Shown piece by piece: positions 1 to 64,000 of a stretch of DNA of 64,000 nucleotides. Made by a program: the position numbers and the translations under genes. The DNA is from Muribaculaceae bacterium. Lineage in GTDB: Bacteria > Bacteroidota > Bacteroidia > Bacteroidales > Muribaculaceae. The notes under the pieces are model-generated. The model was not told where the DNA came from. It saw only the letters and a list, made by a program, of their open reading frames with translations, and ran no database searches. The stretch spans positions 595,774 through 659,773 of the forward strand of contig JAMPDX010000001.1 in assembly GCA_023665425.1 (NCBI GenBank), in the 5' to 3' direction. Every line of letters begins with the position of its first letter. Position 1 is the stretch's first letter.

Positions 1-55
1 TGTGACCCTCAACGGTTTTCAAGACCGCCGCAATCGACCACTCTGCCATCTCTCC
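1..55 (-). tRNA. tRNA-Ser (anticodon UGA), 3' part cut off by window edge
   Basis: Read on the minus strand, the first 55 nt form the 5' part of a serine tRNA: an acceptor strand GGAGAGA, a D arm with GGTCGATTGC, and an anticodon stem around the loop CTTGAAA, which gives anticodon UGA. The variable arm begins (TTGAGGGTCACA) but the T arm and 3' end lie outside the window. A class II tRNA of this kind is usually about 88 nt, so roughly a third is missing. A Bacteroidetes-type promoter lies about 90 nt upstream. Confidence 0.9.
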
Positions 56-141
56 AAGTTATTTTCTATTACGCTCTGGTATAGATTTGTTACCATCATT
101 TCTATATGGTATCGGTGAGGTTTGTTCCTCGTTTGCGAGTG

Positions 142-173
142 CAAAGTTAGGACTTTTTTTTGAGATGAACAAA
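142..173 (-). promoter_or_regulatory. Bacteroidetes-type promoter for tRNA-Ser
   Basis: On the minus strand the -33 box TTTG lies at 173-170 and the -7 box TAACTTTG at 149-142, with 20 bp from the TTG to the -7 box. This matches the phylum consensus TTTG-N(19-21)-TAnnTTTG. The expected start near position 136 leaves a leader of about 80 nt before the mature tRNA. Confidence 0.7.
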
Positions 174-288
174 CTTTTTTTGATTTTTTTGTTGGTAGGT
201 GCGTAATTTTGTTGCTTGGACTGTTGGAGTGGTGGTGAGAAAGGAGTAGAGGATGGTGTAAATTGGGAAATTATTTTAGGAGGTGAGG

Positions 289-1317
289 TTAGGAAGATGA
301 GTTTATATGGGTAGACAGGAGTGTGAGAACTTGGAAGTTGAAAGTGTCGTCGGGTAGGTTCCATTGGATAGGGTTTAGGGTGTAGCCGCGACGCTGCATG
401 CCTCGATACCACGTCATTTGTCGTTTGGCAAATTGATGTATGGCGATTTCGAGGTTATGGTGCATTTCTTCGTGAGTAATCTTACCGGTTATTGCTTGTG
501 TAACATACTTATATTCAAGGCCGTAGTATTCTAAGTCTTCTGCTTCTATTCCGCTTTGCATAAGGTGTTGCACTTCTTGTTCCATACCTGCCATAAGTCG
601 ACTATCAAGTCGTTGGCTTATGCGTTGACGGCGATCGTCTCGCGGTATATCTACCAATATAATGAGTGAGTCTCGCCGTTGGGCATTATTTTTGTCTACT
701 TGGGCTGCTAACTGAGGATTATGGGCGTAATATGATTGTATTTCTATGGCTCTGATGGCTCTTGCCACAGTATCTATATCAGTAATATTGTGGAGATGCT
801 TCATTGAAGCTAAGATTGATGTTAGCTCTTCTAAACTTTTATTTCTCAATGAATTGCGCAATTCACTGTTTTCCGGTACGGGAGGGAGTTTTATACCTGA
901 TAAGATGCTTTCGACATACAACCCTGTCCCCCCGCAGAGTATTATATTTTTACCACGGGAACGTATAGATGTTTCGGCGTCTTCGAAGTCATGAATAAAT
1001 TCATGTAGATTATACTTGTAGCCGGCCGGGCGTATATCAATCAGATGAACGGATACATCGCCATATTCTTCAATATCTTTGCCGGTGCCGAGGTCCATAC
1101 CTGTATATACTTGTCGGGAGTCTCCGGAGATAATCTCGGCATTGAGTAGTTTAGCGAGGCTTACAGCTCTGTGTGTTTTGCCGCTGGCTGTTGGTCCAAC
1201 TATGGTAATAAGAGGCAATGTGCCATTTTCAATTGCGCATTGCAAAGTTTCATCTATATTTGTTTGTGGCATGTTTGTGGGCTGTAAGTTAGGGCCTATA
1301 GCATATCTCCGTTTCAT
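289..1317 (-). CDS. miaA: tRNA dimethylallyltransferase MiaA
   Basis: The enzyme transfers a dimethylallyl group from DMAPP to N6 of A37 in tRNAs reading UNN codons, in the cytoplasm. The P-loop GPTASGKT lies at about residues 41-48, followed by the family motifs ISGDSRQVYTGMDLGTGK and, further on, GGTGLYVESIL. The C-terminal half carries the tRNA-binding segment ending in QFAKRQMTWYRG. At 342 residues it is slightly longer than the usual 300-315 because of an N-terminal extension; Met16 (1272) is a credible alternative start. It lies 24 nt downstream of the membrane-protein gene at 1342-2694, so the two are probably cotranscribed. The identification is secure; the start is not. Confidence 0.95.
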   Translation of the reverse strand: MKRRYAIGPNLQPTNMPQTNIDETLQCAIENGTLPLITIVGPTASGKTHRAVSLAKLLNAEIISGDSRQVYTGMDLGTGKDIEEYGDVSVHLIDIRPAGYKYNLHEFIHDFEDAETSIRSRGKNIILCGGTGLYVESILSGIKLPPVPENSELRNSLRNKSLEELTSILASMKHLHNITDIDTVARAIRAIEIQSYYAHNPQLAAQVDKNNAQRRDSLIILVDIPRDDRRQRISQRLDSRLMAGMEQEVQHLMQSGIEAEDLEYYGLEYKYVTQAITGKITHEEMHHNLEIAIHQFAKRQMTWYRGMQRRGYTLNPIQWNLPDDTFNFQVLTLLSTHINSSS

Positions 1318-1341
1318 CGGTTGGTGCGAGGGAAAAGGGGC

Positions 1342-2694
1342 TTAATTATTTTCGTAATAAGCGTTTCGGAAGCGACGACGCCACCACCTTTTCACTTTGA
1401 AGAATGATGTGTCTGAATTGAAGTTTGCCACCCTTATCCATTTATCATTTTGATAATCGAGATTATCGGTTTTAATCTCTCGGAGTGTAAATGACGGGCG
1501 GTATTGAGTTAGCTTATTGCGGCGCTCGCCGTTTGGCTTATACAGCTTACTTGTTATAGTAATCATGGCCAACCGGCTAATGTCGCTCAGACACACTGAG
1601 GTGAGACGGTCGGGGGTATTATTATAAATCGTTTTAAGTTTATCGGAGCTGATCCATGAGCCCGGTATGCGTAGTTCGGGATAGTCTTCCGGTTCCCCGG
1701 GTATGAAATAGAAATATCTGAGCACCTTTCTGCCGGCAGCATCCGGCAATTTACGGCCATAGAAGAAGCGTAGTTCCCCACCTTTTATGCCGGTCTGTTC
1801 TTCTATGAATTGCTTCAATTCATATTCCTGGAATCCACTTGCGTTACGACGAATTGAGAATGGGGAGTCTATGATGTCTGTTTCGTCGTCATATTGATTA
1901 TCAATATTTGATACAGACATATACAGCGAATCACCACATATCACATAGAACCTTACGTAAGTTCTTGTACCCAGTGCGCTCAATTCATCCGGGGAGAGGA
2001 GCTCATTACTCTCCTTAAGGTCAAGAAAGAGGTTATAATAATGGATTGCATACTTGGCTATCAGGAAGAGATAAATGAGTATGTTAATACTCCTGAATAC
2101 GAATGTATCTCGCTCTGAGATGTTAAGGTCGATATATTCGTATAAGTAATAGCCATAGTTTATAACAATCAAGATGGAGTACATCAGCATGATGTCCTTC
2201 ATCAAGGAGTTGCTCTCACTATTATAGATATTGCCGATACGTCCGCGTTCGCTTGGTGAGCCGGCCGTGATTTTGCAGTTTATACAGAGAGTAAGATGTC
2301 TCCGGTTCAGGTACATGATGAAGGTGGTGATGAGTCCTACAGGAGACAGCACCAATCCCATGATGAATTGCCCGTCGAAAAATATAAATTCATCAGGAAG
2401 CCTTAATAAGCCCCATATAGTCAGTATATTAAGGATAATAAGAGAAATGGTATAGCTAACTATCGTTATAAAGAAGATATATGGGCATATGGCACAAGAT
2501 TCTTCTTTACTATATGAGTTAGAGATAACTTGATAATATAGGACAATAGCAGTGACAGTGGAGACAACCGGAGCGAGTATAGATGGCAAAATATTGGTAA
2601 GTACATGCATGAATATGACGGTCAACACGGGAACAGCCACGTTGCGCCACATTAGAAATACTTGTTGAGTATTTACTTTTTCTAACTCGTGCAT
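1342..2694 (-). CDS. Multi-pass membrane protein of unknown function
   Basis: I do not recognise this 450-residue protein. The N-terminal half has about six hydrophobic segments (near residues 15-35, 40-57, 68-95, 106-126, 165-186 and 200-222). A CINC pair of cysteines sits near residue 136 in a polar loop. From about residue 225 the sequence turns soluble and mixed alpha/beta, and the tail is very basic (KVKRWWRRRFRN). The stretch around EEQTGIKGGELRFFYGRKLP slightly recalls the helix of a Nudix fold but lacks the full GX5EX7REUXEEXGU signature, so no hydrolase activity is assigned. It lies just upstream of miaA on the same strand. Codon use and compact spacing suggest a real gene. Confidence 0.75.
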   Translation of the reverse strand: MHELEKVNTQQVFLMWRNVAVPVLTVIFMHVLTNILPSILAPVVSTVTAIVLYYQVISNSYSKEESCAICPYIFFITIVSYTISLIILNILTIWGLLRLPDEFIFFDGQFIMGLVLSPVGLITTFIMYLNRRHLTLCINCKITAGSPSERGRIGNIYNSESNSLMKDIMLMYSILIVINYGYYLYEYIDLNISERDTFVFRSINILIYLFLIAKYAIHYYNLFLDLKESNELLSPDELSALGTRTYVRFYVICGDSLYMSVSNIDNQYDDETDIIDSPFSIRRNASGFQEYELKQFIEEQTGIKGGELRFFYGRKLPDAAGRKVLRYFYFIPGEPEDYPELRIPGSWISSDKLKTIYNNTPDRLTSVCLSDISRLAMITITSKLYKPNGERRNKLTQYRPSFTLREIKTDNLDYQNDKWIRVANFNSDTSFFKVKRWWRRRFRNAYYENN

Positions 2695-2934
2695 TTACTA
2701 AATTGATGTCTCGGTTATTGTCCATCGACAACGCATTGGAATGAAGCAAGGAAGTTCTCAATTAGTCAAAAAAACACCTTATAATTCACTTCAACAGGTT
2801 GTAGATAAGGTATATGCGTACTGTGTGAGGGCATTTAATAGAGAGCGCTCATTTAAGCCCTACATTATGTTAACAAATCAGAACGAAAAAATATCGTTAA
2901 AATCTAAATTTTTTTATTTTTTCTATAAATTCAT

Positions 2935-2970
2935 GACCCCATCCGGTTGAAAATCTAAATGGATGGGGTC
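2935..2970 (-). terminator. Hairpin downstream of the dipeptidyl peptidase gene
   Basis: GACCCCATCC (2935-2944) pairs perfectly with GGATGGGGTC (2961-2970) around a 16-nt loop, 12 nt after the stop of the DPP IV gene on the minus strand. No T-run follows directly, so it may act as a processing or stability hairpin. The rest of 2695-2934 holds no gene that I can support. Confidence 0.6.
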
Positions 2971-2981
2971 AGCAATGAGTC

Positions 2982-5162
2982 TTATTTGAGTCGTACGTTG
3001 AGGAAGTCAAGTACTTTGCGGTATAGCATCTCGCGGGCATTGCACATGCGCAAAGAATGCTCGAAATTGGTCCAAGCAATCATATCGAAGAGTTTGCCTT
3101 CGCTTGTCAGTTTAGATGTATATTTCAATGTGTTATAGAAGTGCACATTGTCATCGCTCGTACCGCTCATGATGAGCAGATTAGCATTCAGATTGCCGGT
3201 ACGGTTAAGGGTTGATGCAGTGTCATAGCCGGCTTCATTCTGCTGAGGGGTAAGCATGTATCGCTCAGTGTATATACTGTCGTAGAATCGCCAGTCGGTG
3301 ACAGGAGCCATTGACACACCGGCCTTGAAAGGACACCCGGAGGCTGTAAGCTCCATAAGAGTCATATATCCACCATAACTCCACCCGAAGCAGGCCATGC
3401 GCTGAGTGTCCACATAGGGGAGAGTGGCGAAATAGTTGGCTGCAGCCAATTGGTCAGCAGTCTCATACTCGCCGAGATGCTTGTACACACAGTCGCTCCA
3501 TTGACGCGAGCGGAAACCGGTACCGCGTCCATCGACACACGCAATGACATATCCCTGAGAGGCGATGTAGTAGAGGCCATCCATAGCCCAACGGTTTTTC
3601 ACCTCCTGGCTTTCGGGGCCATTATATTGATACATAAGGATGGGATACTTCTTTGCAGGGTCAAAGTTAAGAGGCTTAATCATGTAAGCATCCATCATTT
3701 CACCTTGTGCATTGGGCACCTGTATGAATTCCTTTTTGGGAGCGGCAGTATAGCGTGTTGCATATTCAGTGTTAAGCTCAAGGTCGGCGATTTTGCCTTT
3801 GAGCGAATGGAGTGTGTACTTGTTAGGAGTCACAGCATCACTGAATGTGCGGACATAATATTGGCAGTTGCTGCTGAAGGCACCACTCTCCCACCCTTTG
3901 CCGGGGTTAAGGAGCTGTACACCACCGGCGGCGTTGACCGCTGCTATGTTTCTTTGGCCGGGACCTTCGGAAGTAGTTTGACAAAAATATTGCTTAGTGG
4001 CCGTGTTATAGCCGTAGTAATCAGTTACATAGTAATTACCGGAAGTGAGCTGACGGAGCTGCTTGCCGCTGTAGTCATAGAGGTATAGATGGCGATAGCC
4101 GGAGCGGTCTGAACCAATCACGAAATTATTGGCTGCATAGTCCACCATTTGATATGCCGAAGGACTGAGCCAGGCCTGAGATGTCTCTTCAAGAATCATC
4201 TTGGCTACTGTGCTCTTGGGGTTGACAGAATATAGCTTGAGGTTGTTCTGGTCGCGATTAAGCACCATCACCATGAGACGGTCAGCCGAACCACCATATT
4301 CCATTGAGGGGATATAGTCAGTATCCGCCATGGGTATATCCATCACCTTAGTGAGGCGCGAGTCTACATGGTAAGTGCTCACCTTAACTACCGAATTATT
4401 GTCGCCTGCGAGGGGATATTTATAGGTATATTCTCCGGGATATTTATCGTATTCATCAATCGGGTCGCAATAACCTGAGTATATATCGAAATGATATACG
4501 GGTACTTCTGACTCATTGAATGTGATAAACGAGAGCGATGAGTCATCCGGAGCCCATCGCATTGTGTTGAGGATGCCAAACTCTTCTTCATATCCCCAGT
4601 CCGGTGTGCCATTAATGATTTTGCCCTCGGCGCCATCCTTTGTAATCTGCACTTCGTTGTCAAAGTCAAGATTGGTAAGGAATATGTTATTATCGCGCAT
4701 GAAGGCCACCATAGTGCCATCATGGCTTATTATGGCACCACGCTGCTTGCCGGGGTTCTTGCTGACCTTCTGCATTGTACCTCGGTTGATGTCATACACA
4801 TAATATTGAGCCTTGAAGGAGTAGCGATAGATAACCTCAGTGTCATTCCACAGCAGGAGCATTCGTCCATTGTCTGAAAGCTGATAGCCGTCAAATTCAT
4901 TTATTTTGACATCACCCTTTATGTTATTAACATCAAAGAGTGTGCTCACCATCTTGCCGGTCTTGTAGCTGTATTTTTCGATACTTTTGCCATCGGCGCT
5001 TATGCACAGATAGCTCTCGCCATCGGCGGTTGGTGTCATCTCCTTCACTGTCTTGGGCGCATTGAGCTTGACATCACAATAGTCAGTAGCAGTGAGCTGT
5101 TGAGCTGCAGCAGACAGGCAGAATGTTGCTAAGGAGAGTGTTACTATTGATATCTTATTCAT
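2982..5162 (-). CDS. Dipeptidyl peptidase IV (family S9B), secreted
   Basis: The protein releases X-Pro/X-Ala dipeptides from peptide N-termini, probably in the periplasm. A signal peptide (MNKISIVTLSLATFCLSAAA) is followed by an eight-bladed propeller domain to about residue 480. That domain contains DWGYEEEF, whose two glutamates bind the substrate amino group. The C-terminal alpha/beta-hydrolase carries the nucleophile in GWSYGGY (about residue 594), the acid in SDDNVHF and the histidine in FEHSL. The length of 726 residues is normal for the family. It is followed by a strong hairpin, and a proS terminator lies upstream, so it is probably a single-gene unit. Peptide use in asaccharolytic or gut Bacteroidales commonly involves such enzymes. 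Confidence 0.93.
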   Translation of the reverse strand: MNKISIVTLSLATFCLSAAAQQLTATDYCDVKLNAPKTVKEMTPTADGESYLCISADGKSIEKYSYKTGKMVSTLFDVNNIKGDVKINEFDGYQLSDNGRMLLLWNDTEVIYRYSFKAQYYVYDINRGTMQKVSKNPGKQRGAIISHDGTMVAFMRDNNIFLTNLDFDNEVQITKDGAEGKIINGTPDWGYEEEFGILNTMRWAPDDSSLSFITFNESEVPVYHFDIYSGYCDPIDEYDKYPGEYTYKYPLAGDNNSVVKVSTYHVDSRLTKVMDIPMADTDYIPSMEYGGSADRLMVMVLNRDQNNLKLYSVNPKSTVAKMILEETSQAWLSPSAYQMVDYAANNFVIGSDRSGYRHLYLYDYSGKQLRQLTSGNYYVTDYYGYNTATKQYFCQTTSEGPGQRNIAAVNAAGGVQLLNPGKGWESGAFSSNCQYYVRTFSDAVTPNKYTLHSLKGKIADLELNTEYATRYTAAPKKEFIQVPNAQGEMMDAYMIKPLNFDPAKKYPILMYQYNGPESQEVKNRWAMDGLYYIASQGYVIACVDGRGTGFRSRQWSDCVYKHLGEYETADQLAAANYFATLPYVDTQRMACFGWSYGGYMTLMELTASGCPFKAGVSMAPVTDWRFYDSIYTERYMLTPQQNEAGYDTASTLNRTGNLNANLLIMSGTSDDNVHFYNTLKYTSKLTSEGKLFDMIAWTNFEHSLRMCNAREMLYRKVLDFLNVRLK

Positions 5163-5192
5163 TGGTATTGGATTTGGGTTAGATATGTAACC

Positions 5193-5225
5193 GGCCCCAC
5201 CAATAGAGACATATTTGGTGGGGCC
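5193..5225 (-). terminator. Terminator hairpin after proS
   Basis: GGCCCCACCAA (5193-5203) pairs with TTGGTGGGGCC (5215-5225) ten nt after the proS stop on the minus strand. The stem is strong but no T-tract follows. Confidence 0.65.
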
Positions 5226-5234
5226 GCAGTGAGA

Positions 5235-6716
5235 TTAATAAGCGCGGGCAAAGATTACACGGCGGTGTGAGGGATTGCCGGTGAGCATATCCACGCCCTC
5301 TTCTTCGGGTGCATCCAGAGGTATACAACGGATTGTTGCTTTCGTCTCGTTCTTAATACGCTCTTCTGTCTCAGGGGTACCGTCCCAGTGACACAACAAG
5401 AAGCCACCCTCTTCAATCTTCTCTTTGAATTCCTCGTAGGTATCAACCTTGATAGTCTTGGCCTCACGGTAGTCGATAGCCTTGCGATAGATATTCTCCT
5501 GAATATCTTCAAGCAGCTTGGCTATATGCTCTTCAATGCTTTCGAGAGGCAAAGTCTCTTTCTCGAGAGTGTCACGACGCATGAGTTCGACAGTACCATT
5601 GTCAAGGTCGCGTGCACCAATGGCGAGACGCACAGGCACACCCTTAAGCTCATAGTCAGCAAACTTGAAACCGGGGCGACGGTTGTCAGCATCATCATAT
5701 TTGACACTGATGCCCATATCTGTGAGCTTGTCTACGATAAGCTGAACACGTGCTGAGATGGCTTCGCGCTGCTCGTCATTCTTATAGATAGGCACAATAA
5801 CCACTTGTATAGGTGCCAAATGCGGAGGGAGCACGAGGCCGTTATCATCAGAGTGAGTCATGATAAGAGCACCCATAAGACGTGTAGACACACCCCATGA
5901 AGAAGCCCATACATACTCCGGCTGGTTCTCCTTATTCATGAAGGTTACATCGAATGCTTTGGCAAAGTTTTGGCCCAAGAAATGGCTTGTACCACTCTGC
6001 AGGGCTTTGCCATCCTGCATCATTGCCTCTATGGTATATGTGTTGAGAGCACCGGCAAAACGCTCATTGGGACTCTTTACACCTACGATCACGGGGACTG
6101 CCATGAAGCGGCGTGCGAAGTCAGCATACACATTAATCATCTGTACAGTACGCGCTTCAGCCTCTTCGGCAGTGGCATGGGCTGTATGACCCTCCTGCCA
6201 CAAAAACTCGCTTGTACGCAAGAACATACGTGTACGCATCTCCCAACGCATAACATTGCACCATTGATTGCATACTATAGGCAGGTCGCGATATGAGTGT
6301 ATCCAATTCTTATATGTACCCCATATAATTGTCTCAGATGTAGGGCGTACTATCAGCTCCTCCTCAAGACGTGCCTCGGGGTCTACGATTACGCCATTGC
6401 CATTGGGGTCATTTTTCAGACGGTAGTGAGTTACCACTGCGCATTCCTTGGCAAACCCCTCCACATGCTCAGCCTCGCGGCAAAGGAAAGACTTCGGGAT
6501 AAGAAGGGGGAAGTAAGCATTCTGCACTCCGGTCTTTTTAAACATCTTATCGAGAGTCTGTTGCATCTTCTCCCAGATGGCATAGCCATAGGGTTTGATT
6601 ACCATACAACCGCGCACAGCACTCTGCTCAGCCAGGTCGGCCTTAACTACAAGTTCATTATACCATTGCGAGTAGTTCTCGCTTCTTTTAGTCAGATTTT
6701 TCAGTTCCTTTGCCAT
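5235..6716 (-). CDS. proS: Prolyl-tRNA synthetase, eukaryote/archaea-like type
   Basis: This cytoplasmic class II aminoacyl-tRNA synthetase charges tRNA-Pro. At 493 residues it lacks the INS editing insertion of the bacterial type. Motif 2 is seen as [18 protein letters not shown], and RPTSETIIW and the motif 3 region ([20 protein letters not shown]) are intact. The HGTP anticodon-binding domain is followed by the C-terminal domain typical of this subtype, which ends in the conserved tyrosine (FARAY). Its promoter is clear (boxes at 6769-6739) and partly overlaps the terminator of the gene upstream. The tRNA-Pro that it would charge is also in this window (53099-53172). Confidence 0.96.
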
Positions 6717-6738
6717 AGCAAATAATATTTTCAGACTG

Positions 6739-6769
6739 CAAAATTACAAAATCTCCCCGATATATGCAA
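6739..6769 (-). promoter_or_regulatory. proS promoter
   Basis: On the minus strand TTG at 6769-6767, a 20-bp spacer and TAATTTTG at 6746-6739 fit the Bacteroidetes consensus. The leader before the ATG at 6716 would be about 17 nt. Confidence 0.65.
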
Positions 6770-6793
6770 GATAGCATGCATACACCGGGGAGA
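6752..6793 (-). terminator. Terminator of the PurF-like gene, now separated by a repeat
   Basis: TCTCCCCG (6752-6759) pairs with CGGGGAGA (6786-6793); an inner TATGC/GCATA pair extends it. On the minus strand the stem is followed by TTTTGTAATTTT. It probably ends the transcript of the PurF-like gene, from which it is separated by the palindromic element at 6828-7021. It overlaps the -33 box of the proS promoter. Confidence 0.65.
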
Positions 6794-6827
6794 AATATAT
6801 CAATGAAATACGAGTCTTTTTATTGCT

Positions 6828-7021
6828 TAAGTAGATGAGAAAAATTAATGAACATAAAATTTTACTTTATCTTCGAGTGCTTTTTGTCGGCTGAAGAAGG
6901 AGCTTAGCGAGCTAAGCGACTGATGAAGACGGCGAAAAGCGCCGTAGAGAAAGTGGAATTTTTGTTCAAATCAATCTTACCTACTGTTTACATTTGATGA
7001 TTAATTTTTCTCAGCTACTTA
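6828..7021. repeat. Palindromic element R1 with structured core
   Basis: This 194-bp element begins TAAGTAGATGAGAAAAATTA and ends with its inverted copy; the outer 23 bp match with one mismatch. Inside, long arms pair imperfectly, including GCTTTTTGTCG with CGGCGAAAAGC. At the centre is the 34-nt core (6893-6926): GAAGAAGGA, stem GCTTAG, loop CGAG, stem CTAAGC, then GACTGATGA. A copy at 42197-42391 is more than 90% identical in the opposite orientation. No reading frame of note lies within it. The last three bases (7019-7021) are the stop codon of the PurF-like gene. It fills most of the 302-bp gap 6717-7018. Confidence 0.9.
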
Positions 7022-8431
7022 GTTATATGATGAGCCGTCGAAGCAGTGGGTACAAACCTTTGATTTGGGTAGCCCGATAGCCTCGATAAGGTCCTCGAGG
7101 GTGCTGAACTTCAGCGAGTCAAGACCGAACTTGTCTGCTATACGCTGCACCATAGCCTTATACTCCGGAGTATCGGTAGTAGCATATTTATCAAGATTCT
7201 TGTCCGGAGAGCCTTCCAGCTCTTCGATTACACGTCTTGTAATCAGCTCCATATCAGACTTTGACGAGGTAAAGCCAATGAACGGACAGCTATAAATCAG
7301 CGGCGGACAAGCTATACGTATGTGCACCTCTTTGGCACCATAATCATACAACATCTTGACATTGTCATGCAGCTGAGTGCCGCGCACTATTGAGTCATCA
7401 CAAAATGCCACTTTGTGTCCATTGAGCATATCGCGATTAGGTATCAGCTTCATCTTAGCTACCAGGTTACGCAGCTCCTGACGCCCCGGAGTGAACGAAC
7501 GTGGCCATGTGGGGGTATACTTGGCTATGGCACGGTGATAGGGCACACCTTTACCTTCGGCATAACCAAGGGCCATACCTACTCCGGAGTCAGGTATTCC
7601 ACAGACGCAGTCTACATCTGTCTCATCTTTTTTGCCCATAAGCATACCTGAATTGAAGCGTACAGATTCCACATTTATACCCTCATAAGTTGACACCGGG
7701 AAACCGTAATATACCCACAGGAAAGAGCATATCTGCATCTTGTCCGGATTGCCGGCAAAGAGTGTCTTGATGCCATCGGTAGAGATTAGTGCAATTTCAC
7801 CCGGGCGCACGTCACGCACTATACGATAATCAAGATTGGGAAGTGCACAAGTTTCTGAAGTCAGGGCGTAGCCATCCTCTTTTTGTCCTATCACAATTGG
7901 AGTGCGGCCGAGCCAATCGCGTGCTGCAATGATACCATCTTTGGTAAGCAAGAGCATAGAGACAGAGCCTTTTACCTTGGCATGCACCTTGCGTATGCCA
8001 TCCACAATATCCTTACCTGAGGTGATTATTGTGGCTATAAGCTCTGTGGGATTTGTCTTACCGGACGAGAGTTCGGAGAAGTGGACACCATTTTCTAGCA
8101 TTTCGGCTTCCAGTTGCTCCATGTTGGCAATCTTGGCTACGGTGACAATGGCAAACTTACCTACTTTTGAATTTACTACTATCGGTTGGGAGTCATTATC
8201 TGAGATGATACCAATGCCGGTGTTAGCACCGAAAAAACGTGGTAAGACACTCTCAAATTTTGTACGGAAGTATGAGTTCTCCAGCGAATGAATGCTGCGT
8301 ACGAATCCCTTTTCAGCGTCATACGTGGCCATACCGCCACGCTTTGTTCCTAAATGTGAATTATAATCTGTACCATAGAAAAGGTCTGTAACACAGTCCT
8401 TTGTAAGCACAGTTCCGAAAAAACCACCCAT
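7019..8431 (-). CDS. PurF-like amidophosphoribosyltransferase homologue without the catalytic Cys
   Basis: The 470-residue protein has the N-terminal Ntn glutaminase fold followed by a type I phosphoribosyltransferase domain. True PurF matures to an N-terminal cysteine (MCG...), which hydrolyses glutamine. Here the start is MGGFFG, so the nucleophile is absent, although the nearby YGTDYNSHLGTKRGGMA and the PRPP loop FCDDSIVRGTQ (about residue 345) are intact. The C-terminus ends with a CTHCFDG cysteine pair. From memory, Bacteroidetes commonly carry this MGGFFG form, so it is a lineage variant and not a frameshift. It may use ammonia, or it may have another role. The stop codon is provided by repeat R1. 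A TAACTTTG box lies 23 nt upstream of the ATG. Confidence 0.85.
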   Translation of the reverse strand: MGGFFGTVLTKDCVTDLFYGTDYNSHLGTKRGGMATYDAEKGFVRSIHSLENSYFRTKFESVLPRFFGANTGIGIISDNDSQPIVVNSKVGKFAIVTVAKIANMEQLEAEMLENGVHFSELSSGKTNPTELIATIITSGKDIVDGIRKVHAKVKGSVSMLLLTKDGIIAARDWLGRTPIVIGQKEDGYALTSETCALPNLDYRIVRDVRPGEIALISTDGIKTLFAGNPDKMQICSFLWVYYGFPVSTYEGINVESVRFNSGMLMGKKDETDVDCVCGIPDSGVGMALGYAEGKGVPYHRAIAKYTPTWPRSFTPGRQELRNLVAKMKLIPNRDMLNGHKVAFCDDSIVRGTQLHDNVKMLYDYGAKEVHIRIACPPLIYSCPFIGFTSSKSDMELITRRVIEELEGSPDKNLDKYATTDTPEYKAMVQRIADKFGLDSLKFSTLEDLIEAIGLPKSKVCTHCFDGSSYN

Positions 8432-8453
8432 AAATTAATGCTTTTTGAAAGTG

Positions 8454-8461
8454 CAAAGTTA
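8454..8461 (-). promoter_or_regulatory. -7 box of the PurF-like gene
   Basis: The minus strand reads TAACTTTG here, 23 nt before the start codon at 8431. A -33 TTG at the ideal distance is not clear. It is divergent from the box at 8505-8512. Confidence 0.55.
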
Positions 8462-8504
8462 GTCAAAATTCTCTGTACTATAATCAATATTGCATTTTTT
8501 TTGT

Positions 8505-8512
8505 TAATTTTG
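8505..8512 (+). promoter_or_regulatory. -7 box of the MlaF-like gene
   Basis: TAATTTTG matches the TAnnTTTG consensus and lies 50 nt before the ATG at 8563. The two divergent promoters share the 131-bp gap 8432-8562. Confidence 0.5.
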
Positions 8513-8562
8513 CAGTGGCCTACATTTTAAAAACGACCTCTAAAACTCCCAACTAAGGCAAG

Positions 8563-9336
8563 ATGATAGAAGCACAACATATCTCTAAATGGTTTGATGG
8601 AGTGCAAATATTGCATGACATTTCCGCTACATTCGAGACCGGAAAAACCAATCTTATTATCGGACAAAGCGGCTCCGGTAAGACAGTCTTTATGAAATGC
8701 CTTATCGGGCTCATGGTACCCGAGAAAGGTAATATCTATTATGACGGTCGCTCCTTCTCTGACATGACAAATGAACAGAAAAAGGCCCTCCGCACTGAGA
8801 TTGGTATGCTCTTTCAGGGGTCTGCGCTCTTTGACAATCGCACAGTGTTGGGCAATGTCATGTTCCCCCTCACCATGTTTAGTCCACTCAGCAAGCAAGA
8901 GCAACTGGAGCGTGCCCATTTCTGCATCAGGCGTGTAGGGCTCGATAATGCTGATGACAAATACCCCTCGGAGATATCGGGCGGTATGCAGAAACGTGTG
9001 GCTATTGCACGCGCTATTGCGCTTAATCCCAAATATTTATTCTGCGATGAGCCCAACTCCGGCCTTGACCCAAAGACATCTATAATGATAGATGAACTGC
9101 TCTCAGACATAACACACGAATATGGTATCACCACCATAATCAATACTCACGATATGAACTCCGTGTTGGGTATTGGCGAGAACATCGTGTTCATCAATAA
9201 AGGCCATTGCGATTGGATTGGTAATGACAAAAATATCTTCAAGTCTAAATCCAAAAGCCTGAACGACTTTGTGTTTGCCTCCAAACTGTTTCAGGAAGTT
9301 AAACAATACCTCGAGAAGAGTGTCGAAGAGGGATAA
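8563..9336 (+). CDS. ABC transporter ATP-binding protein, MlaF/Ttg2A type
   Basis: This 257-residue cytoplasmic ATPase has Walker A GQSGSGKT (about residues 38-45), the signature SGGMQKRVAIARAIA, Walker B YLFCDEPNSGLDP and the switch histidine in INTHDM. The EPNSGLDP variant and overall length are those of MlaF, which powers phospholipid transport between the membranes with the permease MlaE and the MCE protein MlaD. Neither partner is adjacent: a divergent PurF-like gene lies upstream, and two palindromic repeats followed by the convergent groL lie downstream. If it works in an Mla-type system, the partners must be encoded elsewhere. Confidence 0.88.
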   Translation: MIEAQHISKWFDGVQILHDISATFETGKTNLIIGQSGSGKTVFMKCLIGLMVPEKGNIYYDGRSFSDMTNEQKKALRTEIGMLFQGSALFDNRTVLGNVMFPLTMFSPLSKQEQLERAHFCIRRVGLDNADDKYPSEISGGMQKRVAIARAIALNPKYLFCDEPNSGLDPKTSIMIDELLSDITHEYGITTIINTHDMNSVLGIGENIVFINKGHCDWIGNDKNIFKSKSKSLNDFVFASKLFQEVKQYLEKSVEEG

Positions 9337-9346
9337 AAGCTTGTTT

Positions 9347-9387
9347 ACCCCCCTCACACGTGGCAATAGCCGTGGGTGTACGGGGAT
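9347..9387. repeat. Repeated hairpin, copy A (after the MlaF-like gene)
   Basis: A long imperfect hairpin starts 11 nt after the stop of the ATPase gene. Its apical part CACACGTGGC-AATA-GCCGTGGGTGT is nearly the same as that of the hairpin at 13863-13906. It may end the transcript, but a shared loop and mismatch suggest a dispersed element. Confidence 0.7.
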
Positions 9388-9389
9388 GA

Positions 9390-9565
9390 TTAACCTATAT
9401 TATTCATACCAACTCCGTAGCGAGAAGTCTAAATATGTGTGTAAATCACAGTCGGCGCAGTAGGATGTAGTAAATCCTACATTCAAGGAGTGGCCTACGA
9501 GTACGACTGTGAGTTGCATACAATTAGACTTCGCAGTAGCAGGGAGTATGAATAATATAGGTTAA
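9390..9565. repeat. 176-bp nested palindrome with CTATATTATTCATAC ends
   Basis: The ends TTAACCTATATTATTCATAC (9390-9409) and its perfect inverse (9546-9565) enclose further nested arms: GAAGTCTAA with TTAGACTTC, CACAGTCG with CGACTGTG, and GTAGGAT with ATCCTAC. Either strand could fold into one rod. It holds no gene. A minimal version of the same ends forms the 50-bp hairpin at 26925-26974. Together with the hairpins on both sides it fills the gap 9337-9632. Confidence 0.85.
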
Positions 9566-9609
9566 AAAATAGCAGAAGACACATAATAAAATATGAAGTC
9601 TTCTGCTAT
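9563..9609 (-). terminator. Intrinsic terminator of groL
   Basis: On the minus strand GTCTTCTGCTAT's inverse arms (9569-9580 and 9598-9609) form a perfect 12-bp stem. The stem is followed by TTTTTT, which runs into the end of the palindrome at 9390-9565. Confidence 0.85.
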
Positions 9610-9632
9610 ATTTATATGGTTGAATCGGTGGC

Positions 9633-11279
<1,647 letters not shown>

Positions 11280-11353
11280 TTATTTTACTGAAGAGCACTT
11301 CAACCGATGGCTGAAGGGCGCTTCAAACGCTTCTTTTGGTTATTGTGAAAAAC

Positions 11354-11626
11354 TTACTTCAGGATGGCCAGCACATCGCTCTGGCGCATAATCAGATATT
11401 TCTTTCCCTCAAATTCTATCTCAGTGCCGGCATATTTGCCATAGAGTACAGAGTCACCTTCTTTCAGTAGCATTTTTTCATCTTTTGTGCCATCGCCGGC
11501 AGCTACTACTGTGCCCTTCAAGGGTTTTTCTTTAGCTGAGTCGGGAATAATGATACCGCCGACTGTCACTTCTTCAGCAGCCATAGGCTCTATGAGCACT
11601 CGGTCTGCAAGGGGTTGGATATTCAT
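11354..11626 (-). CDS. groS: Co-chaperonin GroES (10 kDa)
   Basis: This 90-residue protein forms the heptameric lid of GroEL. The mobile-loop region (around [19 protein letters not shown]) and the end [14 protein letters not shown] are typical. It is the first gene of a groS-groL operon. The upstream region 11627-11750 has no CIRCE inverted repeat and no good TAnnTTTG box facing this way, so heat control must use something that I do not see. Confidence 0.97.
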
Positions 11627-11750
11627 AGTTTTTATGGTTTAAAATTAATTTCTATCTTTCAGAATACATATTTCATGCCAAATTCCGAAAGGAAAACGCC
11701 TAACCTAACCTTAATGTTTTATAAAAATAGTGTAATTAGGGGATATTCGG

Positions 11751-11781
11751 TTGCATAGTAAGAAAAATTATCGTAACTTTG
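11751..11781 (+). promoter_or_regulatory. Promoter of the subtilase gene, giving an almost leaderless mRNA
   Basis: TTG at 11751-11753, a 20-bp spacer and TAACTTTG at 11774-11781 match the consensus. The ATG is at 11787, only five nt after the -7 box. Transcription should therefore start at or within a few nt of the start codon. Confidence 0.7.
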
Positions 11782-11786
11782 AGGCA

Positions 11787-13781
11787 ATGAATATCTTCAA
11801 AGCACTTCCTACCCTTGGCATATTTCTGTCAGTTTTTCCTGCCATGTTGGCAGAGACTAACACTGATACCTCAAATTATCCTCTACTGAGAGTGCCCCGT
11901 ATGAAAGGGATACGCACTCTCCCACCCCGTCGCATACAGCTGTTCAACGACCTGAGCCGCCAGACACTTAATGTGGATGAAGCTCATCGAGGGCTTCGGC
12001 GCAGTGAGGAGATAATACCATTTACGGGTAAAGGGGTAGTTATTGGCATTGTTGACTGTGGCATCGATCCTAATCACCCGGCATTCATTGACCCCGTGAC
12101 CGGCGACAGCCGCGTGGGGCTATATGTCACCACAACGTCTATGTATGAAAATGGGGCAAACGAGTTGGAATACAATGCTTATTATCCCGCCATGAATGGT
12201 CTATCTACTAATATGGTTATTGACCAATCAGCCAACGGCCACGGCACACATACATCAGCTACTGCCGGAGGTTCAATGACCGGTCTCCCCTACTACGGCA
12301 TTGCTCCCGAAGCCACATTTGTCATGACAAGTGTAGGTGACTATATTTATGAAGACGAGGTACATTTCGGCATAACCAACGCCATTGACTATGCGCGCCA
12401 ACATAATATGCCATGTGTAACTTCCCTTTCACTGGGCTCATGTGGAGGTATGCACGATGGCTCCGGGGCAATGTCCAACCTGCTGGCTGAGGAGCTTGAC
12501 GACAATGGACAGATAGTTTGCTTCGCTGCCGGAAATGATGGTCTCAATAGGGTGTCAATATATAAGAATTTTGATACGGACCCGATGCCGCTCAAGACTG
12601 CTTTCGGTACCGGTAACTGGGGCGGTAAGCCTAACGGCATCAGTTGCTTTCTGGTGTCAAAACAAGATGATATTCAGATAGCGCTCACGCTGATACAGAC
12701 CTCTACAAATACTGAGAAGGAAATAGCCGTATCACCATACTTCAGCCTTGACAATATCCCAGAGCAAGGTATCGAAATTAGTTCCTCGCTACCGGAATTA
12801 GCTTACCATGTTAATCCTCAAAACACTGTTTTGGGGTTAGTTAAGCATATTGGCAACGATGGGAATATAGGTATCGAGGTGATAGGTGCATTAGATTGGA
12901 TTGATGAAGAAAAAGATTTTACAATAGGTATCATTGTCAATTCCCCTCAAGGAGGCGAACTCAGAGGCTTTGCCGATTTCTCTTCGCTGTTTTGCTCTTA
13001 TGGTTTAGATGGTTACACTGCCGGGGCGGCAGACCAGTCGATATCTGACTATTGCACATCTCCGTATGTCATCTCGGTGGGAGGCACTGTTGAGCGAGAA
13101 GGGTACACAGACATCAATGGTAATTATGTCAAGACGGACACAGAGAGTTTCGGTATTATACATGCCGCCGGTATCACTTCTTCTTACGGCACTGTGCCTG
13201 AAAAACTGCCCCATGCTATGGCATCGAGCATTGATGTCATCTCAGCGACACCTGATTACAGCACCATGCCAAGGGTAGCAATGGTAACTCACAACGACAA
13301 GAACTGGTACTATGCTGCTGAGTCCGGCACCTCAATGGCAACCCCCGCTGTAGCAGGAGTAATAGCTTTGTGGCTGCAAGCCAACCCTCAACTCACCAGA
13401 GATGATATCCTCGAAGTCATGAATGCTACCACCTCTTCTGACTATGCAACTGACCGTTCGCAGTACGGAGTACCCGATGCATATAAAGGGCTGAAATACA
13501 TCCTCGAAAAAGCCTCATTAGACAAAACATACCTTACCCAAGATCGATCGAATGTCCCCCTCCAATTAATGGTCAAATATCTCGATAGAAACGTAATTGA
13601 ATGTGTCGTCCCCTTTCCCACAGAAGGTGGCACCTACATTCTATACTCTGTAGACGGTACAGAATTAATCCGCGGCTCCTTTACGGGCCCCACATTTACC
13701 ATATCTCACACTTCGTCTCCCAACATAACTATAATCAAAGCCCTCACCCCTCAGGGCTCCGCATACCGGACAATAAAATAA
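11787..13781 (+). CDS. Secreted subtilisin-family serine peptidase (S8)
   Basis: This 664-residue S8 peptidase carries all three catalytic motifs: Asp in GIVDCGIDPNHP (about residue 91), His in NGHGTHTSA and Ser in ESGTSMATPAVAG (about residue 515). A signal peptide (MNIFKALPTLGIFLSVFPAMLA) directs export. Between His and Ser lies a long insertion of about 200 residues, probably a PA-like or jelly-roll inserted domain. The C-terminal 100 residues look like a beta-sandwich that could be a sorting or adhesion module. An upstream in-frame Met at 11751 is excluded, because the promoter boxes lie inside that extension. It probably degrades host or dietary protein outside the cell. Confidence 0.9.
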   Translation: MNIFKALPTLGIFLSVFPAMLAETNTDTSNYPLLRVPRMKGIRTLPPRRIQLFNDLSRQTLNVDEAHRGLRRSEEIIPFTGKGVVIGIVDCGIDPNHPAFIDPVTGDSRVGLYVTTTSMYENGANELEYNAYYPAMNGLSTNMVIDQSANGHGTHTSATAGGSMTGLPYYGIAPEATFVMTSVGDYIYEDEVHFGITNAIDYARQHNMPCVTSLSLGSCGGMHDGSGAMSNLLAEELDDNGQIVCFAAGNDGLNRVSIYKNFDTDPMPLKTAFGTGNWGGKPNGISCFLVSKQDDIQIALTLIQTSTNTEKEIAVSPYFSLDNIPEQGIEISSSLPELAYHVNPQNTVLGLVKHIGNDGNIGIEVIGALDWIDEEKDFTIGIIVNSPQGGELRGFADFSSLFCSYGLDGYTAGAADQSISDYCTSPYVISVGGTVEREGYTDINGNYVKTDTESFGIIHAAGITSSYGTVPEKLPHAMASSIDVISATPDYSTMPRVAMVTHNDKNWYYAAESGTSMATPAVAGVIALWLQANPQLTRDDILEVMNATTSSDYATDRSQYGVPDAYKGLKYILEKASLDKTYLTQDRSNVPLQLMVKYLDRNVIECVVPFPTEGGTYILYSVDGTELIRGSFTGPTFTISHTSSPNITIIKALTPQGSAYRTIK

Positions 13782-13862
13782 TTTTAGTGATTCAAGATTC
13801 GCAATTAGTATACAATTGAATATGTAATGGTTCGGAGTGTCCGTATGGACACCGACTTATAG

Positions 13863-13906
13863 TAACCCCGCACACACGCGGCGACAGCCGTGGGTGTGCG
13901 GGGTTA
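13863..13906. repeat. Repeated hairpin, copy B (after the subtilase gene)
   Basis: TAACCCCGCACAC pairs with GTGTGCGGGGTTA around an apical ACGCGGC-GACA-GCCGTGG part; 16 of 17 inner pairs form. The apical sequence repeats that of the hairpin at 9347-9387. It lies 82 nt after the subtilase stop and may serve as a terminator. Confidence 0.75.
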
Positions 13907-13953
13907 GGTAGGCAAACAAAAGGCGTACGTAGCCCGCCGATTTACTGCTTGTT

Positions 13954-13982
13954 AAGGTTTTACATGTTAACTTGTAAAACTT
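13954..13982 (-). terminator. Hairpin after guaA
   Basis: AAGGTTTTAC (13954-13963) pairs with GTAAAACTT (13974-13982) with one G.T pair, ten nt past the guaA stop on the minus strand. Confidence 0.55.
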
Positions 13983-13992
13983 GAATCAGTGA

Positions 13993-15513
13993 TTATTCCC
14001 ACTCGATAGTCGATGGAGGTTTGGAAGATATATCGTAGACTACACGGTTGACACCGCGGACTTTGTTGATGATTTCGTTGCTTACAGAGCCGAGGAAGTC
14101 GTATGGCAGGTGGCTCCAAGTGGCGGTCATGCCATCAGTAGAGTTGACAGCACGCAGGGCTACGACGTTCTCGTATGTGCGCTCATCGCCCATCACACCG
14201 ACTGAGCGAATGGGGAGTAATACAGCGCCGGCTTGCCATACTTTGTCGTATAAGTCATTGTCACGCAGGCCCTGGATGAAGTAGTGGTCTGCCTCTTGAA
14301 GTATGCGTACCTTCTCAGCAGTAACTTCGCCCAAAATGCGCACACCAAGACCGGGCCCGGGGAACGGGTGACGACCTATAAGTGTGGGTGAAATGCCCAG
14401 CTCGCGGCCCACGCGGCGAACTTCGTCCTTAAAGAGCAGACGCAGGGGCTCCACCAACTTAAGGTTCATCTTTTCGGGTAATCCGCCTACATTGTGATGA
14501 CTCTTGATGACCATACCGGTGATGGAGAGGCTCTCAATAACATCAGGGTAGATAGTGCCTTGTGCCAACCACTTCACATCTTTTAGTTTCTTGCTCTCTT
14601 GTTCGAAGATGTCGATAAACCCTTTGCCAATAACTTTGCGTTTCTTCTCCGGGTCAGTTACACCGGCCAGGTTTGTATAGAAATAGTCTTTAGCATCGAC
14701 ACCAATCACGTTAAGACCCATGTCAGAGTAGTTAGCCAGTACAGACTCGAACTCGTTATAGCGGAGCAAGCCGTTGTCTACAAAGATACATGTCAGATTT
14801 TTGCCAATTGCCTTGTTGAGCAATACAGCTGCCACGGTAGAGTCAACACCTCCTGAAAGGGCAAGCACTACTTTATCCTCGCCGAGTTGAGCTCGGAGTT
14901 TCTCTACAGTGCTGTCAATGAATGATGCTGGTGTCCATGTCTGGTGCGAACCGCATATATCCTTTACGAAGTTTGAGAGGACAATCTTGCCATCTTCGCT
15001 ATGATATACTTCGGGATGAAATTGTACACCCCATGTCTTCTCGCCGGAGATACGATATGCGGCATTGTGGACATCGGCAGTCGAGCCTACATTTACAAAT
15101 GACTCCGGGGTGTCGATGATAGAGTCGCCATGGCTCATCCATACTGTTGAGCCTTCGCGTACACCGTGCATCAAGGGGTCGCTGTCATCGTGCCACACGA
15201 GCTGTGCTCTGCCATATTCGCGTGTTTTGGATGATGCCACACGCCCTCCATTTGTGTGGGCCAGATACTGTGCGCCATAGCAAATGCCGAGCAGGGGCCA
15301 TTGTCCGCGGATGTTGGTAAGATCTATCTGCAGAGCCTGCGCGTCATTTACTGAATAGGGACTGCCGGAGAGTATGACACCGATGATGTCAGGGTCATCG
15401 GCCGGGAATTTGTTGTACGGACGTATCTCGCAATATGTATTGAGCTCACGTATGCGGCGTGCTATCAGTTGAGTATATTGCGAACCGAAGTCCAGAATTA
15501 TGATTTTTTCCAT
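13993..15513 (-). CDS. guaA: GMP synthase (glutamine-hydrolysing)
   Basis: The enzyme makes GMP from XMP, ATP and glutamine. The N-terminal class I glutaminase has its nucleophile in GICYGAQ (about residue 78) and its histidine/glutamate in FHPEVYHSE. The ATP pyrophosphatase P-loop is LSGGVDST (about residue 220), and the C-terminal dimerisation domain ends in [11 protein letters not shown]. At 506 residues it is full length. It lies 37 nt behind the antiporter gene and may be last in an mgtC-antiporter-guaA transcript. Confidence 0.97.
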
Positions 15514-15550
15514 AAATGAGTTTTAATAAGCGTTTATGGTTGATATTTCG

Positions 15551-17899
15551 TTATTTCAATTTTGATATGTATTCGGGGTCACCTACAAGCCATAGAGTAT
15601 CGTCAGCCTCAAACTGGAGTTCGGGCGACAATGGTATCTCCCCTTCGGCCCGTATCACACGGAGCAGCATGGCATGATAATCCCGTCGTATATCACCTTG
15701 TGCCAAGGTCTTGCCCACGAGTGGCGACCGATCTGTGAGCACAATGCTCTCCAGCTCAGTGCGGGTATCATTGGTCGGCAATTCAGCTTCGGCCTTCTTA
15801 TAGCGCTCAATATCTGCATTAAATTTCTGTATAGACTCATCTGTACCGATAATGCCGAGGGTATCGCCGGGCAGGATGCGCACATTCTTATCAGGCAGAG
15901 GAATGTTGTGCATACCACGCTGTATAGATGATATGCTGACCCCGTAGTCGCGCCTGATACCGGAGTCAATTATTCTGTCGCCAACAAAGGGTGTAGAAGA
16001 GTCAACATTGATATATGCAAGGTGCAAGTCGCCGGTTACTACATTATTTCGGCCGGTACGTGTCTCCTCGCGCTCGTTGAGGTTGCCAAGAAATTTCTTC
16101 TCCATCTTGGCATAACGCACATGGAGTTTGCGCGATGATATTATCAGATAGAACACCAGGAAGGATGCTCCTATTATGATAGCCACCTTGGTAGCGTATG
16201 TCATGGATATAAAGTATATCACAAAGTTTATACCTATAAGATAGCGAATTATGCGCATTGCGAGCAATGGCACTTGCGATGCAGCAGACTTAGCCAACAA
16301 GCGTTCACGCTCCTTTGGCTTTGTGGCGCTGAATGATAACATCACCAGGAAGGGAGACATGGCTACAAGTGTCAGAATAGTTGCTATGAGATGCCCCCAC
16401 TCCTTATTTATATCCTCAAGCAAGGGGAATATATATATATGTGAGAGCATTATTACGGCAATTATCATGACAGAGAATAACACTATACGCCATATATATC
16501 TCACCAATATGGAGCGCCATAACTTGCCCGTATCTGAGGAGTCTGTCCTTTGTTGGCTATAACGAGTGAGCAGAAAACTCAAAGATTTGGGCAAATGTTT
16601 TTCCACAAATTTGTAGGCCGGTTGGCTCAGCTTGATGAAGTAAGGGGTTGTGAAGATGGTGATGACGGAGACAGCAACAATAATCGGATAGAGCGAATTA
16701 TTGAGTACACCCAGACTCATACCAAGAGATGCGATAATGAAGCTGAACTCACCAATCTGTGTGAGTGAGAAGCCGCTCTCAATGGCTACCTTCAGTGTCT
16801 GGCCGGTGATGAGCATACCGGCGCTGCCAAAGATTATCATACCAACTATCACCACTACAGCCAATATGAGAATTGTGCTCCAGTACTCTACTATCACATC
16901 CGGCTGCACCATCATTCCCACAGAGATGAAAAAGACAGCTCCAAACAAGTCCTTAACCGGCTGCACCACATGCTCTATGCGCTCTGCCATCACCGTGCCG
17001 GCTATAATGCTTCCGGCAATAAAGCTGCCCAGTTCCAACGAAAAGCCGCACAATGTGCTCAATACAGCCATGCCGAAGCAGATACCCATAGACACCACAA
17101 GTAGTGTCTCAGGGTTCATCCATTGGCGATATTTGTCAAAGAAAGTGGGTATAAACCACACTCCCACCACATACCACAGGATTAGATAGAACATCAGTTT
17201 GGCTATGGATAATGCCAATTCTGAGCCTTGCACATCGCCCACGGCAAGAGACGAGAGGAGCACCAACATCAAGACTGCAAACAGGTCTTCAATGATAAGT
17301 ACCGCCAACACAAGTGAGGCAAATTTCTTTTGTTTCAGGCCTAAATCGGTAAATGCTTTAAGTATTATGGTGGTACTCGACATGGATAACATGCCACCCA
17401 GGAAGATTGAGTTTGTAAAGTTGAAGTCCATGAGCTGCCCCACCCCAAAGCCACAGAAGGTCATGCCGGTGATGATTATGAAGGCGGTAAGTATGGCCGA
17501 TGTGCCGGAGTTTATTAACTTTTTGAAACTGAACTCCAATCCGAGGGTGAACATCAGGACAACAATACCCAGCTCTGCCCAAAACTCAATATTGTCGAGG
17601 TTTGATATTGACGGGATATATGTGAAGTTAGGGCTTGCTAAAAATCCCGCAAGGATGTAGCCAAGCACTACCGGCTGTTTCAATTTCTTGAACAGAATGG
17701 TCACTATAGCTCCCAAGAGCAAAATCAGCGCTAAATCGCTGATAAGCCCATTGGTGGAGTGAGGGTCTTCAGGCATGGCCGATGACTCATCAGCAGCCTG
17801 CGTGGTGGTTTGTGCTGTCTGCACGGTTGCCTCGGTAGCTGCTGCTTTAAAACCGACAATTGCTGGTAATAATATAGTTGTTGCGATAGCCCTTTTCAT
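15551..17899 (-). CDS. CPA2-family cation:proton antiporter with two TrkA-C domains
   Basis: This 782-residue inner-membrane protein resembles KefB/KefC and bacterial Na+/H+ or K+/H+ antiporters. After a signal-like N-terminus and a polar linker, 12-13 transmembrane segments run from about residue 50 to 440. They include the CPA2 stretches FTLGLEFSFKKL and FGMAVLSTLCGFSLELGSFIAG. A second membrane block of four segments spans about 470-600. Two TrkA-C (RCK_C) ligand-binding domains follow (about 630-690 and 715-782), each with the pattern LPGDTLGIIG or EADDTLWLVGD. There is no N-terminal RCK domain. MgtC lies 34 nt upstream and guaA 37 nt downstream. The transported ion cannot be told from sequence. 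Confidence 0.88.
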   Translation of the reverse strand: MKRAIATTILLPAIVGFKAAATEATVQTAQTTTQAADESSAMPEDPHSTNGLISDLALILLLGAIVTILFKKLKQPVVLGYILAGFLASPNFTYIPSISNLDNIEFWAELGIVVLMFTLGLEFSFKKLINSGTSAILTAFIIITGMTFCGFGVGQLMDFNFTNSIFLGGMLSMSSTTIILKAFTDLGLKQKKFASLVLAVLIIEDLFAVLMLVLLSSLAVGDVQGSELALSIAKLMFYLILWYVVGVWFIPTFFDKYRQWMNPETLLVVSMGICFGMAVLSTLCGFSLELGSFIAGSIIAGTVMAERIEHVVQPVKDLFGAVFFISVGMMVQPDVIVEYWSTILILAVVVIVGMIIFGSAGMLITGQTLKVAIESGFSLTQIGEFSFIIASLGMSLGVLNNSLYPIIVAVSVITIFTTPYFIKLSQPAYKFVEKHLPKSLSFLLTRYSQQRTDSSDTGKLWRSILVRYIWRIVLFSVMIIAVIMLSHIYIFPLLEDINKEWGHLIATILTLVAMSPFLVMLSFSATKPKERERLLAKSAASQVPLLAMRIIRYLIGINFVIYFISMTYATKVAIIIGASFLVFYLIISSRKLHVRYAKMEKKFLGNLNEREETRTGRNNVVTGDLHLAYINVDSSTPFVGDRIIDSGIRRDYGVSISSIQRGMHNIPLPDKNVRILPGDTLGIIGTDESIQKFNADIERYKKAEAELPTNDTRTELESIVLTDRSPLVGKTLAQGDIRRDYHAMLLRVIRAEGEIPLSPELQFEADDTLWLVGDPEYISKLK

Positions 17900-17933
17900 G
17901 TGTTATGTGTTGAGAGTTATCAAATTGGAGTGC

Positions 17934-18659
17934 TTAGATATCTACTTGAGAAGAGAGGGTAATGGAGTCTACGGGTGCCACTTTCTTGAGCGAATCGAAG
18001 AGGCTCAGATAGTCAGCGCCTCGCCGGGACAATACCACGAAACTAATTTCTGAGCGAGTGCTGGCATAGTTTACTTCGATATAAAATGTGGAGAGGTGCA
18101 TCTTGTTTGATTTGAAAACTTTACGAAATTCCGAGACATCATGCACAACTTGATTGACTGTGACATTTACCACTCTTGACTCCTGGCCGATTCGCACCTT
18201 GTGCTCCCATTGTTCGAGTGTGATGAGCGTAATCATCACCAAGATTGTGGCTACCAAGGCAGCGCCATACATACCCACACCGACAGCCATGCCCAATGTG
18301 GCCACCACCCAAATGCCGGCAGCTGTGGTGAGTCCGCGTATGGAGCCTTTCTGCTGTATCATGGCACCACCACCGAGGAAACCGACACCGGTCACCACCT
18401 GAGCTGCTATTCGACCCGGGTCTCCATTCTTGAGGCCTAAATATTCTTGTGGCACATATATAGACAGCAACATGGCCAGGCATGCTCCCATACTGATAAG
18501 TGTGAACGTGCGCAACCCGGCTACTTGCCCTTTGCGTTTACGCTCCCAGCCTATCACACATCCTATCAGCATTGCGCATATCAGCCTCACCATAGAGTTG
18601 AGCAGTGTCACCTCTGTGGATGTGATACTTGCCCATAAGTCACTCAATATATCCACCAT
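17934..18659 (-). CDS. MgtC/SapB-family membrane protein
   Basis: The MgtC domain occupies the first 150 residues: about four to five hydrophobic segments with the signatures LLNSMVRLICAMLIGCVIGWERKRKGQ and RIAAQVVTGVGFLGGGAM, and GLTTAAGIWVVATLGMAVG. In other bacteria MgtC restrains the F1Fo ATPase and helps survival at low Mg2+. A C-terminal ACT-like cytoplasmic domain follows. I start at the ATG at 18659; the TTG three codons upstream is less likely because Bacteroidetes strongly prefer ATG. A TAACTTTG box (18691-18684) lies 25 nt upstream. Confidence 0.88.
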   Translation of the reverse strand: MVDILSDLWASITSTEVTLLNSMVRLICAMLIGCVIGWERKRKGQVAGLRTFTLISMGACLAMLLSIYVPQEYLGLKNGDPGRIAAQVVTGVGFLGGGAMIQQKGSIRGLTTAAGIWVVATLGMAVGVGMYGAALVATILVMITLITLEQWEHKVRIGQESRVVNVTVNQVVHDVSEFRKVFKSNKMHLSTFYIEVNYASTRSEISFVVLSRRGADYLSLFDSLKKVAPVDSITLSSQVDI

Positions 18660-18683
18660 AAGCCTCAATTACCTAATAAAATG

Positions 18684-18691
18684 CAAAGTTA
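18684..18691 (-). promoter_or_regulatory. -7 box of the mgtC-like gene
   Basis: The minus strand reads TAACTTTG, giving an expected leader of about 20 nt before the ATG at 18659. No good -33 box is visible. Confidence 0.5.
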
Positions 18692-18765
18692 ATATTTTTT
18701 TATGAATTGCACCTCATTTTGCGTTTGACATTTTTTAATTATCTGTGCGGTGGAAGGGGTATCAA

Positions 18766-20592
18766 TCATTTTTCTGCTGAAAAGTAGTTAGAGCGTATTA
18801 GCAGTTCGGAGACATTCCACGCTGTAGTTTGTCGGGCCGTTTCTTGTGGCGTGAGTGTGCCGTAAATTTCGAAATTCCGCCGTGTGGCTCCCTCCGGGTT
18901 ATGTCTAAGCAGGCTCAATCCCAATCCTCGCCATGGATAATCCTCGAGACCAAGAATATCCAACAAAGTGGGATAAATGTCTATCTGGCCGGCCACTTGA
19001 GGATATGTATATCTCTCAAAGCCGGAATTGAGCACAATAAGGGGTATAAACTTCTCTTGATTTGCAACCTGCGGCGGGCGTACACTGTCAAACAAGCCAT
19101 GAGCCGAGTGGTCTCCGGTAATAATGATTACCGTGTCATCATATATGCCTCTTTCTTTTAACACATTAAGTATATCCCTGATGCAATCCTCATCATATCG
19201 GCACACCTGCAGGTAGTGTATACTCTGGGGGTCTATCGGCAGCGACTTCAGCTCATCATGGTATGGTACTGCCGACCTGTATGGGGTATGAAGTGAGAGG
19301 GTGACGGCCATGAGTGCAAATGGCGTAGGTACGTCTTTGAGGAAATTGCAGACGTAAGTAGATAGGTATTCATCGCGTGTGACCCATGAGCTTTTATGCT
19401 TGGGGTCTACATCGATTGATGAATAAAGTTTATCAAAACCATAGCCGGAATATGTGAGATTTTGGTTCCACAATGAGGCCTCGTCACCGATTATTTCGTA
19501 TGCTTTGCTGCCATGCTTCGCTTTATAAGCCTTTATAAGAGATGGATAGCTTTGATTTGCAAAGTCAGTAACCACTGCACTTTCGCGGAATGGGAGCAAC
19601 CCGGTGAGCACCTCTAAATGCCCGTCGGAAGAGTGGCCGGAAGAAACCTGCGAGACCAAGTGAGGAAAGTAAAGTGTCTGTGGCAGACTGATCAGCGTGT
19701 CGAGGTAACCAAGCATCGGCTTGCCGGCTTGTTTATAATCCAGAGCCCATGTCTCAAAAGACTCAATCATGATAATAAGCATATTTGAGCGCTCGGAGAC
19801 TTCTCCTTTAGCCGGCGTTAATTTTATGGCCGCATCCTTGTCAAGAGCAACTTGATTTTGCAGGAACTTGGCAATCAATTGTCTGTCATCCACTGTAAGT
19901 GTTATCGAAGGACTGAAATCTGACAGTGACCAAATAAGATACACATCCATGCCGTTATAGAGCAGATAAGATATCCGCTCGGTGAGTTTACCACGGAATT
20001 TAGCTACAACTATGCCGACCGGGCTATCCTCTTGATGTATGATATTGCGGCGAGTGGCAGCATACACAAAAGTACTACCTACCTGCATCAATACCCAAAA
20101 TAAGATAATGAATATTGTACCTTGAAGGGCCACTCTACGGCTTAAAATATAATTGCGAACTCGACTACGAAAAAAGCTACACCACAATACAATAAAGATT
20201 GTGATAGGAATTAACAGCGTCAGGTCCGTCAGTCTTATTGTAGCCAAGGCAGCCTTCAACACCATGCCATGCAAATTGCCAACATCCATTATGGCATTCA
20301 ATGGCATCAGGGAGTCAAAGTTGCGGCGATAGACAATGTTTACAAATGCGAATATTGTCATCCCGGCGAGAGCTACCCACATTGTCCACCGCCACTTTGG
20401 AGAGCACCACAGCAGCGGCAACGTAAAAAGCGCGGCTGCTGAAAAAACTGTCATACAATATGGGAAGGTATTAAATGAAGGTGCGGCACATTGAGCATTA
20501 ATCATACTAAATAATGCCACAAACACGCCCCATACGGCCAACGCAGTCAGAAGCATGGGATTATTGAGTAATTGCTTAACCTTCCACATCAT
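18766..20592 (-). CDS. LTA-synthase-type sulfatase/phosphotransferase membrane protein
   Basis: Five hydrophobic segments in the first 200 residues are followed by an extracytoplasmic sulfatase-fold domain. The metal-site motif NMLIIMIESFETW is near residue 270, SSGHSSDGHLEVLTGLLP follows, and TGDHSAHG is towards the end. Such proteins move phosphoglycerol or phosphoethanolamine groups onto envelope polymers or lipids; Gram-negative homologues act on lipid A or glycans, so lipoteichoic acid is not implied. The start is placed at 20592 (or the next codon, 20589), because an upstream in-frame Met lies inside the alaS terminator hairpin. Promoter not clear. Confidence 0.85.
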   Translation of the reverse strand: MMWKVKQLLNNPMLLTALAVWGVFVALFSMINAQCAAPSFNTFPYCMTVFSAAALFTLPLLWCSPKWRWTMWVALAGMTIFAFVNIVYRRNFDSLMPLNAIMDVGNLHGMVLKAALATIRLTDLTLLIPITIFIVLWCSFFRSRVRNYILSRRVALQGTIFIILFWVLMQVGSTFVYAATRRNIIHQEDSPVGIVVAKFRGKLTERISYLLYNGMDVYLIWSLSDFSPSITLTVDDRQLIAKFLQNQVALDKDAAIKLTPAKGEVSERSNMLIIMIESFETWALDYKQAGKPMLGYLDTLISLPQTLYFPHLVSQVSSGHSSDGHLEVLTGLLPFRESAVVTDFANQSYPSLIKAYKAKHGSKAYEIIGDEASLWNQNLTYSGYGFDKLYSSIDVDPKHKSSWVTRDEYLSTYVCNFLKDVPTPFALMAVTLSLHTPYRSAVPYHDELKSLPIDPQSIHYLQVCRYDEDCIRDILNVLKERGIYDDTVIIITGDHSAHGLFDSVRPPQVANQEKFIPLIVLNSGFERYTYPQVAGQIDIYPTLLDILGLEDYPWRGLGLSLLRHNPEGATRRNFEIYGTLTPQETARQTTAWNVSELLIRSNYFSAEK

Positions 20593-20597
20593 TAAAT

Positions 20598-20625
20598 AAT
20601 GGGATGCCCCGCAGAGCATCCCATT
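20598..20625 (-). terminator. Hairpin between alaS and the sulfatase gene
   Basis: AATGGGATGC (20598-20607) pairs with GCATCCCATT (20616-20625) around an 8-nt loop, 13 nt after the alaS stop. On the minus strand it is followed by TATTTAA. Confidence 0.7.
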
Positions 20626-20637
20626 TATTTTTCAAAT

Positions 20638-23262
20638 TTATTTTAAATTCAAGGCCGAAAGCATTGAGTCGTATGCGCCGGCGAGGCCTTCAGCATCTTT
20701 ACCGCCGGCCTGAGCGAAGAATGGTTGTCCTCCACCACCACCTTTGATATTCTTGGCCGCTTCGCGTACTATCTTGCCGGCATTATATCCCTCCTTAACA
20801 AGGTCGTCAGAGAGTGCAATAGTGAGCAATGGCTTACCCTCGCTCTGGGTAGCAGCTACAAATGCAGTATGCTCAGGAGATTGTGCACGTACACTGAAAG
20901 CTACATTTTTTACCATATCGGGCAGACGCATGCCACTGAGTTCCACAAGCTTGACGCCATTTACCTCGTGAGCATTCTCCAAGACAGTCTTTGTGAGATT
21001 GGCTACACGCTCTTTGAAGAAGTCTTCCACCTGCTTCTTGAGGTTTGAGTTCTCATTTATTGCGCGTTCTACAGCAGCCTTGACATCGCCGGCGCCACCA
21101 AGCAACCCGGCTACTGCATCCATTGAGTCTTTCAGGTCATCAAGCATATTCTCCACACCAATGCCGGACACGGCTTCGATACGACGGATACCGGCGGCAA
21201 TTGAGCTCTCGGAGATAATGCGCACTATGCCAATGTTGCCGGTATTGGCTACATGAGTACCACCGCAAAGTTCAACACTCGAGCCATATTTCACTACACG
21301 CACTTTGTCGCCGTATTTCTCGCCGAAGAGTGCCATGGCGCCCATCTCGCGAGCCTGTGCTATGGGGAGTTCGCGTTCCTCTTCGAGGGGCATTGCCTTG
21401 CGTATACGAGCATTTACCAGGTGCTCCACCTTGCGCAACTCCTCTGGAGTAACTTTCTGGAAATGCGAGAAGTCGAAGCGCAGAGAGTCGGGGCTCACGT
21501 ATGAACCCTTTTGCTCCACATGTGTGCCAAGCACCTCGCGGAGTGCCTCATGGATCAAGTGAGTGGCTGAGTGGTTGGCTGATGTAGCAGCTCGTGCCTC
21601 AATGTCGATTATTGCCTTAAAGGTATCGGCAGGGTTAGTGGGGAGCTTCTTGGTGAGATGTACACCTACATTATTTTCTTTCTTGGTATCAAAGATTTCA
21701 ATCACTTCTCCGTCAGAGCCAATGAGTTTACCTTTATCGCCTACCTGGCCACCCATCTCGGCATAAAATGGAGTTTTGTCGAGGATAATCTGGTAATATT
21801 CGCGGTTCTTCTGCTTAACGTGGCGATAGCGCAGTATCTTGGACTCAGCTTCGGTGTTGTCATAGCCTACAAACTGCTCTGTACCTTCATTGACATCTAC
21901 CCAGTCAGCAGCCTCCTTGGCGGCGGCGCCACGGGCACGATCTATTTGCAACTTCATCTCAGCGTTAAACTCATCGATATCGACAGTCATGCCATTCTCG
22001 CGGAGGATGAGCTCGGTGAGGTCCAGCGGGAAACCGAAGGTGTCATATAGCACAAATGCATCTTTGCCGCTAATTTGAGTCAGACCTTTCTGCTTGGCCT
22101 GCTGTATATGATCTTCGAGCATACCTATACCCTTGTCGAGTGTACGAAGGAAAGCTTCCTCCTCTTCCTTGATTACCTTCTTAATCAAGTCTTTGGCTGC
22201 TGAAAGCTCGGGATATGAAGCACCCATCTGGGCTTCGAGGGTGTCTATGAGGCGATACATGAACGCCTCTTTCTGGTCGAGGAATGTGTATGCGTAGCGC
22301 ACGGCACGGCGCAGAATACGACGTATAACGTAGCCGGCTTTAGCATTGGAGGGGAGTTGGTTGTCAGCTATAGAGAAAGCAATGGTGCGCACATGGTCAG
22401 CAACCACACGCATAGCTACATCTACCTTCTCATCCTTGCCATATGTCTTGCCGGAGAGGTGAGAAATCTCATTGAGCAGCGGTGTAAAGACATCGGTGTC
22501 ATAGTTGGATGTCTTACCCTGCAAAGCCATGCACAGACGCTCAAACCCCATACCTGTGTCAATCACCTTGGCCGGCAGAGGTTCAAGTGTGCCGTCAGCT
22601 TTACGGTTATACTGCATGAATACAAGATTCCATATCTCAATCACCTGCGGATGGTCTTTGTTGACCAATTCGGCTCCGGGGACAGCCTTACGCTCCTCCT
22701 CGGGTCGCAGGTCTATATGTATCTCGGAGCAGGGACCGCAAGGGCCGGTGTCACCCATTTCCCAGAAATTGTCATGGCGATTACCATTGATAATATGGTC
22801 TTTGGGTAAATGTTTCTCCCAGTATCCTGCAGCCTCATTATCGCGCTCAAGGCCCTCAGGGGCATAGCCTTCGAACACAGTGGCATATAGACGGTTGGGG
22901 TCGAGTTTGAGCACGTCTACCAGATACTCCCATGCCCAATCAATAGCCTCCTGCTTAAAATAATCGCCAAAAGACCAGTTGCCAAGCATCTCAAACATGG
23001 TGTGGTGGTAAGTATCATGTCCCACCTCCTCGAGGTCATTGTGCTTGCCACTTACGCGCAGACACTTCTGAGAGTCAGCCACGCGGCGGCTTTCCGGTAT
23101 GCGGTTGCCAAGTATGATATCCTTGAATTGGTTCATACCGGCATTTGTGAACATCAGAGTGGGGTCATCCTTGATGACCATGGGAGCTGAAGGGACAATT
23201 TTGTGCCCTTTTTGAGCAAAAAACTCCTTAAATGAGTTCCTTATTTCTTTAGCTGTTAACAT
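20638..23262 (-). CDS. alaS: Alanyl-tRNA synthetase
   Basis: The enzyme charges tRNA-Ala and clears mischarged Ser/Gly. The class II catalytic core starts at [20 protein letters not shown]. The editing domain carries the zinc motifs [11 protein letters not shown] (about residue 570) and [10 protein letters not shown] (about residue 675). A C-terminal C-Ala domain ends with the glycine-rich [17 protein letters not shown]. The length of 874 residues is normal. It is divergent from the M23 peptidase gene, a neighbour arrangement that I recall from other Bacteroidales. Confidence 0.98.
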
Positions 23263-23294
23263 GCGATAAACTCTTTTTCTTCGTTTTGAGAGTG

Positions 23295-23322
23295 CAAAAT
23301 TAAAAAAATATCACTAATTTTG
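23295..23322. promoter_or_regulatory. Divergent -7 boxes for alaS and the M23 peptidase gene
   Basis: On the minus strand TAATTTTG occupies 23302-23295 (towards alaS, start 23262). On the plus strand TAATTTTG occupies 23315-23322 (towards the M23 gene, start 23346). The boxes lie back to back, 12 bp apart, so the two polymerases would compete. Confidence 0.6.
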
Positions 23323-23345
23323 CAAAAGTTTTTGTAAGAAAACGC

Positions 23346-24314
23346 ATGTCCTATAAGGCTCAATATACATATAACCCGGTGACAGACAACTACGAACGCA
23401 TCTATCCCACTATGCGTTCGCGGCTGAGGTGGCTGATGCTTATACTCATCAGCGGTGCGCTCTTTTGGGGTGTGGTATTGGGTGTGTTGTGGATGTGTTT
23501 CGGCTTTCATAATGAGACATATATCGTTAAGGAAAACAATGAATTGAAGAACCAGTACAAGGTGCTGGAGAGCCGCGTCAACAGTGCGTTGACAGTCATG
23601 GAGCAGATACGTTCGCGCGACGACAATTTCTATAGGGTGATGATGCAGGTAGAGCCTATAAAGCTCTCGCAGCGATTTGCCGGTCAGGTGCCTGAGACTG
23701 ATTATACAAAGCTATATAAGTTATCCGACAAGGAATTGCTCTCAAAACTAAACAACAATCTTAGCTTGCTTGAACGCCAAATATATGTGCAATCAGGCTC
23801 ATTTGATGAGCTGCGTGCTCTTGCCATGAAGCAGCAAGATAAAATAGACCATATCCCGGCTGTATTGCCTATTAATATCAAAGATTACACAATGAGTTCG
23901 GGCTACGGGCATCGTGTTGACCCGGTGTATGGCGGTACTGCATTCCATGCCGGGCTCGACTTTGCTGCTCCTACCGGCACTCCGGTATATGCCACCGCTG
24001 ATGGTGTGGTTGAAGCGGCTACGCGTGCCGGAGGATATGGCAATAAGATAGACATATCTCATGGTTATAATTATCTGACACGCTATGCACATCTGTCCAA
24101 AATAGATGTAAGTCCGGGTCAACAGGTGAAGCGTGGCGACAAGATTGGCGAGGTGGGTAGCACCGGCAAGTCTACCGGGCCGCACCTTCATTATGAGGTG
24201 CGCTTCAAGAATGAACCTCAAAATCCGGTGAACTATTACTTCCTTGATGTTAGTCCGGAGGAGTATAATGCCATGGTCAATATGGCCGAAAATGCCGGCC
24301 ACATGATGGATTGA
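23346..24314 (+). CDS. M23-family peptidoglycan endopeptidase, membrane anchored
   Basis: The 322-residue protein has a cytoplasmic N-terminus of about 30 residues, one transmembrane helix (about 31-53), a coiled-coil stretch (about 60-100) and a C-terminal LytM/M23 domain. Zinc ligands are visible in HAGLD (about residue 200) and HLHYE (about residue 280), with ARYAHL-type spacing (TRYAHLSKI) between. All catalytic residues appear present, so it may be an active crosslink hydrolase and not a degenerate EnvC-type activator. It is followed after 34 nt by a MerR regulator and is probably cotranscribed with it. Confidence 0.9.
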   Translation: MSYKAQYTYNPVTDNYERIYPTMRSRLRWLMLILISGALFWGVVLGVLWMCFGFHNETYIVKENNELKNQYKVLESRVNSALTVMEQIRSRDDNFYRVMMQVEPIKLSQRFAGQVPETDYTKLYKLSDKELLSKLNNNLSLLERQIYVQSGSFDELRALAMKQQDKIDHIPAVLPINIKDYTMSSGYGHRVDPVYGGTAFHAGLDFAAPTGTPVYATADGVVEAATRAGGYGNKIDISHGYNYLTRYAHLSKIDVSPGQQVKRGDKIGEVGSTGKSTGPHLHYEVRFKNEPQNPVNYYFLDVSPEEYNAMVNMAENAGHMMD

Positions 24315-24348
24315 AACAGGCAGGATGCATTGATAAATAAATAAAGTT

Positions 24349-24750
24349 ATGGCTGAAAAACTTGATAAGGAATATTACAAGATAAAGGAGGTATCCGATA
24401 TCCTCGGTGTCCCCCAAAGTACTCTGCGCTTTTGGGAGAAGGAGTTTCCAAATATGGTTAAGCCTATGCGAAGCAGTAAGAATTTGCGCTACTTCCGCCC
24501 CAAAGATATCGAAAATCTACGCATTATACAGTTCCTAATCAAGGACAAGGGTCTGAAAATAGATGCCGCCAGAGAGTATCTGCGCTCCAACTCCGAAAAT
24601 GTAAGCCATATTCCGGATGTGATATCACGCCTTGAGGAGGTGCGCGATGAGCTCAACGGATTGCTCAGAGCCCTTGGAGGACGCTGGACCAAGAGCCAGG
24701 GACTGCCGGAAGCATTGCCCACTGAGGTGGCTGATTTAGACCCCATCTAA
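24349..24750 (+). CDS. MerR-family transcriptional regulator
   Basis: This 133-residue protein starts with a winged helix-turn-helix (YYKIKEVSDILGVPQSTLRFWEKEFP, followed by NLRYFRPKDIENLRIIQFL). It has a short C-terminal helix and no obvious metal- or drug-binding domain. It is second in the unit with the M23 peptidase gene. Repeat R2 begins at 24739, so the last codons (Asp-Pro-Ile and the stop) are encoded by the end of the repeat. The original C-terminus may have been slightly different. Confidence 0.88.
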   Translation: MAEKLDKEYYKIKEVSDILGVPQSTLRFWEKEFPNMVKPMRSSKNLRYFRPKDIENLRIIQFLIKDKGLKIDAAREYLRSNSENVSHIPDVISRLEEVRDELNGLLRALGGRWTKSQGLPEALPTEVADLDPI

Positions 24751-25097
24751 TAAAATTTTTATAGTTTAGGGGTCGCAGCCTTGGAGCTATTTTTGCTCTG
24801 TAGATGAAGGAGCATAGCGAGCTATGTGACTTAGCCAAAGGACAAAAAGAGCCCAAGGATGCGAGATAAAGGGTAACTTTATTACAAAATAACCTTCCTA
24901 AGAGATGATTAACAAAAATAATTAACAAAGACCGGCGATCTTGTAAAAATGTATTATAGTTGGTAGCGGTCCGGTTTTGGCCGGTAATTTTCGCCAAGTT
25001 TCGTCAGTCGCAATGCCCGCATTGCTCTATCCTCAACTTGCAAAAATACTTCGCCCAAAAGCGCCCCTAAGCCTTAAAAATTTTATGAGATGGGGTC
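24739..25097. repeat. Composite palindromic element R2 with two inverted cores
   Basis: The 359-bp element is bounded by inverted ends of about 37 bp that start GACCCCATCT and continue with ATAAAATTTTTA and TTAGGGG. It contains two copies of the 34-nt structured core, one on each strand. The plus-strand core (24803-24836) has stem GCATAG/CTATGT and loop CGAG. The minus-strand core (25034-25001) has stem GCAATG/CATTGC and loop CGGG. The middle (about 24890-24990) is AT-rich and then has a GGCCGGT/ACCGGCC-type palindrome. It supplies the merR stop codon and fills the 415-bp gap before pyrK. No coding frame is apparent. Confidence 0.85.
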
Positions 25098-25165
25098 TTA
25101 CTATAATAAAGTGTAGTCAGTCTCGCGGTTAAAGAGCTGACTATTAAGAAACTAACTAATTGACT

Positions 25166-25948
25166 ATGAAGAAGTACCAAAAGATATTTGTAATTCAGGA
25201 GAGCCGGAGAGTGACACCGGACAGCGTCCTGATAAAGCTCTCTGCCGAAGATGGCGAAATGCCGGAAATGGCACCGGGCCAATTTGTAAACATACTCGTA
25301 CCACAAGCACCTGGCGCCTTCCTTCGCCGTCCCATATCGATATGCAATCTGCAAGATGGCCTGCTGTGGCTGTTTATCAAGAATGTTGGCAAAGGGTCAA
25401 AGTGGCTTTGTTCTCTTGAGGTAGGTGCCAAATTAGATATTGTATTACCCTTGGGCCACGGCTGGACCAACCCCCAAAAGGAAAGCTCCAAAGTGCTGCT
25501 AATAGGTGGCGGTGTAGGAGTTGCTCCACTGCTTTATTGGGGAGCAAAACTCAAAGAGGTCGGCCATGAGCCGGAATTTGTACTCGGAGCTGCCACAGCT
25601 TCTGCATTGACGCTGCTCGATGATTTCGCCGAAATAGGCACCGTTCATCTCACTACTGATGATGGTTCTCAGGGAATTAAGGGTAATGTGCTTGCTCACC
25701 CATGCTGCTCTCCTCGTGCTACTAAACCCGATATGATATATTGCTGCGGTCCGACACCTATGATGAAGGGCGTAGCTGCAATGGCTCGCGAGCGCAATAT
25801 CCCTTGTGAGGTGAGTCTTGAAAACCATATGGCTTGCGGTATCGGTGCGTGTCTATGTTGCGTGGAGAATACCAAAGAGGGTCATAAATGTGTATGTACT
25901 ACCGGCCCGGTGTTTAATATTGAAAGCTTGAACTGGGACTCTATCTGA
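25166..25948 (+). CDS. pyrK: Dihydroorotate dehydrogenase electron-transfer subunit
   Basis: PyrK passes electrons from the type 1B dihydroorotate dehydrogenase (PyrD) to NAD+ through FAD and a 2Fe-2S cluster. The FAD-binding LRRPISICNL is near residue 50, the NAD-binding VLLIGGGVGVAPLLYWG follows, and the cluster cysteines lie in MACGIGACLCCV and HKCVC. The ATG at 25166 is preferred to the TTG two codons upstream. The length of 260 residues is normal. pyrD follows after 50 nt, so they form an operon. Confidence 0.96.
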   Translation: MKKYQKIFVIQESRRVTPDSVLIKLSAEDGEMPEMAPGQFVNILVPQAPGAFLRRPISICNLQDGLLWLFIKNVGKGSKWLCSLEVGAKLDIVLPLGHGWTNPQKESSKVLLIGGGVGVAPLLYWGAKLKEVGHEPEFVLGAATASALTLLDDFAEIGTVHLTTDDGSQGIKGNVLAHPCCSPRATKPDMIYCCGPTPMMKGVAAMARERNIPCEVSLENHMACGIGACLCCVENTKEGHKCVCTTGPVFNIESLNWDSI

Positions 25949-25998
25949 GAGTGTATGACTTATTTGAACAGCTACTTATCTAATTTAACGAATATTAT

Positions 25999-26907
25999 AT
26001 GATTAACCTTGAAGTAAAACTTTCAGATAATCTCGTACTCAAGAACCCGGTGATGACAGCCTCGGGCACTTTTGGTTACGGGCCGGAATATGCCGATTTC
26101 ATCGACCTTTCTCGCTTGGGAGGCATCTTGGTGAAGGGCACCACACTCAATCCCCGACAGGGTAATCCCTATCCTCGTATGGCTGAGACCCCCTCGGGTA
26201 TGCTCAATGCCGTAGGGCTGCAAAATCCGGGTGTTGACGCGTTTATAAAGGATATTTATCCCCGAATTAAAGACCTTGACACTGCCATTATAGTCAATGT
26301 GAGTGGTGCTTGCCCGGAGGACTATGCCGAAGTGTGCCGCCGCCTGCAACCACTTTATCGCATAGCCGCAGTTGAGGTGAATATCTCTTGCCCCAATGTT
26401 AAGCAGGGAGGTATGGCCTTCGGCACGACTTGCGCAGGTGCTGAAACAATAACTCGCGCGGTTAGAGATGCTTACAATGGTACAGTTATAGTAAAACTTT
26501 CACCTAATGTTACTGATGTTACCGAGATAGCCAAAGCTGCCGAGGGTGCCGGTGCGGATGCTCTTTCTCTGACAAATACATTCCTCGGTATGGCAGTTGA
26601 CGTGGATAGGATGAAACCGGTATTAAGCACCGTTACGGGCGGTCTTTCAGGCCCTTGTATTCGCCCCATAGCGGTGAGAATGGTATGGCAGGTATGCAAG
26701 GCTGTTAAGGTACCTGTGATAGGTCTCGGCGGTATAATGTGCGGCCGTGATGCACTTGAGTTTATGATGGCCGGGGCACGTGCAGTTCAGGTAGGTACTG
26801 CCAACTTCATTGACCCGTCGGTCACAGTGAAAATCATCGATGAAATCACCGATTTCTGCGAGCGTCATGGTGTAAAAGATATAAACGAAATCGTCGGCAT
26901 TATATAA
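25999..26907 (+). CDS. pyrD: Dihydroorotate dehydrogenase, type 1B catalytic subunit
   Basis: The enzyme oxidises dihydroorotate to orotate with FMN in pyrimidine synthesis. The 302-residue TIM barrel begins [20 protein letters not shown]. It has ASGTFGYG, the catalytic cysteine in [11 protein letters not shown] (about residue 131) and the FMN phosphate site GLGGI with [12 protein letters not shown]. It pairs with the pyrK gene just upstream; pyrC lies 4.6 kb downstream. Confidence 0.97.
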
Positions 26908-26924
26908 CCGCCTATTACACTAAC

Positions 26925-26974
26925 CTATATTATTCATACTAACTCATACTGTTAAGTTGGTATGAATAATATAG
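26925..26974. repeat. 50-bp hairpin, minimal copy of the CTATATTATTCATAC family
   Basis: CTATATTATTCATACTAACT (26925-26944) pairs with AGTTGGTATGAATAATATAG (26955-26974) with a single mismatch/wobble, 18 nt after the pyrD stop. The arms match the ends of the 176-bp palindrome at 9390-9565. It may double as the pyrD terminator. Confidence 0.8.
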
Positions 26975-27030
26975 ACAATACTACAAGTCTTCGATATATT
27001 CGATATAATACGACTCTTACTTGAAATGCC

Positions 27031-29145
27031 ATGGATGACATCATAATTATCATATCTCAACGCTTGGACATCCCCATCAAGTTTGTACGAAACACTATCG
27101 AGTTGCTGCAAGGTGGTGCCACAGTGCCTTTTATTTCGCGATATCGCAAGGAGAGCACCGGCTCCATGGATGAAGTAACAGTGGAGAATGTGCTTGATAT
27201 GATGATAGAGCTAAGCAACTTACAGTCTCGCAAAGAATACATACTTGCCACCATCGAAGAGCAGGGAAAGCTCACCGATGAACTCCGGGAGAAGATATCA
27301 AAAAGTTGGGAGTCAACAGTGATAGAAGACCTGTATTTGCCCTATAAGCCGAAACGCAGAACTCGCGCTGAGGTGGCACGCCAACGAGGGCTCGAGCCAC
27401 TTGCAAAAATTATCATGTCGCAACGCAAAGAGCCTTCCGACGTCAACCGATTTTTCTCCGAGGATGTCAAGACTGAGCAAGACGCCATAGCCGGAGCAAG
27501 CGACATTATTGCCGAGTGGGTGAGCGAAGACTCAAGAAGCCGAAACACCCTGCGCAATATGTTTGCCAAGACAGCCATGATAACATCAACTGTGGTAAAA
27601 GGCAAAGAGTCTGAGGGTGCCAAATACCGCGATTATTTCGACTTTAAAGAGCCCCTGAAGCATTGCTCCTCCCACAGACTCCTGGCCATGCGCCGCGGTG
27701 AAAGCGAGGGTATTCTCCGCATAGACATCTCACCTGCAGACTATTCTCTGGAGCGACTGGAGCGTCTCTTTGTGCATGAAGGTGCACCTTGCTCCGAGAT
27801 TGTTCGCAAAGCCGTGGTGGACTCATATAAGCGCTTGCTTAAGCCGAGCATTGAAAACGAATTCGCTGCTATTTCCAAGCGTGATGCAGACCTTGAGGCT
27901 ATTGAAGTTTTTGGCGCCAACCTGCGAGGGTTGCTACTGTCGCCACCCTTGGGAGCTCGTCAATTAATGGCCATAGACCCGGGTTACCGCACCGGCTGCA
28001 AGGTAGTGATACTCGATAAAAACGGCTCTTTATTGCACAACGACACCATCTATCCACATGGCAAACAAGATGCTCGCGTATATGCCGAGATGCAAGTGAT
28101 AAAGATGGCAGACAGGTTTGATATTCAAACAGTTGCTATCGGCTCCGGCACTGCTGGACGCGAAACACGCGAATTTATCGAAGAACTCGAATTGGGGCTC
28201 GATATATATATGGTCAATGAGGATGGTGCTTCCGTGTACAGCGCCTCGGAGGTGGCGCGACGCGAGTTCCCTGATAAAGACGTCACTGTGCGTGGTGCCG
28301 TATCTATCGGACGTCGATTGATGGACCCCCTTTCGGAGCTCGTAAAAATAGATCCTAAGGCTATTGGTGTTGGTCAGTATCAACACGACGTGGACCAAAG
28401 CTTGCTAAAAAAGAAACTGGACAGTGTGACAATGAGCTGCGTTAACACCGTGGGTGTAAATTTGAATATGGCGGGACGCGAATTGCTCTCATATGTCTCC
28501 GGTTTGAGCCCATCATTGGCTGACAATATCATCGCCTATCGCGCTGAACACGGCGACTTTAAAGACCGCAAGACCTTGCTAAAGGTGCCTCGTCTGGGCC
28601 CTAAAGCCTTTGAACAATGCGCCGGATTTTTGCGTATCCCGGGCGCTAAGAACCCTCTTGATGACTCCGGCGTGCATCCGGAGCGCTATAAACTGGTGGA
28701 GCAAATAGCCAAGGCACTAAATTGCACCACAAAAGCCCTTATCTCCGATGTCGACAAGCGCCGTAGCATTGACCCGCAACAGTGGTTGAGCTCAGAAGTA
28801 GGCATCGAGACACTGACTGACATCCTCTCTGAGCTCGAAAAGCCGGGACGCGATCCTCGCGAACATTTGCAGAAAGTGGCCTTTGACGACACCATACAGA
28901 GCATTGAAGATTTGCGTGAAGGTATGGAGCTCCCCGGTGTTGTTGCCAATGTCACCAATTTCGGATGCTTTGTTGACCTCGGCATTAAGACCAAAGGACT
29001 GGTGCACATCTCCCAACTTGCCGACAAGCGAGTTGCCAATCCTCACAATGTGGTGCATGTCCAGCAGCAAGTGCGAGTGAAAGTGCTTGGTGTGGACCTT
29101 GATCGCGGCCGCATTGCGCTTACCATGCGAGGTGTGGTGCAATAA
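27031..29145 (+). CDS. tex: Tex-family RNA-binding transcription accessory protein
   Basis: This 704-residue protein has the Spt6-like Tex architecture: a helical N-terminal domain, the YqgF/RuvX-like domain starting about residue 310 (LMAIDPGYRTGCKVVILD), helix-hairpin-helix motifs (LSYVSGLSPSLADNIIAYR) and a C-terminal S1 RNA-binding domain (GVVANVTNFGCFVDLGI). Tex is thought to act in transcription, RNA turnover and stress tolerance. The upstream region contains a tandem 9-bp direct repeat (TTCGATATA at 26990 and 26999). Confidence 0.95.
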   Translation: MDDIIIIISQRLDIPIKFVRNTIELLQGGATVPFISRYRKESTGSMDEVTVENVLDMMIELSNLQSRKEYILATIEEQGKLTDELREKISKSWESTVIEDLYLPYKPKRRTRAEVARQRGLEPLAKIIMSQRKEPSDVNRFFSEDVKTEQDAIAGASDIIAEWVSEDSRSRNTLRNMFAKTAMITSTVVKGKESEGAKYRDYFDFKEPLKHCSSHRLLAMRRGESEGILRIDISPADYSLERLERLFVHEGAPCSEIVRKAVVDSYKRLLKPSIENEFAAISKRDADLEAIEVFGANLRGLLLSPPLGARQLMAIDPGYRTGCKVVILDKNGSLLHNDTIYPHGKQDARVYAEMQVIKMADRFDIQTVAIGSGTAGRETREFIEELELGLDIYMVNEDGASVYSASEVARREFPDKDVTVRGAVSIGRRLMDPLSELVKIDPKAIGVGQYQHDVDQSLLKKKLDSVTMSCVNTVGVNLNMAGRELLSYVSGLSPSLADNIIAYRAEHGDFKDRKTLLKVPRLGPKAFEQCAGFLRIPGAKNPLDDSGVHPERYKLVEQIAKALNCTTKALISDVDKRRSIDPQQWLSSEVGIETLTDILSELEKPGRDPREHLQKVAFDDTIQSIEDLREGMELPGVVANVTNFGCFVDLGIKTKGLVHISQLADKRVANPHNVVHVQQQVRVKVLGVDLDRGRIALTMRGVVQ

Positions 29146-29222
29146 TGCAACGGCCTCGCGCAACACTATATGCACTGACTGACAGCTCCATACCCGGCGC
29201 TTACCCGGCATTCTTATCAAAA

Positions 29223-29254
29223 TTTGTATAAGTCAAAAATAATAATTAACTTTG
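29223..29254 (+). promoter_or_regulatory. Promoter of the M3 peptidase gene
   Basis: TTTG at 29223-29226, a 20-bp spacer and TAACTTTG at 29247-29254 match the consensus. This rules out in-frame starts upstream of 29279. Confidence 0.7.
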
Positions 29255-29278
29255 CAAAAACCTTTTCTTTTAACCATA

Positions 29279-31417
29279 ATGAAAAAATTAATTTGTGGCT
29301 GTCTTGCCACTGTAGCTTTTATGGCAGCATCTGACGCCGGTGCTCGCACCAACCCCTTCCTGGAGCAATGGAACACCCCGCGCGCTTCCGTACCCTTCGA
29401 CAAGATTGTCATCTCCGACTATGAGGAGGCAGTCAAGGCCGGTATAGAGCAGCAAAACCAAGAAATTGCAGCTATCTGCAATCAGCGCTCCACACCCACA
29501 TTTGAGAACACTATCAAGGCTTACGAGCAGAGTGGTTCCACCCTCTACACCGTCACCCTGACCCTCTCTAATCTTGAGGCCGCCCTCGGCTCAGAAGAGC
29601 TGCAGAAGGTCATGGCTGACGTCACTCCCCTGATGAGCGAACACTCCACAAACATCATGCTCAATGAGGCGCTCTGGCAACGCATTAAGTATGTGTATGA
29701 CAATATGGATAAGGACCCCTCACTCACTGCTGAGGACCGCCGCCTCACCACTGAAATCTACAAAGATTTTGCAGAAAATGGTGCTAACCTGGAGGGAGAA
29801 GCTCGCGAGAAATACCGTAAGCTGAGTGCCGAGCTGAGCGACCTCACTGTCAAGTTTGGCCAGAATGTCTCCAACGATATGAAGAACCCCGAGCGTACAC
29901 TCTGGCTCACTGCCGACCAGCTGTCAGGCCTGCCCGAGAGTGCTATTGCCGCAGCCCGTCAGGATGCCGCCGACGCGCTGGCTGCCGCCGGCAAGCCCGA
30001 TGATGGTTCTCAATATCTGTTCACTGTATTCTTCCCCTCATACAGCCCCTTTATCAAGTATGCCGACAACAGAGAGCTCCGCGAGAAGATGTATCGTCTG
30101 TACAACTCTCGCAACTACGGAGGCAAATTTGACAATACCCAGATACTCAAGGATATAGCCAATGTTCGCCTGGAGATCGCCAATTTGCTCGGCTACCCCA
30201 GCTATGCTGACTATGCCCTGAACCGCCGCATGGCCAAGAACTCCAAGAATGTTCGCAAACTCCTTGATGATCTCTGCAATGCGTACAAAGAGCCCATGGA
30301 GAAGGAGCTGCAGGAGATTGCAGACTTCGCTCGCCAGACTGAAGGACCTGACTTCCAGCTCGAAGCATGGGATTATTCATACTGGAACGACAAACTCAAG
30401 AATGCCAAGTATGCCTTCAACGACGAAGACATGAAGCCCTACTTTGAGGTTAACAATGTAATAAAAGGTGTCTTCGGTCTCGCCCACACTCTCTATGGCT
30501 ACAACTTTAAGCTCAACAAGGACATCGTGGGTTACACCAATGATGTTAACGCGTATGACGTAACCGATGCCAATGGCAATCTCATAGGTGTACTTTACAC
30601 AGACTTCTATTATCGTGCAGGCAAGGCTCCCGGCGCTTGGATGACAGAGTTCCGCGGTGAGTACTACGATGACAACAACGAGCGAATGATACCTCTCATC
30701 TCAATCGTATGTAACTTCACCAAGCCCACCGGCAATGAGCCGGCCCTGATGTCGCCTTATGAAGTTGAGACATTCCTGCATGAGTTTGGCCACGCTATCC
30801 ACGGTCTGTCAGGTCAGGCAAAATATCAAAGCCAGGGAGGCACCAACGTTTATCGCGACTTCGTGGAGCTCTTCTCTCAGTTTAATGAGAACTATCTTAC
30901 CCAGAAGAAATTTCTCGACAGCTTTGCCGTGCACTACAAGACCGGCAAGAAGATGCCCAAGGAGCTTGTAAACAAGTTCCTCAAAGCCAGCCAGTATGGT
31001 GCAGCCTATGCGTGCATGCGTCAGCTCTCATTCGGCAACCTTGATATGGCATACCACAGCATCACTGAGCCCCTCCGTGCAAGCCAGGATATCGAAGTCT
31101 TTGAGGCTGAAGCCGTAGCTCCCGTCAAGGCCTTTAACCCGGTGAGCGGCACTATGATAAGCCCCTCATTTGGCCACATCTTCTCAGGTGGTTACGCTGC
31201 CGGATACTATGGCTACAAGTGGAGCGAAGAGCTGGATGCCGATGCTTTCGCCGCATTCCTCGAGACAGGCAATATCTATGACAAGAAGACAGCTGCCAAA
31301 TTCCTCAAGATGCTTCAGGCCGGTAACACCGAAGACCCCGAGGTATTGTACGAAGAATTCCGCGGCCGCCCTGCCACTGTAGATGCCCTGCTCATCCGCG
31401 ACGGTATCAAGAAATAA
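29279..31417 (+). CDS. Secreted M3-family peptidyl-dipeptidase (Dcp-like)
   Basis: This zinc metallopeptidase of the thimet oligopeptidase/Dcp family cuts dipeptides from peptide C-termini. The HExxH motif is HEFGHAIHG (about residue 497), and the third ligand lies in the following DFVELFSQF. The length of 712 residues fits. A signal peptide (MKKLICGCLATVAFMAAS) places it in the periplasm, unlike cytosolic E. coli Dcp, and would let it work with the secreted DPP IV and subtilase in peptide use. Codon use is strongly biased to C-ending codons, which suggests high expression. A strong hairpin follows. Confidence 0.93.
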   Translation: MKKLICGCLATVAFMAASDAGARTNPFLEQWNTPRASVPFDKIVISDYEEAVKAGIEQQNQEIAAICNQRSTPTFENTIKAYEQSGSTLYTVTLTLSNLEAALGSEELQKVMADVTPLMSEHSTNIMLNEALWQRIKYVYDNMDKDPSLTAEDRRLTTEIYKDFAENGANLEGEAREKYRKLSAELSDLTVKFGQNVSNDMKNPERTLWLTADQLSGLPESAIAAARQDAADALAAAGKPDDGSQYLFTVFFPSYSPFIKYADNRELREKMYRLYNSRNYGGKFDNTQILKDIANVRLEIANLLGYPSYADYALNRRMAKNSKNVRKLLDDLCNAYKEPMEKELQEIADFARQTEGPDFQLEAWDYSYWNDKLKNAKYAFNDEDMKPYFEVNNVIKGVFGLAHTLYGYNFKLNKDIVGYTNDVNAYDVTDANGNLIGVLYTDFYYRAGKAPGAWMTEFRGEYYDDNNERMIPLISIVCNFTKPTGNEPALMSPYEVETFLHEFGHAIHGLSGQAKYQSQGGTNVYRDFVELFSQFNENYLTQKKFLDSFAVHYKTGKKMPKELVNKFLKASQYGAAYACMRQLSFGNLDMAYHSITEPLRASQDIEVFEAEAVAPVKAFNPVSGTMISPSFGHIFSGGYAAGYYGYKWSEELDADAFAAFLETGNIYDKKTAAKFLKMLQAGNTEDPEVLYEEFRGRPATVDALLIRDGIKK

Positions 31418-31441
31418 CCCTTCTCCATTCCCTAAGCTACA

Positions 31442-31477
31442 ATGGGAGAGGCAATCAATTGCGATTACCTCTCCCAT
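31442..31477 (+). terminator. Terminator hairpin after the M3 peptidase gene
   Basis: ATGGGAGAGG pairs with CCTCTCCCAT, extended inward by AATC/GATT, 24 nt after the stop codon. There is no long T-tract. Confidence 0.7.
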
Positions 31478-31496
31478 GCTATATAACCTTTTATGT

Positions 31497-32843
31497 ATGA
31501 AACAATTATTATACAACGCCACAATAGTAAATGAAGGGCGCGAATATCTCGGCTATTTAGCCATAGACGGGGATGGCATAATTGCCAAGATTGGCAGCGG
31601 CACCCCATCAAAGGAAATGATACGTGAATACAAGGACACGGCTATTGACCTGCAGACTGACTGGCTGTTGCCCGGCGTGATCGACTCGCACGTACACTTC
31701 CGTGAGCCGGGAGGCGAGCACAAAGCCACTATTTTCTCCGAGAGCCGCGCAGCCGTGGCCGGGGGTGTCACCTCATTTATGGAGATGCCAAATACCAATC
31801 CCGCCACCACAACCCTCGAAGCCCTCGAAGATAAATTTGACCGTGCCGCATCAGACTCAATGGCCAACTATAGCTTTTATATAGGCGCTACCAAGGAGAA
31901 TATTAATGTACTGAAAGCCGTGGACTATACTCGCGTGCCCGGAGTTAAACTCTTTATGGGGTCCTCCACCGGCGGTATGTTGGTAGATGGCGATGATGCA
32001 CTGTGCGAAATCTTCAAGCTCCCCGTGCTCATAGCCGCACATTGCGAAGATGAAGCTATCATCAGGGCTAACACCGAACTGGTTAAGGAGTTATACCCTG
32101 ATAGCGAACCCGAGATAGAATGGCACCCTCAGATACGAAACGTGGCTGCTTGCTACAAGAGCTCCAAACATGCTATTGAGCTTGCCAACCGATTCAACTC
32201 CAGTTTGCACATAATGCATATCTCAACCCTACAAGAAGTCAAGCTATTGGCTCAAGCTAAAGGTAATATCACAGGCGAAGCGTGCATAGCACACATCATA
32301 TTTAATGATGACGATTACACCAAATTAGGTACAAGGATAAAGTGCAATCCGGCAATCAAGAGCCAACCCCATCGCAATGCCCTTGTGGAAGCTATCAGCA
32401 AAAATGTCATCTCAACTATTAGCACCGACCACGCGCCGCACACCATAGAGGAGAAAAACCAAGGCCTCTTCAAGGCTCCGTCAGGGATGCCCATGGTGCA
32501 ATTCTCATTGCTCTCAATGATTGATGCACGCCGGGACACCAATTGGGATATTACAAAAATAGTTGAAATGATGTGCCATAACCAGGCGGACCTTTACGGC
32601 ATCGAGGGTCGTGGCTATATCCGTGAGGGTTATGCTGCTGATTTAGTGCAGGTTTCTCCCCGCCACACCACTAAAGTGGACACATCAACAATCCTCAGCA
32701 AATGCGGCTGGAGTCCACTCGAAGGCCGAGAGCTCAATTCACGCGTGGAGCGCACATGGGTCAACGGTGCCCTTGTTTACACTCACCAATATGGCATAAT
32801 AGAGACCAACCGCTCAGCACGGCCATTGAAATTCAAGCATTAA
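31497..32843 (+). CDS. pyrC: Dihydroorotase (class I)
   Basis: The enzyme closes carbamoyl-aspartate to dihydroorotate. Metal-site motifs are DSHVHFREPGGEHKAT (about residue 60), HCEDE and STDHAPHTIEEK (about residue 310). The 448-residue length suits the class I enzyme. The ATG at 31497 is chosen because the frame upstream runs through the M3 terminator. No promoter is obvious between the hairpin and the start. Together with pyrK and pyrD it makes this region rich in pyrimidine genes, though they are not one operon. Confidence 0.93.
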   Translation: MKQLLYNATIVNEGREYLGYLAIDGDGIIAKIGSGTPSKEMIREYKDTAIDLQTDWLLPGVIDSHVHFREPGGEHKATIFSESRAAVAGGVTSFMEMPNTNPATTTLEALEDKFDRAASDSMANYSFYIGATKENINVLKAVDYTRVPGVKLFMGSSTGGMLVDGDDALCEIFKLPVLIAAHCEDEAIIRANTELVKELYPDSEPEIEWHPQIRNVAACYKSSKHAIELANRFNSSLHIMHISTLQEVKLLAQAKGNITGEACIAHIIFNDDDYTKLGTRIKCNPAIKSQPHRNALVEAISKNVISTISTDHAPHTIEEKNQGLFKAPSGMPMVQFSLLSMIDARRDTNWDITKIVEMMCHNQADLYGIEGRGYIREGYAADLVQVSPRHTTKVDTSTILSKCGWSPLEGRELNSRVERTWVNGALVYTHQYGIIETNRSARPLKFKH

Positions 32844-32861
32844 TATAGGTCAATAAATATC

Positions 32862-32901
32862 ATAATCCCCCGGATAACTACTTATGTATCCGGGGGATTA
32901 T
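32862..32901 (+). terminator. Terminator hairpin after pyrC
   Basis: ATAATCCCCCGGATA pairs perfectly with TATCCGGGGGATTAT around a 10-nt loop, 18 nt after the stop. It lies just after the end of the convergent small gene at 32919-33155 and may serve both. Confidence 0.8.
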
Positions 32902-32918
32902 AATCTAAAGGCTAAAGT

Positions 32919-33155
32919 TTATTCGCGAAAGAAAAAGCTGTAGAAAAGGGAATGGCGAGAGATACCGGACTGCTCCTCAGTCTCACGTCGCAACTTCTCA
33001 GTCTCCCTGCCTGTTCCCGGTGCTCCCTTTCGGCTTTGTCGCACCAAATATTCAGAACCGCAATGCAGGCATACCAACACCGCAATTATGCCAAGCAACA
33101 ATAGCATGACAAATAGCATTTGACCTAAAGATGATATGATGCCACATAATATCAT
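32919..33155 (-). CDS. Small single-pass membrane protein, hypothetical
   Basis: A 78-residue frame opens with a hydrophobic helix (about residues 5-30, MLFVMLLLLGIIAVLVCL). A charged, glycine/arginine/glutamate-rich tail follows (RQSRKGAPGTGRETEKLRRE). The composition is like that of a real small membrane protein with a cytoplasmic tail. It sits alone between two transcription units, with ATG start and the pyrC hairpin just past its stop. I know no family for it. It could be a chance frame. Confidence 0.4.
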   Translation of the reverse strand: MILCGIISSLGQMLFVMLLLLGIIAVLVCLHCGSEYLVRQSRKGAPGTGRETEKLRRETEEQSGISRHSLFYSFFFRE

Positions 33156-33327
33156 ATATCGTAAACACCTCTTCCCCCATTTTGGTTCACCCGTATAATC
33201 TATTCACATTTCAAGCTGTATGTGAACATTTTAACAATCTTATTGTTATAAAGGCAAAAATAGGGATTGTTTTAACATTCACTCCTTTAGCGATAGAATA
33301 TTTTTAATACTTAATACTTTGTAGACT

Positions 33328-34401
33328 ATGAAAAAGCATTTATTACTCTTATGTATGCTGGTACTCGCCATACCCGCCTTTGCACAAAAGGTTAACAAGG
33401 GTGAGTTAAAGGCCCTTCAGGCATTCCTCAACCAGCCTGCCGTTGAAGCGCAGACCAACGCAGCCGCCTTGAAAATCACAGACCTCAACAATCCCGGAAG
33501 TTGGGAGGGTATTAAGATTGAGAACGGCCAGATCGCCGAAATCAATTGGGCAGGCAAGAAGTTGGCCGGTTCATTAGACCTCTCCGGCTTCTCCAATCTG
33601 CAAAAAGTAAACATCTCACGCAACCGCATCACCTCGCTGACTATGTCTGACAACCCCTCATTGGTATATCTCAACGCCGGCCGCAACTTACTGACCACAG
33701 TTGATGTATCCGGTTGTCCGCAATTGCAAGACCTTCGCGTTTACCGCAACGCTCTGTCTAACATTGATATATCAGGCACTCCCCTATTGAGCCGGCTTAA
33801 CGTCACCGGTAATGCCATTCGTTCGCTGAATGTGAGCAACTCTCCAAGCCTTAAGACATTAGCAGTGAGCAACAATCATCTGGAATATCTGAATATTGAC
33901 AACTGCCCGAAGCTGAAAAATCTGTATGCTGCATTTAATAATCTTGACAACATCACATTTACAGGACTGGCGAGCCTCGAGAATTTGAATCTTGATAACA
34001 ATAACTTCAAGAACATGTACTTCCAGGATATGCCAACCCTGTTCACAGTGATGTGCTCCGACAACCACATGCAAGGTCTCTCCTTCAGCGGATGTACCAA
34101 CCTCAACGACGTAGATGCCGCTTACAATGATTTGGCGACCTTCTCTGTGGAGAATTGCCCCAACCTCGCATTTGTGAATTTGGAGTGGAACGACTTGACT
34201 TATGTCAATCTGAGCAACCAGTACTTCCTGCAGCGTCTGGATGTATCCAACAATCAGCTGATGACCCTTGATGTATCATTTGACAATATCTTGAGATATG
34301 TCAATGTCTCCAACAACATCAACCTTACCGACCTCCGCACCGTAGGATGTACCGACCTGCATATGCTGCGTGGTGTAATCGATGACGATATGGATATCTG
34401 A
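33328..34401 (+). CDS. Secreted leucine-rich-repeat protein
   Basis: A signal peptide (MKKHLLLLCMLVLAIPAFAQ) is followed by a helical cap of about 45 residues and then roughly twelve leucine-rich repeats of exactly 21 residues. They follow the pattern LxxLxVSxNxLxxLDVSxCPx, from about residue 90 to 340. The repeats resemble the BspA/internalin-like LRRs of Bacteroidetes and should form a curved solenoid for protein binding at or outside the cell surface. There is no visible anchor or C-terminal sorting domain, and the end (GVIDDDMDI) is acidic. The ligand is unknown. It is a single-gene unit with a strong terminator. Confidence 0.85.
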   Translation: MKKHLLLLCMLVLAIPAFAQKVNKGELKALQAFLNQPAVEAQTNAAALKITDLNNPGSWEGIKIENGQIAEINWAGKKLAGSLDLSGFSNLQKVNISRNRITSLTMSDNPSLVYLNAGRNLLTTVDVSGCPQLQDLRVYRNALSNIDISGTPLLSRLNVTGNAIRSLNVSNSPSLKTLAVSNNHLEYLNIDNCPKLKNLYAAFNNLDNITFTGLASLENLNLDNNNFKNMYFQDMPTLFTVMCSDNHMQGLSFSGCTNLNDVDAAYNDLATFSVENCPNLAFVNLEWNDLTYVNLSNQYFLQRLDVSNNQLMTLDVSFDNILRYVNVSNNINLTDLRTVGCTDLHMLRGVIDDDMDI

Positions 34402-34427
34402 CAGGGCACACTGCTTTCCTATACACG

Positions 34428-34463
34428 CCCCGTTTCCCTAATAATATCGATAGGGAAACGGGG
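34428..34463 (+). terminator. Intrinsic terminator after the LRR gene
   Basis: CCCCGTTTCCCTA (34428-34440) and TAGGGAAACGGGG (34451-34463) form a perfect 13-bp stem, followed by CCTTGTTTT. Confidence 0.88.
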
Positions 34464-34647
34464 CCTTGTTTTGGTGTTACATTTACGCCGTGAATAAATT
34501 TTTTTTGCTGAAATTTTGTGGAGTCAATTCTTATTGTTACCTTTACAACAAATTTCAGGTCAAGATAAGGTTTGTAACTTTACAAATGCAAAGTGCGAAC
34601 CCCAAAATAGACTGAAGATAGCTACTAATTATCTTAAATCTATTATA

Positions 34648-35745
34648 ATGGAAGAAAATCTTATTAAAACGTGTCTTCATGACCGTCACGTTAAACAGGG
34701 CGCTTTGATGTCACCCTTTGGCGGTTTCGACATGCCTATCCAGTACACTACTATTATCGAAGAGCACAATGCCGTGCGCCAGAATGTTGGTGTCTTTGAC
34801 GTATCACACATGGGTGAGGTACGCGTGACCGGCAAGCAAGCATACGACTTCGTAAGCCACATCTTCGTAAATGATGTGACAGGCGCTCCCGACGGCCAAA
34901 TCTTCTATGGCATGATGTGCTATGAGAATGGCGGTACAGTAGACGACCTGCTGGTATATAAGGTGAACGACGAAGAATATTTCCTCGTAATAAACGCTGC
35001 CAATATAGCCAAGGACTTCGCATGGATTGAGAAGAACGCCAAGGGTTTTGACGTTAAGGTAGTCAACGAAAGCGATTACTATGGCGAGGTAGCCGTTCAG
35101 GGCCCCAAGGCTGAAGAGATGCTCATGCGCATCCTCAACCTACCCCTGGATGAGATAGCATTCTATAACTTCAAGACATTCCATATCGAGGATGAGGATG
35201 TGATCATCTCACGTACCGGCTACACCGGTGAGGATGGCTTTGAGGTGTATGGCTCACACGAGTTCACACAGCGCCTTTGGGACAAGCTCATGGAGGCCGG
35301 TGTGACACCCTGTGGTCTTGGCTGCCGCGACACTCTCCGCTTTGAGGTGGGTCTACCCCTCTATGGTGATGAGCTCGCTGACGATATCACTCCTCTGGAG
35401 GCAAGCCTGAGCATGTTTGTTAAGCTTGACAAGCCCACAGACTTCATCGGTAAAGAGGCTCTGGCCAAGCAAAAGGCCGAAGGTGTGACACGTCGCATCG
35501 TAGGTATTGAACTCGAGGGCAAAGCTGTGCCTCGCCATGGCTATCCCGTAGAGGCTGACGGCAAGGTGATAGGCGAAGTAACCACCGGCTACAACTCTAT
35601 CTCCACCGGCAAGTCTGTAGCTATGGCTATGGTAGAGAAGCCCTACGCCAAGCTCGGCACACCCGTTGAGATTCGCATCCGCAAGAAGACTTTCCCCGGT
35701 GTGGTGGTTAAGAAACGTTTCTACGACAAAAACTACAAGAAGTAA
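34648..35745 (+). CDS. gcvT: Glycine cleavage system T protein (aminomethyltransferase)
   Basis: GcvT moves the methylene group from aminomethyl-lipoyl GcvH to tetrahydrofolate. The 365-residue product has the folate-binding start PFGGFDMPIQYTTIIEEH, VFDVSHMGEVRVTG, the YTGEDGFEVY region (about residue 190) and the C-terminal barrel. The start is the ATG at 34648; the longer in-frame extension is not like the family. It is first in the gcvT-H-PA-PB-lpd cluster. The 246-nt gap upstream of the start has a TAACTTTA box at 34575-34582 and no glycine riboswitch that I can recognise. Codon bias suggests strong expression. Confidence 0.96.
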   Translation: MEENLIKTCLHDRHVKQGALMSPFGGFDMPIQYTTIIEEHNAVRQNVGVFDVSHMGEVRVTGKQAYDFVSHIFVNDVTGAPDGQIFYGMMCYENGGTVDDLLVYKVNDEEYFLVINAANIAKDFAWIEKNAKGFDVKVVNESDYYGEVAVQGPKAEEMLMRILNLPLDEIAFYNFKTFHIEDEDVIISRTGYTGEDGFEVYGSHEFTQRLWDKLMEAGVTPCGLGCRDTLRFEVGLPLYGDELADDITPLEASLSMFVKLDKPTDFIGKEALAKQKAEGVTRRIVGIELEGKAVPRHGYPVEADGKVIGEVTTGYNSISTGKSVAMAMVEKPYAKLGTPVEIRIRKKTFPGVVVKKRFYDKNYKK

Positions 35746-35772
35746 TCAGATGTCAAGCACATCTTATTGCTA

Positions 35773-35849
35773 AGTGATGATTAAAAAATAAATTGGTAAA
35801 TTTTGTATGATGATTAAGATTTCCACCTTGGTATTTTTTAATCATCACT
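35773..35849. repeat. 77-bp perfect-armed palindrome between gcvT and gcvH
   Basis: AGTGATGATTAAAAAATA (35773-35790) is matched by its exact inverse (35832-35849) around a 41-nt AT-rich loop. The end TAAGTGATGATTAAAAA is similar to the ends of repeats R1/R4/R5 (TAAGTAGATGAGAAAAA), so it may be a short relative without the core. Inside the operon it could separate gcvT mRNA from the rest. Confidence 0.75.
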
Positions 35850-35891
35850 AAAACACAAAACGAAATAACAACTGATAAACATAATAATATC

Positions 35892-36272
35892 ATGAGCAAA
35901 GTATTAGAAGATCTTCGCTATGCAGACTCACACGAGTGGGTAAAACTCGAAGGCGACATCGCCACAGTAGGTATCACTGACTATGCCCAGCACGCTCTCG
36001 GCAACATCGTATATGTTGATATGCCCGAGGTAGGTGACGAGGTGACAGCCGGCGAAGAGTTTGGTGCTGTTGAGTCTGTTAAGGCAGCCAGCGACATCAT
36101 CTCCCCCATCAGCGGCGAGGTAGTTGAAATCAACGAAGCCCTCGAGGACACCCCCGAGCTGATCAACCAGGATGCATACGCTAACTGGATCATGAAGGTG
36201 AAAGTGTCAGACCCCGCAGAAATTGACGCTCTGCTCGACGCTGCCGCTTACGCTAAAGTTTGCGAAGAATAA
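35892..36272 (+). CDS. gcvH: Glycine cleavage system H protein
   Basis: This 126-residue lipoyl carrier shuttles the aminomethyl group between the P, T and L proteins. The lipoylation lysine lies in [10 protein letters not shown] (about residue 63), and the family start ([16 protein letters not shown]) is clear. A terminator-like hairpin follows 24 nt after the stop and precedes gcvPA. Confidence 0.97.
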
Positions 36273-36295
36273 TCCAATCGTTCGATAAGTGTCTT

Positions 36296-36347
36296 ACCGC
36301 CCCGTTTTATCAAAGTCATAACTGTACCCATGGTAAAACAGGGCGGT
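36296..36347 (+). terminator. Hairpin between gcvH and gcvPA
   Basis: ACCGCCCCGTTTTA pairs with TAAAACAGGGCGGT (one mismatch), followed by CTATATTTT. As the pathway genes continue, it is probably a partial terminator or mRNA-end stabiliser that raises gcvT/gcvH over gcvP. Confidence 0.65.
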
Positions 36348-36412
36348 CTATATTTTAACCAAGTATGTGTCGAGACCTCAACCTGAGCTTCTGACACAAA
36401 AATCAACATAAC

Positions 36413-37738
36413 ATGAGCAACAAATTCATACCTCATACCTCTGAGGACATCAAGACAATGCTTGATAAAATCGGTGTTAACAGCATTGATGACTTGTACG
36501 CCGAAGTCCCCGAGGAAGTAATCTTCAAAGAAGAGTACAACATTCCCTCTGCTATGTCGGAGATAGAAATTCGCAATTTCTTTAACGACCTTGGCAAGAA
36601 GAACAAGCAACTCACTATCTTTGCCGGTGGAGGTGCCTACGACCATTACGCACCCTCAGTGGTAAATCATCTGCTTGCCCGCAGCGAGTTCTACACAGCT
36701 TACACTCCCTATCAGCCGGAGATTTCTCAAGGCACATTGCAGTATATCTTTGAGTATCAGAGCATGATATCTGAGCTCACCGGCATGGAGTGCTCTAATG
36801 CCTCTATGTACGATGGCGCCACTGCCACTGCCGAGACTGCATTCATGATGGTTGCATCAGCCAAGAAGAAGAACCGTGTGCTCATCTCCTCTACCCTGGC
36901 TGAGCGTGTCATAAATGTGGTAAAGACATACACCAAATTCCATGGTGTTGACCTTACTATCCTCCCCGAGAAGGATGGTGTCACAGACCTTGATGCTATG
37001 CGCAAAGAGCTGGAAGCCGGCGATGTTGCCGGTGTCATCCTGCCCACACCTAACAAGTATGGTATCATCGAGGACTTTACCGGTGTAGCCGATGCCGTTC
37101 ATGGTGCCAAGGCTCTCTTTGCCATTAACGGTGACCCCTCTACTCTCGCAGTACTACGTACACCCAAAGAATGGGGCGCTGACATAGCTTGTGGCGATGG
37201 CCAGACTCTGGGTATGCCTCTGAGCTTTGGAGGTCCGTATCTGGGCTATATAGCTTGCTCACAGGCACAACTCCGCAAGATGCCCGGACGTGTGGTAGGT
37301 GCTACTACAGACGCCGACGGCAAGCGTGCATACGTGCTCACTCTGCAGGCTCGCGAGCAGCATATCCGCCGCGAGAAAGCTACTTCCAACATCTGCTCTA
37401 ACCAGAGCCTCATGGCACTGTATGCCACTATTTATGTTGCTCTTATGGGTAAACAGGGTATGGTAGAAGTCAACGAGCTCTCTGCTGATGGTGCTCACTA
37501 CCTTTGTGAGCAGCTTGTAAAGAGCGGTAAGTACACCCTCGCATTCTCCGGCAAGCCCTTCCTCAAAGAGTTCGTGCTCAAGACAGACATCGACATCGAT
37601 GCCATGAACGCACGCCTCATGGAAGAGGGCATTATGGGCGGTCTGAACCTTGGCAACGGCATGATAATGCTCGCCGTGACCGAGAAACGCTCAAAAGAAG
37701 AGATTGACCTGCTTGTTAAACTTATGACTCAAGACTGA
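36413..37738 (+). CDS. gcvPA: Glycine decarboxylase subunit 1
   Basis: This is the N-terminal half of the PLP-dependent P protein of glycine cleavage (441 residues), encoded separately from the C-terminal half. It begins FIPHTSEDIKTMLDKIG and contains the family stretches YTPYQPEISQGTLQYIFEYQ and YDGATATAETAFM. The PLP lysine is not in this subunit. gcvPB starts one nt after its stop codon, which indicates coupled translation and an equal ratio of the two subunits. Confidence 0.96.
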   Translation: MSNKFIPHTSEDIKTMLDKIGVNSIDDLYAEVPEEVIFKEEYNIPSAMSEIEIRNFFNDLGKKNKQLTIFAGGGAYDHYAPSVVNHLLARSEFYTAYTPYQPEISQGTLQYIFEYQSMISELTGMECSNASMYDGATATAETAFMMVASAKKKNRVLISSTLAERVINVVKTYTKFHGVDLTILPEKDGVTDLDAMRKELEAGDVAGVILPTPNKYGIIEDFTGVADAVHGAKALFAINGDPSTLAVLRTPKEWGADIACGDGQTLGMPLSFGGPYLGYIACSQAQLRKMPGRVVGATTDADGKRAYVLTLQAREQHIRREKATSNICSNQSLMALYATIYVALMGKQGMVEVNELSADGAHYLCEQLVKSGKYTLAFSGKPFLKEFVLKTDIDIDAMNARLMEEGIMGGLNLGNGMIMLAVTEKRSKEEIDLLVKLMTQD

Positions 37739-37739
37739 A

Positions 37740-39200
37740 ATGAAATACTACGATAAATTGATATTTGAGCTCTCACGTCCGGGCCGTAAAGGCTATGAGC
37801 TGCCTGCCAACAAGATTAAAGCCGGAGCTCTAAGTGAAATACCTGCTGCTCTTCGCCGCAGCGAGAGCCTTGACCTGCCCGAGGTCAGCGAGCTCGACGT
37901 GGTTCGCCACTATACCAACCTTTCATCCAAGAACTTCGGTGTGGACACCGGCTTCTATCCGCTGGGCTCTTGCACCATGAAGTATAACCCCAAAATCAAC
38001 GAGGAGATAGCCCTGATGCCTCAGTTTGCCGCTCTGCACCCGCTGCAAGACGCCAAGAGTGTGCAGGGTGCCCTTGAAGTGTACTACAATCTGCAGCAGG
38101 CTTTGGCCTCTCTGGCCGGCCTCGAGGAGTTTACACTTAACCCCTACGCCGGTGCTCACGGTGAACTCACCGGCCTGATGGTGATGCGCTCATATCACCA
38201 AATGCGTGGCGACAACAAGCGCACAAAGGTGATTGTGCCTAACTCAGCTCACGGCACAAACCCGGCATCTGCCATGGTAGCCGGCCTGCAGGTTGTTGAA
38301 GTAAAGTCCAAGCCCAATGGCTCTATCGACGTAGAGGACCTCAAGCCTCTGCTCGACGACGAAGTGGCCGGTATCATGATGACCAACCCCAACACACTGG
38401 GTATGTTTGAGACCGAAATCATGGAGATTGCCAAGCTGGTGCACGAGGCCGGTGGTCTGCTCTACTATGATGGCGCAAACCTCAACCCCCTGCTGGGTAA
38501 AGTTCGCCCCGGCGACATGGGCTTCGATATCATGCATATCAACCTGCATAAAACATTCTCCACTCCTCACGGTGGCGGTGGTCCCGGTTCAGGTCCCGTT
38601 GGTGTACGCAAAGGCCTCACTGAGCTTCTCCCCAACCCCCATGTTCGCAAGGCTGAGGATGGCACATTCTATGTAGACTTCGGCAAGGACAGCCTCGGCT
38701 CTATCTCAACATTCCTTGGCAACTTCGGCGTGATGCTCAAGGCTTACGCTTACATCCTGACCCTGGGTAAGGAGAACATCAAGAATGTTGGCCCCATGGC
38801 TACCCTCAATGCCAACTACATTAAGGAGAATCTGAAGGATGACTATCTGCTCCCCATCGAGGGCGTTTGCAAGCACGAGTTTGTATTTGATGGCTTGAAG
38901 GACAAGTCTACCGGCGTTACTACCCTGAATGTGGCCAAGCGTCTGCTCGACTATGGCTTCCACGCTCCCACCATCTACTTCCCCCTCCTGTTCCATGAGT
39001 CAATGATGATTGAGCCCACAGAGACAGAAAGCAAGGAGACACTCGATGAGTTTATCGAAGTAATGCACAAGGTAGCCAAAGAGGCTCGTGAGACACCCGA
39101 TGATGTGAAGAATGCGCCCCTCACCACTATCGTGCGCAAGCTCGATGAGACCGGTGCAGCCAAGCATCCTGTGCTCAACTACAAGCAAATGGACAAGTGA
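37740..39200 (+). CDS. gcvPB: Glycine decarboxylase subunit 2 (PLP-binding)
   Basis: This is the C-terminal half of the P protein (486 residues). The PLP lysine lies in the conserved HINLHKTFSTPHGGGGPGSGP, about residue 275. GFYPLGSCTMKYNPKIN and PNSAHGTNPASA are also conserved. With GcvPA it decarboxylates glycine and loads the methylamine on GcvH. Its TGA stop overlaps the ATG of lpd by one base (TGATG). Confidence 0.97.
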   Translation: MKYYDKLIFELSRPGRKGYELPANKIKAGALSEIPAALRRSESLDLPEVSELDVVRHYTNLSSKNFGVDTGFYPLGSCTMKYNPKINEEIALMPQFAALHPLQDAKSVQGALEVYYNLQQALASLAGLEEFTLNPYAGAHGELTGLMVMRSYHQMRGDNKRTKVIVPNSAHGTNPASAMVAGLQVVEVKSKPNGSIDVEDLKPLLDDEVAGIMMTNPNTLGMFETEIMEIAKLVHEAGGLLYYDGANLNPLLGKVRPGDMGFDIMHINLHKTFSTPHGGGGPGSGPVGVRKGLTELLPNPHVRKAEDGTFYVDFGKDSLGSISTFLGNFGVMLKAYAYILTLGKENIKNVGPMATLNANYIKENLKDDYLLPIEGVCKHEFVFDGLKDKSTGVTTLNVAKRLLDYGFHAPTIYFPLLFHESMMIEPTETESKETLDEFIEVMHKVAKEARETPDDVKNAPLTTIVRKLDETGAAKHPVLNYKQMDK

Positions 39201-40558
39201 TGATCGAATCAGATATTATCATAATAGGCGCTGGCCCGGGCGGTTATGAGACCGCTCTGGCTGCTGCGCATGCCGGCAAGAGTGTTGTCCTCTTTGAGGG
39301 CGCACATCTCGGTGGCACATGTCTTAATGAGGGTTGTATCCCCACCAAGTGTCTCTGCAAGAATGCAGAAGTACTTGCTCAGTTTAAGGAGGCAGACAAG
39401 TTTGGCATTGACAACTTTACTTTTGAGTTTGACTTCAACAAGGTTATGGAGCGCAAAAATGAGGTTGTCAACGCTCTGCGCTCCGGCATTGAGATGATGA
39501 TGACTCAGGCCAAAGTAGCAGTAGTGCCCGAATTTGCTTCCTTTAAGGATGCCAAAACTGTGGTTGCTGCCGGTGAGGCATATACTGCCAAGGATATCAT
39601 TATCGCTACCGGCTCTGTGTCTCGCTCACTTCCTATTGAGGGTGCTGATCTGGACTGTGTTATGACATCCACAGACTTGCTGAACATCGACCATGTGCCC
39701 GAGTCCCTGACCATTGTAGGTGGTGGTGTAATCGGTATGGAGTTTGCTTCTATCTTCAATGCAATGGGCTCCAAGGTGACTGTTGTGGAGTATATGAAGC
39801 AGATACTTCCCCCCTTCGACTCAGACATTGCCAAGCGTCTAAAGCAAGCACTGTCAAAGAAGGGTATCGATATCATCACTGGTGCAGCTGTCAAGAAGAT
39901 TGAGCAAAACAGTGCATACGAAATCGTTACCACTTACGAGAGTAAGGGTAAAGAGCTCACTGTCACAAGCAGCGAGCTGCTGATGGCTGTGGGCCGTGCT
40001 CCTCGACTGGAGGGTCTCAACCTTGAAGCTGCCGGCGTGGAATTCACTCCCCGCGGTATAAAGGTAGATGATGATATGCGTACCAACGTAGACCATATCT
40101 ATGCTATAGGTGACGTCAATGCCCGCATGATGCTGGCACACGTAGCCACCTTCCAGGGCCAGCATGTGCTCAATGTCATAGACGGCAAGCGGGATAACAT
40201 ACGCTTCGACATTGTGCCGTCAGCTGTCTTTACAGTGCCGGAGTGCGGCATGGTGGGTCTGACACAAGACCAGTGTAAAGCTCAAGGCATTGAGGTCAAG
40301 ACCGGAACATCCTTCTTCCGAGCCAACGGCAAATCACTCGCCCTTGGTGAGCCTGAGGGCCTGTGCAAGTTGATTTTCAGAGCCGATGATATGAGACTCA
40401 TTGGTGCTCACATCATGGGTGTACAAGCTGCCGACCTGGCGCAGCAATGTGCAGATCTCATGAACAGTGACATCACAAGAGACCAAATGACCGACATCAT
40501 ATTCGGCCACCCCACAGTCTCAGAAGTGCTCCTCACCGCAGCTCATAATATCAAATAA
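39200..40558 (+). CDS. lpdA: Dihydrolipoyl dehydrogenase (glycine cleavage L protein)
   Basis: The flavoprotein reoxidises dihydrolipoyl-GcvH with NAD+. The FAD site is IIGAGPGGYETALAAA, the redox disulfide GGTCLNEGCIPTK (about residues 41-46) is intact, the NAD site is IVGGGVIGMEFASIF, and the C-terminal active-site histidine and glutamate lie in FGHPTVSEVLL. At 452 residues it is full length. Start codons GTG (39197) and ATG (39200) compete; I choose the ATG that overlaps the gcvPB stop. Its place in the cluster ties it to glycine cleavage and not to a 2-oxo-acid dehydrogenase. Confidence 0.95.
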   Translation: MIESDIIIIGAGPGGYETALAAAHAGKSVVLFEGAHLGGTCLNEGCIPTKCLCKNAEVLAQFKEADKFGIDNFTFEFDFNKVMERKNEVVNALRSGIEMMMTQAKVAVVPEFASFKDAKTVVAAGEAYTAKDIIIATGSVSRSLPIEGADLDCVMTSTDLLNIDHVPESLTIVGGGVIGMEFASIFNAMGSKVTVVEYMKQILPPFDSDIAKRLKQALSKKGIDIITGAAVKKIEQNSAYEIVTTYESKGKELTVTSSELLMAVGRAPRLEGLNLEAAGVEFTPRGIKVDDDMRTNVDHIYAIGDVNARMMLAHVATFQGQHVLNVIDGKRDNIRFDIVPSAVFTVPECGMVGLTQDQCKAQGIEVKTGTSFFRANGKSLALGEPEGLCKLIFRADDMRLIGAHIMGVQAADLAQQCADLMNSDITRDQMTDIIFGHPTVSEVLLTAAHNIK

Positions 40559-40608
40559 AACCGCGTCATCAAGACATAGTCAATAAGACGCTGTCGTACT
40601 CATATCTC

Positions 40609-40637
40609 ACCCCGTAGGCTATCACAGCCTGCGGGGT
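40609..40637 (+). terminator. Intrinsic terminator of the gcv operon
   Basis: ACCCCGTAGGCT pairs with AGCCTGCGGGGT (one wobble/mismatch) around a 5-nt loop, followed by GTGTTTTG, 50 nt after the lpdA stop. Confidence 0.85.
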
Positions 40638-40697
40638 GTGTTTTGTCTATACATATCTCGGATTTTTCAGATATGAAGTATAAGTTAAAGTATCGGG

Positions 40698-40893
40698 TAA
40701 GTGGCCGCTCAATTTAAATTGAACTTTATTCTGAGCGAATTTTTGAGCAGATTTTGAAAGTTGAAGAAGGAGTTATGCGGGCATAACGATTGATGAAACT
40801 TGGCAAAAGATGCCAAAAAGGCGCAGGGATAAAAACCTCTAAATACAATGAGCATAGCCACATAAAGTTTAATTTAAATTGAGCAGGCACTTA
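40698..40893. repeat. Palindromic element R3 with structured core
   Basis: This 196-bp element has 32-bp inverted ends (TAAGTGGCCGCTCAATTTAA... at 40698-40729 and the inverse at 40862-40893) with a few mismatches. They share only TAAGT with the ends of R1. The core (40763-40796) has GAAGAAGGA, stem GTTATG/CATAAC, loop CGGG and GATTGATGA, flanked by AAGTT/AACTT. It holds no gene. With the gcv terminator and a promoter box it accounts for the 467-bp gap 40559-41025. Confidence 0.88.
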
Positions 40894-40973
40894 TAAATTA
40901 TTATTTATCAAATAATTAATCTTGTGTAGAAAGATTTTTTATGCTTTATTAGCTTTCTTTGCAAAAAAAATGT

Positions 40974-40981
40974 TAATTTTG
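40974..40981 (+). promoter_or_regulatory. -7 box of the DUF4494 gene
   Basis: TAATTTTG, 45 nt before the ATG at 41026. A -33 box at the ideal spacing is not clear. Confidence 0.45.
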
Positions 40982-41025
40982 CATGACTGTGGAGTAGGAT
41001 ATCCACTCCTTAAATTCATTTAATT

Positions 41026-41484
41026 ATGGCACTTTGGTTTGAATGTAAAGTAAAATTTGACAAGATGCAGGATAATGGCTCCGTGAAGAAAGTGAATGAA
41101 CCCTATCTGGTTGATGCTCTTTCATTTACTGAAGCTGAGTCCCGCATCATTGAAATGATGACACCATATATCAGCGGCGAATTCACCATATCAGCAGTTA
41201 AGAAGACCAAGATATCAGAAATATTCTGGGACGAGCATGGCGACAAGTTTTATATGGTGAAATGTATGTTCATCACATTGGATGAGAAGACTGCTGTGGA
41301 GAAGAAATCGGCATCATTCATACTTGTTCAAGCTATTGACTTTAAGACCGCCCTTGAGAATTTTGAGAAAGGCATGAAGGGCACATTGGCAGACTATGAA
41401 ATCGCCTCAATCACCGAGACTCCCCTAATGGATGTGTTCCCCGCTGATTTGGGTGGCGAAAAGTTAAATTCTACACAAGAATAA
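41026..41484 (+). CDS. DUF4494 domain protein
   Basis: This 152-residue cytoplasmic protein begins MALWFECKVKFDKMQDNGSV and matches my memory of the Bacteroidetes-specific DUF4494 family, whose function is unknown. It shows two related alpha/beta halves: YLVDALSFTEAESRIIEMM and FILVQAIDFKTALENFEKGM each follow a beta-rich stretch, which suggests an internal duplication. It is 18 nt upstream of the YggS gene and presumably cotranscribed with it. Confidence 0.85.
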   Translation: MALWFECKVKFDKMQDNGSVKKVNEPYLVDALSFTEAESRIIEMMTPYISGEFTISAVKKTKISEIFWDEHGDKFYMVKCMFITLDEKTAVEKKSASFILVQAIDFKTALENFEKGMKGTLADYEIASITETPLMDVFPADLGGEKLNSTQE

Positions 41485-41502
41485 ATACACGGTTACCCCG
41501 TT

Positions 41503-42177
41503 ATGGAAAATGAGATTGGCAAACACATAGCTGAGATAAACAATCAGCTGGCAGGGACAAACGCATCATTGGTGGCTGTCTCAAAGTTTCACCCAATTGA
41601 AGCTGTGATGCAGGCATACGAAGCCGGACAGCGCATATTTGGAGAAAGCCGTGTGCAGGAATTACTTGAAAAAGCACCTTTTGCGCCCTCAGATTTAAAG
41701 TGGCACTTTATAGGGCATCTCCAGACAAATAAGGTCAAAGCCTTGCTTCCTCACGTATCGCTCATCGAGAGCATAGACAGTGTACGCCTACTCGAACTTG
41801 TAGACAAAGAGGCCGCTAAAGCTTCCCTCACCGTTCGTGTACTAATGCAGGTGCATGTGGCTGCTGAGGAGACGAAGACCGGTTTTTTGCCTGACGAATT
41901 GCTTGACTATTTCCGGACTCACCAATTTGAGAATCTAAAAGCCACACATATATGTGGTATCATGGGAATGGCGTCGAACACTGATGACACAGACCGAGTG
42001 CGCCAAGATTTCCGTAACATCCGTGCCATTTATGATCAGATACAGAAAATGTGCCCTGATTTGCGTGGCTTCGACACCGTAAGTATGGGCATGAGTGGAG
42101 ATTGGAAGATTGCTGTCGAGGAGGGCTCCACACTTATACGAGTAGGTACTGCCATCTTCGGTCCACGTCAGTATTAA
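41503..42177 (+). CDS. YggS/PLPBP-family pyridoxal phosphate homeostasis protein
   Basis: The 224-residue single-domain TIM barrel holds PLP on the lysine in LVAVSKFHP (about residue 27). The motifs FGESRVQELLEKA, WHFIGHLQTNK and the C-terminal SMGMSGDWKIAVEEGSTLIRVGTAIFG are complete. Family members buffer free PLP and affect amino-acid pools; no enzyme activity is established. Repeat R4 begins 20 nt after the stop. Confidence 0.94.
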   Translation: MENEIGKHIAEINNQLAGTNASLVAVSKFHPIEAVMQAYEAGQRIFGESRVQELLEKAPFAPSDLKWHFIGHLQTNKVKALLPHVSLIESIDSVRLLELVDKEAAKASLTVRVLMQVHVAAEETKTGFLPDELLDYFRTHQFENLKATHICGIMGMASNTDDTDRVRQDFRNIRAIYDQIQKMCPDLRGFDTVSMGMSGDWKIAVEEGSTLIRVGTAIFGPRQY

Positions 42178-42196
42178 ACAAGCTATAAGAGGTTGT

Positions 42197-42391
42197 TAAG
42201 TAGATAAGAAAAATTAATCATCAAATGTATAACAGTAGGTAAGATTGATTTGAACAAAAATTCCACATTCTCTTCCGCGCTTTTCGCCGTCTTCATCAGT
42301 AGCTTAGCTCGCTAAGCTCCTTCTTCAGCCGACAAAAATCACTCGAAGATGAAGTAAAATTTTATTTTCATTAATTTTTCTCATCTACTTA
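42197..42391. repeat. Palindromic element R4 with structured core
   Basis: This 195-bp element is more than 90% identical to R1 (6828-7021) in the opposite orientation, with ends TAAGTAGATAAGAAAAATTA and its inverse. The core lies on the minus strand (42326-42293): GAAGAAGGA, stem GCTTAG/CTAAGC, loop CGAG, then TACTGATGA. It lies between the YggS gene and the transporter gene, and with R5 flanks the latter as a direct repeat. Confidence 0.9.
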
Positions 42392-42434
42392 ATAAAAAAT
42401 GCTCTTAATTCAAAAACAATATAACCCGTTTAAG

Positions 42435-42448
42435 CGTATTTAAATACG
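42435..42448. promoter_or_regulatory. 14-bp palindrome upstream of the transporter gene
   Basis: CGTATTTAAATACG is a perfect inverted repeat 43 nt before the ATG at 42491. It could be an operator for a sugar-responsive regulator; no regulator gene is adjacent. Confidence 0.35.
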
Positions 42449-42490
42449 TGTGTTAACCTTGAGTTTTACGCAATACTAACATAATAAACA

Positions 42491-43858
42491 ATGAAGCAGA
42501 CAAGCACTCAAAAGGCAGGTAAGCAGAAGACGAATGTCGTGGCAATTATTGTCATGTTCTTCTTGTTTGCCATGATTTCTTTCGTTACAAACTTAGCAGC
42601 CCCTCTCGGCACCATCTGGAAAAACTCATACGATTGGGCCGGCATGATGGGTAATATGATGAACTTCCTGGCATACTTGTTCATGGGTATACCGGCAGGC
42701 AACCTGCTGGTAAAAATCGGATATAAGAAGACTGCTCTCTGGGCTATGGCTATAGGTTTTATCGGCCTTGCGGTGCAGTACATATCCAGCATCTTCGGCG
42801 GTGATATTGATATGTTCAGCATCTCCGGGCAGGCTGTCAAACTCAACTTTATAATCTACCTTTTGGGTGCATTTATCTCCGGCTTCTGCGTATGTATGCT
42901 CAACACCGTAGTCAACCCGATGCTCAACATCTTGGGTGGCGGCGGCACACGAGGCAACCAGTTGCTGCAGGCCGGCGGCTCATTCAACTCTCTGTCCGGC
43001 ACCTTGACCCCTCTATTCGTGGGTATGCTTATCGGACAGGTCACTAAAGATACATCCCTCTCAGATGTAGACCTGCTCCTCTGGATAGCAATGGCCGTTT
43101 TCGTGGTTTCATTTATTATAATCAGCTTTGTGAAAATACCTGACCCTACAACAGGCAACAAGGGTCACAAAGTAAAATACTCACACTCACCCTGGAACTT
43201 CCGCCACACCGTGCTCGGCGTGATAGGTATCTTCTTCTATGTAGGTATCGAGGTTGGTATCCCCGGTGTGCTCATCTTCTATCTCTCTGACTCAGCTGCT
43301 TCCGGTATCACCGTTAATGCAACAGCCGTAGCAGGCGCCGTAGCAGCTGTGTATTGGCTGCTTATGCTTGTGGGTCGTGTGTCATCCTCATTCATCTCCG
43401 GCAAGGTGTCAAGCCGTGCGCAGATCATCTTTGTAAGCGCCACAGCTATCTTGCTCATCCTGCTCGCCATCTTCCTCCCCTCATCTATCCGTGTGTCAAT
43501 GCCGGCATACTCAGTAGAGGATGGCTTCACCATGTCAGAAGTACCCATGAAGGCTTTGATGCTCGTGCTTTGCGGTCTGTGTACCTCTGTGATGTGGGGT
43601 GGTATCTTCAATATGGCTGTTGAAGGTCTTGGCAAATACACGGCTCAAGCCTCAGGCATCTTTATGATGATGGTAGTAGGCGGTGGTGTAATGCCCCTCA
43701 TCCAGAACTATATAGCCAACAATGTGGGCTACATGGCCTCTTATTGGCTCGTAATAGCAATGCTCGCCTACATCTTCTACTACGCTTTGATAGGAAGCAA
43801 GAATGTCAACAAAGACATTCCCGTAGATGAAGAAGAGGAAATACCCAACGCAGTCTAA
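42491..43858 (+). CDS. MFS sugar transporter, FHS/FucP-like family
   Basis: This 455-residue inner-membrane protein has about 12 transmembrane helices. The N-terminal half shows FFLFAMISFVTN and GNMMNFLAYLFMGIPAGNLLVKIGYKK. The segment LLQAGGSFNSLSGTLTPLFVG corresponds to the FNxLGxxxGP motif of the fucose/glucose-galactose:H+ symporters. The substrate is probably a hexose, but this cannot be fixed. It lies upstream of transketolase but is separated from it by a strong terminator and repeat R5, so it is a single-gene unit. Confidence 0.82.
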   Translation: MKQTSTQKAGKQKTNVVAIIVMFFLFAMISFVTNLAAPLGTIWKNSYDWAGMMGNMMNFLAYLFMGIPAGNLLVKIGYKKTALWAMAIGFIGLAVQYISSIFGGDIDMFSISGQAVKLNFIIYLLGAFISGFCVCMLNTVVNPMLNILGGGGTRGNQLLQAGGSFNSLSGTLTPLFVGMLIGQVTKDTSLSDVDLLLWIAMAVFVVSFIIISFVKIPDPTTGNKGHKVKYSHSPWNFRHTVLGVIGIFFYVGIEVGIPGVLIFYLSDSAASGITVNATAVAGAVAAVYWLLMLVGRVSSSFISGKVSSRAQIIFVSATAILLILLAIFLPSSIRVSMPAYSVEDGFTMSEVPMKALMLVLCGLCTSVMWGGIFNMAVEGLGKYTAQASGIFMMMVVGGGVMPLIQNYIANNVGYMASYWLVIAMLAYIFYYALIGSKNVNKDIPVDEEEEIPNAV

Positions 43859-43871
43859 ATTAGCACATTGA

Positions 43872-43920
43872 CCAAGAGACGGAGCCGGCAATACCCCACC
43901 CCGTCTTTTGGTAATTTTTT
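43872..43920 (+). terminator. Intrinsic terminator after the transporter gene
   Basis: CCAAGAGACGG (43872-43882) pairs with CCGTCTTTTGG (43901-43911) with one G.T pair, followed by TAATTTTTT. Confidence 0.8.
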
Positions 43921-43951
43921 CATATTCCTCAGCTCCCTGCAAATTGATTAA

Positions 43952-44051
43952 TAAGTAGCTGAGAAAAATTAATCAGCAAATGTATAACAGTAGATAAGAA
44001 TGATTTGAACAAAAATTTCACTTTATGTTCATTAATTTTCTCATCTACTTA
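43952..44051. repeat. Element R5, 100-bp derivative without the core
   Basis: Both ends (TAAGTAGCTGAGAAAAATTA and the inverse) and about 70 bp of the left arm match R4 in the same orientation. About 95 bp including the structured core are missing. It lies 16 bp before the transketolase start codon, so it forms most of that gene's upstream region. Confidence 0.85.
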
Positions 44052-44067
44052 CCAATAAAAACATATT

Positions 44068-46095
44068 ATGGATCTTAACCTTCAGCGGCGTGCCGCCGAC
44101 AACATGCGAGTACTCATAGCCTCAATGGTTGAAAAAGCCAAATCCGGACATCCCGGAGGCGCTATGGGTGGTGCAGACTTCACAAGCCTGCTCTTCTCCC
44201 GTTTTTTGAACTATGACCCGGAGAATCCCACATGGATAGCCCGAGATCGTTTCTTCCTCGATCCCGGACACATGTCGCCCATGCTCTACAGCGTGCTGGC
44301 AATGACCGGCAAGTTCACACTCTCTGAGTTACAACAGTTCCGCCAGTGGGGAAGTGTAACCCCCGGCCACCCCGAACTCTGCCCCGAACGAGGCATTGAG
44401 AATGCGTCAGGCCCACTGGGACAAGGACATGTAATGGCTGTAGGTTGCGCCATTGCTGAACGCTTCCTCGCTGCACAGTTTGGCGAGGTGGTGGCTCACA
44501 AAACTTATGCTTACATCTCCGACGGTGGTATCCAGGAGGAAATATCTCAAGGTGCCGGACGTATAGCCGGCCACCTGGGGCTGCACAATCTCATCATGTT
44601 CTATGACGCCAACGACGTGCAGCTCTCCACTCCCGTTAAGGACGTGACAGATGAAGATACCGCTGCCAAGTATCGTGCCTGGGGTTGGAACGTTATCACC
44701 GTAGATGGTAATGACTATCAAGCCATGGCCGAGGCCTTGCAGACTGCGATCAACGAGACAGAGCGTCCTACCCTCATAATCGGCCACACTATCATGGCCA
44801 AGGGATGTATCACTCCCGAGGGATGCACAGCTGAAGGCTGGGTGAGCACTCACGGCCAGCCGCTGAGCAAAGCCGGTGTAGATGTTGCCAACACCATTGA
44901 ACGTCTGGGTGGCAATGCTGATGACCCCTGGAAGATATGGGATGATGTGGCAGCTCTCTTTGCAGAGCGTCGTAAAGAGTTGCAGCACTATGCAGCTGAT
45001 CGTCATGCCGCCGAGCATGAATGGGCCGCTGCAAACCCGGAGCTGGCCAAAAAGCTCAAAAACTACTTAGAGCATAAGCTCCCCAACATTGATTGGGACA
45101 ATATCCCCGTCAAGCCCAACGGAGCTACCCGTGCTGCCTCTGCCACAGTATTGTCAACCTTGGCAGAACATGTCGGCAACATGATTGTGTCAAGTGCAGA
45201 CCTTGCCAACTCTGACAAGACTGACGGCTTCCTCAAGAAGACTCGCGCACTGACCCGCACAGACCTTGGTGGCGGCTTCCTCCATGCCGGTGTGGCAGAG
45301 CTCACAATGGCTTCTATCATGAATGGCATTGTGCTCCACGGTGGTATGTATGCAGCTTGCGGTACCTTCTTCGTATTCTCTGACTACATGAAGCCTGCTA
45401 TCCGTATGTCCGCCCTCATGGAGCAGCCTGTAAAATATATATATACACATGACGCCTTCCGCGTAGGCGAAGATGGCCCCACCCATCAGCCTGTAGAACA
45501 CGAGGCTCAGATACGCTTGCTCGAGGAACTACATAACTTTGCAGGGCGTCGCTCAGTGCTCGTACTGCGTCCGGCTGACGGTGCCGAGACAGTGCAGGCA
45601 TGGCGTATGGCAATGGAGAACAATGACACTCCTACTGTGCTTATCCTTTCTCGCCAGGATGTGCCCGATTTGGGTGGAGCAGACCGTATGCAGCAAGCAC
45701 ACCAGGCAGAACGTGGCGGCTACACCCTGATGCAGACAGGCGAAGGTACCCCCGACATCGTGCTCATAGCCAACGGCAGCGAGGTGAGCCTGCTTTGCGA
45801 CGTGGCAAAGAAGTTAGGCGAAGAGGGCGTTAACGCCCGCGTGGTCTCAGTGCCCTCAATAGGCCTCTTCCTGGATCAAGACCAAGCCTATCGCGAGTCA
45901 GTGATACCTACCGGTGTCAAGAGATTCGGACTAACAGCCGGGCTCCCCTCTACATTATACCCATTGATGGCCGGAGACTGGAAGGTATATGGTCTTGAGC
46001 GCTTCGGTGCCTCAGCTCCGTATAAAGTTCTCGACGAAAAGTTTGGGTATACAACCGATAATATTTTAACTCTTGTTAAACTTTTTTTACAGTAA
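44068..46095 (+). CDS. tkt: Transketolase
   Basis: This thiamine-diphosphate enzyme of the non-oxidative pentose phosphate pathway is 675 residues and full length. Seen are KAKSGHPGGAMGGADF near residue 25, GPLGQGHVMAVG, the ThDP metal site SDGGIQEEISQGAG and YDANDVQLSTPV, the pyrimidine-domain motif FFVFSDYMKPAIRMSALM, and THDAFRVGEDGPTHQPVEH. Element R5 directly precedes it, so its promoter must lie in or across that element. Confidence 0.95.
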   Translation: MDLNLQRRAADNMRVLIASMVEKAKSGHPGGAMGGADFTSLLFSRFLNYDPENPTWIARDRFFLDPGHMSPMLYSVLAMTGKFTLSELQQFRQWGSVTPGHPELCPERGIENASGPLGQGHVMAVGCAIAERFLAAQFGEVVAHKTYAYISDGGIQEEISQGAGRIAGHLGLHNLIMFYDANDVQLSTPVKDVTDEDTAAKYRAWGWNVITVDGNDYQAMAEALQTAINETERPTLIIGHTIMAKGCITPEGCTAEGWVSTHGQPLSKAGVDVANTIERLGGNADDPWKIWDDVAALFAERRKELQHYAADRHAAEHEWAAANPELAKKLKNYLEHKLPNIDWDNIPVKPNGATRAASATVLSTLAEHVGNMIVSSADLANSDKTDGFLKKTRALTRTDLGGGFLHAGVAELTMASIMNGIVLHGGMYAACGTFFVFSDYMKPAIRMSALMEQPVKYIYTHDAFRVGEDGPTHQPVEHEAQIRLLEELHNFAGRRSVLVLRPADGAETVQAWRMAMENNDTPTVLILSRQDVPDLGGADRMQQAHQAERGGYTLMQTGEGTPDIVLIANGSEVSLLCDVAKKLGEEGVNARVVSVPSIGLFLDQDQAYRESVIPTGVKRFGLTAGLPSTLYPLMAGDWKVYGLERFGASAPYKVLDEKFGYTTDNILTLVKLFLQ

Positions 46096-46121
46096 AACCG
46101 TTATAATCTAAAAAAAAGTTG

Positions 46122-46129
46122 TAACTTTG
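46122..46129 (+). promoter_or_regulatory. -7 box of the OmpA-family gene
   Basis: TAACTTTG, followed directly by CGGGACA, where the structured leader begins. The leader to the ATG at 46265 is about 130 nt, the longest clear one in this window. Confidence 0.65.
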
Positions 46130-46130
46130 C

Positions 46131-46217
46131 GGGACAATTTCGGCTCTCAGTTGTTATAAAGCTGTACAACAACTTGAATAGTACATCATTTTAATGGCTG
46201 TATAGCCGAAATGTCCC
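46131..46217 (+). promoter_or_regulatory. Structured 5' leader of the OmpA-family mRNA
   Basis: GGGACAATTTCGGCT (46131-46145) pairs with AGCCGAAATGTCCC (46204-46217), leaving one bulged base. An inner hairpin AGTTGTT/AACAACT (46149-46155 and 46168-46174) sits inside. The outer stem begins at the expected first transcribed base, so the mRNA would have a closed 5' end. Confidence 0.6.
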
Positions 46218-46264
46218 AGATACAATACTTATAAAAAGTATATAAACACAAAATAATAACAACT

Positions 46265-47491
46265 ATGAAGAAAGTAGCTTTACTCGCACTCGCTTGTGCT
46301 TCTCTCTTCGGTGCTTCACAGGTTAACGCCCAAGAAGTAACCTATGTAGAAGACTGCAGCCAAGGTCTTCTCATCAACCCGATGAGATCTAACTGGTTCA
46401 TCACTGCTCAGGGTGGTGCCAATGTACTCTTCACAAATCACGACACAGAGGCTAAGTTTGGCCAGCGTATCGGTGCCAGCGCTGATATCTATATCGGCAA
46501 ATGGTTTACTCCCGTATGGGGATTCCGTTTTGGTGTCAGCGGTGCTATTAATCGTGGCGCTACAACTCCTGACGGTTACTTCCGTGATCCTCACTTCGGC
46601 CCCATCAGCCAGCATGACGGTATGACTTGGTATCCCGAGCGTTTCGCAACACTGGGTCCCAAAATCGAGCTCATGTTCTCTGTTACAAACTGGCTCTGCG
46701 GCTACAACCCCAACCGTCTGTATAATGGTGTAGTTCACCTTGGTGGTGGCGGATACTGGACATTTGAGCACCGCGCCGATGATCATGCTTGGCACAACGC
46801 TCACAACCGCACACTTTATGGTTCACTGGGTTACACCAACAACTTCAACATAAGCAAGCATTTCGATATCTTCCTCGACCTGGAAGCTACCGTAATGGAC
46901 TATGATACCAACGAAGATGCTAACCGTGGCAAAGCAGGTCAGAACATGTCTTGCTCACTGGCTGCTCAAGTCGGTATCACTTACAAGTTCAACAAGACTG
47001 ACTGGAACTGCCCCACAACAGCTATCTGCCCGACATGGAAGTACACAGATGCTGAGGGTGATGCTCTCGCAGCTCGTTTGGCTAATGCCGACAACAAGAT
47101 CCGCGACCTGCAGCGTCAGCTTGATGATTGCCTGAACCGTCCTAACAAGGACTGCGAATGCGCTAACGCACTGGCTACTGTATACTATCCCATCAATGTC
47201 TCCACACTCTCAAGCCGCGAGAAGACTTTGGTAGAGTCAATGGCTCAGACTATGAAGGCTAACCCCGACAAGAAATACATCCTCACCGGCTGGGCTGATA
47301 ACTACACCGGTAACGATGCTATCAACAATCGTCTGCGTAACGAGCGTGTAGATGGTGTTTACAACTGCCTGGTTAACGCCGGCGTTCCCGCCAGCCAGCT
47401 CGAGAAGCGTATTGATGCTAACAACCTTACCGACTTCGGTATCAAGGGTGCTCAGTTCGACCGCGCAGTAACTGTTATCGAGGCTAAATAA
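46265..47491 (+). CDS. OmpA-family outer-membrane protein
   Basis: A signal peptide (MKKVALLALACASLFGASQVNA) is followed by an outer-membrane beta-barrel of about 230 residues rich in Trp, Gly and Asn. Then come a short coiled linker (ALAARLANADNKIRDLQRQLDDC), a CLNRPNKDCEC cysteine segment and a C-terminal OmpA peptidoglycan-binding domain (GWADNYTGNDAINNRLRNERVDGVYN). At 408 residues it resembles the major Bacteroidales OmpA porins that link outer membrane to wall. A strong promoter, the structured leader and biased codons point to high expression. Confidence 0.92.
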   Translation: MKKVALLALACASLFGASQVNAQEVTYVEDCSQGLLINPMRSNWFITAQGGANVLFTNHDTEAKFGQRIGASADIYIGKWFTPVWGFRFGVSGAINRGATTPDGYFRDPHFGPISQHDGMTWYPERFATLGPKIELMFSVTNWLCGYNPNRLYNGVVHLGGGGYWTFEHRADDHAWHNAHNRTLYGSLGYTNNFNISKHFDIFLDLEATVMDYDTNEDANRGKAGQNMSCSLAAQVGITYKFNKTDWNCPTTAICPTWKYTDAEGDALAARLANADNKIRDLQRQLDDCLNRPNKDCECANALATVYYPINVSTLSSREKTLVESMAQTMKANPDKKYILTGWADNYTGNDAINNRLRNERVDGVYNCLVNAGVPASQLEKRIDANNLTDFGIKGAQFDRAVTVIEAK

Positions 47492-47514
47492 TAAGCTATT
47501 AAACATCCCATTAA

Positions 47515-47547
47515 AAGAGGGAGGTACCGGTTCGGTATCTCCCTCTT
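47515..47547 (+). terminator. Terminator hairpin after the OmpA-family gene
   Basis: AAGAGGGAG-TACCG and CGGTA-CTCCCTCTT form a long hairpin with a 3-nt loop, 24 nt after the stop. No T-run follows. Confidence 0.75.
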
Positions 47548-47616
47548 GCTCATATGCCATAAACCTCAGGCGGAGTTGATTGTTAATATTCTGAGGACTC
47601 AGATAAATCAATTAAG

Positions 47617-48243
47617 ATGAAAATTAAAGAAGAAAAGATTGTTGAAGGGATGCCGGAGTTGGAACAGCATCCGTGGCCGCCATTTATTCCACATGGTGCG
47701 AAAGTGCTCATCATGGGGACATTTCCGCCCCAGCCACACAGGTGGAGTATGGACTTTTATTATCCTAACCGGACAAATGATTTCTGGTATATGATGGGCA
47801 TAATCTTCTTCGCTGACAAGTTTGCCCTATACAATACGGAGACTAAAACATTTAATCTGCCGGATATTAAGCTGTTGTTGACCCATAAGCATATAGCTCT
47901 GAATGATACCGGCCGAAAGGTGCGTCGTCTAAAAAGTAATGCCTCAGACAAGTTTCTTGAAATAGTGGAGCCGGTGCATCTGTTTGACTTGTTGGCACAG
48001 ATGCCCGAATGCCATGACATAGCCACCACGGGTGAAAAGGCTGCCGGAGTAATAGCCACCCTCACAGACACCGAAATACCTAAAATGGGTGAAATGGTGA
48101 CTACTACTATCACTATCGGTAACAAGGCACAATTTATAAACATCTGGAGGATGCCGTCTACAAGCCGTGCCTATCCTCTCGCCTTGGAAAAGAAAGCCGC
48201 TTATTATGAAAAGCTATTCCGCAAGTCCGGAATAATTGAATAG
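47617..48243 (+). CDS. Uracil-DNA glycosylase superfamily protein
   Basis: This 208-residue protein has the UDG-fold start PHGAKVLIMGTFPPQPHRWSMDFYYPN, with motif A GTFPP. The C-terminal motif WRMPSTSRAYPLALEKKAAYY resembles the Bacteroidetes mismatch-type UDG relatives. It lacks the GQDPYH motif of family 1 and the cysteines of family 4. It probably excises damaged or mismatched uracil, but the exact substrate is inference. It appears monocistronic. Confidence 0.75.
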   Translation: MKIKEEKIVEGMPELEQHPWPPFIPHGAKVLIMGTFPPQPHRWSMDFYYPNRTNDFWYMMGIIFFADKFALYNTETKTFNLPDIKLLLTHKHIALNDTGRKVRRLKSNASDKFLEIVEPVHLFDLLAQMPECHDIATTGEKAAGVIATLTDTEIPKMGEMVTTTITIGNKAQFINIWRMPSTSRAYPLALEKKAAYYEKLFRKSGIIE

Positions 48244-48311
48244 CTACTTATAAATACTTTTTTACATTTTGAGCGCGTAGTATTAAATAATGCTAAAAGT
48301 AAATTATTTGA

Positions 48312-48343
48312 TTTGGCCGAAGGAAATAATAACGTTAAATTTG
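48312..48343 (+). promoter_or_regulatory. htrA promoter
   Basis: TTTG at 48312-48315, a 20-bp spacer and TAAATTTG at 48336-48343 match the housekeeping consensus. A small CGGTGAG/CTCTTACCG hairpin lies in the leader. Confidence 0.7.
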
Positions 48344-48408
48344 CGTAATTATTAATGTAGACCCTCGGTGAGTGCTACTCTTACCGAAAATAACTAATAC
48401 AAGTCATA

Positions 48409-49884
48409 ATGAAAAATTTCAACATTAAAGCTATTGCAGCTGCCGGACTAATGCTTTGTTCGGGAGCATTTATCATGCAGGCACAAGATGATTATCAATT
48501 TGTGCGCACAGCTACCACACCCGCCTTTCAGACTGACTTCACTCAAGCTGCTGAGAAGACAATTAACTCTGTAGTATGTATCAAGAGTTATGTGAGCCGC
48601 TCACAACAACAATATTACGATCCCTTTGGCGGTGATATGTTTGACCCCTTTGAATTCTTCTTTGGCACCCCCCAACAGCGCCAAAAACCCAAAACACAGC
48701 AAAAAAATAGCGAGCCCGTACAGAGTGGTCTGGGCTCGGGAGTTATAATCCGTGAAGACGGTTATATCGTGACCAACAACCATGTGATAGATGGCGCTGA
48801 GAAAGTGGAAGTCATTCTCAATGACAACCGCTCGTATGAAGCGAAAATCATTGGTGCTGATGAAGCTACTGACCTGGCCCTCATAAAGATAGACGAGAGC
48901 GGACTGAGCCCTGTAGTATTCGGCGACTCAGATGCCGTCAAGGTGGGCGAATGGGTATTGGCAGTAGGCAATCCCTTCGGTTTTAACTCCACCGTTACAG
49001 CAGGCATCGTGTCAGCCAAAGCTCGTAGTATCAGCTCCGGCAATGGAGCCAAGCGCCTTGGTCTTGATTCATATATCCAGACAGATGCGGCTCTTAATCC
49101 CGGCAACTCAGGTGGAGCCTTGGTCAACCTTAACGGACAGCTGATAGGTATCAATTCTGCAATTTATTCCAACACCGGCAGCTATACCGGCTTCTCCTTT
49201 GCCATCCCCACAAGCGTGGTGAAAAAGATTATAAGCGACATCAAGGAGTATGGCACCGTACAGCGCGCCGTATTGGGTATCCGCTATCAGGAGCTTGATG
49301 CCAAACTCGCTAAAGATAAAGAAGTTAAGGGCGCTGTGGCTGGTATCTACATCACCGCTGTAGAGGACCTCTCCACTGCTCGCGAGCTTGAGCTTGAAGA
49401 GGGCGACGTGATAACCAAGATTAATGGTAATGACATCCACACCTCCGCTCAACTCATAGAGCAGATGAACCAGTTCCGCCCCGGTGACAAGATCACAGTT
49501 ACATATCTGCACGACGGCAAACAGTACACCAAATCAGCCACTCTTAAGAATGACCGCGGCAACACGTCCATCACAAAGAAGGATGATGTCACTTCGCTGG
49601 GTTGCGCCTTCATGAAGCTCACTGCCGAGACAAAGAAGAGCCTCGGTATCTCAAACGGCGTGCAGGTCACAGGCTTGAAGAATGGCCCCATGAAAGAGGC
49701 CGGCATCAAGGATGGCTTCATCATAATGAGTATAAACGATACCCCGGTATCAAGCCCCGATGATGTAGAGTATCTGTATGATAAAATCATGCAAGGCTCA
49801 CAGGCAGACCGTGTGATGTTCATCACCGGCATCTATACCACCGGCAAGCGCGGCTACTATGCCGTAAATCTGGCTGCTGAGTGA
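48409..49884 (+). CDS. htrA: Periplasmic serine protease HtrA/DegP (Do family)
   Basis: This envelope protein-quality protease is 491 residues. A signal peptide is followed by a Q-loop rich in Gln/Pro/Phe, then the trypsin-like domain with His in TNNHVIDG (about residue 125), Asp in TDLALIKID and Ser in NPGNSGGALVN (about residue 240). Two PDZ domains follow (about 285-385 and 400-491). The catalytic triad is complete, so it should be active. The promoter is of housekeeping type, with no sign of special stress control. Confidence 0.95.
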   Translation: MKNFNIKAIAAAGLMLCSGAFIMQAQDDYQFVRTATTPAFQTDFTQAAEKTINSVVCIKSYVSRSQQQYYDPFGGDMFDPFEFFFGTPQQRQKPKTQQKNSEPVQSGLGSGVIIREDGYIVTNNHVIDGAEKVEVILNDNRSYEAKIIGADEATDLALIKIDESGLSPVVFGDSDAVKVGEWVLAVGNPFGFNSTVTAGIVSAKARSISSGNGAKRLGLDSYIQTDAALNPGNSGGALVNLNGQLIGINSAIYSNTGSYTGFSFAIPTSVVKKIISDIKEYGTVQRAVLGIRYQELDAKLAKDKEVKGAVAGIYITAVEDLSTARELELEEGDVITKINGNDIHTSAQLIEQMNQFRPGDKITVTYLHDGKQYTKSATLKNDRGNTSITKKDDVTSLGCAFMKLTAETKKSLGISNGVQVTGLKNGPMKEAGIKDGFIIMSINDTPVSSPDDVEYLYDKIMQGSQADRVMFITGIYTTGKRGYYAVNLAAE

Positions 49885-49948
49885 GAGTCCATTTCATAAA
49901 ATTTATGCCCTGCAAGAATTGCAGCACCTGAAATCTTAGAATAAATTC

Positions 49949-49993
49949 CGGGCGAATAGAGTGGTTGGCACGTCTGACAAACTCTTTCGCCCG
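49949..49993 (+). terminator. Terminator hairpin after htrA
   Basis: CGGGCGAATAGAGT pairs with ACTCTTTCGCCCG (one bulge), followed by TGTCTTTA. The remainder of the 306-bp gap 49885-50190 holds a CCATTTCATAAA motif just after the stop, the promoter of the next gene and nothing else that I can identify. Confidence 0.7.
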
Positions 49994-50137
49994 TGTCTTT
50001 ATGTCGAGGCGAATGTTAAAAGAGGAATTTCAATAAACCTACACAATGTATTGATTGTTCTTGAATTAGCAAGTCTATATATCGCTAGGATTGAAGATGC
50101 CCACACTATGTGAGGTGAAATTTTTTGAACCGAGCGA

Positions 50138-50167
50138 TTGTAGTTTGCGAAATTATTACTAACTTTG
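50138..50167 (+). promoter_or_regulatory. Promoter of the first sigma-70 gene
   Basis: TTG at 50138-50140, a 19-bp spacer and TAACTTTG at 50160-50167. It lies inside an apparent N-terminal extension of the frame and thus fixes the ATG at 50191. Confidence 0.65.
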
Positions 50168-50190
50168 CACGCTTTTTCGGCTCAACCGAT

Positions 50191-51051
50191 ATGAAACAAA
50201 TCAAGATAAATCCTATAATAACGACCCGCGACAGCTACGCGCTCGACAAGTATCTCCAAGAGATAGGCCGATATGAACTCCTCACCATGGATGAGGAGGT
50301 AGAACTTGCGCACCGCACCCAGAAGGGTGATATACGCGCTCGCAATCGTCTTGTGAACGCTAACCTCAGGTTCGTAGTTTCAGTCGCAAAACAATATCAA
50401 AATCAAGGACTCCACCTCACCGACCTTATAAATGAGGGTAACATAGGCCTTATACATGCAGCAGAGAAGTTTGATGAAACACGTGGTTTCAAATTTATCT
50501 CATACGCTGTGTGGTGGATACGTCAAGCCATCCTTCAAGCATTGGCCAAGCAGAGTCGTCTGGTACGTCTGCCCCTTAATCAGGTAGGCGATTTGGCAAA
50601 GATCAACCGTGAGATAGGCCGTTTTGAGCAGGAGAATCAGCGTCGCCCCACCCCCGAAGAGTTGAGTGTGATGCTTGATACTCCGGCAGATAAGATCACC
50701 GATATGCTCATAGCCTCCGGCCGCCCCCTCTCAATGGATGCCCCACTTGTAGATGGTGAGGAGACTACCATCATAAACATGCTCCCCAATGAGGATAGCA
50801 CACGTGCTGACGCCTCACTTAACCTTGAGTCCCTCTCCACAGAGGTGGATAGAGCCCTAAGCCAGATATCACCTCGCGAGCGAGACGTGCTGAAGATGTT
50901 CTATGGTATAGGGTGCAAGGAGCGCACCTTGGAGGAGATAGCCATGCAATATGACTTGACCCGCGAACGTGTACGTCAAATTAAGGAGACTGCCATACGT
51001 AACCTCAAACGTCAAAAGAACCAGCTATTACAAAGCTACCTGGGAGCATAA
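50191..51051 (+). CDS. RpoD-like sigma-70 factor, divergent tandem paralogue
   Basis: This 286-residue group 1/2 sigma factor has regions 1.2 ([14 protein letters not shown]), 2 ([17 protein letters not shown] through [20 protein letters not shown]), 3 and 4 ([36 protein letters not shown]). It is colinear with the gene at 51274-52134 but differs at many positions, for example in the linker (RPLSMDAPLVDGEETTIINML) and the region 4 recognition helix flank. It is probably an alternative primary-like sigma factor. It has its own promoter and terminator, so it is not cotranscribed with its neighbour. Confidence 0.9.
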   Translation: MKQIKINPIITTRDSYALDKYLQEIGRYELLTMDEEVELAHRTQKGDIRARNRLVNANLRFVVSVAKQYQNQGLHLTDLINEGNIGLIHAAEKFDETRGFKFISYAVWWIRQAILQALAKQSRLVRLPLNQVGDLAKINREIGRFEQENQRRPTPEELSVMLDTPADKITDMLIASGRPLSMDAPLVDGEETTIINMLPNEDSTRADASLNLESLSTEVDRALSQISPRERDVLKMFYGIGCKERTLEEIAMQYDLTRERVRQIKETAIRNLKRQKNQLLQSYLGA

Positions 51052-51136
51052 CCATTGCTCCCCAGAGGCGGAAGTAGCACAACGTTGTACCGTCTGCACC
51101 CCCTTCGGCGGTGTGTATCTGAGAGATAATATGTTG

Positions 51137-51173
51137 CATAGTCCAAGCAGAGAGTCCCCCTGCCGGGACTATG
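51137..51173 (+). terminator. Terminator hairpin between the two sigma genes
   Basis: CATAGTCC (51137-51144) pairs with GGGACTATG (51165-51173), with AGTCCCC inside offering an alternative pairing; an AT-rich stretch follows. Confidence 0.6.
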
Positions 51174-51243
51174 TAAATTTATATTTTTATGTTAACATAT
51201 CATAAAACAGGCTAAAAAATTTCTTTTATTCAGTTTTTTTCGC

Positions 51244-51251
51244 TAACTTTG
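51244..51251 (+). promoter_or_regulatory. -7 box of rpoD
   Basis: TAACTTTG lies 22 nt before the ATG at 51274. The -33 position reads TTC and is weak. Confidence 0.55.
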
Positions 51252-51273
51252 CCTATATTTTGCACAGCCACCT

Positions 51274-52134
51274 ATGAGACAACTTAAAATTACCAAATCA
51301 ATCACTAACCGCGAGAGCGCTTCACTGGACAAGTATTTACAAGAAATCGGACGTGAGGAGCTAATCTCCGTTAGCGAAGAAGTGGAATTGGCTCAACGTA
51401 TCAAGCGGGGCGACCACGCCGCTCTTGAAAAACTTATAAAGGCCAACCTGCGTTTTGTGGTGTCAGTTGCCAAACAATACCAAAATCAAGGTCTCAGCCT
51501 GCCGGACCTTATCAACGAGGGCAATTTGGGTCTAATCCGCGCCGCCCAAAAGTTTGATGAAACACGAGGCTTTAAATTCATCTCTTACGCCGTATGGTGG
51601 ATACGTCAGTCCATTCTGCAGGCCCTTGCCGAGCAAAGTCGTATAGTTCGTCTACCCCTCAATCAGGTGGGCTCGCTCAACAAAATCTCAAAAGAGTTAT
51701 CTAAGTTTGAACAGGAAAATGAGCGCCGTCCCTCTGCCGAAGAGCTCGCTGAACGCCTCGACATACCGGTAGATAAAATCTCTGACACTCTCAAGGTCTC
51801 AGGCCGACACATCTCAGTGGATGCTCCCTTTGTGGATGGCGAGGATAACTCACTGCTTGATGTGCTCCCCAATGATGACAGCCCCATGGCTGACTCCACC
51901 CTCAACCAAGAGAGCCTCTCAAAAGAAGTGGACCGAGCGCTCAGACAGCTATATGACCGCGAGCGCGAAATCCTCAAGATGTTTTTTGGCATTGGATGCC
52001 AGGAGATGACTCTCGAAGAGATAGGAGCTAAATTTGACCTTACACGCGAACGTGTACGCCAGATAAAGGAGAAAGCTATCAAACGCCTTATAGGTCAAAA
52101 GAGCAAACTACTCAAGAGCTATTTAGGCAGCTGA
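51274..52134 (+). CDS. rpoD: Primary sigma factor RpoD (Bacteroidetes type)
   Basis: At 286 residues it lacks region 1.1 and the non-conserved insertion of E. coli sigma-70, as is usual in Bacteroidetes. It begins [20 protein letters not shown], and regions 2.3-2.4 ([36 protein letters not shown]), 3 ([19 protein letters not shown]) and 4.2 ([17 protein letters not shown]) match, from memory, the primary factor of Bacteroides closely. It should recognise the TTTG/TAnnTTTG promoters found throughout the window. Confidence 0.93.
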
Positions 52135-52211
52135 TAAACAACTCTTCCTCCCCCTCCTCTCACAGATACCCCGCCAATATGGCGACTCACTCACTACTAT
52201 AACCCGGAATT

Positions 52212-52988
52212 TTGAGTATTGTGAACGTAACTGCAAAAACAATCATCACGGCATGCATACTTGCTGCCGTACTCTGCATAAAAGCCCCCGTAGCTACTGC
52301 TGCGGAGGCTTCTAATGTATTTGCTCCCAAAGGACAATATACTACCGATGCCTCGGGCTCATCGGCTAATCTCGACACTTATGCCAATACGCAGAGCATT
52401 ATGTTCGCCGATGGCGCAAGTGATGCTTTTACTGCACGCCCCGGTAAGAAACCCAAAGCCAAAGCTAATTCAACTGATTTGTCTGAAAATGAGTCCAACA
52501 GCACTATTACGACCAAGAAATTTTCCGGTTTGCGTCAGCACTTCACATGGGGTATTGATTTAGGTGCATCAATCGATTTGAGCGGCGAAGATCTGTCTAC
52601 CTTTGACGCAGAAACATATTTCGGCTACAAGGGGAACTGGATACGCACGGCAGCCTTAGGTGCCGGTATGCATAAGGCATTTGGCAACAAATATACATTT
52701 ATCCCGGTGTATGCACTGCTGCGCACATCCTTTCGCAGTAAGCCATCATTACTGTTCTTTGAGCTCAAGGCGGGCTACTCCTTCAATACACTTAATGACT
52801 CCGGCTCCTTCGGTGGTGCCTACGGGTCCTTCGGTTTGGGTGTAAATCTGGCCATGAGCAAGTCGTTCCAGAGCCATATCGTCTTGGCCTACAGCTACTA
52901 CACGCTTCGCCATGCCACAGATCTTGACATTCCATACTCGGGCGACAATATTAACTCCGCAGTGCTGCGATTTGGCGTCAACTTCTGA
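52212..52988 (+). CDS. Outer-membrane beta-barrel protein, hypothetical
   Basis: This 258-residue protein has a signal sequence (TIITACILAAVLCIKAPVATAA) and a low-complexity Ser/Asn/Thr linker of about 75 residues. A C-terminal eight-stranded-type barrel follows (TWGIDLGASIDLSGE... to VLRFGVNF) and ends in the aromatic residue required for outer-membrane insertion. I know no specific family or function. No ATG lies near the start: TTG at 52212 and GTG at 52221 are the options, and no promoter box is clear. Confidence 0.7.
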   Translation: MSIVNVTAKTIITACILAAVLCIKAPVATAAEASNVFAPKGQYTTDASGSSANLDTYANTQSIMFADGASDAFTARPGKKPKAKANSTDLSENESNSTITTKKFSGLRQHFTWGIDLGASIDLSGEDLSTFDAETYFGYKGNWIRTAALGAGMHKAFGNKYTFIPVYALLRTSFRSKPSLLFFELKAGYSFNTLNDSGSFGGAYGSFGLGVNLAMSKSFQSHIVLAYSYYTLRHATDLDIPYSGDNINSAVLRFGVNF

Positions 52989-53054
52989 TACTCTACCAAT
53001 TAGAGACCATTTCATAAAAAATGCACCGATAAATTTAATAAAAGTGGAATAATC

Positions 53055-53087
53055 TTGGTGCTATATCATTTTTTTTTAGTAACTTTG
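53055..53087 (+). promoter_or_regulatory. Promoter of tRNA-Pro
   Basis: TTG at 53055-53057, a 22-bp spacer (slightly long) and TAACTTTG at 53080-53087. The tRNA begins at 53099, so transcription starts within a few nt of it. Confidence 0.6.
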
Positions 53088-53098
53088 CACTTGCAATT

Positions 53099-53172
53099 CG
53101 GGGCGTAGCGCAGTCCGGTAGCGCACCTGGTTTGGGACCAGGTGGTCGCAGGTTCGAATCCTGTCACCCCGA
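53099..53172 (+). tRNA. tRNA-Pro (anticodon UGG)
   Basis: The 74-nt gene folds with acceptor CGGGGCG/CACCCCG (one C-A mismatch at pair 6-67) and a D arm GCGCAGTCCGGTAGCGC. The anticodon stem CCTGG/CCAGG surrounds loop TTTGGGA (UGG), and the T arm has GGTTCGAATCC. The discriminator is A, and CCA is not encoded. The next gene upstream is an outer-membrane protein and downstream an ECF sigma factor. Confidence 0.95.
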
Positions 53173-53183
53173 CTATTATTTAG

Positions 53184-53213
53184 GGTGTATCAACATTTTG
53201 AGATTGATACACC
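53184..53213 (+). terminator. Intrinsic terminator of tRNA-Pro
   Basis: GGTGTATCAA (53184-53193) pairs perfectly with TTGATACACC (53204-53213), followed by TTTATTATT. Confidence 0.85.
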
Positions 53214-53284
53214 TTTATTATTAGCTACCCCGTCCACATTGCCTTAAATGAGGCAGGTAACATAAGGTAAGAAACGTATCCGGC

Positions 53285-53857
53285 ATGGCAACTGAGCAAC
53301 AGACTGACGAAGCAAAATTGGTGGCCGAACTTCAGAACCCGAAGCTCGCCCATCAAGCTTTTGACCGCCTGATGCGTAAATACGGCGAACAGATTTATTG
53401 GCAAATACGTAAGATGGTAGTCAACCATGATGACGCTAATGACCTGCTACAGAATACTTTCTTGAAGGCCTGGAACAATCTGTGCAATTTTCGCGGCGAC
53501 GCCAAGCTTTCCACCTGGCTATATAAGATTGCTGTAAACGAAAGCATCAACTTCCTCAACAAGGAGCGCAAGACACAGGCGCAGCAGATTGACTCTGACA
53601 GTGAAGAGAATGATTCATTCCTCATTCGCAACCTTGAAGCCGATGAATATTTTGATGGCGACGAACTGAAGCTTGAGCTGCAAAAGGCTATTGCCACACT
53701 GCCGGAGAAGCAACGCTTAGTGTTTAATATGCGCTACTTTGACGACATGAAGTATGAACAAATCTCAGAGATACTCGGCACTTCCGTGGGCGCACTCAAA
53801 GCAAACTATCACCACGCCGTCAAGAAGATAGAAGAGTATATCACATCGTTGGAATAA
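53285..53857 (+). CDS. ECF-family RNA polymerase sigma factor
   Basis: This 190-residue RpoE-type sigma factor has region 2 (AFDRLMRKYGEQIYWQIRKMV, NHDDANDLLQNTFLKAWNNL, LSTWLYKIAVNESINFLNK) and region 4 (LPEKQRLVFNMRYFDDMKYEQISEILGTSVGALKANYHHAVKKI). No anti-sigma factor or SusC/D genes are adjacent, so its signal is unknown. The next gene is convergent. Confidence 0.92.
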   Translation: MATEQQTDEAKLVAELQNPKLAHQAFDRLMRKYGEQIYWQIRKMVVNHDDANDLLQNTFLKAWNNLCNFRGDAKLSTWLYKIAVNESINFLNKERKTQAQQIDSDSEENDSFLIRNLEADEYFDGDELKLELQKAIATLPEKQRLVFNMRYFDDMKYEQISEILGTSVGALKANYHHAVKKIEEYITSLE

Positions 53858-53858
53858 G

Positions 53859-53890
53859 CCCCTTTCTCTCAAGAAGTTTATGAGATGGGG
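53859..53890. terminator. Bidirectional hairpin between convergent genes
   Basis: CCCCTTTCTC and GAGATGGGG form an imperfect stem between the stops of the ECF sigma gene and the glycosyltransferase gene. The right arm carries the sequence CCATCTCATAAA (minus strand), which is shared with the ends of R2. Confidence 0.45.
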
Positions 53891-53892
53891 TA

Positions 53893-54849
53893 TTATTTGC
53901 CGGGCAACATGTGGCTGACTATGTGCGCACCATAAAACATGATTCGGTAGTGAAGAGGCACATGTTTGAAGGACATAATGTGGCTGTTTACCTCGGGAAA
54001 GGTGTCGCGCCATTGTCTCAACCGACCAAGAGGATGACGCAGCAATGCCGAAATATTTCGCAGGTATTTCACCTTGGCTATAAACTTTAGATAGAGCATA
54101 AATTGCTCATTCTCCTTATAATAACCATGCTGACACATCCACTCCTCAAGTGAACGGGCCACTTCGATATGCTGATGCAGTATTTTATCTGAAGCTGACT
54201 TGGTTATTGAGCCGTAGCTTTCTTGCACATAGTGATAATATCCTTTGTTGAGTATCGTGGTGGTGGCTCCTATAGCTAATAGACGGGCTACCGTACCCAA
54301 ATCTTCCCAACAATCATGTCCCGGAGTAAGACCACTTATTTGCTGCAACAGAGATGTACGTATCAGCTTGTTGTTGAGGGAGAAATGAAAAGCATTGATA
54401 GTAACTTGCGAAAGATGTAGCTGCTCATTAGGCTTAAAAAGCCACAGAGTGCTTCGGTCTGAATAGTCGTAAGTCATCCCGGCAGCCACAATGTCAACCT
54501 CACCCATACGTGCAGCCGCAACATACTCGCTAATAGTCTGTGGGTCAATATAATCGTCAGCATCTACGGCCGTAATGTACTCTCCCGTAGCCGATTGTAT
54601 CGCAACGATGCGAGCTGCAGAGACCCCTTGGTTCCCCGACTGACGCATTAACCTTATGAGCAACGAGTCATCATTATTTTTGGCAATATACCTTTCGACT
54701 ATCTCATGGCTCCCGTCAAGGCTGCAATCATCAACAAGCAATAATTCAAGGGGCCTATATGTCTGCGCAACGATAGAGTCGAGACACCGTGTGAGGGTTT
54801 CCCGACTATTATAAAAGGGTATCATCACGCTTACTAATGGTCTGTACAT
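53893..54849 (-). CDS. Family 2 glycosyltransferase
   Basis: This 318-residue GT-A fold enzyme starts RPLVSVMIPFYNSRETLTRCLDSIVAQTYRPLELLLVDDCS, with the metal-binding DXD motif in TAVDADDYID (about residue 98). The C-terminal part is helical and hydrophobic at its end but has no clear transmembrane span. It transfers a sugar to an envelope glycan or lipid; donor and acceptor cannot be told. It stands alone and is divergent from nadE. Confidence 0.85.
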   Translation of the reverse strand: MYRPLVSVMIPFYNSRETLTRCLDSIVAQTYRPLELLLVDDCSLDGSHEIVERYIAKNNDDSLLIRLMRQSGNQGVSAARIVAIQSATGEYITAVDADDYIDPQTISEYVAAARMGEVDIVAAGMTYDYSDRSTLWLFKPNEQLHLSQVTINAFHFSLNNKLIRTSLLQQISGLTPGHDCWEDLGTVARLLAIGATTTILNKGYYHYVQESYGSITKSASDKILHQHIEVARSLEEWMCQHGYYKENEQFMLYLKFIAKVKYLRNISALLRHPLGRLRQWRDTFPEVNSHIMSFKHVPLHYRIMFYGAHIVSHMLPGK

Positions 54850-54893
54850 CGCTTTTTATAAAGAAACGTCTGAGTAGTATGATTTATTTTTGT

Positions 54894-54901
54894 TAACTTT
54901 G
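54894..54901 (+). promoter_or_regulatory. -7 box of nadE
   Basis: TAACTTTG, 14 nt before the ATG at 54916, which gives a very short leader. It also argues against the TTG at 54910 as the start. Confidence 0.55.
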
Positions 54902-54915
54902 TAAAAAATTTGGCT

Positions 54916-56853
54916 ATGAACGAATTTGGATTTCTCAGAGTCGGTGCCGCGGTGCCGACCATCAAGATAGCTGACGTGAATGCCAACGTACAGCATATAA
55001 AAGAATTGGCAGAACGAGCACACGCCGACAAGGTGCAACTGCTTGCCTTCCCCGAGTTATGCATTACCGGCTACACCTGTGCCGACCTGTTCATGCAAAG
55101 CCGATTGCTCAAGGATGCGATGTCCGGTCTCAATGAGTTGGCGGAATTCAGCAAACACCTGCCCGGAATGGCTATGGCAGTTGGTGCGCCGGTAATGCAT
55201 CGCAATGCTTTATACAACTGTGCTGCTGTGATTTGCAACGGCAGAATAGAAGCAATCATACCAAAGACATATCTGCCCAACTACTCTGAATTTTATGAGA
55301 AGCGATGGTTTGCAAGTGCTACTACCATAGCACCTTGCGAATATCTTGAGAACGGTATGATACCCTTTGGCACCGACATCTTAATAGATGTGGAAGGGGT
55401 AAAAGTAGGCATCGAGATATGCGAAGATATGTGGACACCGCTTCCCCCTTCTACCCCGGCAGCCTTGTCCGGGGCCACCGTGATAGTCAATCTGTCAGCC
55501 TCAAATGAGTTAGCCGCCAAGCATGACTATCTGATGAGCTTGATACGCAGCCGGTCCGCCACATTGCGTACAGCCTACGTGTATGCCTCAGCCGGCGCGG
55601 GGGAATCTTCCACCGACCTGGTATATAGCGGCAATGCCATAGTAGCCGAGAATGGAACACTCCTTGCGGAGTCGCCACGTTTTACCGCTGGAGAGCTGTA
55701 TGAGTTTGCTGATGTAGATATTGAAGCATTGCTTCACGACAAGATGCAGAGCAACTCCTTCACAGATAACGCTGTGGGGGGCATAACATTGCCGGATTAT
55801 CGCATAGTGGACACACACATCGAAACATCCGGTCAGCCCTCAGACCTGAAACGCAAAATTATAGCAGACCCGTTTGTGCCAGCCGACCTGGACAAGCGTC
55901 GTGAGCGCTGCTGCGAGATAGTCAACATTCAGGCCGAAGCACTTATGCAACGACTTCGTGCCACCGGCATGAAGTCCGTTACTGTGGGTGTATCCGGTGG
56001 GCTGGATTCTACTTTGGCTATACTGGTGGCCGACCTTGCATTCCAAAGGTTAGAACTCCCGGCAGAGAATATTATCGGTGTGACAATGCCCGGCTTCGGC
56101 ACCACAGACCGCACCTATGACAATGCCGTCAGTCTAATACGTCTGATAGGAGCCACCTTCAAAGAGGTAAGCATCAAAGATGCAGTCATCCAGCACTTTA
56201 AGGACATAAATCACGACATCTATAACCACAACCTCACTTACGAAAATTCGCAGGCTCGAGAGCGCACTCAACTGCTGATGGATATCTCCGGACAGACCGG
56301 AGGACTCGTGTTAGGCACCGGCGACCTCAGTGAGCTCGCATTGGGGTGGTGCACCTATAATGCTGACCAAATGTCAATGTATGGCGTCAATGCCTCCGTG
56401 CCCAAGACTCTGGTGCGTCATCTGGTTGCTTGGTTTGCTGATGACACTACCAACCGGAAGCTGCGAGATGTGCTACTCGACATCATAGATACACCCGTGA
56501 GCCCGGAACTCATACCGGCCAACGACAAAGGTGAAATAGTGCAAAAGACCGAAGACCTCGTAGGTCCATACGAGCTTCACGACTTCTTCATCTATCAGAC
56601 ACTGCGTTATGGCTCATCTCCCGCCAAGGTATATTTTTTGGCTCGCCACGCCTTTGCCGGAAAATACAATAACGAGACCATAAAGCATTGGTTGAACACA
56701 TTCTATCGGCGTTTCTTCACGCAACAGTTTAAACGTTCGTGTATGCCCGACGGCCCTAAAGTAGGCTCTATTTGCCTCTCTCCACGTGGTGATTGGCGCA
56801 TGCCCTCCGATGCAAGTGCTGTAGCATGGCTACGCGATTTTGAGAATGTGTGA
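54916..56853 (+). CDS. nadE: Glutamine-dependent NAD+ synthetase
   Basis: The enzyme amidates deamido-NAD with ammonia channelled from glutamine. The N-terminal nitrilase domain has the catalytic Glu in FPELCITGY (about residue 49), Lys in IPKTYLPNYSEFYEKRWF and Cys in VGIEICEDMW (about residue 175). The C-terminal synthetase has the P-loop VGVSGGLDSTLA (about residue 358) and GTGDLSELALGWCTYNADQM. The 645-residue length is normal. The two-domain form means that it can use glutamine, unlike the short ammonia-only NadE. Confidence 0.96.
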   Translation: MNEFGFLRVGAAVPTIKIADVNANVQHIKELAERAHADKVQLLAFPELCITGYTCADLFMQSRLLKDAMSGLNELAEFSKHLPGMAMAVGAPVMHRNALYNCAAVICNGRIEAIIPKTYLPNYSEFYEKRWFASATTIAPCEYLENGMIPFGTDILIDVEGVKVGIEICEDMWTPLPPSTPAALSGATVIVNLSASNELAAKHDYLMSLIRSRSATLRTAYVYASAGAGESSTDLVYSGNAIVAENGTLLAESPRFTAGELYEFADVDIEALLHDKMQSNSFTDNAVGGITLPDYRIVDTHIETSGQPSDLKRKIIADPFVPADLDKRRERCCEIVNIQAEALMQRLRATGMKSVTVGVSGGLDSTLAILVADLAFQRLELPAENIIGVTMPGFGTTDRTYDNAVSLIRLIGATFKEVSIKDAVIQHFKDINHDIYNHNLTYENSQARERTQLLMDISGQTGGLVLGTGDLSELALGWCTYNADQMSMYGVNASVPKTLVRHLVAWFADDTTNRKLRDVLLDIIDTPVSPELIPANDKGEIVQKTEDLVGPYELHDFFIYQTLRYGSSPAKVYFLARHAFAGKYNNETIKHWLNTFYRRFFTQQFKRSCMPDGPKVGSICLSPRGDWRMPSDASAVAWLRDFENV

Positions 56854-56873
56854 GAAGTGCACGAATAATGTTC

Positions 56874-56904
56874 TTGCCTGTAAGCGATTTTTTTCGTAAT
56901 TTTG
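56874..56904 (+). promoter_or_regulatory. Promoter of the YciO/TsaC gene, almost leaderless
   Basis: TTG at 56874-56876, a 20-bp spacer and TAATTTTG at 56897-56904. The ATG is at 56912, seven nt after the -7 box. Confidence 0.65.
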
Positions 56905-56911
56905 CAGTGAA

Positions 56912-57508
56912 ATGAACGACGATAAAAACACACCGAAGGACCCCTTCAGAGAGGATATCAACGAGGCAGTCAGAGTATTGAAGCGAGGCGGTATTATATT
57001 GTATCCCACAGACACTGTATGGGGTATAGGCTGCGACGCTACCAATGCTGATGCTGTAGCACGTATCTATGAGCTTAAGCAGCGCGCACTGACCAAGTCG
57101 ATGCTCGTACTGATGGACAGTGTGGCTATGGTGGAGCGTTATATAGATGATCCCTCTGAGGTAGCTCTACAGCTCATGAGCGAGGCTACGACTCCGGTCA
57201 CTGTAATACTGGACAATGCCATAGGGTTGGCATCCAACCTTATAAGCGAAGATGGCTCCATAGGTGTACGCATACCTGATGAGAGATATTGTCAAGCATT
57301 GCTCAGAGGATTGCGCCGCCCCATCGTCTCTACCTCAGCCAATATCAGCGGACACCCTACCCCGGCTATTTTCAGCGAGATAGAAGCGGAGGTCTGCAAT
57401 TCGGTAGACTATATTGCTCACTATCACCGGAATGACACATCGACACACAAGCCTTCCTCAATAATCAAAATCTCCAAAGGGGGCCTGTTTAAAATAATAA
57501 GAAAATAG
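56912..57508 (+). CDS. YciO/YrdC/Sua5-family protein (probable L-threonylcarbamoyladenylate synthase)
   Basis: The 198-residue YrdC fold protein has the nucleotide/threonine-binding features RGGIILYPTDTVWGIGCDATN, YELKQRALTKSMLVLM and the signature STSANISGHPTP (about residue 145). TsaC makes threonylcarbamoyl-AMP for t6A37 of ANN-decoding tRNAs. The short form without a Sua5 C-terminal domain cannot be distinguished from YciO by eye, but KRxxxKS-like spacing favours TsaC activity. A sugar transferase gene follows after 24 nt. Confidence 0.85.
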   Translation: MNDDKNTPKDPFREDINEAVRVLKRGGIILYPTDTVWGIGCDATNADAVARIYELKQRALTKSMLVLMDSVAMVERYIDDPSEVALQLMSEATTPVTVILDNAIGLASNLISEDGSIGVRIPDERYCQALLRGLRRPIVSTSANISGHPTPAIFSEIEAEVCNSVDYIAHYHRNDTSTHKPSSIIKISKGGLFKIIRK

Positions 57509-57532
57509 ATAAGAGCTCGTCAGCACATAAGT

Positions 57533-58951
57533 ATGTTAAGCAAAAAAAGACAACGCATAAAGTACATTGTCGCCGATTTGGTTACAGCCAACATCGGTAT
57601 TCTGCTTTTTGACATACTTCGCTTCAACTCACTGCCCACCAAAGCCACCGGCTTCAACACCCTGCACGCCTTCCTATCCTCAAATGTGCTGGTGTATGAA
57701 CAGATATTCATTCCTTTGATGCTTATGTGTCTGTATTGGCTGTCAGGCTACTACAACGAGCCCTTTCAGCGCCGCAGGCTACAGGAGTTCTTCACCACAG
57801 CTCTCACACAGATAGCCGGCACATTGTTGGTCTACTTCGCACTGCTTACCAATCAGGCCACTTCCGTGCGAGCCACCAACATACTGTTGCTGCTGGGCCT
57901 ATACACAATACTTGTCGTTGTCACCTACATTGGCCGCTGGTTAGTCACGGCCCGCATGATGCACGCCTTCCGCGCCGGTCTGAAAAAATACAATGTACTT
58001 GTGGCGGGCTCACCCGACTCCGCGGTGCCTACCGGGCTTAAAATCAAGCAGTACAGCGACAATACCGGTATGCACTTTGCCGGATATATTTGCACCCACG
58101 GACACAAACAAAATTTCCCGGACAATGAGAAGGTATACACTTGCGAAGAAATAATAGAAAAATATCGACAGCTGGATATCCAAGAGATTATTCTGACTTC
58201 TCCCCACCCGGATGAGAGGGAGACTCTGCATCTGATAAATATGTTCATCCCTCTTGAGATACCTATTAAGATTTTGTCAGAGTCTATCTCCATCCTCAAC
58301 AGCAATATCCGACTGCAAAGCATATATGAAGAGCCTTATATTGACGCCTCCTCGGCCAATGTGAGTGAGGCAACAAAGAATATCAAGAGGGTATTTGATG
58401 TAGTAATATCCTCATTAGCACTCCTCTTTCTTGCAATTCCCATGGGTGTCATCGCTATGTTGGTAAAGCGCAGCTCACCGGGCCCCGTTCTCTTCACTCA
58501 AGAGAGGATAGGCTACCGTCGGCGCCCATTCAAGATATATAAATTCAGGTCAATGCGCACCGATGCCGAGGCTGACGGGCCACAGTTGTCCAATGAGAAT
58601 GACCCGCGAGTTACCCCCTTGGGAGTGACCTTGAGAAAGTATCGGTTAGACGAGTTACCACAGTTTTGGAATGTATTCAAGGGGGATATGTCACTCGTGG
58701 GTCCTCGCCCGGAGCGGCCATATTTCATAAAGCGAATTATGGAGTATGACCCGGCATATACCTTGGTGCATCTGGTGCGCCCCGGCATCACATCGTGGGG
58801 TATGGTAAAATACGGTTATGCCTCGCATGTGGATGAGATGGTGCGCCGTCTGCGTTATGACTTGATATACATATCAAATATATCCCTGTCCGTTGACATT
58901 AAGATACTCATCTACACCATCAAGACGGTGATTAAAGGGCGTGGTGTCTGA
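57533..58951 (+). CDS. Polyprenyl-phosphate sugar-1-phosphate transferase (WcaJ/CapM-like)
   Basis: This 472-residue inner-membrane protein has four N-terminal transmembrane helices (to about residue 140) and a CoA-binding-like domain (about 150-260). A membrane-associated catalytic domain follows one further hydrophobic helix (VFDVVISSLALLFLAIPMGVIAML). The catalytic motifs SSPGPVLFTQERIGYRRRPFKIYKFRSMRTDAE and LDELPQFWNVFKGDMSLVGPRPERP are complete. It loads the first sugar phosphate on undecaprenyl phosphate for a capsule, exopolysaccharide or O-glycan. Linked glycosyltransferase genes are not seen here apart from the GT2 gene 2.7 kb away. Confidence 0.9.
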   Translation: MLSKKRQRIKYIVADLVTANIGILLFDILRFNSLPTKATGFNTLHAFLSSNVLVYEQIFIPLMLMCLYWLSGYYNEPFQRRRLQEFFTTALTQIAGTLLVYFALLTNQATSVRATNILLLLGLYTILVVVTYIGRWLVTARMMHAFRAGLKKYNVLVAGSPDSAVPTGLKIKQYSDNTGMHFAGYICTHGHKQNFPDNEKVYTCEEIIEKYRQLDIQEIILTSPHPDERETLHLINMFIPLEIPIKILSESISILNSNIRLQSIYEEPYIDASSANVSEATKNIKRVFDVVISSLALLFLAIPMGVIAMLVKRSSPGPVLFTQERIGYRRRPFKIYKFRSMRTDAEADGPQLSNENDPRVTPLGVTLRKYRLDELPQFWNVFKGDMSLVGPRPERPYFIKRIMEYDPAYTLVHLVRPGITSWGMVKYGYASHVDEMVRRLRYDLIYISNISLSVDIKILIYTIKTVIKGRGV

Positions 58952-58977
58952 TGTCAAAAAATTAATACAATCAAAGC

Positions 58978-60777
58978 ATGAGCTACCGAGAACATAGTGG
59001 ACGATGGCACGCACAATGGCTGCGGGTGGTGGCATGGCGAGAGAAGCACATAAAGGAGAAGAGCTTCCTCATCATCCTTGCACTCGTAGTGGGTATTGTG
59101 TGTGGTTTTGCCGCCCTGTTGCTCAAGTATCTCATCCATGCCATATCAGGCACGCTGACAGCTCATCTTAGCACCACCTCAGCCAACTGGCCATACCTTG
59201 TGTTGCCGGTGATAGGTATCATGATTGTTACTCTGTATGTGCGATATGTGGTCAGGGATAATATCTCGCATGGTGTCACCAAGGTGTTGTATGCCATCTC
59301 ACAGCGCAAGTCGCGGCTTAAACGACACAATATGTACACCTCTATCGTAGCATCCTCTATCACCATTGGCTTTGGTGGATCTGTAGGTGCTGAGGGACCT
59401 ATCGTGTACACCGGTGCCGCTATCGGCTCAAACATAGGGCAAGCCTTCAGACTATCTCCACGTGTGCTCATGCTGTTGGTTGGATGTGGTGCGGCTGCCG
59501 GTATTGCCGGTATATTCCGTGCGCCGATAGCCGGAATGTTGTTCACCCTTGAGGTGCTGATGATAGACCTTACAGGCACCACCGTGATGCCCCTGCTGAT
59601 TTCCTCTATAAGCGCTGCAACAGTGGCTTACATATTTGAGGGATATTCCGCTGAATTTTTCTTCTCACAGTCTGAGGAGTTCTTCACCGGTAAAATACCG
59701 TATGTTATACTGTTAGGGGTCTTTACCGGCTGCGTGTCACTCTATTTCACCAAGATGATAGGGCTGATGGAGGGTATGTTTGGTAAGATCAAAAACAGGG
59801 CAAATAAGATTTTGATAGGTGGTGTCATTCTGGCGGTGCTTATCTTCCTCTTCCCTCCCCTATATGGAGAGGGATATCGCGCCATTAATTGTCTGTTAGA
59901 CGGCAACAGCGCCGCTATACTCGATGGTTCATTCTTTTATGTAGACCGCGAGAGCATTTGGTTTATAGCCGTATATATCGGACTAATTGTCTTGACCAAA
60001 GTATTTGCCACCGCCTCCACAAATGGTGCCGGCGGAGTGGGCGGCACCTTTGCTCCATCACTATACGTCGGTGCCATGGCCGGCTTCCTGTTTGCCTATG
60101 TTCTCAACCACATGGACATGGGGATAGACATATCCAATAAGAATTTCACTCTCATGGGCATGGCCGGGGTGATGTCCGGTGTAATGCATGCACCGCTTAT
60201 GGCAATCTTCCTCACAGCAGAGATGACAGGTGGCTATAACCTCTTCCTGCCCTTGCTCATCGTCTCAACGCTCTCTTATGGCACTGTGATGATGTTTCAG
60301 CCATACAGCATATATACGATGCGTCTGGCCAAGCGAGGCGAGCTGCTCACTCATCACAAGGACAAGGCAGTACTCACACTGCTCAAGGTGGATAATGTAA
60401 TAGAGCGAGACTTCAAGACGGTGCGCCCGGATATGAGTCTTAAGGAGATGGTGGATGTCATTGCCACATCATCACGCAACCTGTTCCCGGTAGTAGACAA
60501 CGATGGCATGCTCAAGGGTATAGTCCTGCTCGATGACATACGCAACATCATGTTCAGGCCGGATTTGTACCATAAGATGCATGTGCAGAAATTCATGTCT
60601 ATGCCCCCTACCCGTATAGACATAAGCGACCCCATGGATGTGGTCATGAAGAAGTTTGATGACACAAATGCTTGGAACCTCCCCGTGGTTGATGTCGGCA
60701 AGTATGTGGGGTTCGTATCCAAGTCCAAAATATTCAATTCATATAGGCGTGTGCTTCGCCATTATATCGACGACTGA
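58978..60777 (+). CDS. ClC-type chloride channel/antiporter with CBS domains
   Basis: The 599-residue protein has the ClC membrane domain (about residues 35-430) and two CBS domains at the C-terminus. Ion-pathway motifs are GGSVGAEGPIVYTGAAIGS, which contains the gating glutamate (about residue 139), and GAGGVGGTFAPSLYVGAMAG. The gating glutamate in GxEGP is kept, and a proton glutamate equivalent cannot be judged by eye. The first motif GSGIP is replaced by SHGVT. It lies 26 nt after the sugar transferase gene and may be cotranscribed. Confidence 0.92.
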   Translation: MSYREHSGRWHAQWLRVVAWREKHIKEKSFLIILALVVGIVCGFAALLLKYLIHAISGTLTAHLSTTSANWPYLVLPVIGIMIVTLYVRYVVRDNISHGVTKVLYAISQRKSRLKRHNMYTSIVASSITIGFGGSVGAEGPIVYTGAAIGSNIGQAFRLSPRVLMLLVGCGAAAGIAGIFRAPIAGMLFTLEVLMIDLTGTTVMPLLISSISAATVAYIFEGYSAEFFFSQSEEFFTGKIPYVILLGVFTGCVSLYFTKMIGLMEGMFGKIKNRANKILIGGVILAVLIFLFPPLYGEGYRAINCLLDGNSAAILDGSFFYVDRESIWFIAVYIGLIVLTKVFATASTNGAGGVGGTFAPSLYVGAMAGFLFAYVLNHMDMGIDISNKNFTLMGMAGVMSGVMHAPLMAIFLTAEMTGGYNLFLPLLIVSTLSYGTVMMFQPYSIYTMRLAKRGELLTHHKDKAVLTLLKVDNVIERDFKTVRPDMSLKEMVDVIATSSRNLFPVVDNDGMLKGIVLLDDIRNIMFRPDLYHKMHVQKFMSMPPTRIDISDPMDVVMKKFDDTNAWNLPVVDVGKYVGFVSKSKIFNSYRRVLRHYIDD

Positions 60778-60827
60778 CACAATGCCCGGTTTACGCTCTC
60801 CTCAATAACTACTAATTATTGTTGTTA

Positions 60828-61799
60828 ATGACAAAAGAAGACCTGAAAATAGTATTCCTCGGCACTCCCGAGTTTGCCGTTGAAAGCCTTGACCGATTAG
60901 TGAAAGAGGGGTGCAAAATAGCGGGCGTTGTCACTATGCCCGATAAGGTAGCCGGACGCGGCCATAAGTTGCTTATGAGCCCTGTCAAGAAGTATGCACT
61001 TGAGCATAATCTGACGGTATTGCAACCTGCTAACCTCAAGGACCCGACGTTCGTAGAAGAGCTGCGCGCACTGGGAGCGGATCTGTTTATCGTGATAGCC
61101 TTCAGAATGTTGCCTCAGGTAGTATGGCAAATGCCAGCTTTGGGCACATTCAATCTTCATGCCTCGCTGTTGCCCCGCTATCGAGGAGCGGCCCCCATAA
61201 ATCGTGCCGTGATGAACGGGGATAAAGAGACCGGTGTCACCACCTTCTTCCTCAAGCATGAGATAGACACCGGGGACATCATCGCGCAGGAGACGATCCC
61301 TATCGGCGATGACGAGGATGCCGGTAGTGTACACGACCGTCTGATGGCTTTAGGCGCTGATATGGTAATAAAAACTGTCAACGACATTATCAGTGGTGAT
61401 GGCCAAGTGGCCACTCAGCCACAACCTCAGGGAGAATTTATCCCGGCACCAAAGATATTCACCGAGACTTGTGCAATAGATTGGAACCTGCCGGTAGAGA
61501 AGGTTCGCAACCATGTGCGGGGTCTCTCACCTTACCCGGCAGCCCACACCTTGATAGCTAAGGAGGATGGCAGCACTTACACCCTCAAAATTTTTGCCGG
61601 TAAAAGGGCAGATGATCTGCCACACGAGGGGCTCAAGCCGGGAGATATCATCGTGACCCCCAAACGCATGGCTGTGATGTGTGCCGACGCCCCTTACGAG
61701 ATAACCTCCCTGCAGCTGCAGGGTAAGAAACGAATGGATACCGGAGCATTCCTGCTTGGCTTTAAACCGGCGACAAAGATACCACCCCATAATTTATAG
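60828..61799 (+). CDS. fmt: Methionyl-tRNA formyltransferase
   Basis: The enzyme formylates initiator Met-tRNA with 10-formyl-THF. The N-terminal Rossmann domain has VFLGTPEFAVESLDRL, the catalytic NLHASLLPRYRGAAPINRAV (Asn, His near residue 110) and TGVTTFFLKHEIDTGDI, with the OB-type C-terminal domain after residue 205. At 323 residues it is full length. ATG at 60828 is chosen over the TTG codons upstream. menD follows after 3 nt. Confidence 0.96.
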   Translation: MTKEDLKIVFLGTPEFAVESLDRLVKEGCKIAGVVTMPDKVAGRGHKLLMSPVKKYALEHNLTVLQPANLKDPTFVEELRALGADLFIVIAFRMLPQVVWQMPALGTFNLHASLLPRYRGAAPINRAVMNGDKETGVTTFFLKHEIDTGDIIAQETIPIGDDEDAGSVHDRLMALGADMVIKTVNDIISGDGQVATQPQPQGEFIPAPKIFTETCAIDWNLPVEKVRNHVRGLSPYPAAHTLIAKEDGSTYTLKIFAGKRADDLPHEGLKPGDIIVTPKRMAVMCADAPYEITSLQLQGKKRMDTGAFLLGFKPATKIPPHNL

Positions 61800-61802
61800 C
61801 CC

Positions 61803-63473
61803 ATGACCAAGCCCTCATGCCAGATAGTTGCCAATGTGCTTTTAGCACAGGGTGTACACGACGCCGTGATATCTCCCGGGAGCCGCAACACGCCATTCAT
61901 CCTCGCGCTTGATGATATGGGAGCCATGCGCAAGCATGCGGTAATCGATGAGCGGAGTGCCGCTTTCATGGCACTGGGAATGTCCCAGATAAGCCGGCGC
62001 CCTACAATACTGTGCTGCACCTCAGGCACAGCTCTGCTCAACTATGCACCAGCTGTGGCCGAAGCATATTACCAGGGGATACCGCTGATTATAGTGTCGG
62101 CAGACCGTCCCGCGGAGTGGATTGACCAGGATGACAGTCAGACATTGCGACAATTTGAAGCTTTAAGGAATTATGTAAAGGCATCGTTCGATTTACCTGA
62201 TTTTCAAGCAGATGATGATAGTATGAGGTGGTATGCCAATCGTATAGCCAACGAAGCATACCTCACAAGTATGGGCGGATGCCCGGGGCCAGTGCATATC
62301 AATATGCATTTCTGCAACCCTCTATCAGCACAACATCCCGTTTGTGAGAATAATCGTCTCGTGTTAGCCACTGATACACATTCGGCACTCCCACCGCAAG
62401 TGATACAAAAATTAGCTGCCGAAGCAAGGGACAAGAAGATACTCTTAGTAGTCGGTCAGTATCCACCCTCCAACCGCATTAATCGTGCTATCGCAGTATT
62501 GTCACACCTGCCGAATGTGGCTGTTTGGACTGAGACTATAGCCAACATACACACCCCCGGCATAGTGGGATGTATTGACCGCACACTGGCTGTAATAGAC
62601 CCTGACGACACCTCATATCAACCGGATATAGCCATCTCCATGGGCGGAGCTCTCGTGAGCCGCAAAGCTAAAGAGTTTTTGCGCAAATCAGGCAGATGCG
62701 AGCACTGGTCTGTGGGCTTCAAGCGCGACCGGCTCGCCGACCCATTCATGCGGCTTACACGTGTCATTGAGACCGCTCCGGAGACTTTTCTGCCCCACTT
62801 TGCACACTCGTTGTGCCGCCTAAAACCGACAGGGGATTATGCCGACCTGTGGCAATCCGCCCTTATTAAGGCCACCGACCGGCACAACGACATTATCGAG
62901 AGAGCCTCTTGGAGCGCATTAAAGGCATTCAGTTTTATCCTCCCTCACATACCACATAAAGCCAACCTACAGCTCTCAAACGGCACTGCAATACGTTATG
63001 CCCAGCTGTTTGATTGCACCGGCATACACGCCTCATATTGCAACAGGGGTGTCTCAGGCATTGATGGGTCAACTTCTACTGCCGTTGGTGCCTCTCTCAA
63101 CTATGGGCAAGTTACCTACTTTATATCCGGTGACATGAGTTTTGCATATGATATTGGCGCTCTATCTCTACCCGGTATCAATCCGGACCTGAAGATTATC
63201 GTCATCAATAATGGTGGAGGGGAAATATTCCGCTTTATACCCACCACTCGCAAACTGCAAAGCCGTGAGACATTTTTCTCAGTAAGGCCGGCGCTCCCGT
63301 TGGCTAAACTTGCAGCAGCTTACGGGTTTGACTACTACATGGCCGATAATGAGCGTACTCTTAAGAATATATGGCCTGCTTTCAAGGCTCCTACCCTTTG
63401 CCCGGCTATATTGGAAATTATTGTAGACCCGGATATTAGTGCACGTATATTGCAAGAATACTTTAAGGTATAA
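61803..63473 (+). CDS. menD: SEPHCHC synthase MenD (menaquinone biosynthesis)
   Basis: MenD is a thiamine-diphosphate enzyme that joins isochorismate and 2-oxoglutarate. It begins with VISPGSRNTPFILAL and DERSAAFMALGMSQ. The ThDP site is GDMSFAYDIGAL followed by NNGGGEIFRFIP (about residue 470). The length of 556 residues is normal. It lies 3 nt after fmt and 49 nt before menB. Upstream menF, usually beside menD, is absent here. Confidence 0.95.
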   Translation: MTKPSCQIVANVLLAQGVHDAVISPGSRNTPFILALDDMGAMRKHAVIDERSAAFMALGMSQISRRPTILCCTSGTALLNYAPAVAEAYYQGIPLIIVSADRPAEWIDQDDSQTLRQFEALRNYVKASFDLPDFQADDDSMRWYANRIANEAYLTSMGGCPGPVHINMHFCNPLSAQHPVCENNRLVLATDTHSALPPQVIQKLAAEARDKKILLVVGQYPPSNRINRAIAVLSHLPNVAVWTETIANIHTPGIVGCIDRTLAVIDPDDTSYQPDIAISMGGALVSRKAKEFLRKSGRCEHWSVGFKRDRLADPFMRLTRVIETAPETFLPHFAHSLCRLKPTGDYADLWQSALIKATDRHNDIIERASWSALKAFSFILPHIPHKANLQLSNGTAIRYAQLFDCTGIHASYCNRGVSGIDGSTSTAVGASLNYGQVTYFISGDMSFAYDIGALSLPGINPDLKIIVINNGGGEIFRFIPTTRKLQSRETFFSVRPALPLAKLAAAYGFDYYMADNERTLKNIWPAFKAPTLCPAILEIIVDPDISARILQEYFKV

Positions 63474-63522
63474 GACGCTTACATCATACTTCCATTGGAA
63501 TAAATAATATAACAAACACAAT

Positions 63523-64000
63523 ATGTATAACTGGAAAACAATTAAAGAATACGAGGATATCCTCTTTGATTTTTGTGATGGAGTAGCCAAAATCACAATC
63601 AACCGTCCACAAGTATACAATGCTTTTCGCCCCCAGACCAATTTTGAGATGCTTGATGCGATGGCTATATGTCGTGAACGTCAAGACATTGGTGTGATAA
63701 TACTCACCGGTATCGGCGATAAGGCATTTTGCTCCGGCGGTGACCAAAATGTGAAGGGTACAGGCGGATATATTGACTCGAATGGTGTACCTCGCCTGAA
63801 TGTACTTGACCTGCACAAGGCTATCCGCTCTATCCCCAAGCCTGTTATAGCCATGGTCAATGGTTACGCCATAGGTGGTGGCAATGTGCTTCAGGTGGTT
63901 TGCGATTTGACTATTGCCTCTGAGAATGCCCGTTTTGGACAGACAGGCCCCAAGGTGGGCAGCTTTGATGCCGGCTTTGGCAGCTCTTATCTGGCTCGCT
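63523..64000 (+). CDS. menB: 1,4-Dihydroxy-2-naphthoyl-CoA synthase MenB, 3' end outside window
   Basis: The frame starts [17 protein letters not shown] and is open to the window edge (159 complete codons of an expected 270-280). The crotonase-fold motifs [27 protein letters not shown] (oxyanion hole) and [22 protein letters not shown], and the MenB-specific [22 protein letters not shown], are clear. It closes the second ring of menaquinone from o-succinylbenzoyl-CoA. It follows menD, as is usual. Confidence 0.95.

Follow-up and report, generated by a model that had tools for sequence, protein, structure and literature searches.

The conserved core of the MITE R3 is a subterminal hairpin that belongs to element ends in a single clade of the IS5 family, where it keeps a constant spacing from the terminus; what is conserved is its structure, not its sequence. 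The anatomy of these ends was well supported; as to function, we infer from sequence comparison, with a probability of about 0.5, that the hairpin has been selected as a fold of its purine strand and has a role at element ends in transposition. R3 is one of several related elements in the window, that is, the whole stretch of 64,000 nucleotides that was analyzed (G000:C11:595774-659773), which belongs to an assembly of 2.17 Mb in 36 contigs (Table 1).

Table 1. Core-bearing elements and their derivatives in the window
Feature	Position	Strand	Remarks
R3, single-core MITE, ~196 bp	40698-40893	-	ends TA-AGTGGCCGCTCAATTTAAATT; core orientation minus
R3 core hairpin	40756-40800	-	TTATG/CATAA inner stem, CCCG loop; purine strand reads on +
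R3 left terminal inverted repeat, TA included	40698-40729	+	
R3 right terminal inverted repeat, TA included	40862-40893	-	
R1, single-core MITE, 194 bp	6828-7021	-	ends TAAGTAGATGAGAAAAATTAAT; core 6886-6930 (-)
R2, double-core MITE, 359 bp	24739-25097	.	ends GACCCCATCT; TTA target duplication
R2 cores	24796-24840 and 24997-25041	- and +	beta type and alpha type, respectively
R4, single-core MITE of the R1 family, 195 bp	42197-42391	+	core 42289-42333 (+)
R5, coreless internal-deletion derivative, R1 family	43952-44051 (about)	+	
Fourth family, coreless copy	35773-35849	.	ends AGTGATGATTAAAAAATA
R2-type element, solitary end	53858-53895	+	

R3 had the characteristics of a MITE: it was short and non-coding, with a longest stop-free run of 54 residues, it was bounded by terminal inverted repeats whose 32-bp arms were 91% complementary, and it had many dispersed copies. 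The R3 family comprised 22 near-full-length genome copies and the R1/R4 family comprised 12 full-length copies (88 to 100% identity in both), so that both were true dispersed repeats; the original prediction that R1 and R4 have ends unlike those of R3 was confirmed. It had also held that the core was kept throughout R1 to R5. The shared core was real, its pattern occurring 19 times in the genome compared with 0 times for the reversed control, but R5 was coreless and R2 carried two opposed cores. Core-bearing copies of the fourth family were found elsewhere in the genome, at C4:16996, C36:22154, and C36:43181, and core-bearing elements in the genome had at least seven end-types. A position of the core within coding sequence was ruled out by the lack of any ORF longer than 54 residues in R3 and by the cores of the complete elements described below, which lay outside the gene; 72 of 76 core-bearing loci were outside ORFs of at least 100 residues.

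A covariance model of the core (model R1, built from an alignment of 12 cores) produced 105 hits in the genome, of which about 100 had E<1e-3; a drop followed after about the 100th. It had matches in 36 of 49 same-genus genomes and none in 32 other families of the order, each represented by one genome. A wide scan of 84,980 species genomes, in which the loop letters alone were fixed (CAGTCG N5 CYCG N5 CTCCTTCNTC), found at least 80 loci, among them loci in Muribaculaceae, Prevotella, Alloprevotella, Prevotellamassilia, Barnesiella, Alistipes, termite-gut Bacteroides, and Verrucomicrobiales/Akkermansiaceae; the spread of the core is therefore patchy and wider than the genus sample, which understated it, would indicate. 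The Verrucomicrobiales/Akkermansiaceae cores (L225, L279, L282, L221, and L224) suggest transfer between phyla or great age, and two of the elements, L225 and L279, had the ends GGAGCCTGTTGAAAAACCCCG / GAGACTGTTGAAAAACCCCG with the usual core spacing.

The stems paired far beyond expectation from shuffled sequences, with 98.9% of 534 stem cells paired compared with 65.6% in shuffles and a covariation score of 0.841 compared with 0.237. In the wide scan, the free stem letters paired completely in 76 of 82 matches at the first 80 loci listed; five matches with two to four stem mismatches came mostly from unrelated bacteria and were read as chance. One of the sets behind the layout given next had been chosen for a fully paired inner stem, and the fair tests of that stem are these two (76 of 82 and 98.9%) and the count that also gave the wobble cells described below. 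Counted outward from the loop, five stem pairs were 99 to 100% paired with many letter combinations, and the sixth was G-C, A-T, or A-C. These were followed by two invariant mismatches (C-T and T-C) and two pairs, and further out by two near-invariant mismatches and one covarying pair; the two outermost mismatches were present in about 70% of the elements and gave way to Watson-Crick pairs in most others, with an outer stem beyond them.

Every mismatched step, of which a hairpin has two or three, was a tandem G-A on the purine strand, the loop of which was mostly CGRG. In the sixth and tenth pairs, which lie beside the mismatches, 21 of the non-Watson-Crick cells were G-U when read on the purine strand, compared with none for the opposite strand. 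Furthermore, predicted folding favored the purine strand over the other strand both as RNA (-30.0 versus -22.6 kcal/mol) and as DNA (-17.3 versus -14.9 kcal/mol). The mismatch chemistry, the wobble asymmetry, and the folding energies thus make the purine strand the likely folding strand. One IS lineage ran contrary to this general preference: in the downstream core of the IS5 elements L386, L389, and L397, CYCG was replaced by a GAAA loop (CAGCC GAAA GGCTG) on the pyrimidine strand, a loop that would be well suited to an RNA of that strand, and the choice of folding strand is therefore likely, not proven. In addition, three R3-family copies, L084 to L086 (C11:52111-52378, C36:15988-16255, and C11:166167-166365), had the same ~67-bp insertion in the core hairpin, and the interrupted form has therefore spread too.

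The core-bearing IS elements were traced from the transposase beside the only core of genome G012. Two had a core at both ends and an open transposase frame, namely, an element of 1259 bp in G125:C43 (TTA/GACCCC...GGGGTC/TTA) and one of 1281 bp in G127:C97 with a TGA duplication; several further relatives were shorter, broken, or truncated. The transposases matched NCBIfam NF033580, with scores of 134.9 and 146.2 bits, respectively, for the two complete elements (cut-off, 110), and Pfam PF01609/PF13340, which assigns them to the IS5 family. In a tree of 15 transposases (one of them long), a single branch with support of 99/98 separated the core-bearing from the coreless elements. The cores lay outside the transposase gene in inverted relative orientation, the upstream hairpin being of the beta type and lying within the stretch that separates the IS end from the start of the transposase gene, and the downstream hairpin being of the alpha type in most complete elements. 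The transposase family, the terminal inverted repeats beginning with GA, and the 3-bp TNA duplication are those of the IS5 family; the core-bearing elements differ in having conserved tandem-G-A hairpins at a fixed subterminal distance from both ends. To our knowledge, such a hairpin is no known defining feature of the family.

R2 shared with these complete elements the GACCCC ends, the 3-bp TTA target duplication, the beta/alpha order, and the spacing, and these matches show it to be a MITE that arose from the core-bearing IS5 clade by internal deletion. In the case of R2, then, the core is the usual subterminal repeat of an autonomous element, an explanation that the original prediction had recognized as contrary to its own. 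R1, R3, and R4 were not so simply explained. They had one alpha-like core at the same spacing, and their outermost ~30 bp and target duplication were of another kind; the module has therefore moved between end-types. Three coreless IS5-family elements of 888 to 901 bp, in G018 and G040 of the same genus, had ends resembling those of some single-core MITEs (GAGTGTGTTTACTTTTAAC, GTGAATGTTTAAAAATAAAAG, and GAGCTTGTTTAAAAA), and their sole match to the core model fell beyond the IS end. Given unlike end-types behind which the core occurs and coreless IS5 elements with matching ends, ends and core combine differently.

The original prediction had called for a transposase gene with the same ends. 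The coreless IS5 elements answered this for other single-core MITE ends, but none was found for the exact ends of R3, whose type of inverted ends carries TAAGTGKCTGCTCAATTTAAATT: a scan of 111 genus genomes with TAAGTRGCTGTTCAAATTAA yielded, among the matches listed, MITE-sized pairs only of R3/R1-type ends, and 20 unpaired R3-type ends included none belonging to a transposase element. An ISAon1-like element beside an R3-like end was rejected as a full-length element of this type because it had its own ends. Since no complete element with the ends of R3 was found, we infer that R1 and R3 arose by recombination between ends and hairpin, and the route of this exchange likewise. A TAAGTAGCTGTTCAAATTAA end in G010:C32 (L350) was directly adjoined by an element that carried a transposase gene and had the ends GGGTCAGC...GCTGACCC; we take this element to be ISAon1-like.

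End-types also differed in target duplication. In this genome and its relatives, 48 of 53 GAG/GAC-ended elements were flanked by identical TAA or TTA, and 32 of 40 TAAGT-ended elements (R1/R3 type) read TAA/G...C/TTA. The latter fits a 2-bp TA duplication, as had been proposed for R1, R3, and R4, although no empty site was encountered and the TA may instead belong to the element. At L073, an F7-type element (ends GAGTCCATTTC) had inserted into an R3-type element, and this nested insertion displayed the TAA duplication directly (CACATAA/GAGTCC...GGACTC/TAAAGTTTAA).

The exchange of ends was not unrestricted. Pairwise distances of ends and cores were correlated (Mantel r, 0.46; highest permutation, 0.23), so that the independence of ends and core was rejected and their exchange must be occasional, not free. 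The proposal that the two evolve separately therefore stood insofar as they combine differently and failed insofar as their distances correlate. The ends of MITEs are normally the conserved part, through transposase binding. Among 50 distinct single-core elements, mean conservation was 1.26 bits per column in the core and 0.89 in the outer 18 nt, and the claim that the center is the best-kept part thus holds on average.

The spacing was strict. At IS ends, the 45-nt core was 56 to 57 nt from the terminus in 15 of the 16 ends measured and 59 nt in one; in the MITEs, a distance of 67 to 71 nt between core end and terminus was shared by 88 of 109 single-core elements and was independent of end sequence and total length. 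The original prediction had offered the choice between a common cargo and a core with a function of its own: the conservation of structure across ends and duplications agrees with it, but a hairpin fixed beneath the ends of an IS5 clade is not simply free cargo. Another reading is that the core has no present function and is a leftover from the interior of an old IS end, maintained through recent MITE amplification, with palindrome-arm repair preserving its pairing. Although complete IS5-family elements contain it as an ordinary internal component and coreless copies exist, the mismatched steps, which arm-to-arm repair would erase, are the most invariant; the stems vary freely in many lineages, Verrucomicrobiota included; and the length of the spacer is kept while its sequence diverges. 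We therefore regard a plain remnant as unlikely.

A role of the hairpin at element ends in transposition would agree with this strict position, although descent from a common ancestor may account for part of the constant spacing. Under this model, the purine strand of the module at each end would fold into the hairpin once the element is in single-stranded form, and the fixed place of the hairpin behind the terminus could make it part of end recognition or of a coupling to replication; the recognizing factor might be the transposase or a host factor. The hairpin would help movement and would not be indispensable. A second coreless R5-type copy, at C11:346160-346259, had the same internal junction as R5 and different flanks, and the deleted form has therefore moved or been copied at least once; given such coreless copies at two sites, movement does not strictly require the core, which helps at most. 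If the hairpin acts in transposition, it would add a new functional component to the large IS5 family.

Control at the RNA level, a close second to the role in transposition but tentative in itself, would have the hairpin, in transcripts entering the element, limit transposase expression or stabilize or insulate the RNA; in MITEs, it would be inherited passively or used to lessen harm to neighboring genes. Its rank follows from the reading direction of the purine strand, which in double-core elements and complete ISs is always inward from the nearest end. It would also account for the placement of the beta hairpin before the transposase start, and the G-U wobble points the same way, as does the more favorable RNA folding of the purine strand. 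However, the exact 56- to 57-nt spacing is not obviously required by an RNA, the hairpin is kept in gene-less MITEs, and single-core MITEs were oriented at random with respect to the co-directional genes on their flanks (22 versus 21), which also speaks against a cis-acting signal for host genes or a role in host mRNAs. Rfam had no match to the cores at gathering score; the matches at E<=1 on four loci were to microRNA or viral models far under their gathering scores. If the hairpin acts as RNA, it would be an unlisted structured RNA with up to ~100 copies per genome.

A further, tentative reading is that the core is a self-standing folded DNA or RNA module with tandem G-A steps that passes between transposons of different ends and transposases and owes its conservation to a host factor or process that recognizes it at a set distance behind ends of every kind. 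A REP-like palindrome, moved inside other elements by a Y1 (RAYT/IS200-like) transposase, is very improbable. The core resembles REP elements in being a short, imperfect hairpin with many intergenic copies, often in inverted pairs, but it has neither the GTAG nor the CGTC tag by which those elements are defined (PMC3733652), and wherever the surrounding element could be delimited, the core lay inside an inverted-repeat element. Its carriers are DDE-type elements with target duplications. Y1 genes did not track it: cores occurred without Y1 in G004, G011, and G029, and Y1 occurred without cores in G008, G032, and G039. Membership in the REP/RAYT system was rejected on these grounds.

Prokaryotic MITEs (PMC10969869), including BrickBuilt of Porphyromonas gingivalis (PMC4596501), are non-coding, intergenic elements of <500 bp with inverted ends, stem-loop formation, and many copies. 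The present elements have all of these traits; unlike those MITEs, they have one folded core common to families with different ends and duplications, in several Bacteroidales families. MITEs and IS5 elements are already known. Neither Rfam nor the literature searched, whose coverage of subscription journals was thin, contained a conserved hairpin with tandem G-A steps at fixed subterminal positions that is common to several end-types, although this absence from the literature is weak evidence. The hairpin is a conserved structured element behind MITE ends, at least as well kept as they are and strictly spaced, in transposons of Bacteroidales and Verrucomicrobiota, and the core model serves as a search tool that links MITE families with seemingly unrelated ends. 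Another mobile intergenic repeat with a conserved fold is bcr1 of the Bacillus cereus group, which differs in sequence, host, and structure.

Other features of the window included an S4-Bacteroidia ribosomal protein leader (RF03139) at 23394-23426, which lay where the ORF at 23346-24314 begins and barely exceeded its gathering score. A second inverted-repeat element, at 9390-9565, had arms (TTAACCTATATTATTCATAC) that were 100% complementary and an interior with a different dyad, CACAGTCG...CGACTGTG; a short copy was present at 26921-26974. The palindrome TAACCCCGCACACACGCGGC / GCCGTGGGTGTGCGGGGTTA at 13863-13906, with a similar sequence near 9370 and another beside the R3-type copy in L086, is perhaps a dispersed palindromic repeat or a terminator.
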